Shown in pieces: positions 1-32,453 of a stretch of DNA of 32,453 nt. The position numbers were made by a program, and so were the translations under genes. Below the pieces are notes generated by a model that was not told the DNA's origin, did no database searches, and was given only the letters and a program-made list of their open reading frames with translations. Location: positions 1 through 32,453 of the forward strand of contig JAUYRZ010000133.1 of assembly GCA_030695565.1 (NCBI GenBank). The letters are read 5' to 3'. The DNA is from Archangium sp. Lineage in GTDB: Bacteria > Myxococcota > Myxococcia > Myxococcales > Myxococcaceae. Every line of letters starts with the position of its first letter. The stretch's first letter is position 1.

Positions 1-307
1 CCACCGCGCCCGCATCGTCCAGCCCTCCATCATCCACACCAGCGTCGCCCGCGCCCGCATCGTCGCCTCCGCCGGATCCGCCGCCACTCGCCCCCCCGGT
101 GCCCCCACCAAGACTCCCGCCCCCCGTCCCACCACCGGCGCCGCCCGTCATCGCACCGCCGCCGGTCGCCGTGCCACCGCCCGTCGCGTCACCGCCGCCC
201 GTTTCACCGCCTGCGTCATCGGAGACAACCGGCGGGTCGCACTTGCAGCCTGCCACCCCGAGAAGGACGAGAAACGACGTCGCGAAGAGAAAGTGGCGTG
301 GCGTCAT
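1..307 (-). CDS. Lipoprotein with Gly/Thr-rich linker (partial, C-terminus off the window)
   Basis: The reading frame opens at an ATG (complement of 305-307) with a GGAG ribosome site about 8 bases before it, and runs off the left edge without a stop. The first residues are a signal peptide ending in the lipobox LGVAGC (Cys21), so the product should be lipidated. A spacer made almost only of Gly and Thr (GGG, TGGG and similar runs) follows, then an Asp/Ala/Gly-rich stretch. The functional domain lies outside the window, so no function can be given. The layout (lipobox, low-complexity linker, unseen domain) matches other lipoproteins here, for example the one ending at 8354. It lies downstream of the MFS gene on the same strand, 316 bases away, so it probably has its own promoter. 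Confidence 0.72.
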   Translation of the reverse strand, partial: MTPRHFLFATSFLVLLGVAGCKCDPPVVSDDAGGETGGGDATGGGTATGGGAMTGGAGGGTGGGSLGGGTGGASGGGSGGGDDAGAGDAGVDDGGLDDAGAV

Positions 308-623
308 CGTAATCTCCGGAATGGGAATCGAAGGAGAGGTTACCAGAGGCGGAGCAGCCGGAGCGCACGATGTCCCGATGCGTGCGCGAAGCGGAGTTCT
401 GGCCGGTGTCGTCGAGCTGCGCGGTGAAGAGAGAAGAAGAACCCCGCGAAGTCGGGAGGAGGCTCGAGGTGAAGGCGAAGGTGGGCGAGGCGGGCACGGT
501 CAGCGTCAACCTGGAGGACTGACGACGGCGGCAGCGGTCAACTCTGGGGGCGGCAACTCACCGCTTTGCAGAGCCAGCCAAAGGCGAAGGGTTCGCGCTC
601 ATACCGGCCACCTCAGCTTCAAC
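308..623. other. Gene-free stretch
   Basis: This 316-base stretch lies between the stop of the MFS gene and the start of the partial lipoprotein gene. I see no convincing coding frame: the open frames crossing it are composition artefacts with no start signal or recognisable product. It should contain the lipoprotein promoter, reading leftwards, but I could not pick a convincing -35/-10 pair. The plus strand around 420-500 is purine-rich (GAAGAGAGAAGAAG). Confidence 0.5.
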
Positions 624-1895
624 CTACGGACGACCTCTCCCTGCTGCGCCGGGCGAGGTTTCCCGTCCCCTCAACAGCCACCACCAGATCGCACCAGACC
701 CCAGCAGGATCACCGACAACGAAGCCATCAGCACGCGCGGTTGAATGTGAAACGCGTCGAGCGCCTTCCCTCCGGCCCAACTCGAGAACCCGAGCACGAC
801 CAGAAAGAACATCGAGTCGACGGCGAATACCCGGCCGCGAAATCGATCTTCCACGCGCAGGTTGATGAGCGAGCTCGAAAACACCCACTGCGTCGCGACG
901 CCCATGTGAGCGAGCGACAAGCAGATCGCCGCCACCACCAGGTTCGGAGAAAACGCGAACAGCGCCCAGAACAGCGCAGTGACCACGAACGCCCAACCGA
1001 TGGCGCGCTCCAGAAACGGAGGACCGTCTCCACCGAACCGTCGCGCGATGAGCGGGCCAATCAGCGCCCCGATTCCGCGCATGCCGAGCAGCACGCCGAC
1101 ACCCGCGTCAGGCGAGCCCGGCACACCGAACACATGCCGGCCCATCACCGCGTAGAGCATCAACGCCGCGCCGCCGGTGATGCCCCAGCCGGTCTTCACC
1201 CAGAGCACGCGCCGAATCTCAGGGCGAGCGCGCACCAGCGCCAGCCCTTCGAGCAGATCAGTGAAGCCCAACCGCCCCGCGAGGGTCTTTGCAGCCGGCG
1301 GCTGCACCGGCCTGGGCACGACCGCGCGCGAGATGAAGAGGGCCGACAGGAGGTAGCTCAACGCGTCGACCACGAAGCTCGCGTCACGGCCGACCATGGT
1401 GGTGAGCAGGCCGCCGGCCACGGCACCAACGCCCAACATCGCGCTCCACGTGGCGCCTTGCAGGGTGTTGGCCGTGACCACTTCGTGCGGCTCGACCGTG
1501 CTGCCGATCGACGCCTGCTCTGCAGGATCGAAGAAGGCCGCGAGGCTCATCTGCGCGAAGGTCAATGCGTAGACGAGCCAGACGTCTTCGCGCGTTCTGA
1601 CCAGGAGGAAACCAAACACCACGACCGCTCTGAGCAGGTCGCACAGCACCATCACGTGCTTGCGCGAGAACCGGTCGGCCACCACGCCGGCCATTGGAGA
1701 AAGGAAGGCGGGTGGGAGGAACCGCGCGGTGAGCATCAACCCAACCGCTTCACTGCTGCCCGTGTATTCCTCGAGCAGGTTGTAGAGTGCGATCAGCGTG
1801 AACCAGTCGCCGGCCAGGCTGACGACGGAGCCCAGCCACAGCGCCCGGTAGTTGGGACGCGTTCTGAGGAGTTCGAAATAGCCAGGGGCCGTCAC
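624..1895 (-). CDS. MFS transporter, EntS/MFS_3-like exporter
   Basis: This 423-residue protein has many hydrophobic segments, as expected for a 12-helix major facilitator. The loop after the second helix carries a motif A variant (GVVADRFSRK, about residues 70-79), and the second half has a similar loop ending in ARRFGGDG. The overall look is that of the MFS_3/enterobactin-exporter-like group, which extrudes small molecules across the inner membrane by proton antiport. The substrate is not predictable. The start is a GTG, 51 bases after the phaC stop on the same strand, with a weak AGAGG upstream. It is the last gene of the PHA-linked run and may be co-transcribed with it, but the larger gap and the repeat at the phaC end make that less certain than for the upstream genes. 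Confidence 0.85.
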   Translation of the reverse strand: MTAPGYFELLRTRPNYRALWLGSVVSLAGDWFTLIALYNLLEEYTGSSEAVGLMLTARFLPPAFLSPMAGVVADRFSRKHVMVLCDLLRAVVVFGFLLVRTREDVWLVYALTFAQMSLAAFFDPAEQASIGSTVEPHEVVTANTLQGATWSAMLGVGAVAGGLLTTMVGRDASFVVDALSYLLSALFISRAVVPRPVQPPAAKTLAGRLGFTDLLEGLALVRARPEIRRVLWVKTGWGITGGAALMLYAVMGRHVFGVPGSPDAGVGVLLGMRGIGALIGPLIARRFGGDGPPFLERAIGWAFVVTALFWALFAFSPNLVVAAICLSLAHMGVATQWVFSSSLINLRVEDRFRGRVFAVDSMFFLVVLGFSSWAGGKALDAFHIQPRVLMASLSVILLGSGAIWWWLLRGRETSPGAAGRGRP

Positions 1896-1946
1896 GACGA
1901 GGCGCCTCTTGTCAGGGGCGGCTTCGTGACGCTCGTGGAAAAGACG

Positions 1947-2999
1947 CTAGCCCCGCACCCTGACCCTCTCCCGAAGGGAGAGGGAAGCACTGTCGTGTTT
2001 TTCGTAGAACGCGACCAACTGCGGCCAGAGCGTCTTGGCGGCGTGTTTGCTGACCACCGCGCCGACGTGCCCACCCGGCAGGTGCAGGTGCTGCTTGTCT
2101 TTCGCGCCGCACGCTTCGATCAACGCCGCCGCGCTGGGCCCCGGCACGATGTTGTCGTGCTCGAAGGTGACCGCGAGGGTGGGGCACACGAGGTTCTTCA
2201 GGTCGACCTGTTGGCCCTTGAGCATGAAGCGCCCGTGCACCAACGCGTTGCGCTGGTAGAGCTCACGAATGTACGTCCGGTAGAACTCGCCGGGGATCGA
2301 CACGTTGTCGTTGCCCCACGCCTCGAGCGCGAGGAAGCCGTCGAGGAACTCATCATTCCACGCGCGATCGATGAGGCTGACCGCCTTGGCGAGGGGCAGG
2401 GTGGGCCGGAGCAACTGAAACGCCGACTGCAGCAACTGCCACGGCACGTTGCCCGTACCCGCGACCAGCGCGTCGAGATCGAAACCCTTCAGGTTGGTCC
2501 ACCGCTGCAGCAGGCTGCCGTCGTCGAACTTCACGGGAGCAGCGAGCGCGACGAACGACTGCAGGTGCTCCGGGTGCACCGCGCCATGAATGGCCGCCAG
2601 CGTGCCGCCCATGCAGTAGCCGAGCACGTGGGTGCGATGGTGCGCGACCGTACCTGCCACCTTGCGGATCGCCCGGCCCAGCGCGGTGTCGACCACGTCA
2701 TCGAAGGTGACGAAGCGGTCTTCATCACCGGGCGTGCCCCAGTCGATGCAGAACACGTCGAAGCCCTGAGCGACGAGGTACTCCGCGAAGCTCTTGCCCG
2801 GCATCAGATCGAGCACGTAGTGCCGGTTGATGAGCGAGGGCACCAACAGCACGGGCGTCGGGTGCGAAATACCCTCGGGCCGCGCGCGGTAGCGCAGCAG
2901 CTTCCACTTGTTCTCCTGCCAGAACACATCTGCCGGAGTGACCCCGACCTGCGGCTTGGGGCGCGACAACAACCCAAGGAGATTGGTGATGCGCTTCAT
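1947..2999 (-). CDS. phaC: Class III polyhydroxyalkanoate synthase, catalytic subunit
   Basis: PhaC polymerises (R)-3-hydroxyacyl-CoA into PHA at the granule surface. The 350-residue length fits class III enzymes (about 355) rather than class I or II (about 560-600). The lipase-like box GYCMGG puts the nucleophile at Cys129. The other catalytic residues are Asp282 (EHDNIVPG) and His311 (GGHVG). The Cys-Asp and Asp-His spacings, 153 and 29, equal those I recall for Allochromatium PhaC (Cys149, Asp302, His331). The FCIDWGTPG segment (residues 83-91) is also typical. The ATG overlaps the stop of the acyl-CoA ligase gene by 4 bases (ATGA), with GGAGG ten bases upstream. The last residues, [12 protein letters not shown], are encoded by a dispersed repeat and look like an acquired tail. 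A class III enzyme needs a PhaE or PhaR partner; a short candidate lies two genes upstream. Confidence 0.93.
1951..1988. repeat. Dispersed palindromic repeat, copy 1 (inside the 3' end of phaC)
   Basis: The plus strand reads CACCCTGACCCTCTCCC, a short loop, then GGGAGAGGG, giving a hairpin with arms of about nine bases. It is the same family as the copies at 19094-19138, 19157-19201 and 32417-32453. Here it lies within the phaC reading frame and encodes its last dozen residues. Confidence 0.75.
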
Positions 3000-4732
3000 T
3001 CGTAGAGCGCCTCCAGGCGCGTGCCGAACGCCTTGTAGACTTCCTTACGACGCACCTTGAGCGTGCTGGTGAGCAGGCCGCTCTCCACCGTCAACGGCGA
3101 GTCGATGATCGCGAACTTCTTGATCGACTCGTACGACGCGAGCTGCGTGTTCACCTGATCGATGCGCGTCTGCACCAGGGCCTTGCGGGCTTCGGTCTGC
3201 GCACCGCCCGTCACGCCGGCCTGCTCGAGGTGCGCGTTGACCGCCTGCTCGTGCAGCCAGACCGCGGCGACGAGGTAGCGGCGCGCGTCTCCGTAGACCA
3301 CCACCGTGGAGACGAACGGATCATCGCGGAAGCGGAGCTCGATGTTCGCGGGCGGCACGTTCTTCCCGCCGGCGGTGACCAGGATGTCCTTCTTGCGATC
3401 GATGATCTGCAGGAAGCCGTCATCGGTGAATCGGCCCACGTCGCCCGTCTTCAGCCAGCCGTCTTCGGTGAAGGCTTCGGCCGTGGCCGCGGGATCCTTG
3501 TGGTACCCGCCGAACACCGTGGGTCCCTTCGCCATGATCTCGCCGTCTTCGGCGAGCTTGAGCTGCACCGAGGGCAACACCTTGCCCACCGAGTCGAAGC
3601 GGAACGCGTCAGGCCGATTGAGCGTGAGCGTGGGCGAGGTCTCGGTGAGCCCGTAGCCTTCGATGATCAGCAGGCCCGCGGCGTGGAAGAACTCCTTCAC
3701 CTCGCGCTTGAGCCCCGCACCACCCGAGAGGCAGAACCGCAGCTCGCCCCCGGTGACCGCGCGCAGCGCCGCCTGGCGTTTGGCCGGCTCGCTCTCGTTC
3801 ATCGCCGACATCGCGAGCTTCTCCCAGATGGCCGGCACGCTCATGAACACCGAGGGCCGCACCTCTGGCAGGTACTGCAGCACCTTCGCGGGCTCACACA
3901 GGTAGGTGATCCAGCCGAGCGCATTGCCCAGGCACGCTTCGCCGAAGCCGAAGATGTGGCTCATCGGCAGCCAGAGCAGATCGACGTCTTTGGTCTCCAG
4001 CAGCGGCGCGTTGCTCTTGAGCCAGTCGGAGCCGTTCACGCCCACGTTGCGGTGCGTGAGGGGCACGCCCTTGGGGTTGCCCGAGGTGCCGCTGGTGTAG
4101 AGCATCTGCGCGACCTGATCGAGCGAGACAGAGGCGAGCAGCCGCTCGAACTCGCCCGGCGCTTCCTGATCACGCGCGGCGCCCAGGGCCTGCACGCGGC
4201 TCCACGAGACGAGCTTGCGCTCCACCTCGGCGACGGCAGGCACCGGCAGCCCCTTCGCGCGCATCTTCTCGATGATCGGGCCTGCCTCCATCGGCTGAGC
4301 GCTCAGGGTGACGATGCGGGTGACCTGCGCGTAGTCGCTCCATGACTCGAACACCCGCTGCAGCAGCGCAGGCGTATCCACGAAGAGGATCTTCGTGTCG
4401 GAGTGGTTGACCACGTAGGCCGCTTGCGGCGCGGTGTTCGCCGGGTACACGGGCACCATCACGCCACCGACCGCCTGAATGGCCATCGCCGCGCTGATCC
4501 ACTCCACCGAGTTCGGCGCGAAGATCGCTGCGCGATCGCCCGACTGCAGACCCTCGGACGCGAGGAACAGGGCCGCCTGGCGAATGCCCTTCGCGTACGC
4601 ACTCCACGTCACCGCCTGCCAGTCGCCTTCGGCGGTGGGCAGCATGAAGCGGGGCCGCGTCTTCCGCTCGGGGAGCGAGTCGAAGATGGCGCGGGGGGCA
4701 GGCTTGAGTTCGAGGAAGGGAGTGATGTCCAT
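2996..4732 (-). CDS. Long-chain acyl-CoA ligase (AMP-forming, FadD-like)
   Basis: This is a 578-residue ANL-superfamily enzyme, which activates a carboxylic acid to acyl-AMP and then acyl-CoA. The ATP-binding P-loop is [11 protein letters not shown] (212-222). Next come YGLTETSP (360-367), TGD (429-431) and the hinge region [17 protein letters not shown] (445-461). The C-terminal catalytic lysine is probably Lys559 in [12 protein letters not shown]. The overall form resembles bacterial long-chain fatty acid ligases of the FadD15 type. The gene starts 23 bases after the PhaE-like gene and overlaps phaC by 4 bases, so it very likely makes the CoA esters that feed polymer synthesis, or the fatty acyl-CoA from which they derive. 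Its chain-length preference cannot be read from sequence. Confidence 0.9.
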
Positions 4733-4755
4733 GGGGTGGGCTCTGCCGTGAGGGT

Positions 4756-5055
4756 TCAGTTCTTCTTCAGCGCAGCCAACTTCTCTTCGAGGTCGATCAA
4801 CCGGCTCTGGATCTGATTGAGGGCGTGCAGGGTCTTCTCCTGGTCACGCTTGGAGGGCAGCCCGAGGCTTCCCCACCATTCTGCGCTCGCCTTCTCGACG
4901 TTCGCCTTCATCTTCATCGACGCGCTGAGCAGGTTGCCCATCGGCTGCAGCACGGCCGGTGACTTGAGCACCGTCTCCATCATCTCCGCGGTGCGCTGCT
5001 CCCACAGGTCGAAGCCCTTCTTCCACTGATCCCACAGCATCATCTGGTGCTCCAT
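4756..5055 (-). CDS. phaE: Short PhaE-like subunit of class III PHA synthase
   Basis: This is a 99-residue, mostly helical protein with Trp-rich amphipathic sequence ([15 protein letters not shown]) and a C-terminal coiled coil. The segment [18 protein letters not shown], continuing to [10 protein letters not shown], matches the conserved C-terminal PhaE pattern (LP.RRE.DEL...LHELRR) that I know from class III synthases. PhaE binds PhaC and is needed for its activity. Known PhaE proteins are two to four times longer, so this would be a minimal form. It sits 3 bases after lipoprotein B and two genes before phaC. The first ATG has no ribosome site and may rely on coupling. Met5, with GGAG six bases upstream, is an alternative start and would give about 95 residues. 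It could instead be a phasin; the position next to phaC favours PhaE. Confidence 0.66.
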
Positions 5056-5058
5056 TGT

Positions 5059-5889
5059 TCAAAGGCCGAGGCGTCGAAGCTCGGCGGTGGTGGTGAAGTC
5101 GTCGTTGAGTTCGTTGTCGGGCGCGGTGGCGCGGGCCACTTCACCGAAACACTCGAACACCCAGCCGACCTGGCGGCGGGTGATCGTGTTGCCGATGGCC
5201 GGCTCGATGGTGGTGGTGGTGCGCACGCGCATGGTCTGGGTGAAGGTCACGTCGGGCAGCTCGAGCTGGCCCACCGCGTCGACGCGCACCTGGTAGGTGT
5301 CGCGGCCGGCGTACGGCAACCCGCGCACCATCGCGTTGGCGACCTGGCCCACGCTGATCCACTGCTTGTTGGGCTCGAGGGGGAAGCGGAAGATCGCCAC
5401 CGGCTGCGTGTAGACGACCAGGGTCTTGCCCAGCGTGGGCGCCTCTTCACGCGACGCGTAGCCGAGCAGGAGCAGGTCGTTGCCGTCGTTCAGGTAGACG
5501 CCCAGCGTGGTGCCGCCGAGGTCGAGGGCGGAGACGAACTGCCCGGTGGGAAAGCTGGCGGCGAACCAGTGACCGGCGAGGGCCGAGGCCGAGAGGGTGG
5601 CCACGCGATCGTCGGCGTAGTCGATCGAGAGATCCCACACGCGCTGGCCCGCGGGGTTGGTGGCCCCGGGGATCGCCACGGGCCGCGAGCTGCCGGGAGG
5701 CGAGGCGAGGTAGCGCACCGGAATGCCCAGCGCCGCCCTGAGCTCGGTCGCGTCGACGCGCCCGTCGAGGTTGGGCACGCACTCCAGCGGGGCGACGGCC
5801 GGCGCGGCGTACGCTTCTTTGCTCGGGTAGGTGCGGTTCTCGCCGCACGCGCACAGCACCAGCAAGCCAACGAAAAGAGAGCGCGTCAT
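5059..5889 (-). CDS. Lipoprotein B, paralogue of the lipoprotein at 8354-9385
   Basis: This is a 276-residue protein with a signal peptide and lipobox (VLCAC, Cys15). I recognise no named domain, but the region after the signal peptide aligns along its whole length with the lipoprotein encoded at 8354-9385. Shared features in order are CxPNxDG, a VWD/EWD site, GHW/GEW followed by SFP/NFP, LGV, ND.L.L.G, a FPL strand, a RVRT strand, ECFG.VA, and a final NE...FT...E.RRL. The composition (beta-rich, few helices) suggests an outer-membrane or periplasmic beta domain. It starts 3 bases after the barrel gene and ends 3 bases before the PhaE-like gene. Being inside a PHA operon, it may help capture or process the substrate. 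Unlike its paralogue it lacks the Gly-rich linker. Confidence 0.8.
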   Translation of the reverse strand: MTRSLFVGLLVLCACGENRTYPSKEAYAAPAVAPLECVPNLDGRVDATELRAALGIPVRYLASPPGSSRPVAIPGATNPAGQRVWDLSIDYADDRVATLSASALAGHWFAASFPTGQFVSALDLGGTTLGVYLNDGNDLLLLGYASREEAPTLGKTLVVYTQPVAIFRFPLEPNKQWISVGQVANAMVRGLPYAGRDTYQVRVDAVGQLELPDVTFTQTMRVRTTTTIEPAIGNTITRRQVGWVFECFGEVARATAPDNELNDDFTTTAELRRLGL

Positions 5890-5892
5890 TTT

Positions 5893-7470
5893 CTAAAATC
5901 TCCACGCGAGGCGAATGCGCCCGAGCTGCGCAGGCTGCGCCTTGAGCGATTGGGCTGGGTTGTCGAAGCCTGCGAAAGGGAAGAGCACGGCGTATTCAGC
6001 GAGCACGTCGAAGCCGTCTTTGCTCGCCCAGGTCAGCGCGCCGTGGAACTCCATGCCCAGCGCAGCGTCGTTGCCGGGCGTCGAGCTCGCGTAGAACGCG
6101 CGGCTGAAGGTGGCGTCGGCGGCGAGGGTGAGCTGGTAGCTGCGGAACTCCAGCAGCCGCGCCTTCGCCCACGGCCGCACGTACCAGGCGTCGGTGACGG
6201 TGCCGATGATCTCCGCGAAAAGAATGCGATCGACCCGGTAGTCGGGGTGGAAGCGCAGGTTGTCGATGCGGGTGTCGCGGGGAATGTCGAGCTGCGGGCC
6301 GTCGAGCTCGCCTGCGTTCGGCGTAGATCCCGCGGGCGGGAACGCACCAAAGCCCGGAGCGGGATCGCCACTCGCGGCGCCTGCGTTGAGGCCGCCGATG
6401 AACACCGAACCCGGAGCGCCGATGGTGGTCTCGATCGATCCGCCCAGTTGCAGCGACTGCACGCGATCACGCAGCAGCACGCCCGGGAGCAGCGAGGCCT
6501 GCTCGACGTCGGCGTAGAGCATCGCGGCCTCGGCCTCGAGCTTGAAGCCTTCGGTCTGGAAACGCAGCCAGCCGTCGACCACCGCCGCCTTGTAGCCACG
6601 GCGCATCACGGAAGCCGGGGTCAGCGTGGTGTCACCGCTCACCGGCAGGTAGGCCGCCGGCACGTCGTTGTCTTGCCAGCGGTACGAACCGAGCAGCCCG
6701 TACTCGAGCGTCACCCGGCCCGCGAGGCGGCGGCGCTTGCGGGTGTGGTCGTCTTTGATGTTCATGAAGGCGAACGAGAACGACTGCACGTCGGTGCTGG
6801 GATCGAGGATGAGCTGACGCTGCCCGTCTTTGCGGAACTGGGTCGGGCCCACTGCGCTGAAGTCGTAGGCCACGGCCCAGAGGTGGCCCACCAGCGACGT
6901 CACGAAGGCGACGCGATCAGCCTGGTCGCCCAGGTTGCAATCGAGACAGTCGCCGCCGTTCGACATCATGCCCAGGCCCCACATGTTCCCCATGCGGCCG
7001 GCCGCGAGGTAGCCGAAGGGCGTGAGCACTTCGCCGTACGCACGCTTGATGCGCAGCAAGGTGGCGGGGAACTGGCCGGGGCTGGCCGCGGGCGTAGGCG
7101 CGTTGCCTGCACCGGGCGAGAGCACCGGCGTCGAGCCGAACACCAGGTCGTCGATGAGATCGGCGCGCACCTTCACGGCGGCCGCGGCGAAGGGGGCGTA
7201 GATCGCGAGGTCCGTGCGCAGGCGCATGTCGGCGACGAAGAGTGACTGGCCCGTGGGGTTGCCCAGCGGCACGGGGAACAACGCGAGGCCCGACGGCGTG
7301 GTGCCGCGATCGAGATCGAGGTTGTTGAGCAGGTCGCCGCGCACGCGCAGGAAGCCGTGCAGCTCGACTTCGATCTTCTCACGCTGGAAGAGATCGTCGC
7401 CGTGATCGGCCAGGCCAGAGGCCAGGGCCTGAGTGGCGGCGAGGAGCAGGACGCTCGCGAACGCTCTCAC
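5893..7470 (-). CDS. Outer-membrane beta-barrel candidate, TIGR04551-like
   Basis: This is a 525-residue protein with a cleavable signal peptide (cut near ALASG) and alternating hydrophobic strands throughout. It ends in RIRLAWRF, the terminal aromatic residue typical of barrels inserted by BamA. It resembles the myxobacterial family TIGR04551 as I remember it (about 500 residues, function unknown); I could not check this. The sequence GDCLDCN (about residue 175) holds two cysteines that could form a disulphide. It starts with a GTG preceded by GGAGG at 7 bases and overlaps the hydrolase stop (GTGA). Its position between two related lipoproteins, upstream of acyl-CoA ligase and PHA synthase genes, suggests a role in passage of a hydrophobic substrate, which is an inference. 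Confidence 0.75.
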   Translation of the reverse strand: MRAFASVLLLAATQALASGLADHGDDLFQREKIEVELHGFLRVRGDLLNNLDLDRGTTPSGLALFPVPLGNPTGQSLFVADMRLRTDLAIYAPFAAAAVKVRADLIDDLVFGSTPVLSPGAGNAPTPAASPGQFPATLLRIKRAYGEVLTPFGYLAAGRMGNMWGLGMMSNGGDCLDCNLGDQADRVAFVTSLVGHLWAVAYDFSAVGPTQFRKDGQRQLILDPSTDVQSFSFAFMNIKDDHTRKRRRLAGRVTLEYGLLGSYRWQDNDVPAAYLPVSGDTTLTPASVMRRGYKAAVVDGWLRFQTEGFKLEAEAAMLYADVEQASLLPGVLLRDRVQSLQLGGSIETTIGAPGSVFIGGLNAGAASGDPAPGFGAFPPAGSTPNAGELDGPQLDIPRDTRIDNLRFHPDYRVDRILFAEIIGTVTDAWYVRPWAKARLLEFRSYQLTLAADATFSRAFYASSTPGNDAALGMEFHGALTWASKDGFDVLAEYAVLFPFAGFDNPAQSLKAQPAQLGRIRLAWRF

Positions 7471-8357
7471 GGTGCACCTCCGAGGAACGCGGCCAGGTCG
7501 CGGTTCGACGCCGAGATCGCCTCGATCATCGGGAAGTGGCCGCAGCGCGGGTAGACCTTCAGCTGGGCGTTGGGCAACTGCCGCACGAGCTTTTCCCCGA
7601 CGGAGACCGGGGTGACCAGATCTTCCCGGCCCCAGAGGAGCAGGGTGGGCACGGTGATGGTCTTGTACCGCGGCTCGAGCTCTTCGAAGCGCATGCCACG
7701 CACGGCCTCGAGTGCACCTGCGCGGGTGCCCGGGCGCGCGAAGGCCTTCTCCACTTCGTCGGCCAGGTGCTGGGTGACCATGTCGGGATCGTAGAAACCG
7801 AGGGTCAGCCGCTCGTCCGCGCGCTCTGAATAGAAGAGGCCGAAGAGCACCTCACCCACGCCCTTGGCGCGCGCCATGTGGAACATGGAGGGCAGCTGCT
7901 CGTCGTAGACCCACGCGTCGTACAGCGCGATGCGCTCGACCTGCTCGGGGTAGTCCAGCGCGAAGGCCAGCGCGACCGAGGAGCCGTAGGAGTGGGCGAC
8001 CAGCGAGATCTTCCCCACCTTGCGCTCGTCGAGCACCGCCTTGAGCAGCTTCGCTTGCGAGGCCGGCGAGTAGTCGGCGACGGGGCGATCCGTCCACCCG
8101 AAGCCACGCATGTCGATGGCGATGATTCGGTGATCCTTCACCAGCTGCGGCATCACCGTGACCCAGTTCTCGATGCTCGAGGCAAAGCCGTGCAGCAACA
8201 CCACCGCCGGGCCTTCACCGACGTCGACGTAGCGAACGCGCGTGCCTTCGACCTGAAGATACGTGGCGTCTTTCGGCTCGCCGGGCATGGGGCCGTTGTG
8301 AAAGTGCAGGCAGCCGCTCCCCAGGAGCGCCAGCACCAGGGCAGCGCGCAAATTCAA
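7467..8357 (-). CDS. Lipid-anchored alpha/beta hydrolase with TTG start
   Basis: This is a 296-residue hydrolase with a full triad: Ser123 (AHSYGS), Asp246 (WGREDLVTP) and His274 (CGHFP). The oxyanion loop is HGF (56-58), and a cap region lies between residues 145 and 225. The N-terminus MNLRAALVLALLGSGC is a lipoprotein signal with Cys16, so the enzyme should be anchored outside the inner membrane. No ATG precedes it. The best start is the TTG at 8355-8357, with a perfect GGAGG 8 bases upstream and overlapping the stop of the previous gene (TTGA). Starting at the Met of GPMPGE would lose the signal. An in-frame extension further upstream is an artefact running through the lipoprotein gene. 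The likely role is hydrolysis of an ester or lipid at the envelope; the substrate is unknown. Confidence 0.85.
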   Translation of the reverse strand: MNLRAALVLALLGSGCLHFHNGPMPGEPKDATYLQVEGTRVRYVDVGEGPAVVLLHGFASSIENWVTVMPQLVKDHRIIAIDMRGFGWTDRPVADYSPASQAKLLKAVLDERKVGKISLVAHSYGSSVALAFALDYPEQVERIALYDAWVYDEQLPSMFHMARAKGVGEVLFGLFYSERADERLTLGFYDPDMVTQHLADEVEKAFARPGTRAGALEAVRGMRFEELEPRYKTITVPTLLLWGREDLVTPVSVGEKLVRQLPNAQLKVYPRCGHFPMIEAISASNRDLAAFLGGAP

Positions 8358-9385
8358 TTCGACAACCTCCGCACTTCGCCGGCGTCGGTGAACTCGGTGC
8401 TGCTCTCGTTGTTGGTCGAGGTGAGGGTTGCCACGGTGCCGAAACACTCCGCGTTCCAATTGAAAGACCGGATGGTGGTGGTCAGGAACCACTGGGCGAA
8501 GGTGTTGGCCCTGAAGTACCGATCCATCACGGTGCGAACGCGCAGCGTCTGGAAGCGGGTGTTGGCGTAGGGGGTGAGCGCTTCTCCGGAGCGGTCGACC
8601 GACGAGGTGTACACCTCGCGCTGCAGGGGAAGCGTCAGGCCGATGGTGTAGCCCTGGTACTTGCCGCTCACGCTGCTGTCCGTGCCCCACGAGATGCCCG
8701 ACTGCAGCGGGAACTGGAGCACCTTCACCCAGGGCGCGTAGTGGAGCTCCGTGCCGGTGGAGCTGTCGGTGGGGGAGACCACGCCCTGCAGGTAGAGCGC
8801 GTCGTTGGTGGCGCTGAACACGCCGAGCAGCGTGCTGCCCTGGCCGAGCTCGGTGACGTACCCCGCGTCGGGGAAGTTCGATTCGTACCATTCGCCGGTC
8901 AGCGCCCTGGTCTCCACCAGCCGCGAGGTGTCGCCGGCGAGGGCAGCGGTGAAGTCCCACTCGCGGCCACCGTCTGCGGCGGCCGTGCCCGCGGTGTTGA
9001 AGCTCGCCGGGCCGCTGATCTTGAAGGTCGCGCGCAGGCCAGGCTGAAAGAAGACCTCGTCGCGCTCGATGACGCCGTCGTTGTTGGGCAGACAGCCTGC
9101 GGACATTCCGCCGCCACCGGTGCCGCCGTCGACGCTCCCGCCACCACCCGTGCCTCCGCCGGTCGAGCTGCCACCGCCGGTGCCTGACCCGCCGCCCGCG
9201 CCGCCGCCGAGCCCGCCGTCTTCTCCGGTGCCTCCGCCCACGCCCGAGTCACTCACAGGCCCACAGGTGCCATCACGCAGGCACACGCCGCTCGCGCAAT
9301 CAGCCCCCACTCGGCAGTCGACCTGAGCACCCGGGCACGCCAGCAGCGCGACACAACCAACGACCACGAAGAGGGAGCGAGACAT
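8354..9385 (-). CDS. Lipoprotein A with Gly-rich linker, first gene of the PHA-linked run
   Basis: This is a 343-residue lipoprotein. The signal ends at lipobox ALLAC (Cys17). A short Cys-rich segment follows (DCRVGADCASGVC, CGP), as is common in myxobacterial lipoproteins. Next is a linker of about 60 residues of Gly, Ser and Thr, then a domain of about 240 residues paralogous to lipoprotein B (5059-5889). Key residues are CLPNNDG, EWDF, GEWYESNFP, LLGV, FPL, LRVRT, ECFGTVATLT and EVRRLSN. No named family is recognised. The start chosen is the ATG just before the signal peptide, with AGGA 8 bases upstream; an open frame continues further upstream but has no secretion signal. A TTGCA palindrome lies about 66 bases before the start, suggesting PhaR control. 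Confidence 0.83.
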   Translation of the reverse strand: MSRSLFVVVGCVALLACPGAQVDCRVGADCASGVCLRDGTCGPVSDSGVGGGTGEDGGLGGGAGGGSGTGGGSSTGGGTGGGGSVDGGTGGGGMSAGCLPNNDGVIERDEVFFQPGLRATFKISGPASFNTAGTAAADGGREWDFTAALAGDTSRLVETRALTGEWYESNFPDAGYVTELGQGSTLLGVFSATNDALYLQGVVSPTDSSTGTELHYAPWVKVLQFPLQSGISWGTDSSVSGKYQGYTIGLTLPLQREVYTSSVDRSGEALTPYANTRFQTLRVRTVMDRYFRANTFAQWFLTTTIRSFNWNAECFGTVATLTSTNNESSTEFTDAGEVRRLSN

Positions 9386-9450
9386 GAACGTCCTTTTCAC
9401 GCGTGCGGCCTTACGCCCGGGCCCTGCCGAAAGCCATCCGGGGTGGTCTG

Positions 9451-9461
9451 TTGCAGTGCAA
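9451..9461. promoter_or_regulatory. Probable PhaR operator 1 (TTGCAGTGCAA)
   Basis: This perfect palindrome, TTGCA-G-TGCAA, lies between divergent phaR and lipoprotein A. PhaR proteins are known to bind TGC-rich sequences near phaR and phasin genes. The 12-mer TGCAGTGCAACA is repeated exactly before the phasin gene. A weaker TGC-rich stretch, TTGTGCAGATGC, starts near 9495. Confidence 0.6.
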
Positions 9462-9558
9462 CATACCCAACGACAGTCCTGGCCCTGACGGAATTGTGCA
9501 GATGCGAAGACGAGGGCCTCATGGCGCGGTTTCAGGGGCGCTGTCAAGGCCACCCATG

Positions 9559-9568
9559 TTGCATTGCA
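9559..9568. promoter_or_regulatory. Probable PhaR operator 2 (TTGCATTGCA)
   Basis: TTGCATTGCA is a direct repeat of TTGCA ending 25 bases before the phaR start. The position fits autorepression of phaR. No clear Shine-Dalgarno sequence or -35/-10 pair is visible between it and the ATG. Confidence 0.55.
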
Positions 9569-9593
9569 CACTGGCGTTGGTACGGTCGAAATC

Positions 9594-10097
9594 ATGCTCG
9601 TCAAAAAGTACGGAAACCGGCGGCTCTACGACACCGACTCGAGCCGGTACATCACGCTGGAAGATCTGACCGCGGCCATCCGCGACGGCGCGGAGGCCCG
9701 GGTGGTCGACGCGAAGACCGGCCAGGACCTCACCCAGGTGACCTTGACGCAGATCATCATGGAGGGCAGAGGCGCCGATAAGATCCTCCCCGCCGCCTTG
9801 CTCCATCAGCTGATTCGCCTCGGAGACGACGCCCTGGCGGACTTCCTCGGCCGCTACGTGCAGGCGGCCCTCGAGCTCTACCTGACCGCCAAGAAGACCA
9901 CCCAGAGCTTCATGCCTTTCAACCCCCTGGTGGCCCTCACCCAGTTCGCCAACAACACCCCCTTCGGCGGCTGGGGCCAACAGTCGACGCAGCCGGTGCC
10001 GGTGCCCACCACCGCGCCGCCGCCTCCCAACGACATAGAGCAGATGCGCAAAGAGCTCGATGAGCTCAAGGGCATGCTGCGCAAGCGCAAGAAATGA
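9594..10097 (+). CDS. phaR: Polyhydroxyalkanoate synthesis regulator PhaR
   Basis: This is a 167-residue protein. The N-terminus carries the family signature KKYGNRRLYDTDSSRYITLE (residues 4-23), then VVDAKTGQDLTQ.TLTQIIME (38-57), which together form the PHB/PHA accumulation regulator DNA-binding domain. The C-terminal half is a helical PHB-binding-type region, then a Pro/Thr linker (about 130-150) and a coiled coil (EQMRKELDELKGMLRKRKK). In characterised systems PhaR represses phasin genes and itself, and leaves DNA when it binds nascent polymer. The ATG directly before LVKKY is chosen because the family starts there; a TTG ten codons upstream lies inside an operator. It heads a plus-strand cluster with the phasin gene and is divergent from the operon containing phaC. 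Confidence 0.93.
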   Translation: MLVKKYGNRRLYDTDSSRYITLEDLTAAIRDGAEARVVDAKTGQDLTQVTLTQIIMEGRGADKILPAALLHQLIRLGDDALADFLGRYVQAALELYLTAKKTTQSFMPFNPLVALTQFANNTPFGGWGQQSTQPVPVPTTAPPPPNDIEQMRKELDELKGMLRKRKK

Positions 10098-10108
10098 CGC
10101 AGAAATGG

Positions 10109-10120
10109 TGCAGTGCAACA
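10109..10120. promoter_or_regulatory. Probable PhaR operator 3 upstream of the phasin gene
   Basis: TGCAGTGCAACA is identical over 12 bases to the site at 9452-9463. It sits just upstream of a promoter-like TTGACG for the phasin gene, with a further ATGC at 10123-10126. Phasin promoters are the classic PhaR target. Confidence 0.6.
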
Positions 10121-10128
10121 AAATGCGC

Positions 10129-10157
10129 TTGACGCGGTGAGTCGGCCGATGCATTTT
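10129..10157 (+). promoter_or_regulatory. Possible sigma-70-type promoter for the phasin gene
   Basis: TTGACG at 10129-10134 is separated by 17 bases from CATTTT at 10152-10157. The -35 is good and the -10 weak. It directly follows the PhaR-type site, which would fit repression by occlusion. Confidence 0.4.
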
Positions 10158-10223
10158 GTCCGCGTTCGGGACGAGGGTTCGCCCCGGATTCGCAGGAAAC
10201 GCCGCCCAACCAGGAGACACACC

Positions 10224-10496
10224 ATGGCCGAGACCAAGACCGTCGCTTCGCAGGTGCAGCAATTTGCCGGTGAGAACGTCAAGAAGATGTTCGAAGAGCA
10301 GTCGACCCGCATGACGCAGGTGTTCGAGGAGATGGGCAAGGCCCACTCCAAGTGGATCGAGTACGGCAACACCCAGCTCGACGAGATGAACGAGCTGCTC
10401 AAGACCCAGTTCAACTACGTCAACGACCTCGCCGCGGGCATGCGCAAGCTGTCGCTCGACACCGCCAAGAAGACCGCCGAGACCTTCAAGAGCTGA
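10224..10496 (+). CDS. Phasin family PHA granule protein
   Basis: This is a 90-residue, all-helical, amphipathic protein without signal peptide or cysteine. The sequence GENVKKMFEEQSTRMTQVF, then LDEMNELLKTQFNYVNDLA and a Lys/Ala-rich tail (DTAKKTAETFKS), resembles phasins, which coat PHA granules and control their number and size. It is shorter than typical phasins of 110-190 residues. The ATG has AGGAG 8 bases upstream. An open frame continues upstream but would overlap the operator and promoter. The PhaR-type site, the neighbouring phaR gene and a hairpin terminator just after the stop support this call. By analogy it should be strongly expressed when polymer accumulates. Confidence 0.82.
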   Translation: MAETKTVASQVQQFAGENVKKMFEEQSTRMTQVFEEMGKAHSKWIEYGNTQLDEMNELLKTQFNYVNDLAAGMRKLSLDTAKKTAETFKS

Positions 10497-10518
10497 GTCT
10501 TTCGCCGTGTCGTCGAAC

Positions 10519-10551
10519 GCCGTGATGCGCCTCTCAAAAGGCCATCACGGC
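10519..10551 (+). terminator. Hairpin terminator after the phasin gene
   Basis: GCCGTGATG (10519-10527) pairs perfectly with CATCACGGC (10543-10551). After a one-base bulge the stem continues GCCT/AGGC, closing on the loop CTCAAA. It is followed by GTTTCCATTTC, a poor U tract. It sits 23 bases after the phasin stop and 40 bases before the SDR gene, so it could be partial, letting some transcripts continue. Confidence 0.65.
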
Positions 10552-10590
10552 GTTTCCATTTCTGCAGCAAAACGAGCTATCCGGCGCCCC

Positions 10591-11337
10591 ATGGACCTCA
10601 AAACGCTCAAGATCATCGTCACTGGCGGCGCGCAGGGCATGGGCGCGCACTTCGCGCAGCGGCTGCTCGAAGCAGGCGCTGCGGTGGCGGTCGGCGACAT
10701 CAACGAGACCGCGCTGGCGGCGCTCCCCGCGGGCATCAAGCGCCGCAAGCTCGACGTGGGCAACGAGGCCGACATCGTCAGCTTCGTGGAGTGGGCGCAC
10801 GGCGAGCTGGGTGGCCTCAACGCGCTCATCAACAACGCCGGCATCCTGCGCGACGGCCTCCTGGTGAAGAAAGACAAGGTCACCGGCGCGGTGCAGAAGA
10901 TGAGCCTCGAGCAGTTCAACGCGGTCATCAACGTCAACCTCACCGGTGCGACGCTGATGGTGCGCGAGGTGGTGGCGAAGATGGTCACCACCGATCAGAA
11001 GCCCGGCGTCATCGTGAACATGTCGTCGATCGCCCGCCACGGGAACCGCGGCCAGAGCAACTACGTCTCGGCCAAGGCCGCGCTCGCGGCGAACACGGTC
11101 ACCTGGTCGAAAGAGTTCGCTCCGTTCGGCGTGCGCGTGGGCGCGGTGGCCCCCGGCATGATCGAGACCCCGATGACCAGGGGCATGAACCAGAAGGCCC
11201 TCGACGCGTTCATCGAGAAGATCCCGGTCGGCCGCATCGGCCAGCCCGAAGACATCTGGCTGGCGGCGAAGTTCATCCTCGAGTGCGACTACTTCAACGG
11301 CCGCACCATCGACGTCGACGGCGGCATGGGCTTCTGA
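10591..11337 (+). CDS. SDR-family reductase, FabG/PhaB-like
   Basis: This is a 248-residue classical short-chain dehydrogenase/reductase. The cofactor loop is TGGAQGMG (11-18), followed by NNAG (81-84), catalytic Ser145/146, Tyr158 and Lys162 (YVSAK), and a PGMIETPM loop. Next to phaR and phasin genes it may serve as acetoacetyl-CoA reductase (PhaB) or a related 3-oxoacyl reductase supplying (R)-3-hydroxyacyl-CoA. However, strand 2 ends in Asp36 (VGDIN), which in this family usually favours NAD(H) over NADP(H), so a 3-hydroxyacyl dehydrogenase role is also possible. The ATG is chosen because the family begins just before the Rossmann strand; no clear ribosome site is visible. The lipoprotein gene follows 2 bases after the stop. 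Confidence 0.85.
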   Translation: MDLKTLKIIVTGGAQGMGAHFAQRLLEAGAAVAVGDINETALAALPAGIKRRKLDVGNEADIVSFVEWAHGELGGLNALINNAGILRDGLLVKKDKVTGAVQKMSLEQFNAVINVNLTGATLMVREVVAKMVTTDQKPGVIVNMSSIARHGNRGQSNYVSAKAALAANTVTWSKEFAPFGVRVGAVAPGMIETPMTRGMNQKALDAFIEKIPVGRIGQPEDIWLAAKFILECDYFNGRTIDVDGGMGF

Positions 11338-11339
11338 TC

Positions 11340-11906
11340 ATGCGCGCTCTGGCCCGACTCGTCTTTCTACTCACCGTCGCCGGTTGCGCGACCGTGCCCA
11401 GGCCCGTGCCCTCCGATCGTGAGCTGCTGACCGCCGCGGTGAAGGCGTTCATGGCCTCGGCGCCGATGGCTCCACCCACCACGCTGTGGCTCTCGAACGA
11501 AGAAGACAGTGAGTGCGACCGCGCCGAGCCGCTGCCGCGTGCGCCCGGGGCCGGCTCACCCCTCGACCTGCTCGCCTTCGAGGTCTTCGGCAACCAGGTG
11601 GTGACCGATCGCTGGGCCTCGTTGCTCGAGGGGCATCGCCACAACTACGCGCGCGACCTCAAGACCGAGACGCACAAGACGATGGTGGTCAAGCCCGACA
11701 CCTCCACCACGGTAGAGGATCTCTGCCTGCTCGACGAAGCCAAGAAGCGCAACGCCGACAAGGTGCTCGTCTACCAGGTGCTCGGTGGAAATCGAGGCGC
11801 GGTGCTCGTGCACTTTCGTCTCTCGAACGCGCGCACGGGCGTGGTGGAGGTCTCCCGCACGCTCTCCTCCACCGCCGCGGGGGTCGTCGACCGGAGCAGC
11901 CGGTGA
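11340..11906 (+). CDS. Small lipoprotein of unknown function
   Basis: This is a 188-residue protein with a signal peptide ending in TVAGC (Cys16). I recognise no domain. The mature part has LLAFEVFGNQVV, then KVLVYQVLGGNRGAVLVHFR and a C-terminal SRTLSSTAAGVVD; the KVLVYQV...VLVHFRL pattern looks like a mixed alpha/beta domain in which the strands report a stress- or stoichiometry-type lipoprotein. The start overlaps the TGATCATG junction, 2 bases after the SDR stop, and the stop overlaps the next gene by GTGA, so all three are probably co-translated. The functional link with SDR is unproven. Confidence 0.75.
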   Translation: MRALARLVFLLTVAGCATVPRPVPSDRELLTAAVKAFMASAPMAPPTTLWLSNEEDSECDRAEPLPRAPGAGSPLDLLAFEVFGNQVVTDRWASLLEGHRHNYARDLKTETHKTMVVKPDTSTTVEDLCLLDEAKKRNADKVLVYQVLGGNRGAVLVHFRLSNARTGVVEVSRTLSSTAAGVVDRSSR

Positions 11907-12529
11907 ACCGGTTCGCCCTGGTGGCTCTGCTGGCTGCCTGCACGGCGTTCGCGGCGAAGCCCCGGGGCAGCCGCGAAGAAGTGGTGGCGCCGGTCGCCAC
12001 GCCCCTCGCGCCGGTCGATCCGGCAGCGGTGTTCGCTGTGGATCTCGGCGTGGGTGGTTGGGCCTCCTCGTTGGTGGGCGCGACCAGCCTCGAGGTGGGC
12101 GTCTCGCTGGGCCGGCGGCTGACCCGGCACCTGCTGTTGACGGGCGAGCTGAGCGGCGGCCTTTCCGCCTTTCCTGCCACCTACCAAGACGGCGTTCTGC
12201 TGCGCGTCTCGCTGGCCGCGCACCTCGCGTGGGACGTGCTCGAGCTCGTGCGCAGCGGCGGGCGGGTCTTGCCCTTCGAGGCGGGCCCCGAGGTGGGTCT
12301 GGGCGCGGCGTGGATGACGCCCGGGGGCGGTTTGGCGCTCCCGTTGGTGCAGCTGGGCGCCTTCGCTCGTTACGTCTTCTCTCCGGCGCTGTCGCTGGGG
12401 CTTCGGCTGCGTGGGCAGCTCCCGTTCTGGGCGTCGGTGCCGGGGGCGTTCACGGGAAATCGCTTCATCGCTGCTGACTTCGAACCGGCGGGCTTCACCG
12501 CCACCGCTTCCTTGGTTCACACCTTCTGA
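11903..12529 (+). CDS. Small outer-membrane beta-barrel candidate
   Basis: This is a 208-residue protein with an N-terminal signal (VNRFALVALLAACTAFA). The signal could be cut by signal peptidase I after AFA or, given LAAC, by the lipoprotein peptidase. The rest alternates hydrophobic and polar residues in strand-sized blocks with many Gly residues, for example VDLGVGGWASSLVG and LRLRGQLPFWASVP. It ends in ASLVHTF, with a terminal Phe as in barrel proteins. Length fits an eight-stranded barrel. The GTG start overlaps the preceding stop (GTGA), with GGAG eight bases upstream. No specific family is recognised. Confidence 0.7.
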   Translation: MNRFALVALLAACTAFAAKPRGSREEVVAPVATPLAPVDPAAVFAVDLGVGGWASSLVGATSLEVGVSLGRRLTRHLLLTGELSGGLSAFPATYQDGVLLRVSLAAHLAWDVLELVRSGGRVLPFEAGPEVGLGAAWMTPGGGLALPLVQLGAFARYVFSPALSLGLRLRGQLPFWASVPGAFTGNRFIAADFEPAGFTATASLVHTF

Positions 12530-12542
12530 ATCTGGAGTCCTC

Positions 12543-13307
12543 ATGCTTCGCGCCTTCATTCCGGGATTGATGATTGGTTTCTGCCTGGCCTTCGCGCCGT
12601 CTTGCGGCCGGCAGTGCACGCCGGCCAACTGCCTGGGCTGCTGCACGGTCGAGGGGCTCTGCGCCCCCGGCGTCGCCACCGATCGCTGCGGCGTCGACGG
12701 CGCCGAGTGCAGCTCGTGTGCGGGCACGCAGAGCTGCACCAACGGCGCCTGCGAAGGGCCCGTCGGCACCGGTGGTGGGGCGGGCGGCGGCGCGACCGGT
12801 GGTGGCATCGGCGGAGGCGGTGGCCCCGTGTTGGAGACCCGGCTGCGGCTCTTCATCACCAGCGTGGGCTACCCGGGCAACATGGGTGGCCTCGCGGGCG
12901 CAGACGCGCACTGCAACACCGCGGCGCAGGCGGCGAACAAAGGCGGCACGTGGAGGGCGTTCCTCTCGTCGGGGTCGGAAGACGCGCTCGCTCGCATGGC
13001 GGAGGTCGGGCCCTGGTACCAGGAGACGAACACCGGCAACTTCGTGAAGACCTTCAACAACAAGGCGAACCTGACCACCGCCGCGCTGGAGACCCTGTAC
13101 GTCGACGAGCAGGGCAACGGCTCGCAATTTTCGCCTTCGAAGTACTGGAGCGGAACGCTGCAGACGGGGCTGCGATCGACGGGCACCTGCATGGGCTGGA
13201 CGACCACCACCGGTTCTGCAGGCACTGGCCAGAGCGGCTACTGGGACAACGACAACGTCGTGCACTACTGCTCCGAGAGCCTGCCGATCGTCTGCTTCGA
13301 GCAGTGA
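12543..13307 (+). CDS. Secreted protein with a DUF1554-type (lectin-like) domain
   Basis: This is a 254-residue protein. A signal peptide is followed by Cys21, a weak lipobox (APSC). Next is a Cys-rich segment of about 55 residues (CTPANCLGCC, CSSCAGTQSC), a Gly/Thr-rich linker, and a domain of about 150 residues. The domain begins LFITSVGYPGNMGGLAGAD and contains CNTAAQAANKGGTWRAFLSS, YWSGT and a final PIVCFEQ. It resembles DUF1554, the C-type-lectin/endostatin-like domain common in Leptospira surface proteins and in myxobacteria. A role in surface binding is plausible, but no ligand is known. It starts 13 bases after the barrel gene. Confidence 0.78.
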   Translation: MLRAFIPGLMIGFCLAFAPSCGRQCTPANCLGCCTVEGLCAPGVATDRCGVDGAECSSCAGTQSCTNGACEGPVGTGGGAGGGATGGGIGGGGGPVLETRLRLFITSVGYPGNMGGLAGADAHCNTAAQAANKGGTWRAFLSSGSEDALARMAEVGPWYQETNTGNFVKTFNNKANLTTAALETLYVDEQGNGSQFSPSKYWSGTLQTGLRSTGTCMGWTTTTGSAGTGQSGYWDNDNVVHYCSESLPIVCFEQ

Positions 13308-13371
13308 GCGCTTCGAGCCGCTTGGCAGTGCCCACGATGTACGCGACCACCGAGAGAGGTGATGAATCCTC

Positions 13372-13387
13372 CCCGCTGCGAAGCGGG
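13372..13387 (+). other. Short hairpin in the dapF leader
   Basis: CCCGCT, loop GCGA (a GNRA tetraloop), AGCGGG forms a perfect six-base stem. It ends 17 bases before the dapF start codon. No U tract follows, so it is not a classical terminator. It might shield or mark the 5' end. Confidence 0.35.
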
Positions 13388-13404
13388 CGGAAGGAAGCAG
13401 AGCG

Positions 13405-14259
13405 ATGTTCTGTGTTTCAGCAATTCGGGCTACACCGAACCCCGTTTTGGAGACGTTCTTCAAGTATCAGGGCATCGGCAACGACTTCGTGGTCATCGAC
13501 CGACGCGAGTCGGCCATTGATGTCGACGAGGTGATGTCCCGCCGGTTGTGCGATCGCCACTACGGCATCGGCGCTGACGGCGTGTTGGCCATCCTCCCCG
13601 AAGCGGGCACCGCGGGGCGGATGGTGGTGCACAACGCCGACGGCAGCATCGCCGAGATGTGCGGCAACGGCCTTCGCTGCGTCGTGAAGTACCTCGCCGA
13701 AAACGATCCGCAGAAGCCCAACCGCCTCAAGGTGGCCACCGGCGCGGGCGTGCTCGACAGTGAGATCGAGTGGGGCGTGCACGGCGTCGAACGCGTCACG
13801 GTGGCCATGGGCCCTGCGCGGCTCGAAGCGCCGATTCTTCCCCACGGCGGTCCGTTCGTCAGGAAGCCCATCGACGGTCACCTCGGCACCGCGGTGAGCA
13901 TGGGCAACCCGCACCTCGTGCTGCTCGACGTCCCGCCTTCTGAAGCGGGCAAGCGGGGGCCTGCGCTCGAGCTGCACCCGCTCTTTTCGCACCGCACCAA
14001 CGTGGAGTTCGTGGAGCCGCGTGAAGAAGGCGGTCTGCGCGTCACGGTCTGGGAGCGGGGCGTCGGCTTGACCCTCGCCTGCGGTACCGGGGCGTGTGCC
14101 GCGGTGGTGGCCTCGGCGCTCGATGGCCGCAGCCCCTTCGATCAGTGGGTGCCGGTGGAGTTGCCGGGTGGGGTGCTCGACATCAAGGTCGCCTCGAACC
14201 TGTCCCAGGTCTGGCTCAAGGGCGCCGTGCGCTTCGTCTTTCACGGGAGCGTTCCGTGA
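13405..14259 (+). CDS. dapF: Diaminopimelate epimerase
   Basis: DapF interconverts LL- and meso-diaminopimelate by a two-cysteine, cofactor-free mechanism, giving lysine and peptidoglycan precursor. Both catalytic cysteines are present: Cys86 in NADGSIAEMCGNGLRC and Cys226 in LACGTGAC. The N-terminal FFKYQGIGNDFVVID signature is at residues 18-32. The 284-residue length is normal, with about 15 extra residues in front. The ATG at 13405 has GGAAGG upstream; the TTG at 13444, just before the FFKYQG block, is an alternative that would fit the usual family start better. The stop overlaps the next gene by GTGA, an unusual coupling of a housekeeping enzyme to a signalling protein. Confidence 0.95.
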   Translation: MFCVSAIRATPNPVLETFFKYQGIGNDFVVIDRRESAIDVDEVMSRRLCDRHYGIGADGVLAILPEAGTAGRMVVHNADGSIAEMCGNGLRCVVKYLAENDPQKPNRLKVATGAGVLDSEIEWGVHGVERVTVAMGPARLEAPILPHGGPFVRKPIDGHLGTAVSMGNPHLVLLDVPPSEAGKRGPALELHPLFSHRTNVEFVEPREEGGLRVTVWERGVGLTLACGTGACAAVVASALDGRSPFDQWVPVELPGGVLDIKVASNLSQVWLKGAVRFVFHGSVP

Positions 14260-15659
14260 CGACGCTCGATCAGCGCTGCCTGGCCATCGTCGCGCTCACT
14301 GAGATCGAGACGCTGCAGGAGCACATCCTCTCGGAGTTCTCCTCGTTGTGCGCTGCACAAAGCGGCGCCTTGTGGGTCTCCGGCGAGCGCGTGGGCATGC
14401 GGCTGCGCGCCTGGCGCGGAATGCTCGATCGCGCGGCGCTCCCCGATCTCGTCGACCCCAGCCTGGTGCAGTCGAGCGCGTGGAAGGCCGACACGTCGTT
14501 GCTGGTGCCGTTGATGGCGAGCAGCGGTGAGCTGATGGCGCTGGTGCAGCTGAGCGATCCCCTCTCGGGTACGTTCTCCGACGAGCTGCTGGCGGACTGT
14601 GAAGCCTTCGGCCGTTTCGCCGCGGAGGCGCTGAAGACCGCGACCCGGTTCGCCCAGCTGCAGCGTCAGGGTCTGCGGGACCGCGAGACGGGTGCGTACA
14701 CGCTCTCGTACTTCACCGACTACGCCACCAAGGAGATCTACAAGGCGCGCCGCTATGGCCGCGCGTTCTCCCTGCTGACCTTCTCACTCGACAACCTGGC
14801 CGGCATTCGCCAACGCGTCGGTCACGCGGCGGTGCGGCAGGCGCAGCAGATCGTGCTGCGGGTGATCTCGCAGATCATCCGCGACTCCGACGTGGTGGCC
14901 CGCGCCACCGAGCAGGAGTTCCACGTGCTGCTCCCCGAGACCGATTACTTCGGTGGCCTCATGTTCCTGCGCCGCGCGCTCTCGTCGGTGATCGAAGAGA
15001 CCGACGCGAAGGCGCTCGAGGCCCGCGTGCCGATGGGGCTGACCGGCGGTGTGGCCACCTTTCCGCGTGACGGTGACGACTTCGACGAGCTGCTGGTCTG
15101 CTGCCGCCGCCGCATGGATGAGCGGCGTGGTTCGCTGCACCACCACCTGCGCCTCGAGCCGCTCCCGTTCTGGGATGAAGTCGAGCTGCTGCTGGGCAAC
15201 TCGCGTTCACCGCGCCTGCCCGATGCGTCGGGCGAACCGTCACGTCGCGGCAAGGTGGCCGACGTGCTCTTCGAAGAACTCCAGGGAGAGATCGGCCGCG
15301 AGTTCCTTCGTGAGCCGATGGCGCGTGGGCTGCTCTACGTGGGCGGGCCGGCCGTGAAGGGTGATCTGCCGATCGTTCGTTCGCTCGATCACGCGCCCGC
15401 TGACTTCGCGCCGCGCGTGTACGTGCTAGGGCGGCATGCCGATCTGCAGGAGCACCACGCCATGACGCCGGTGTTCCTCGAAGGCGACGAGCGGCTTGCA
15501 CGTCACGAGTTCTTGCTGTGGATGGGTGACGGCTCGGCGTACGCGTTGCTCCAGCGCCGGGGCCGCGGCGCGACCTGGGGGTTCCACACGTCTGATCCCA
15601 CGCTGGTCGAGGGGCTCGTTTCCAAGCTCCAGACTGCCTACGACTTGCAGCCGTACTGA
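14256..15659 (+). CDS. GAF-like plus degenerate GGDEF protein
   Basis: This is a 467-residue cytoplasmic protein. Residues 1-130 look like a GAF-type sensor domain. Residues about 140-290 have the GGDEF fold (DRETGAYTLSYFTDY ... VVARATEQEFHVLLPETD ... GGVATFP). The active-site loop GG(D/E)EF is replaced by TEQEF (218-222), so diguanylate cyclase activity is unlikely. RxxD (Arg209, Asp212), the canonical inhibitory c-di-GMP site just upstream, is kept. The C-terminal 170 residues are unassigned. It starts with GTG overlapping the dapF stop, with GGGAG 7 bases before, and ends 3 bases before the REC-PATAN gene. A role as c-di-GMP-binding or scaffold protein acting with its neighbour is inferred. 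Confidence 0.75.
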   Translation: MTTLDQRCLAIVALTEIETLQEHILSEFSSLCAAQSGALWVSGERVGMRLRAWRGMLDRAALPDLVDPSLVQSSAWKADTSLLVPLMASSGELMALVQLSDPLSGTFSDELLADCEAFGRFAAEALKTATRFAQLQRQGLRDRETGAYTLSYFTDYATKEIYKARRYGRAFSLLTFSLDNLAGIRQRVGHAAVRQAQQIVLRVISQIIRDSDVVARATEQEFHVLLPETDYFGGLMFLRRALSSVIEETDAKALEARVPMGLTGGVATFPRDGDDFDELLVCCRRRMDERRGSLHHHLRLEPLPFWDEVELLLGNSRSPRLPDASGEPSRRGKVADVLFEELQGEIGREFLREPMARGLLYVGGPAVKGDLPIVRSLDHAPADFAPRVYVLGRHADLQEHHAMTPVFLEGDERLARHEFLLWMGDGSAYALLQRRGRGATWGFHTSDPTLVEGLVSKLQTAYDLQPY

Positions 15660-15662
15660 CCC

Positions 15663-17174
15663 ATGGCTCAAGCGCGAAAAGTCCTCCTGGCGGATCCCGA
15701 TGTCGGCGCCATTCGAGCGCTGACCAAGGCCCTGCGCGCACGTGGCTACCAGGTGCAGCACGCGCCCGATGGCAGCAAGGCGCTCGAGGTCTCGGTGCTC
15801 CGGCACCCCGACGTGATCCTCTTCGACGAGACCTGCACGCTCATCGAAGCGCGATCGTTCATCAACATTCTCGGCTCGAACCCGCGCACCGAAGACATCC
15901 CGGTGGTGGTCACCACCACCTCGCGCGATCTCGACAAGTTCCGCATGCTCCGCGAGGGCGTGCTGCAGAAGCCGTTCAACATCGACGAGGTGATCGCGCG
16001 CATCGATCACCTCTGCCGCCGGGCTGAAGCGGCACACGAGCTCAAAGGCGACGCCCGTGAGATCGAAGGCGGGCTCGCCCAGCTGCCGCTCCCCGACTTG
16101 ATGCAGATCATGTCGATGAACCGGCGCACCGGCCGGCTGTCGCTCGTGCACGGCCAGGAGCGCGGCGAGATCCACATCGCTGAAGGCAAGCCGGTGAACG
16201 CGCGGGTCAACGACATCCAGGGCGAGAAGGCGCTCTTCCGGTTGATCGGCTGGCGTGACGGCACGTTCGCCTTCCACCCCGGGCCCCCACCTGCGCGCGC
16301 GAAGATCGATCGTTCGATGGAGGACGTGCTGCTGGAGGGCATGCGCCAGACCGACGAGCGCGAGCGGCTGCTGAGTTTTCTGCCGCCGCTGGCGCAGTCG
16401 CTGGCCCTGGTTCCCGATGCAGGCGAGCTGATCGAGCCGCACCCGGTGACGAAAGAGATCCTCCGCGTGCTCTCGCAGCCGCGAAAGCTCTCCGAGTTGA
16501 TGGACCTGGCCGACGCCGCGGACCTCGACATTCTCGGAGCGGTCACCACCCTCATCGAGAAGGGCATCGTTCAGCGCTTCGACGCGGTGGGCGTGGCGGA
16601 TGCGCCGCTGCTGGGCACGGCCGAAGTGCACGCGCTGCGAGGCAAGCTGCTGCGCGGCCGCGCTCACCGGAACGCGTTGGTCGCGAAGGTGATCATCGTC
16701 GGCACCGGGCCCAAAGCAGGGCGGTGGTTCCTGCGAACGTTGCCCGGCATCAAGGCCACCAGCAGCGATCCGGCCTGCCTGCGCAGCAGCTTCGGCACCC
16801 TGGGCACGCTGGAGATCAGCGACGTGCTCAAGGTCGACTTCGTGTTCGCGCCCACGGCAGAGGCCGCGCGGCCGTTGTGGCGGCCGTTTCTCTCCGCGGC
16901 GATCGGCGCGCTGATCATCGAAGAGACCGACGCCTTGATGAAGCAGGCCCGCTTCTGCGCCTTCGAGCTGCGCCTGCCGGTGGTGTTCGCAGCGGGAGCG
17001 GCGGGTGGGGGGCTCAACTCCATCGAGTCCCTCCCGGCCGCGCTCCGGGGCGCTCCGGCCGGCGTGTCGCTGGTGAGCACCGACGTCTCGGGGGCCGTGC
17101 GGGCACTGCTGCTGGCGGCCATGCAGACGCCGAACCAGGAGATCCCCGAGTCGATGTCGACGGGTGAGGCCTGA
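15663..17174 (+). CDS. Response regulator with REC, PATAN (DUF4388) and degenerate GTPase-like domains
   Basis: This is a 503-residue protein. The REC domain (1-120) keeps the acidic pair Asp11/Asp13, phospho-acceptor Asp55 (LFDET), Thr84 and Lys103 (LQKPF), so phosphorylation is plausible. Residues about 135-208 form a PATAN/DUF4388 domain (LPLPDLMQIMSMNRRTGRLS ... GEIHIAEGKPVNA). Residues about 255-305 look like a winged-helix segment (LSELMDLADAADLDILGAV). From about 338 the sequence KVIIVGTGPKAGRWF resembles the start of MglA-type small GTPases. The Walker A Gly-Lys-Ser/Thr is missing, so nucleotide binding is doubtful. Similar REC-PATAN proteins in myxobacteria act in signalling and motility circuits. 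No cognate kinase is adjacent. Confidence 0.8.
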   Translation: MAQARKVLLADPDVGAIRALTKALRARGYQVQHAPDGSKALEVSVLRHPDVILFDETCTLIEARSFINILGSNPRTEDIPVVVTTTSRDLDKFRMLREGVLQKPFNIDEVIARIDHLCRRAEAAHELKGDAREIEGGLAQLPLPDLMQIMSMNRRTGRLSLVHGQERGEIHIAEGKPVNARVNDIQGEKALFRLIGWRDGTFAFHPGPPPARAKIDRSMEDVLLEGMRQTDERERLLSFLPPLAQSLALVPDAGELIEPHPVTKEILRVLSQPRKLSELMDLADAADLDILGAVTTLIEKGIVQRFDAVGVADAPLLGTAEVHALRGKLLRGRAHRNALVAKVIIVGTGPKAGRWFLRTLPGIKATSSDPACLRSSFGTLGTLEISDVLKVDFVFAPTAEAARPLWRPFLSAAIGALIIEETDALMKQARFCAFELRLPVVFAAGAAGGGLNSIESLPAALRGAPAGVSLVSTDVSGAVRALLLAAMQTPNQEIPESMSTGEA

Positions 17175-17219
17175 CCCTGCGTTCAGGGTGGACCCCGCGT
17201 CAGGGCCCTGACTTCAGGC
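17174..17219. repeat. Cluster of CAGGG/CCCTG inverted repeats
   Basis: ACCCTG-CGTT-CAGGGT (17174-17189) overlaps the end of the preceding gene. It is followed by a perfect 14-base palindrome GTCAGGGCCCTGAC (17199-17212) and CCTGA-CT-TCAGG (17208-17219). Several alternative hairpins are possible, so the block probably acts as a structured 3' end or terminator-like element, although no U tract is seen. Confidence 0.5.
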
Positions 17220-17257
17220 CTCTGGCGCTGGCGTAAGCGCTGCAATGTGGGGCCAGC

Positions 17258-17398
17258 ATGATGCCTCTGCTCGTCGCCCCTGCCGCCAACGACCTTCCTG
17301 AACCCAAGAACGCTGAACGTGCCCGCGAGCGCACCCGGGAACGCCGTCTGCGCGGCCCGAATTGGAGCGCTCCGGTGCGTGAAGTGAAGAGCGCCTGA
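17258..17398 (+). CDS. Small basic protein of 46 residues
   Basis: The frame opens at ATGATG (17258) and ends at TGA (17396-17398). The N-terminus is hydrophobic (MMPLLVAPAAN) and the rest is strongly basic (ERARERTRERRLR), ending WSAPVREVKSA. GGGG lies seven bases before the ATG. The stop codon abuts the stop of the convergent 112-residue gene so that both form the palindrome TGATCA, which mildly supports it as a real gene. I do not recognise it; it could be a chance ORF. Confidence 0.4.
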   Translation: MMPLLVAPAANDLPEPKNAERARERTRERRLRGPNWSAPVREVKSA

Positions 17399-17737
17399 TC
17401 ACTTCTGAAGGTCGTTGAGCAGGTCGTTCACGCCGGGCAGTTGCTTCAACAGTTCGAACTCCATCTCGTCGAGCATGGTGAGCCGGGTGGAGCGCAGGTG
17501 GTTGAGGCGGATCTCGATCTTCACCACCCCCTCACCATCCCTGGTGGCCACCACGCTCGAGGCGCCCCCCGCATCTCTGCACTTCGCGATGTCGAGCTGC
17601 AGCGCCTTGAGCCGCCGCGAGATGCGCATCGCCTGCTTGCCCTCGGGTGACTCGAAGGTATGGAAGTGCCGATTGCGCGAGAGCGGGGCCCCCTCGTCAA
17701 AGAGCCTGAGCACCAGCTTGCGCACGAAGGGATCCAT
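17399..17737 (-). CDS. Hypothetical protein, 112 residues
   Basis: The start is the ATG opening MDPFVRKLVLRLFDEG, with GGGG a few bases upstream; the open frame extends further upstream, but into the divergent TPR gene. The protein has a charged first half (SRNRHFHTFESPEGKQAMR), a central VVKIEIRLNHLRSTR strand-helix pattern, and a C-terminal helix (DEMEFELLKQLPGVNDLL). It has no signal peptide or membrane segment and is probably cytoplasmic. I recognise no family. It is divergent from the TPR lipoprotein gene with only 36 bases between the two starts, so promoters must overlap or lie inside the genes. Confidence 0.65.
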   Translation of the reverse strand: MDPFVRKLVLRLFDEGAPLSRNRHFHTFESPEGKQAMRISRRLKALQLDIAKCRDAGGASSVVATRDGEGVVKIEIRLNHLRSTRLTMLDEMEFELLKQLPGVNDLLNDLQK

Positions 17738-17773
17738 CGACCCCGCATCGTAACATCTGTACTTTGTGATCCG

Positions 17774-19093
17774 ATGCGACGACTGACCGTCCTGCTCGTA
17801 GGCGCGCTGGCCCTCTCGGCTTGCGAGGAGGCTGAGAAGGCCCGCGAACGGAAGAAGATCGAGACCACGGTCGATTTCGTGGCGCAGGGCCGGGCTGAGC
17901 TTTCTGCCGGCCGGCCTGAGGCTGCAGCGCGTGAGTTCAAGCAAGCCATCTCGGCCTCGCCCGAAGACGCGAGCCTGTATCTCTTACTGGCGGAGGCCTA
18001 CAACGCGGCGGGCAACGAGGCGGGCGCGACGCTGACGCTCAAGCAAGCCGAGTCGGTCTCAGGCGTGAAGGACCCCAGCATCCGCCGCCAGCGCGCGGAG
18101 ATGTTGATCAAGATGCACCAGGTGAAGGCCGCCACCGTCGAGCTGATGTCGATGCGTGATGACGACCTGCTCACCGATCCCGAGATCCTCAGCTTGAGCC
18201 GGCTCCTCGCGCACTCGGGGAAGATCACCGAGGCGTTCAAGACGCTCGAGCGCATTCAGCTGCGCAGCCCCGACGATGTCGAGGCCAAGACCATGGAAGC
18301 AGAGATCCTCTTCCTGAAAGGCGACGTCTTGCTCGCCGCGAAGTTGATGGATCGGTTGTTGACCGAGACGCCTTCGCTCACCTCGGCCCGGTTGCTGCGC
18401 GCGCGGTACTTCTTGAATGAACGTCAGCTCGAACAGGCCGAGCAGGACGTCAGCATGGTCGACCCGAAAGACGCCAAGCGCACCGATGTGGTGACGCTGC
18501 GGGCGCGGGTGCTCAACGAGCTGGGCCGGTCTGATGAAGCGGCGTCGTTGCTCGAACGGCTGGTCGATGAAGATCCGAAAGACGCGGAGACGCTGGCGCT
18601 GCTGGCGGAGACCCGGTTGCTGCAGGGGAAGGGTGGCGATGCCCAGGTGCTGGTCGATCAGATCCTCGCGATGGAGCCCCGGTGGGCGCGTGCCCTGTAC
18701 GTGCGTGGCCGCGCGTTGGAGCAGCAGGAACGCCTCGATGATGCGCTCAACGATTACCAGTCGGCGCTGCTGACGGATTCGGGGTTCGTGCCGGCGCTCA
18801 AGCGCATCTGGCGCATTCAGGACAAGAAGGGGAACAAGGCCGAGGCCATCGACACGCTCGAGTTGTTGTTCTTCCACAACGACATCGACGCAGAGGAGAA
18901 GGTGCAGTTGGCGCGGTACTACGCGGAGACCTGGGCGAACGTGGATCGCGGGTTGAAGCTGATCAACGAGGCGCTGCGGAAGGATCCGAAGAACCCGGAG
19001 TACCTGAAGATCAAAGCCAAGCTCGCGAAGGGCGGGGCGAAGAAGCCTTCGGGTGGTGGCGGGATTCAGATCATCAGAGGCAAAGGCAGATGA
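17774..19093 (+). CDS. TPR-repeat lipoprotein
   Basis: This is a 439-residue protein with a lipoprotein signal (ALSAC, Cys17). It is followed by tandem helical repeats of the TPR type, for example AELSAGRPEAAAREFKQAIS and EDASLYLLLAEAYNAAGN. About ten repeats fill residues 30-420, and the tail is basic and Gly-rich (KKPSGGGG). TPR lipoproteins serve as periplasmic or outer-membrane scaffolds in assembly and secretion; nothing here shows which. The ATG was chosen because it directly precedes the signal peptide. No ribosome site is visible in the short upstream region, so the message may have a very short leader, possibly from a TAACAT -10 at 17751. The stop is followed at once by the dispersed repeat. 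Confidence 0.83.
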   Translation: MRRLTVLLVGALALSACEEAEKARERKKIETTVDFVAQGRAELSAGRPEAAAREFKQAISASPEDASLYLLLAEAYNAAGNEAGATLTLKQAESVSGVKDPSIRRQRAEMLIKMHQVKAATVELMSMRDDDLLTDPEILSLSRLLAHSGKITEAFKTLERIQLRSPDDVEAKTMEAEILFLKGDVLLAAKLMDRLLTETPSLTSARLLRARYFLNERQLEQAEQDVSMVDPKDAKRTDVVTLRARVLNELGRSDEAASLLERLVDEDPKDAETLALLAETRLLQGKGGDAQVLVDQILAMEPRWARALYVRGRALEQQERLDDALNDYQSALLTDSGFVPALKRIWRIQDKKGNKAEAIDTLELLFFHNDIDAEEKVQLARYYAETWANVDRGLKLINEALRKDPKNPEYLKIKAKLAKGGAKKPSGGGGIQIIRGKGR

Positions 19094-19138
19094 CTCCCTC
19101 TCCCTGCGACAGCGGGGAGAGGGTCGGGGTGAGGGGCG
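19094..19138. repeat. Dispersed palindromic repeat, copy 2a
   Basis: This copy begins directly after the TPR gene stop. CTCCCTCTCCCTGC and GCGGGGAGAGGG form a hairpin, followed by TCGGGGTGAGGGGC. It is an inverted partner of 19157-19201. Compared with the copy at 32417 it differs only at two loop positions over the shared 37 bases. Confidence 0.8.
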
Positions 19139-19156
19139 ATCTCGGGCGCCAGTCAG

Positions 19157-19201
19157 GCCCCTCACCCCAGCCCTCTCCCCGCGTTCGCAGGGAGAGGGAG
19201 C
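19157..19201. repeat. Dispersed palindromic repeat, copy 2b (inverted)
   Basis: GCCCCTCACCCCAGCCCTCT and the following CCCC ... GGGAGAGGGAG are the reverse complement type of copy 2a, 18 bases away. It ends four bases before the M16 peptidase stop. Together the pair can form one long hairpin or two small ones between convergent genes, and may act as a bidirectional terminator. Confidence 0.8.
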
Positions 19202-19205
19202 GCGG

Positions 19206-20498
19206 TCAGCGAAGTAGTTTGGCGGCCTTCAAGATCACCGCCTCCGACTTCTTCTTCGCCGATCGCGGACCGACCGCCACGGTGACCATGCGCTCGGCCG
19301 ACAGCCACTTCTTCGCGAGCCGCTGCAACTCCGCCAACGTCACGCGCTCCATCTCTGCCTTCTTCTGCTCGAACGTCTCGACCGGCCGGTACAGCTCGCC
19401 CGCGCCGAACCACCCGCACAGATCTCCCGGCGAGTCCTGAAGGAAATCGAGCTGCATCGCGAACCGCGTCTTCGCCCTGCGCAGCTCCTCGCGGCTGATC
19501 TTCCCCGCCCGCAGCGTGCCCAGCGTGCGGAGCACTTCCTGGAACACCTCCGCCAGGTTCTCCGGCGCCGAAGCCCCCTCGATCTCGAACGTACCCACGT
19601 CATGAAACGACTCGATCATCGCCCCGACCGAGTACGCGAGCCCGCGCTTCTCCACGATGTTGTGCGGCAACCGGCTGGAGAGCCCGTCATCGAGCACCCG
19701 CCGCAACAACCCCAGCCCGGCAGAGTCCGGATGATCCTCCCGCACCGTGGGAAAGCTCATGCGGAACTCGACCTGCGCCTCATCCAACGTGACGAACTTG
19801 AAGCGAGGCCCGGTGGGCGCGAGCTCCAACGGAGCCACCTCACCCAACCGGGGCCCGGGCGGCAGGTACCTGAACGACTCCTTCGTCGCCTTCACCACCC
19901 GCTTGCGAGTCACCGGCCCCGACACCGCGACCACGATGTTCCCGCCCACGTACGCGCGCTCGAAGTGTTTGCGAACATCGCGCAGGGTGAGCTTCTTCAC
20001 CGAGTCGGTGGTGCCCGCGATCTTGTGCGACATCGGGTGCCCCTCGTAGAGCACCCGCTTCGACAGGTTATCCACGTCGACATCGCGGCCGCGTTCATCG
20101 ACCTCGTCGAGCATCTCCTCGAGGATGATCCGTTTTTCCGTCTCGAGGTGGCCCAGCTTCGGCCGGGTCATCATCTCGCCGAGCACCGAGAGCGGCACCT
20201 CGAGGCCGTCCTGGTGCGCAGGCGTGTAGAAGTAGCTCGAGTCACGCATGGTGACGCCGTTCAAGTTGCCGCCGACGCTCTCGACGGCCGCGTTCATGCG
20301 CACCGAGTCGGGGTAGCTCTTGCTGCCGCGGAAGAAGAGGTGCTCGAGCAGATGGCTCACGCCGTTGTTCTTCACCTCTTCATGCCGGCTGCCGACGCGC
20401 ACGTAGACCGCGACCATCAAGCTGTGAAGGTGCGGTGTCTCGATGGTGACGACGGTGAGCCCGGAAGGGAGGACATCCTTGAAGACGGAGAAGCTCAC
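19206..20498 (-). CDS. M16-family zinc metallopeptidase
   Basis: This is a 430-residue peptidase. The inverted zinc motif HxxEH is intact (His49-Leu-Leu-Glu52-His53, in VSHLLEHLFFRG). The third ligand is a glutamate about 75 residues on (Glu127 or Glu128 in ILEEMLDE). The C-terminal half has the usual non-catalytic second M16 lobe with RGLAYSVGA. Length and layout fit the short processing-peptidase-like bacterial M16B type. No signal peptide is obvious, so it is probably cytoplasmic. It starts with GTG overlapping the stop of the histidine kinase (GTGA), so the two are co-translated. That pairing suggests the peptidase acts in, or is controlled by, the same signal route; the substrate is unknown. 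Confidence 0.92.
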   Translation of the reverse strand: MSFSVFKDVLPSGLTVVTIETPHLHSLMVAVYVRVGSRHEEVKNNGVSHLLEHLFFRGSKSYPDSVRMNAAVESVGGNLNGVTMRDSSYFYTPAHQDGLEVPLSVLGEMMTRPKLGHLETEKRIILEEMLDEVDERGRDVDVDNLSKRVLYEGHPMSHKIAGTTDSVKKLTLRDVRKHFERAYVGGNIVVAVSGPVTRKRVVKATKESFRYLPPGPRLGEVAPLELAPTGPRFKFVTLDEAQVEFRMSFPTVREDHPDSAGLGLLRRVLDDGLSSRLPHNIVEKRGLAYSVGAMIESFHDVGTFEIEGASAPENLAEVFQEVLRTLGTLRAGKISREELRRAKTRFAMQLDFLQDSPGDLCGWFGAGELYRPVETFEQKKAEMERVTLAELQRLAKKWLSAERMVTVAVGPRSAKKKSEAVILKAAKLLR

Positions 20499-22030
20499 GC
20501 GCGAGGAAACTCCAGGAGAAAGGTGGTGCCGCCGTTGGGGGCGCTGTCTACGTCGATTCGGCCACCGTGCGCCTCGACGATCTGACGGGAAAGCGAAAGA
20601 CCCAGGCCCGTACCGCCCGGCTTGGTGGTGAAGAAGGGCTCGAACAACTTCTCGCGCACCTCGGGGGGGATGCCGGTGCCGGTGTCGCTGACGCGCACGT
20701 CGAGCAGGGCGCCTGAGCTGCCCGCGCGCACCTTGAGCGTGCCGCCCGTGGCCATCGCCTCGCGCGCGTTGCGGATGAGGTTCAAGAAGACCTGCCGCAG
20801 CTGGCCTTCATCGGCCGAGATGGGGAGCCCCGCTTCCGGCAGCTCCGCGACGATCTTCACGCCCGCGCGCTCCAGCTCTTCGCGGGCGAAGCCGAGCACC
20901 TCTTCGAGGATTCTCTTCAGGTCCTCAGGCCGCTTCGCCGGAGTCGGCAGGCGCGCCAGGCGCAGGTAGTCTTCGGTGATCTCGGTGAGCCGATCGACCT
21001 CGCGCATCACCGAGGTCAGCAGGTCCTTCGCTTCTTTCGCGTCGGCGGGCGTCTCGAAGGTGCCCAGCTGATCCTGCAACATCTCCACGTTGAGCCCGAT
21101 GGAGGAGAGCGGATTGCGGATCTCGTGCGCCACCTGCGCTGACACCCGGCCCACCGCGGCGAGGCGTTCAGCACGAATGAGCTCCTGCTGTTTCTGCTGC
21201 AGCTGCGCCTCGCGCTCTTTGAGCGCTTTGGCCATCGCGTCGAACTCACGCGCGAGCACGGCGATCTCGTCTTCGCCCTCGACGCCGATCTTCGCTTCGT
21301 AGTCGCCTTGCCGAATGCGCGAGACACCGTCGATCAGCGTTCGCAGCGGTCGCAAGTTGCGAGCCGCCAGTCCGGTCGCGAGCAGACCGACTCCGATCGC
21401 CACCACCGCTAGCAAGATGATCACCACGCCGGTACGGCGTTCACGCTCCTGGGTCAGCCGCACGCGTTCGTGGATTCGTGCCTCGAGCGAGCCGTGCAGC
21501 AAACGAATGGTGGACGAGAGCGCGTTCTCCATCTGCTGCAGGCGATCGAGCGCGGCGTTCGCTTTCTCCCAATCGGGCGAAGGCGACTCGAGCAGCCGAA
21601 ACGCCAGGTCAGCGGCCTGCTCGTATTCGCCGAAGCGCACCTTGAGGTCGTCGAACTTCTTCGCGACATCGGCGACGAACGGCTTCTCTGCTTCGGGAGC
21701 GAACTCGAGCACCTTGACCGCGGTGTCCTTGCCCGACTGCAGCCGGCCCGCCATCAGCCCGGGAAAGTAGAGCCGGGCGAGGCGAATGAGGGCCTTGCGG
21801 GTCTCCACGCTCGTCTCATCGCGCAGGCGTTCGGTGTCTTTGGCCTGGTTCGCCTGGAAGGTCTCGATGGCCGCGACGGTCTGCGAAAGCCCCAGATACC
21901 CCTCGGAAACCAGCCGGATCTCGACCTGATTCTGCCGCAGCGTGAGCACGGAGAACCCGGACACCGCCCCGAAGGTGACGAGCACCACCGCGTAGCCGAG
22001 GAAGATGCGGGTGGTGAGGGAGAGCTTCAC
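20495..22030 (-). CDS. Sensor histidine kinase with periplasmic domain and HAMP
   Basis: This is a 511-residue membrane kinase. Transmembrane helix 1 covers about residues 9-30. A helical periplasmic domain of about 170 residues follows, then helix 2 (about 201-222), HAMP (to about 275), a coiled coil rich in Gln/Glu (EAQLQQKQQEL), HisKA with phospho-acceptor His302 (VAHEIRNPLSS), and HATPase with N box (NLIRNAREAM, 417-426), G1 DTGTG (449-453) and G2 GGTGLGL (472-478). All motifs are intact. The HisKA type with HEIRNPL resembles NtrB-like kinases. The start is GTG, without a clear ribosome site. No response-regulator gene is adjacent, so it is an orphan kinase here, with the downstream M16 peptidase gene as its only operon partner. 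Confidence 0.92.
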   Translation of the reverse strand: MKLSLTTRIFLGYAVVLVTFGAVSGFSVLTLRQNQVEIRLVSEGYLGLSQTVAAIETFQANQAKDTERLRDETSVETRKALIRLARLYFPGLMAGRLQSGKDTAVKVLEFAPEAEKPFVADVAKKFDDLKVRFGEYEQAADLAFRLLESPSPDWEKANAALDRLQQMENALSSTIRLLHGSLEARIHERVRLTQERERRTGVVIILLAVVAIGVGLLATGLAARNLRPLRTLIDGVSRIRQGDYEAKIGVEGEDEIAVLAREFDAMAKALKEREAQLQQKQQELIRAERLAAVGRVSAQVAHEIRNPLSSIGLNVEMLQDQLGTFETPADAKEAKDLLTSVMREVDRLTEITEDYLRLARLPTPAKRPEDLKRILEEVLGFAREELERAGVKIVAELPEAGLPISADEGQLRQVFLNLIRNAREAMATGGTLKVRAGSSGALLDVRVSDTGTGIPPEVREKLFEPFFTTKPGGTGLGLSLSRQIVEAHGGRIDVDSAPNGGTTFLLEFPRA

Positions 22031-22041
22031 GTGAGTGGCGA

Positions 22042-22071
22042 TTGACCGGGGGCGCTGGGGAACACTATGGT
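22042..22071 (+). promoter_or_regulatory. Sigma-70-type promoter candidate
   Basis: TTGACC (22042-22047) and TATGGT (22066-22071) are 18 bases apart. They lie between the divergent histidine kinase gene and the gene starting at 22111, giving a leader of about 32 bases. Confidence 0.5.
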
Positions 22072-22110
22072 GCGTCGGCTAACCATTTGTTTTATCAGCC
22101 AAAACCAACC

Positions 22111-23544
22111 ATGTCCCGTCTCATTCCGCTGATGTGTGTGGCTTGCGCCGTGGGGGCCTCATCTGCCTACGCGCAAAAGCCGCGAGTCGTCGTGCTGCCG
22201 TTCGCGTCGGGCGAGGGCGCGAGCGAGACCGCGTCTTCGAAGTTTCATGCGTTGCTGCTCGAAGAATTGAAGTCGCGCAACGACGTGCTCGAGATCGTCG
22301 CGCCGCCCTCGACCAGGCCCGCCCCGCCCCCTGAGAAGCCCGGCGTGGTGAAGCGGGGCCCCAGCGCAGAAGCCGTCGCCGCGCTCGAGTCGGGCAAGAA
22401 GGCGTTCGACGATCTCCGGTTCGAAGACGCCGTCGCGAACCTGAAGAAGGGCATCGAGGGGATGCTGAGTGATCCCGCGACCGCCGACTACGAAGGCGTC
22501 ACCGATGCGTACGTGAAGCTCGCGGCCGCCGCCTTCCGCATGGGCGAGGAGAAAGAAGCGAAGAGCGCGTTGATCGAGTTCGCGCGCTTTGCTCCGAACT
22601 ACGAGTTGTCGGCGGGTTTTCCCCCGATCTTCCAGCGTGAGTTCGACAAGGCGAAGAAGCGCCTGGAGAAGCAGCCCAAGGGCAGCGTCACCATCGAAGG
22701 GCCTTCGGGCTCGACCGCGTTCCTCGACGGGCGCGATCTCGGCATGGTGCCGGTGAACGACGAGATCATCCCGGGCGGCGTGCACTACGTGAAGGTCGAA
22801 GGCACCAAGGGCGAGAAGTTCGGTCAGACCATCAACGTGACCGGCCCGGTGAAGGTGAAAGCCAGCTTCGGAGGCGCCGGCGAACGCGCTCCGGTGGTGG
22901 CCAGCAAGCCGGTGATCGTCGACCCGGCGATCACCTCGAGCCTCGACAGTGGCACGCAGAGCCGCCTCATTCCGTACCTCAAGTCGGTCAACGCCGACTG
23001 GGCGCTGGTCGGCTACGTGTACAAGACGACGGACAGCCAGCTGACCGCCGGCACTGCGCTGTTCTCGGTGCGGAAGGGCCAGTTCGCCGCGCTCACGCCG
23101 GTCTCGTTCGATACCGACGTGCTGACCGCGAACACCGAAGCGTTCAAGTTGAGCGAAGAAGTGGTGAAGCGGCTGACCTCGTTCGGCGCTCCTGCTTCGT
23201 TGCCGGTGAACCTGGCCACGCGCCCTCGCACCGCCACCGTGCTCGCGAAGAACGACACGCCCAACAACACCGACGACATCGAGGCCTCGGGCCCGAAGTC
23301 GAAGAAGGTGGTGTTGCTGCCGCAGAAGAGGGTGAACCCCGAAGACCAGCCGCCGCCGGACATGGGCGAGAAGCCGCCTGAAGAGATCAAGCCGGATCCC
23401 AAGGCAGGTGGTTCTGCCGGCATGTGGATCGGCATCGGGCTTGGCGTGGTCGCAGCAGGGGCCGCAGCCACTTTCGGAATCATGGGTGCCACGAGCACGG
23501 GCCCGTTCAAGCCGGTGACCGGTACGGTCACGGCGACCTGGTGA
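22111..23544 (+). CDS. Secreted TPR-like/PEGA-type envelope protein with C-terminal membrane helix
   Basis: This is a 477-residue protein. A signal peptide ends at AYAQ. Residues about 20-55 read KPRVVVLPFASGEGAS, followed by HALLLEELKSRNDV, a pattern seen in lipoproteins that bind or sort. A TPR-like helical section (about 85-180) follows, then a PEGA-type beta domain (KGSVTIEGPSGSTAFLDGRD ... NDEIIPGGVHYVKVEG). The C-terminal part is Pro/Lys-rich (EDQPPPDMGEKPPEEIKPDP) and ends with one hydrophobic helix (MWIGIGLGVVAAGAAATFGI). Such proteins are frequent in myxobacteria and are of unknown function. The Kelch lipoprotein gene follows 8 bases after the stop, so the two probably work together in the envelope. 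Confidence 0.75.
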   Translation: MSRLIPLMCVACAVGASSAYAQKPRVVVLPFASGEGASETASSKFHALLLEELKSRNDVLEIVAPPSTRPAPPPEKPGVVKRGPSAEAVAALESGKKAFDDLRFEDAVANLKKGIEGMLSDPATADYEGVTDAYVKLAAAAFRMGEEKEAKSALIEFARFAPNYELSAGFPPIFQREFDKAKKRLEKQPKGSVTIEGPSGSTAFLDGRDLGMVPVNDEIIPGGVHYVKVEGTKGEKFGQTINVTGPVKVKASFGGAGERAPVVASKPVIVDPAITSSLDSGTQSRLIPYLKSVNADWALVGYVYKTTDSQLTAGTALFSVRKGQFAALTPVSFDTDVLTANTEAFKLSEEVVKRLTSFGAPASLPVNLATRPRTATVLAKNDTPNNTDDIEASGPKSKKVVLLPQKRVNPEDQPPPDMGEKPPEEIKPDPKAGGSAGMWIGIGLGVVAAGAAATFGIMGATSTGPFKPVTGTVTATW

Positions 23545-23552
23545 GATCACAC

Positions 23553-25169
23553 ATGAAGCGATTGCTGTTGAGCGCGTTGGTGTCGTTGGCCGTCGCCGGG
23601 TGCGCTCCCAAAGAAGTGCCGTACGCCCTGAACATCGTCACGAGCAGCTGCGACCCCGCGACCAATCCGTTCGACGGCGTGCAGTTTCTCCGCGTTCGGG
23701 TGACGGGCAAGGAGATGGAGCCGGTCACCGCCATCTCCGCCTCGAACCCGGCGACGCGTGAGCTGAAGCTGCCCGAGATTCCTTCGGGGCAGGCCCGGGT
23801 CATCGAAGTGCGTGGCTACGACGGCGATCCGAACTCCGGCGCGCGCGTACTCTCGATGGGCAAGTCGTTGCCCTTCGACGTGCCCGACGTGGTGCCCGAG
23901 ATGCTGATGGGCGGCTCGATCAAGGTGAACGTGATCCTTCGCAAGGTGAACACGTTCGCGCCGATCGTCTCGGCAGCGGCGCCGACGCAGTGCCAGCAAC
24001 TGCGCGTGCCTCGCGCCGGCCACACGGCCACGTTGCTCAAGGACGGAAGGGTGTTCATCGCGGGTGGCTTCAATCTGAAGGCGGGCGTCGCGTTTGAGAA
24101 GAAGGCGCTGGCTGATACCGAGGTGTTCAACCCCGAGACGGGCGCCTTCCAACTCTCCAAGCCGCTGTCGATTACCTCTCAGGGCGCGGTCTACGAACTG
24201 CCGCGCGCGTACCACGCAGCCACCCGGCTCCCGAGCGGGCAGGTGGTGGTGTGGGGTGGCGAAAGCTATTCCGGTGGCTCCAACAACTCTGCCAGCACGA
24301 TCGCCTCGATCATTTTCTACGACGCAGACGTCGATGACTTCGGTGCTGTGGGCCCACGAACGCCGGCCGCCATCACGAGGTCCCGTCATCAGATTGCGGT
24401 GGACGCGAACGGCAAGGTGCTCGTCGTCGGCGGGGTCAATCGGTACAGCTCGGGAGGGGGCGTCATTCTCGCCAATGAGGTCGAGTGGCTCGACCCTACT
24501 GCTGGAACCAACATCTACAAGATCGTCGATGGCGTGACGCTTCCTCGGCTCGAGGCGACGGTGATGCCCGTGAAGAATGGCGAGTTCATCGCGGTCGTGG
24601 GTGGCACGGACGGCACGACGGTGAAGAGCGACATCTCGTTCTTCAAGTTCAACGGCACTACGTTCGCGAAGCAGTCGACCTCGATGCCTCCGATGTTGTC
24701 GGGCGTGGGGCGTCGTGGTGCGGCCGGCGCGCTCATTCGTGACTCTGCGGACTTGGTGATCCTCGGTGGCTACGGCGATCCCACGCTGGTTCGTCCGGTG
24801 GCTTCGTCGGAGATCCTCAACGCGTCGGCGGCGACGGTTGCTCCGGGCCCCGACATCCGCACCGCGCGTGGTGACGTCTGCGCGGTGACGATGGGTGACG
24901 GCACGGTGCTCGCGGTCGGTGGCCGCACTTCAGACTCCGGCAATCCTCCGCGTTCTGACGCGACGGCGGTGCTGATCACGGCAGGCACCAGCGGCGGCGT
25001 CACCAGCATCGGTGGTCCGAATCTGCCCAAGGCGCGTTACGCACACACCTGTACCACGCTGCTCGATGGGACCGTGCTGGTGACCGGCGGCATCAACGAA
25101 CTGGTCGACGGCACGATCGAGATCCTTCAGGACGCGTACATCTACACGCCGACGCCTCCTGTCGATTGA
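23553..25169 (+). CDS. Kelch-repeat lipoprotein
   Basis: This is a 538-residue protein with lipobox AVAGC (Cys17). An N-terminal beta domain (about 20-140) is followed by about seven Kelch-like repeats that should form a beta-propeller. The repeats are recognised by a conserved ending Gly-Gly after a hydrophobic strand, for example RAGHTATLLKDGRVFIAGG, LPSGQVVVWGGE, DANGKVLVVGG, MGDGTVLAVGGR and LLDGTVLVTGG. Propellers of this type usually mediate protein or carbohydrate binding at the cell surface. The ATG has no strong ribosome site; translation may be coupled to the preceding gene, 8 bases upstream. Confidence 0.88.
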   Translation: MKRLLLSALVSLAVAGCAPKEVPYALNIVTSSCDPATNPFDGVQFLRVRVTGKEMEPVTAISASNPATRELKLPEIPSGQARVIEVRGYDGDPNSGARVLSMGKSLPFDVPDVVPEMLMGGSIKVNVILRKVNTFAPIVSAAAPTQCQQLRVPRAGHTATLLKDGRVFIAGGFNLKAGVAFEKKALADTEVFNPETGAFQLSKPLSITSQGAVYELPRAYHAATRLPSGQVVVWGGESYSGGSNNSASTIASIIFYDADVDDFGAVGPRTPAAITRSRHQIAVDANGKVLVVGGVNRYSSGGGVILANEVEWLDPTAGTNIYKIVDGVTLPRLEATVMPVKNGEFIAVVGGTDGTTVKSDISFFKFNGTTFAKQSTSMPPMLSGVGRRGAAGALIRDSADLVILGGYGDPTLVRPVASSEILNASAATVAPGPDIRTARGDVCAVTMGDGTVLAVGGRTSDSGNPPRSDATAVLITAGTSGGVTSIGGPNLPKARYAHTCTTLLDGTVLVTGGINELVDGTIEILQDAYIYTPTPPVD

Positions 25170-25255
25170 TTGCAGCGACTTAATGCAACCGCCTCCCTTG
25201 GCGTCGAGTCGACGAAGTCATTGCAGGTCGCTCGAACAGCGGGCAGGCTGAGTCA

Positions 25256-26206
25256 ATGACAAACAAACGGGCGCTTGGGGCGGTGGTTGTTCTGCTTTCG
25301 TCGTTGTGTTCACTGTTGGCGCAGGCGTCCACGACTTGGGCATCGATCGGGTCGCCGTACTCTTCTCCTGCATACACCAACGCATTGGCTCAATCCGCGC
25401 CCATTGGGGTTCCCTGGCTCTCACCCACTGGCGTCGCCACCGTTGGTCATGACCGTCAACTTGCGTGGAGGGACAGTAGCAGCGGTTGGAATGTTCTCGA
25501 TTCGAGGTTGCAGATGGACGAGCCGAGCTACGTTCAACTCGGGACCGTCGGGACGTGCGTTTCCTATGCGAACCGGGCGTCAAACGAGAGCATCGACGTA
25601 ACAATCTCGGCTCCGAATGGCGTAGGCGGATGCACCACCATCACGAACAATATTGGTGGATCGACCACCCTCCCACCAGCCATCTCGGCCTGGTTTGTTG
25701 CCGGCTCTGACATCCGGGTTGATGTTTTTATCAACCAAGACTCAAACCTGATGGTGAGGACCTTCTCCGGCAGTCACATCCTAAACGGAACTTGGAGTGC
25801 TTGGACGTCCCTCAGTGGGCCCGTACGAGGAGGGCCGGCCGCGGTGTCCTGGGGCGTGGGTCGCACGGACGTCTTCATCCGTGGAACAAATAATCTTGCC
25901 TACTCGAAGTCGTATGCGGGCGGGTCATGGACCTCCAGCTTCTACCCCCACGGTGGCGGCTTCACGTCAGACCTGTCTGTGATGTCGAGTGCCAGCAATC
26001 GATTGGATGTTGTTGGGCGCGGCACAGACAACGCGATCTGGCGGCTGTCGTGGAATGGAACAGCTTGGAATTCCAACTGGCGGACGTGCAATGGAAGCGC
26101 CAACTCGAGGCCGAGCATCGTTTGGGATGCCAGTTCTTCTGTCGCGCGCCTCTACATTCGCGGATTCAGTTGGGACATCCAATCGGCGAGCGGCAACTGC
26201 AACTGA
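25256..26206 (+). CDS. Secreted PLL-like beta-propeller lectin
   Basis: This is a 316-residue protein with a clean signal peptide (cut after LAQA). The mature part has repeats of a beta-propeller lectin type, for example RTDVFIRGTNNLAYSKSYAG and RLDVVGRGTDNAIWRLSWNG, with Trp residues at regular spacing (GTWSAWTSL, GSWTSS, GTAWNSNWRTC). This resembles the Photorhabdus PLL and PHL lectins, which bind fucose or similar sugars. The last blade holds a cysteine pair (WRTCNGS and SGNCN). GC is low: sampled 60-base lines give 50-58 percent against 73 percent in the preceding gene. Acquisition by transfer is therefore likely. No strong ribosome site is seen. Confidence 0.75.
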   Translation: MTNKRALGAVVVLLSSLCSLLAQASTTWASIGSPYSSPAYTNALAQSAPIGVPWLSPTGVATVGHDRQLAWRDSSSGWNVLDSRLQMDEPSYVQLGTVGTCVSYANRASNESIDVTISAPNGVGGCTTITNNIGGSTTLPPAISAWFVAGSDIRVDVFINQDSNLMVRTFSGSHILNGTWSAWTSLSGPVRGGPAAVSWGVGRTDVFIRGTNNLAYSKSYAGGSWTSSFYPHGGGFTSDLSVMSSASNRLDVVGRGTDNAIWRLSWNGTAWNSNWRTCNGSANSRPSIVWDASSSVARLYIRGFSWDIQSASGNCN

Positions 26207-26266
26207 TTGGGTATTGCCCGCGGTCGCTGAATCTGGGTGGTGAGCCGTGATGGACCTGCGGCTTCA

Positions 26267-26372
26267 ACCACCCGGTCTGTAGGGCGCGTACATTTACGCA
26301 TCGACACTGCCTGCGGGCTGGTTCGGTTGCAATTCGCTCATTCGCACCAGGCACGGGTCTGCGAAGCGGGGT
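26267..26372 (-). pseudogene. Decayed VapC (PIN-domain toxin) remnant
   Basis: Reading the minus strand, one frame gives RFADPCLVRMSELQPNQPAG, then SVDA, a stop and MYAPYRPGG. This matches the C-terminal pattern of VapC toxins (FADACLVRMSEL ... V.T.D..F.VYR.GR), including the acidic residue of the PIN active site. The frame is interrupted by a TAA, and most of the toxin (about 100 residues) is missing between the antitoxin stop and this piece, with no start codon. It sits exactly where the toxin gene would follow the antitoxin gene. The similarity is from memory and needs a search. Confidence 0.5.
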
Positions 26373-26421
26373 TGCAATCGGAATAGCGACTGCCGGCGCC
26401 ACCGCCCCAATCCGATGGCCT

Positions 26422-26634
26422 TCACTTGCGCGAATAGCCCTTTCGCTTGGACAGCGAGGGGGCGCCGCTGACCGAACCCTCAAGCCGCATGATGGGCTTC
26501 TGCTTCTTGTCGGCGCGGATGCGCTCGAGTTGGGCCCGCACGAACTCGCTCTTGGGAATACCGGTCTCGCGGCTGACCTTTTCCAGCCAGCGATCGAGTT
26601 CATCCGTAAGTCGAATCGTGAGCCTGTGAGTCAC
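26422..26634 (-). CDS. Ribbon-helix-helix (RHH) antitoxin
   Basis: This is a 70-residue protein. MTHRLTIRLTDELDRWLEKV is the ribbon-helix of an RHH (CopG/Arc-type) DNA-binding domain. SRETGIPKSEFVRAQLERI is the second helix. The tail IMRLEGSVSG, then LSKRKGYSRK is the antitoxin arm that covers the PIN toxin in this VapB-like group. It starts with GTG 25 bases after the CehA-like gene on the same strand, with no clear ribosome site. The expected toxin gene downstream is only a remnant (26267-26372), so the protein is an orphan antitoxin or autoregulator. The end of the protein is intact, so it may still bind DNA. Confidence 0.82.
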   Translation of the reverse strand: MTHRLTIRLTDELDRWLEKVSRETGIPKSEFVRAQLERIRADKKQKPIMRLEGSVSGAPSLSKRKGYSRK

Positions 26635-26659
26635 GAAGCGAACTGTAGCTCCGTCGGCC

Positions 26660-29600
26660 TCAGTGATGGAGCAGCCTGGCCAGCCAGGATTCGAACTCGG
26701 CCGCTGACGGCACTCGGCGATCGTTCCGTTCGACGGGAGGAACAGCCACGTTCAGCGGCTGCGCCGGCCTGAGCGGGAAGTCGTCGTAGGCACCCGAGCC
26801 ATCACCATCGACCAGGATCGCGTTGGTCACGCCGAACGCGCGGCTGTTCGAAGGCGTGCAAATCCCGCCAGAGCAGCTCACGCCATCCCACGCCAACGGA
26901 GCGAGCGTGCGGCTGGCCGAAGAAGACCGCACCATCGCCACGAACCAGGTGTCGGTCGTCGGCGTCACCCGGAAGGTCTCGCGAACATGCACGCGCCGGG
27001 CGGCGAAGCCGTTCAAGCCCGGCACCGCCTCGAGGGTGAGCATCGTCGGATCGTACGTGCGGCGCAGCGCGGTCTGAGCAGGCAGCAAGGTGTTGTTCGA
27101 CTCCCCGTTGAGCGCTCCGCGGCCCGGCGCATGGGTGTGGAGTTCGATCGAGTCGAACTGCATCCACTCCGGGGCCTGCACGTCGACGGTCAGCTCGAGC
27201 TCGCCCGTGCCGGTCGCCGTATCGCCCACCTCGAACACAGGCCCGGTCGGCAGGCCGCCCACATCGAGCCGCCGCGCCGTCAGGGTGATGAACGGACCGC
27301 TGGAGAACGACGCCTTGCGCTGCTTCATCGCCTGCACGAAGCCGGCGGTGGTGAACTGGCCCGGCTGATCCACCCCGAGCTTGAGCCACGTGCGCCCGTA
27401 CCCGCCGATCACGTTGTACGTCACGTGCGTGTCGGACACGCCGGTGGCCACCTTGAGCCAGCCGCGCGACATGAAGGTCATCCAGTCGTTGAGCACCGCG
27501 GTGCTGGGGCTGGTGCCGTTCATCACCTCGAGCGCGTCGTAGTCGTTCGAGTACAGCCTGGTGTCGAGCGAGGTCGCGTCGGGCGCCGGCTCCTGGCGGA
27601 AGTTCGCGGGATCCGCGTGCGTGGCGGCGGTCTCCGTATCGATCTGCATCATCGTCAACGCGCCACCCGGTGAACCGCGCGGGTGATTCATCTGAATCAT
27701 CGCGTCGGGGTTCGCCTCCCGAATGCCCTGGTACATCTGACCCAGCCGCAGGCTCGCCCCGTCGCCGCCGGCCCAATCGAAAGCGCCGCCGTTGAGCGTG
27801 GCGTGGCGAGCGAGCGGGAAGGTGTTGTGGTGGCCGTAGTCGAACGGAGTCACCTCACACCCGATCATCGAGGCCATGGTGTTGGAGAGCTGCAGCTCGG
27901 CCAACACGGGCGCGTAGTCGGTGACGAAGTCGTGATCGGTCGAGACGAGCACGTCGACGCCTTCGGCCGCGAAGCTCATCGCGCGAATCGAGTTGCTGAC
28001 CGCGCTGTCCGGGCTGCCCATCGCGTGCACGTGCAGATCGGCGCTCATCCAACCGGCGGTATCGACCACATGGGCGAGCGTGGCAGCCACTGTCTGATCG
28101 CCCGTGCGGAGGTCGACCAGCTGACCGCGCGTGGGGAAGGTATCGGGGAAGGCCGAGTACTCCATGCCGCGCGAGACGAGCACTTCGTACTCACCCGGCG
28201 GCAGCGGAATGACCGCGCGCCCATCGACCCCCACGTGAACGATCGCTTGAAGGTCAGACGGCTGAGCTTCCACGTTCGCCCACAGCCGGTAGTCGGTGAG
28301 CTGATTCGTGCAGGGCGGGTTGGTGCAGCGCACCACCACCTTCGCGGTGAGCGGGAGGTTGAACGGATCGGCGACCTGCACGGTGAGCGTGCGCGAACCG
28401 CCGCGTTTCACGGTGATGTTCGACTCCCCATTCGAAGGCACGGAGACCGCGGTGAGCGGCTCGAGTGCAGCGCCCTGAGCGCCGGTGCCAATGAGGTAGT
28501 TCCCGGGCCGCACGTCAGCGCGCGCGAGCCCCTGCGCATCGGCCACCAGCAACGTCAGCATGCGCCCCGACTCGGCGTTCTTCACCGTCACGCGCCCACC
28601 CGGCACAGGCGTGCCATCCGCGTTCTGCACGGTGACGCTCAGGCGCGACTTCGGGGCCGCGTCGAGACCGAGCATCGCTCCGGTGATTTCACCGAGGTCT
28701 TTACCCACGAAGAAATCGCGCAAGAAGGTGCGCTTGTCGCCGGGGAGCACGCCGAACGAGCCTGGGCGCCGCGTCGCATCAGCGTCGACCCACGAGAGCA
28801 GGCCGGCCTGGTTCTCTCCATCTGCCAGCACCGCCGCCACGCCCGCCACGTAGAGCAGCGCGTTGGTCGAAGGCGTCTTCGAGTCGGCAAACTTGTACGC
28901 GCGGTAGCCGTAGGCGACGCCATCGGCCTGGTATCCGAACCAGGGCATGGGATCGATGAGGCAGCTCTTCGCGCCGAGGCCGTTGGTGCAGCCCTCGGGG
29001 TTGAAGATCTCGCTGACGCCGCCTTGATCGACGAGGTCGCCGACCTGCATCGAGACGGTGTCCTTGCCGTTGTTGCAGAAGGCGGACAACACGCGCACGC
29101 GGCTCTCTCCGGGCGACAGCACGTAATAGGTGGTCACCAGGAAGGGCAGGGGCGCGTTCGGATCGCGCACCAACTGCACGTTGCCCAGGAACTCACCGAT
29201 CACGTTGTTCACGTTCACGTAGTCGATGACGGTGTCTTCGCCCGTGGCCGCGATGACGGCATAGCCACCCTTGGAGCCGTCGTTCACCACCTCGACCTTC
29301 GTGTGATTCACGGTGCGGCCAAAGGCGTAGACGAGCCCCATCTTCCCGAACTCGTCGCGGCCCGCCACGCCTTCGCTGCGTTTGAGATCAGCGTCGATGA
29401 TCGTGCCGCCATACGGGATCGGCGCGATGAAGTGAGACGGCTGCTGAATCACCACGCGCACGCGATCGTTCTCGAGCAGCAGGTCTCCCACGCGGCCTTG
29501 CGCGTAGTTGCCGCCGATGAGCTGGCTCGCGTCGGCGATGGTCTTGGCGGTCGCTCCGGTGCCGACCTTGGAGAACTGATCGAGCGCGGCGAGATCGATG

Positions 29601-29695
29601 TCACATCGGCCGGTCGGGTCTGGCGGCTGCACCATCTGCTTGTTGGGCGGACACGCCGTCAGCAGGACAAGGACAGCGAGAGCGGAACGTCGCAT
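26660..29695 (-). CDS. CehA/McbA-family PHP metallohydrolase, lipid-anchored
   Basis: This is a large 1011-residue lipoprotein with lipobox LLTAC (Cys15). Residues about 30-350 form an unassigned beta-rich region. Next come carboxypeptidase-regulatory-like or Ig-like beta domains (RLSVTVQNADGTPVPGGRVT and SRTLTVQVADPFNLPL), about 350-540. A PHP metallohydrolase domain follows, with HxH in ADLHVHAMG (about 553), STDHDF (about 587), MNHPRG (about 670) and VSDTHVT (about 754), which are the metal ligands of the CehA/McbA type. The tail is Pro-rich. Such enzymes hydrolyse phosphoesters or related bonds at two or three metals; carbaryl hydrolase CehA gave the family its name. A C-terminal beta region follows. 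The ATG has only a weak AGAG upstream. Confidence 0.8.
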   Translation of the reverse strand: MRRSALAVLVLLTACPPNKQMVQPPDPTGRCDIDLAALDQFSKVGTGATAKTIADASQLIGGNYAQGRVGDLLLENDRVRVVIQQPSHFIAPIPYGGTIIDADLKRSEGVAGRDEFGKMGLVYAFGRTVNHTKVEVVNDGSKGGYAVIAATGEDTVIDYVNVNNVIGEFLGNVQLVRDPNAPLPFLVTTYYVLSPGESRVRVLSAFCNNGKDTVSMQVGDLVDQGGVSEIFNPEGCTNGLGAKSCLIDPMPWFGYQADGVAYGYRAYKFADSKTPSTNALLYVAGVAAVLADGENQAGLLSWVDADATRRPGSFGVLPGDKRTFLRDFFVGKDLGEITGAMLGLDAAPKSRLSVTVQNADGTPVPGGRVTVKNAESGRMLTLLVADAQGLARADVRPGNYLIGTGAQGAALEPLTAVSVPSNGESNITVKRGGSRTLTVQVADPFNLPLTAKVVVRCTNPPCTNQLTDYRLWANVEAQPSDLQAIVHVGVDGRAVIPLPPGEYEVLVSRGMEYSAFPDTFPTRGQLVDLRTGDQTVAATLAHVVDTAGWMSADLHVHAMGSPDSAVSNSIRAMSFAAEGVDVLVSTDHDFVTDYAPVLAELQLSNTMASMIGCEVTPFDYGHHNTFPLARHATLNGGAFDWAGGDGASLRLGQMYQGIREANPDAMIQMNHPRGSPGGALTMMQIDTETAATHADPANFRQEPAPDATSLDTRLYSNDYDALEVMNGTSPSTAVLNDWMTFMSRGWLKVATGVSDTHVTYNVIGGYGRTWLKLGVDQPGQFTTAGFVQAMKQRKASFSSGPFITLTARRLDVGGLPTGPVFEVGDTATGTGELELTVDVQAPEWMQFDSIELHTHAPGRGALNGESNNTLLPAQTALRRTYDPTMLTLEAVPGLNGFAARRVHVRETFRVTPTTDTWFVAMVRSSSASRTLAPLAWDGVSCSGGICTPSNSRAFGVTNAILVDGDGSGAYDDFPLRPAQPLNVAVPPVERNDRRVPSAAEFESWLARLLHH

Positions 29696-29716
29696 GCCGC
29701 GGTCTCTACTCGTCTT

Positions 29717-29732
29717 GTGACGAATCGGTCAC
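29717..29732. promoter_or_regulatory. Operator-like inverted repeat GTGAC-N6-GTCAC
   Basis: GTGAC, six bases, GTCAC lies between the divergent CehA-like gene (start 29695) and the gene at 29769. Its central position in the 73-base intergenic region fits an operator for either gene. No bound regulator is known, so this is tentative. Confidence 0.35.
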
Positions 29733-29768
29733 GACGCAAGTGGTCAGGGCTGGTACCTTCAAAACCGG

Positions 29769-30335
29769 ATGCCCGCCGTGAGGAGCGCAGAAGAACTTCG
29801 AGCTGCCGTCGACTCGATGTTCCGCATTCGTGCCGTGGAGTCGCCGCCCGACGCGGGTGGGCTGCGCAAGGTGTGGCATCGAGGCGCCCGGCACGCCGAG
29901 TTGGTGAGCGAGATCGACGTCACGGGGCGCGTGGCCCGGCACGAGTTCTCCCTGTTCGATGACGTGGTGATCTGGGAGCGCGGCCGCGGCTTCGTCACCG
30001 GCATGGCGCAGTTGGAAGGCAGCACGCGTGGCGCGGCGAACGTGGCCTTCGACCTCACGAGCGATCCAGAACGGGTGCAACGCATCGCAGCGGCGCTCGA
30101 GCCGTACAGCGGGCGGGATCGCATCATTCAGCACCTGCGTGAGTTGGTGGTGACGACGCAGCAGGGCCAGCAGCCGCTTCAGGATCTGGGTGCGGTGACC
30201 GGGAACAACAAGATCCCCGATGAGGTGCTGCAGTTCTCATCGAAGGCGCCCGCGCGATCGCAGAAGCCGCTCGTCTGGATCGGGATCGGCCTCGTGGTGA
30301 TCGCCATCGCGCTCGCTTTGCTCGCCCTCCGATGA
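29769..30335 (+). CDS. Tail-anchored protein of unknown function
   Basis: This is a 188-residue protein without a signal peptide. It ends with one membrane helix (VWIGIGLVVIAIALALLAL) and a single terminal Arg, so it looks tail-anchored with the bulk in the cytoplasm. The soluble part is alpha/beta with VVIWERGRGFVTGM and ALEPYSGRDRIIQHLREL. I recognise no family. The ATG has no clear ribosome site. The stop overlaps the next gene by ATGA, so the two are co-translated. Confidence 0.65.
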   Translation: MPAVRSAEELRAAVDSMFRIRAVESPPDAGGLRKVWHRGARHAELVSEIDVTGRVARHEFSLFDDVVIWERGRGFVTGMAQLEGSTRGAANVAFDLTSDPERVQRIAAALEPYSGRDRIIQHLRELVVTTQQGQQPLQDLGAVTGNNKIPDEVLQFSSKAPARSQKPLVWIGIGLVVIAIALALLALR

Positions 30336-31216
30336 AGACGCCCCTCGCCCTGCTTCTGCTTTTGGCCGCCTGTGCGCACCAGCCGCCGAAGGAGCCGTGC
30401 AACGACACCACCACCTGCCGGGACAGGATGCTCGAACGTGAGCAGGCCTTCGCGCACGCGGTCGCCAACGAGCCCCGGTATTTCAGGCTGCAGGTCGAGC
30501 CCGTCTCAGAGAACGTCGTCGTCGAGAGAGCCCGCCAGATCATCTACGTGCTCGACCCCGTGCTGGTGGCGCTCGACCTGCAGACCGGCAAGGAGCGCTG
30601 GCGAGCGAAGGACGTCTCGGGTGACGCCATCTGGCGAGCGGGGCGGTTCCTCGCGATCACCAGTCAGCAGCACACGCTCCCTCCGAAGGTGACCTTCCTC
30701 GATCCCGGGGTGGTCGACCGGCCCGTCGAATGTACCGTGACGATCCCTTTGCCGCAGACCGCGGACAGGGCGGCACTTCACGTCTTCGATCGTGCAGGGC
30801 AGCCGTATCTCTACTGGCGGAGCGGGTGGTCCTACTCCGGCGGCACGCGCCCCGGCCCTGCGGAACTCGAACGTCAACGTGACTCGACCGCGTGTGGCGT
30901 CGTGAAGATCGACGCCCAGAGCTGTGCCCAGGCAGAGCAGCCGCTCGCAGACTTCGTGTGGAATCCAACGGGGAGCCGAGTCCAGAGCACGCAGGAGCTC
31001 TGTGCGAACCTCTCGCCGATGGGCGATCTGCCGGCGGCCGCGGCCTCGGCTGCGAAGTACGCGCCGAACACGCTCTCGGTGACGAGCCAGCGCGAGCACG
31101 TCGACCGATGCAATGACCTCGAACGGTTGACGCTGGTCTCGCGAGACGAGGCGGGGGCCGTCGTCTGGTCGCGCCCGCTCGAGAGCCGGCAGCTACCTCT
31201 CTGCAAGCCCCCTTGA
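30332..31216 (+). CDS. Lipoprotein with a PQQ-like beta-propeller fragment
   Basis: This is a 294-residue protein with lipobox LLAAC (Cys14). The mature part has an alternating strand pattern with ALDLQTGKERWRAKDVSGD, which resembles one blade of a PQQ/BamB-type propeller (DxxTGxxxW). Only one or two such blades are visible, and six cysteines are spread over the chain. The function is unknown. The start overlaps the previous stop (ATGA). The aminotransferase gene follows 19 bases downstream. Confidence 0.72.
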   Translation: MKTPLALLLLLAACAHQPPKEPCNDTTTCRDRMLEREQAFAHAVANEPRYFRLQVEPVSENVVVERARQIIYVLDPVLVALDLQTGKERWRAKDVSGDAIWRAGRFLAITSQQHTLPPKVTFLDPGVVDRPVECTVTIPLPQTADRAALHVFDRAGQPYLYWRSGWSYSGGTRPGPAELERQRDSTACGVVKIDAQSCAQAEQPLADFVWNPTGSRVQSTQELCANLSPMGDLPAAAASAAKYAPNTLSVTSQREHVDRCNDLERLTLVSRDEAGAVVWSRPLESRQLPLCKPP

Positions 31217-31235
31217 TCCACTAGGGTGCCGCGCC

Positions 31236-32408
31236 ATGGAGAGCGCGCGCGTCGCCGGCTTCGGCACTTCGATTTTCAGCGAATTTTCCCGGCTCGCCGT
31301 TCAGCACGGTGCGGTGAACCTGGGGCAGGGCTTCCCGGACTTCGACGGACCGAAGGAGATCGCACAAGCCGCGATCGACGCCATCAACGGGGGCGTGAAT
31401 CAATACGCGGTCGGGCAGGGCGCGCCGCAGCTTCGTGCCGCGATCGCCGCGCATGCGAAACGGTTCTACGGCCAGGTGCTCGATCCCGCGACAGAGATTG
31501 GCGTCACCTCGGGTGCAACCGAGGCGATCTTCGATGCGGTGCTCGCGCTGACCAACCCGGGCGACGAAGTGGTGTTGTTCGAGCCCTTCTACGACTCGTA
31601 TCTGGCCTCGGTACAGATGGCGCACGCAGTGCCGCGGTTCGTTCGGCTGCGCGCGCCCGATGTAACGCACGCGCAGTGGTGGCTCGACGACGCCGAGCTC
31701 GCGGCTGCGTTCACCTCGAAGACGAAGCTCGTGATCATCAACACGCCGCACAACCCGACGGGCAAGCTCTTCACCCGCGCCGAGCTCGAACGCATCGGAG
31801 AACTCACCCGGAGGGCCGGCGCGGTGCTGCTGAGCGACGAGGTCTACGAGCACCTCGTCTTCGATGACGGCAAACACGTGCGGCCGGCGACGTTGCCGGG
31901 CTTCAGCGACTTCACCCTGACGGTCTCGAGTGGCGGGAAGAGCTTCTCCTTCACGGGCTGGAAGGTGGGCTGGCACCTCGGGCGGCGTGAGTTGGTGGCC
32001 GCGGTGCAGAAGGCGCATCAGTGGGTGACGTTCTGTTCGGCGGCCCCGTTTCAAGCGGCGATCGGCAAGGCGCTCGAGCTGCCTGATTCGTATTTCCAGG
32101 GCTTCGTGGAGAGCTACACGCAGAAGCGGGGCTTCTTGTCGGCCGCGTTGACGAAGGCGGGCTTCGAGGTGCTCCCCTGCGCGGGCACATACTTCCTGAT
32201 GGCGCGAACGGATCGGCACAGAAAGGCCGGTGAGGACGACGTGGCGTTCTGCCGGCGGCTGCTGGTGGACCACGGAATCGCGGCGATTCCGCCCTCGGTG
32301 TTCTATTCCCCTGAGCACGCGTCGCACGTGCACGGGATGGCCAGGTTCGCCTTCTGCAAGACGCAGCCAGTGCTGGACGCCGCCGCCGATCGGCTGGCAA
32401 AACTGTAG
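31236..32408 (+). CDS. PLP-dependent class I/II aminotransferase (methionine/kynurenine aminotransferase-like)
   Basis: This is a 390-residue fold-type I aminotransferase. The N-terminal VNLGQGFPDFDGP is typical of the YbdL/kynurenine aminotransferase group. NTPHNPTGK (Asn173), LLSDEVYEH (Asp201, Tyr204) and SSGGKSFSFTGWKVGW (PLP lysine Lys235) are present, and the substrate-carboxylate Arg lies in MARFAFCK near the C-terminus. It probably transfers the amino group of methionine, glutamine or an aromatic residue to a 2-oxo acid. The exact substrate cannot be told. The start ATG follows the lipoprotein gene by 19 bases, but no strong ribosome site is seen. The dispersed repeat follows the stop. 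Confidence 0.9.
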   Translation: MESARVAGFGTSIFSEFSRLAVQHGAVNLGQGFPDFDGPKEIAQAAIDAINGGVNQYAVGQGAPQLRAAIAAHAKRFYGQVLDPATEIGVTSGATEAIFDAVLALTNPGDEVVLFEPFYDSYLASVQMAHAVPRFVRLRAPDVTHAQWWLDDAELAAAFTSKTKLVIINTPHNPTGKLFTRAELERIGELTRRAGAVLLSDEVYEHLVFDDGKHVRPATLPGFSDFTLTVSSGGKSFSFTGWKVGWHLGRRELVAAVQKAHQWVTFCSAAPFQAAIGKALELPDSYFQGFVESYTQKRGFLSAALTKAGFEVLPCAGTYFLMARTDRHRKAGEDDVAFCRRLLVDHGIAAIPPSVFYSPEHASHVHGMARFAFCKTQPVLDAAADRLAKL

Positions 32409-32416
32409 ACGAAGAA

Positions 32417-32453
32417 CTCCCTCTCCCTGCGCGAGCGGGGAGAGGGTCGGGGT
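32417..32453. repeat. Dispersed palindromic repeat, copy 3 (cut by the window edge)
   Basis: CTCCCTCTCCCTGC and GCGGGGAGAGGG again form a hairpin, followed by TCGGGGT at the edge. It sits 8 bases after the aminotransferase stop and may act as a 3' end element. It is nearly identical to copy 2a. Confidence 0.75.

Follow-up and report, generated by a model that had tools for sequence, protein, structure and literature searches.

An envelope gene cassette linked to PHA synthesis genes in Myxococcota and its possible role in ester scavenging

PHA is viewed as a reserve material that cells make from central metabolism and keep inside. Several described systems resemble parts of the locus considered here, including the class III phaC-phaE operon with PhaR and a phasin, and FadL-FadD vectorial acylation, which combines an outer-membrane barrel and an acyl-CoA ligase with no constant inner-membrane carrier. 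The SusC/SusD polysaccharide utilisation loci bring together in one operon surface lipoproteins, a surface hydrolase, an outer-membrane channel and downstream metabolism. At the level of predicted folds, the closest comparisons are the 18-strand channels of the AlgE/OprD kind and the YmcC/GfcB lipoproteins. Bdellovibrio, a predatory bacterium, uses prey PHA by means of depolymerases encoded by single genes, and prey PHA granules and hydroxyalkanoate products are released by predators (PMC4834554). In the literature that we searched, we found no description of a surface cassette coupled to a PHA system, nothing on myxobacterial PHA with outer-membrane genes, and no described function for TIGR04551, a protein family of the Myxococcota.

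The locus examined here is from Archangium sp. (assembly GCA_030695565.1, genome ~8.5 Mb), and the window, meaning the whole stretch of DNA that was analysed, comprises positions 1-32,453 (32,453 nucleotides) of contig JAUYRZ010000133.1. An ORF check of the window places eight ORFs at positions 624-9385, all of them on the minus strand. In the direction of transcription these are lipA (8354..9385), the hydrolase gene hyd (7467..8357), an outer-membrane beta-barrel gene (5893..7470), lipB (5059..5889), a gene for a short PhaE-like protein termed mini-PhaE (4756..5055), an AMP-forming acyl-CoA ligase gene (2996..4732), phaC1 (1947..2999), and a gene for an MFS transporter (624..1895; PF07690). 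Neighbouring genes overlap by 4 bases at the lipA/hydrolase, hydrolase/barrel and ligase/phaC junctions, and are separated by 3 bases at both barrel/lipB and lipB/phaE, by 23 bases at phaE/ligase and by 51 bases at phaC/MFS. These measurements agree exactly with the overlaps and gaps given in the original prediction, which had described eight coupled genes running in one direction. A sequence scan for sigma-70 promoters and terminators found none above the level of shuffled sequences and does not suggest an internal promoter, and an Rfam search of the locus gave no match. Divergent from lipA, on the plus strand, lies phaR (9597..10097), followed on the same strand by a gene for a small phasin-like protein (10224..10496) and a gene for an SDR oxidoreductase (10591..11337).

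PhaC1 is a class III-like PHA synthase with a PhaC_N match, whose best NCBIfam match is TIGR01836 (E=1.5e-81) at 274.2 bits, below the class III cut-off of 365.3. It carries a Cys129-Asp282-His311 catalytic triad in its lipase-like box, in which the Cys aligns with that of solved synthases, including 5hz2. This Cys motif is kept in all orthologues of the class, and PhaC1 is the single convincing PhaC match in this genome. The predicted assignment of a PhaE-like subunit holds in part, in that mini-PhaE scores above the PF09712 cut-off (29.4 versus 25.7 bits), but the protein is merely a 99-aa C-terminal piece that covers profile positions 230-307 of 311. Against TIGR01834, which represents the full-length class III subunit, it reaches 29.3 bits (cut-off 154.95) and matches only the C-terminal quarter. 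The ligase (PF00501, E=1e-66; PF23562) is of the AMP-binding_C_3 type, and its best NCBIfam match is FadD11, below that model's own cut-off.

PhaR, a PHA-responsive repressor by family (PF07879, E=1.8e-26), contains a PHB_acc_N domain at 92.5 bits (cut-off 25) and matches TIGR01848 (E=6.6e-29) at 100.5 bits, below the cut-off of 109.45. The phasin-like protein has no convincing family match in Pfam or NCBIfam, and its place between phaR and phaC2/SDR is conserved in relatives. The SDR gene lies where a PhaB-like acetoacetyl-CoA reductase would be expected and is kept beside phaR/phaC2 in relatives, with 69-92% identity within the class. The locus shares with the class III operon the PhaC triad, the PhaE C-terminal domain, PhaR, a phasin-like gene and an adjoining reductase, but its synthase and truncated PhaE score under the NCBIfam class III cut-offs, and the operon additionally holds four envelope genes and a ligase.

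Among the envelope proteins, lipA encodes a surface-type lipoprotein that consists of a lipobox (ALLAC), which is kept in relatives, a Cys-rich segment, a Gly-rich linker and a beta-rich domain common to lipB. The lipA and lipB proteins are paralogues with about 30% identity, and neither has a Pfam or NCBIfam match. Signal peptides with a lipobox Cys are recognised, by pattern only, in lipA, lipB and hyd, both here and in relatives. The lipB model (pLDDT 90) has a half-barrel fold that resembles YmcC/GfcB lipoproteins in structure comparisons (Z 7-9.5, 8-10% identity), but here no polysaccharide genes lie around, and the hydrolase and barrel genes are enclosed by two paralogues. The product of hyd is a predicted lipid-anchored alpha/beta-hydrolase (PF00561, E=2e-34) with a TTG start, a GSGC lipobox and the triad Ser123-Asp246-His274, whose motifs are kept in nearly all orthologues. 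Its matches among solved structures are ester and C-C hydrolases, including the PHB depolymerase 8ynv (E=2.8e-24), and it falls well short of the cut-offs of all depolymerase models (for NF050089, an intracellular scl-PHA depolymerase, 90 bits against 300).

The barrel exceeds the TIGR04551 cut-off (329.6 versus 300 bits) and belongs to a cassette-specific subfamily. Cassette barrels form their own clade apart from the core TIGR04551 paralogue, on one side of a branch with 100/100 support, which rules out repeated recruitment from that paralogue. The protein has no Pfam family match, and a match to FadL (PF03349) in particular is absent. Its AlphaFold model has 18 strands and is AlgE/MOMP/OprD-like (Z 22-26, about 10% identity), and a sequence search against solved structures gave no relative of the barrel or the lipoproteins. 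The folds of these proteins are like those of substrate-specific channels and YmcC-like lipoproteins, with a weaker likeness to lipid carriers. Compared with FadL-FadD, the locus has a TIGR04551 barrel in place of FadL, and it further encodes a polymerase, a hydrolase of lipoprotein type and two other lipoproteins. Compared with SusC/SusD loci, no TonB-dependent barrel or SusD was found by Pfam in any of the eight proteins, and esters rather than glycans would be the expected substrates.

Conservation was assessed in a comparison set of 195 Myxococcota genomes, from which 34 loci were fetched beside the window. The four-gene envelope cassette (lipA, hydrolase, TIGR04551 barrel, lipB) is present in 35 of the 195 genomes, and its genes, which mostly overlap, keep their order wherever the contig allows (34 loci, with one variant locus and one insertion). 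Because the same order recurs in relatives, the clustering is more than chance, and chance is ruled out as its explanation. Genomes with the lipoprotein pair also carry phaC in 31 of 35 cases, compared with 59 of the 160 other genomes, although these counts ignore kinship. In most loci, the cassette touches PHA genes (phaC, acyl-CoA ligase, phaR) in one of four arrangements, and phaR adjoins it in nearly all. Two unrelated types of ligase are found at the cassette, one downstream and the other upstream and coupled to lipA, and a mini-PhaE-like protein precedes phaC in three loci.

The original prediction would have been refuted by envelope genes lying mostly apart from phaC in relatives; instead, the cassette sits beside phaC or ligase/phaR in most carriers with a viewable contig. 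No PHA gene was seen near the cassette in two genomes, and in another the ligase-phaC1 pair sits on a different contig. The cassette is missing from many phaC-bearing genomes of the phylum, which shows that PHA synthesis can do without it. Members of PF10503, a secreted esterase/PHB depolymerase family, occur in 22 of the 35 carriers and 71 of the 160 others, and are so widespread that their co-occurrence with the cassette is uninformative. The MFS exporter, which had been counted as an operon member, lies near phaC1 in only five genomes; this rules it out as part of the conserved unit and makes it an occasional neighbour, so that the conserved operon in this class comprises seven genes. No inner-membrane transporter is constant across the loci, and in one group the cassette has inner-membrane symporters of the SSF or SNF type beside it. 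Overall, linkage between the cassette and PHA genes is well supported.

Published operators include the footprinted PhbF motif TG[N]TGC[N]3GCAA of H. seropedicae and the PhaR core TGCRNYGCA of B. diazoefficiens (PMC3206438, PMC6201568). Upstream of lipA, the perfect palindrome TGTTGCAGTGCAACA (9449..9463, no strand assigned) fits both and is a predicted PhaR operator. Two further operators are predicted, namely TGTTGCATTGCAC (9557..9569, plus strand), 37 bases upstream of the phaR start, and TGGTGCAGTGCAACA (10106..10120, no strand assigned), upstream of the phasin-like gene. The sequence TGTTGCRNYGCAM occurs at about nine distinct places across the 8.5 Mb genome, and this locus accounts for three. 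The site before phaR recurs in most loci of the class at a distance of 32-41 bases from the gene, and intergenic regions contain 27 operator cores compared with 1.7 in shuffles. The lipA side alone has 15 cores versus 3.9, a count reached in 0 of 200 shuffles, although the motif there is less regular than that before phaR. These sites predict that the operon is under PhaR control in vivo.

Phylum-wide linkage, gene sets that are retained despite rearrangement, and common PhaR-type operators strongly support the original proposal that the envelope and PHA genes serve one process. We consider that the best explanation, with a probability of roughly 0.4, is a PhaR-controlled operon for ester scavenging and PHA storage. 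A sequence of capture, hydrolysis, import, activation and storage would fit every gene. Specifically, the two half-barrel lipoproteins and the 18-strand channel may act as one unit in the outer membrane and bind a hydrophobic ester, which the lipoprotein hydrolase, an enzyme class assigned by sequence, would cleave at the outer membrane. The freed acid may then pass through the barrel, and the operon's ligase would trap it as a CoA thioester, much as FadL-FadD systems do by vectorial acylation; only some genomes would add an accessory transporter in the inner membrane. Polymerisation would be carried out by PhaC1 with mini-PhaE.

The simplest substrate may be 3-hydroxyalkanoate oligomers or polyester from lysed PHA-rich neighbours or prey, because this would use all seven genes without extra enzymes. 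Hydrolysis would yield 3-hydroxy acids, from which the ligase would make 3-hydroxyacyl-CoA that PhaC could accept directly. In the presence of PHA or PHA oligomers, PhaR would lift its repression of both the envelope genes and the phasin gene. We propose only tentatively this narrower form, a dedicated polyester utilisation system in which the hydrolase, lipoproteins and channel import extracellular hydroxyalkanoate esters that one operon converts to PHA and PhaR senses. Such use of prey PHA would resemble that by Bdellovibrio, but through an integrated surface-to-storage locus.

The same capture-to-storage logic might instead serve a non-polyester substrate, with lipids, phospholipids or plant esters cleaved at the surface and the resulting fatty acids entering, being activated and reaching PHA via beta-oxidation. 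This corresponds to the broad form of the original prediction and accords with a ligase closest to long-chain fatty acid ligases (FadD11) and with FadL-FadD, an established model in which acids are taken up although no carrier serves the inner membrane. However, two FadL-type channels are already encoded elsewhere in the genome, the operon contains neither an (R)-hydratase nor any other connection between beta-oxidation and PhaC, and the neighbouring gene set is PhaB/3HB-like, and so we regard this substrate as somewhat unlikely. The two FadL genes also rule out an ordinary FadL replacement. A role in acylglycerol rather than PHA metabolism, in which the PhaC-like protein and ligase act on lipid droplets as does the mycobacterial PhaC-ligase fusion (PRK07868/Rv1683 type), appears very improbable: PhaC1 matches NF005898, which pairs the same two domains, at 66 bits, but is far better as a class III synthase (274 bits), is the sole PhaC of the genome, and is accompanied by a PhaE piece, PhaR and a phasin-like gene.

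Import itself is challenged by the nearest folds, since AlgE and YmcC/GfcB belong to polysaccharide export systems, the latter to capsule systems. Hydroxyalkanoate oligomers or polymer made by PhaC1 could accordingly exit through the AlgE-like barrel, to be trimmed or anchored at the surface by the hydrolase and the two lipoproteins, and an Alcanivorax mutant has been reported to have extracellular PHA by a mechanism unknown there (PMC7147478). Yet OprD-type uptake channels score almost as well as the alginate exporter (Z 24 versus 25.9), no inner-membrane exporter is conserved, and an acid-activating ligase, needless for export, is retained in the locus and even swapped for another type, making export quite improbable. 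Slightly less improbable, but still unlikely, is that the cassette shares regulation only, as a general surface adaptation to storage polymer build-up with no common substrate. PhaR regulons do take in unrelated genes (PMC6201568), and two cassettes lack a nearby phaC, but the linkage survives independent rearrangements and different ligases, and a hydrolase and ligase pair is hard to account for without a common substrate.

On the ester-scavenging reading, the locus would belong to a previously undescribed system in which esters are gathered from outside the cell and stored inside as PHA. If true, some bacteria would build their PHA reserve directly from outside esters, perhaps from the PHA of lysed prey. 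It would also provide a function for a TIGR04551 subfamily and an unnamed lipoprotein family, and the cassette would represent a naturally occurring module with which polyesters could be taken up and recycled.

The original prediction placed eight genes joining envelope proteins to PHA synthesis in one operon. These minus-strand genes at 624-9385 have the predicted junctions when measured in the window, and domain searches are consistent with the identities proposed for the MFS, PhaC, AMP-forming ligase, PhaE C-terminal piece and alpha/beta-hydrolase proteins. The barrel protein scores above the family cut-off for TIGR04551. The lipA and lipB proteins are paralogous and match no Pfam or NCBIfam family. 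On the opposite strand lie phaR, a phasin-like gene and an oxidoreductase gene (SDR). Elsewhere in the window, 26660-29695 encodes a 1011-aa protein whose sole recognised domain is carboxypeptidase-regulatory-like.

Within the class, 21 further genomes have barrel orthologues (48-88% identity), and the order lipA-hyd-barrel-lipB-phaE-ligase-phaC1 is identical in the fetched class loci wherever the contig continues, with ligase-phaC1 seen in place in 16 class loci, the window counted among them. The exception to this linkage is genome G033, where other DNA follows lipB-phaE and ligase-phaC1 is on a separate contig. In L053, a locus inside the class (family f9), both lipoprotein genes come after the barrel gene, and the contig ends in the barrel. 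Divergent phaR adjoins lipA in the fetched class loci. In most of these a second phaC (phaC2) separates the phasin-like gene from SDR. This second phaC is cleanly absent from the window (10496-10591) and from locus L017; in both cases PhaC1 is the only PhaC. The MFS gene did not hold as an operon member: only five genomes have it downstream of phaC1.

Of 195 Myxococcota genomes searched with a lipoprotein profile, 35 gave matches, and 11 of these 35 lie outside the class. The lipoproteins occur as a pair in nearly all carriers, and the hydrolase and TIGR04551 barrel genes lie between them in all 11 loci outside the class. In one such cassette (L063, genome G186), lipA is followed by an inserted M74 murein endopeptidase gene, and the barrel is split into two pieces in different frames (L063:4343-5834).

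Besides the window arrangement (type I), three others were found. In type II (L035, L060 and L061; families f10, f24 and f25), a different ligase gene lies upstream, overlapping lipA by 4 bases in L035, and a mini-PhaE-like ORF and phaC lie downstream. In type III (L055-L057, f11), phaC lies on the upstream side of lipA and, in L055 and L057, immediately next to it; SSF or SNF symporter genes adjoin in L056 and L055. Type IV (L064, f31) has a ligase, SDR, phaR and, between lipB and the ligase gene, an alpha/beta-hydrolase with weak PhaC likeness and a GYCGQG box (5960-7460), which possibly replaces PhaC. The L058 and L065 cassettes have no visible PHA gene nearby. A phaC match occurs in 31/35 cassette carriers versus 59/160 other genomes, counts that ignore kinship, and the phaC loci of cassette-free genomes (L039, L045-L047) have no such envelope genes.

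The footprinted PhbF operator is TG[N]TGC[N]3GCAA (PMC3206438), and that of B. diazoefficiens PhaR is TGCRNYGCASMA (PMC6201568). Predicted PhaR operators lie upstream of lipA (TGTTGCAGTGCAACA, 9449-9463), phaR (TGTTGCATTGCAC, 9557-9569) and the phasin-like gene (TGGTGCAGTGCAACA, 10106-10120). The sequence TGTTGCRNYGCAM occurs at about nine distinct genomic places, three of them in the window locus. The sole other full PhaR-type palindrome in the genome (L066:3002-3016) has a 3-hydroxybutyrate dehydrogenase gene in its neighbourhood; an unannotated 461-aa ORF (3119-4504) follows it at a distance of ~100 bases. In most class loci the core TGCRNYGCA precedes phaR by 32-41 bases, and the lipA-phaR regions of relatives hold 27 such cores versus 1.7 in shuffles; the lipA side alone holds 15 TGC-N3-GCA versus 3.9. 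Through these operators and this enrichment, the envelope operon is predicted to be tied to the PHA regulon.

Throughout the phylum, lipA, lipB and the hydrolase retain their lipoboxes. The catalytic motifs of the hydrolase and PhaC are kept. TIGR04551 proteins occur in 192 of the 195 genomes, and a core paralogue (for example G000:C114:50311-51903, L037) has at least one copy in nearly all Myxococcota, mostly away from PHA genes. Cassette barrels form one side of a 100/100 branch versus this paralogue, a candidate phylum-typical outer-membrane channel. Neither a function for TIGR04551 nor a description of the cassette-PHA system was found in the literature searched, mostly without subscription journals.

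The proposal that the eight genes serve one process of surface capture, import and storage is partly supported. What is conserved is an envelope cassette of four genes joined to PHA genes, and the MFS gene is not constant. As read from the gene set, a substrate would be captured, hydrolysed, passed through, activated and polymerised, the ligase activating the acid freed by the hydrolase. The barrel model (18 strands, pLDDT 79, 27 sequences) matches AlgE, Campylobacter MOMP and OprD-family channels at Z 22-26. The lipB model (pLDDT 90) finds its matches among YmcC-like lipoproteins (2in5, 3fzx, 4fvs; Z 7-9.5) and has weak likeness to lipid carriers, for example LmcA, LolA and microsomal triglyceride transfer protein. 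Because of the fold likeness to AlgE and YmcC, export stays a rival to import. The ligase is retained or, in other families, replaced by an unrelated type that is still cassette-coupled; this suggests that an acid freed by the hydrolase has to be activated, which favours import. Myxobacteria are predators of other bacteria. Predators release PHA and PHA hydrolysis products from prey (PMC4834554). For import, the simplest substrate would be hydroxyalkanoate oligomers, because the ligase and PhaC would then suffice.
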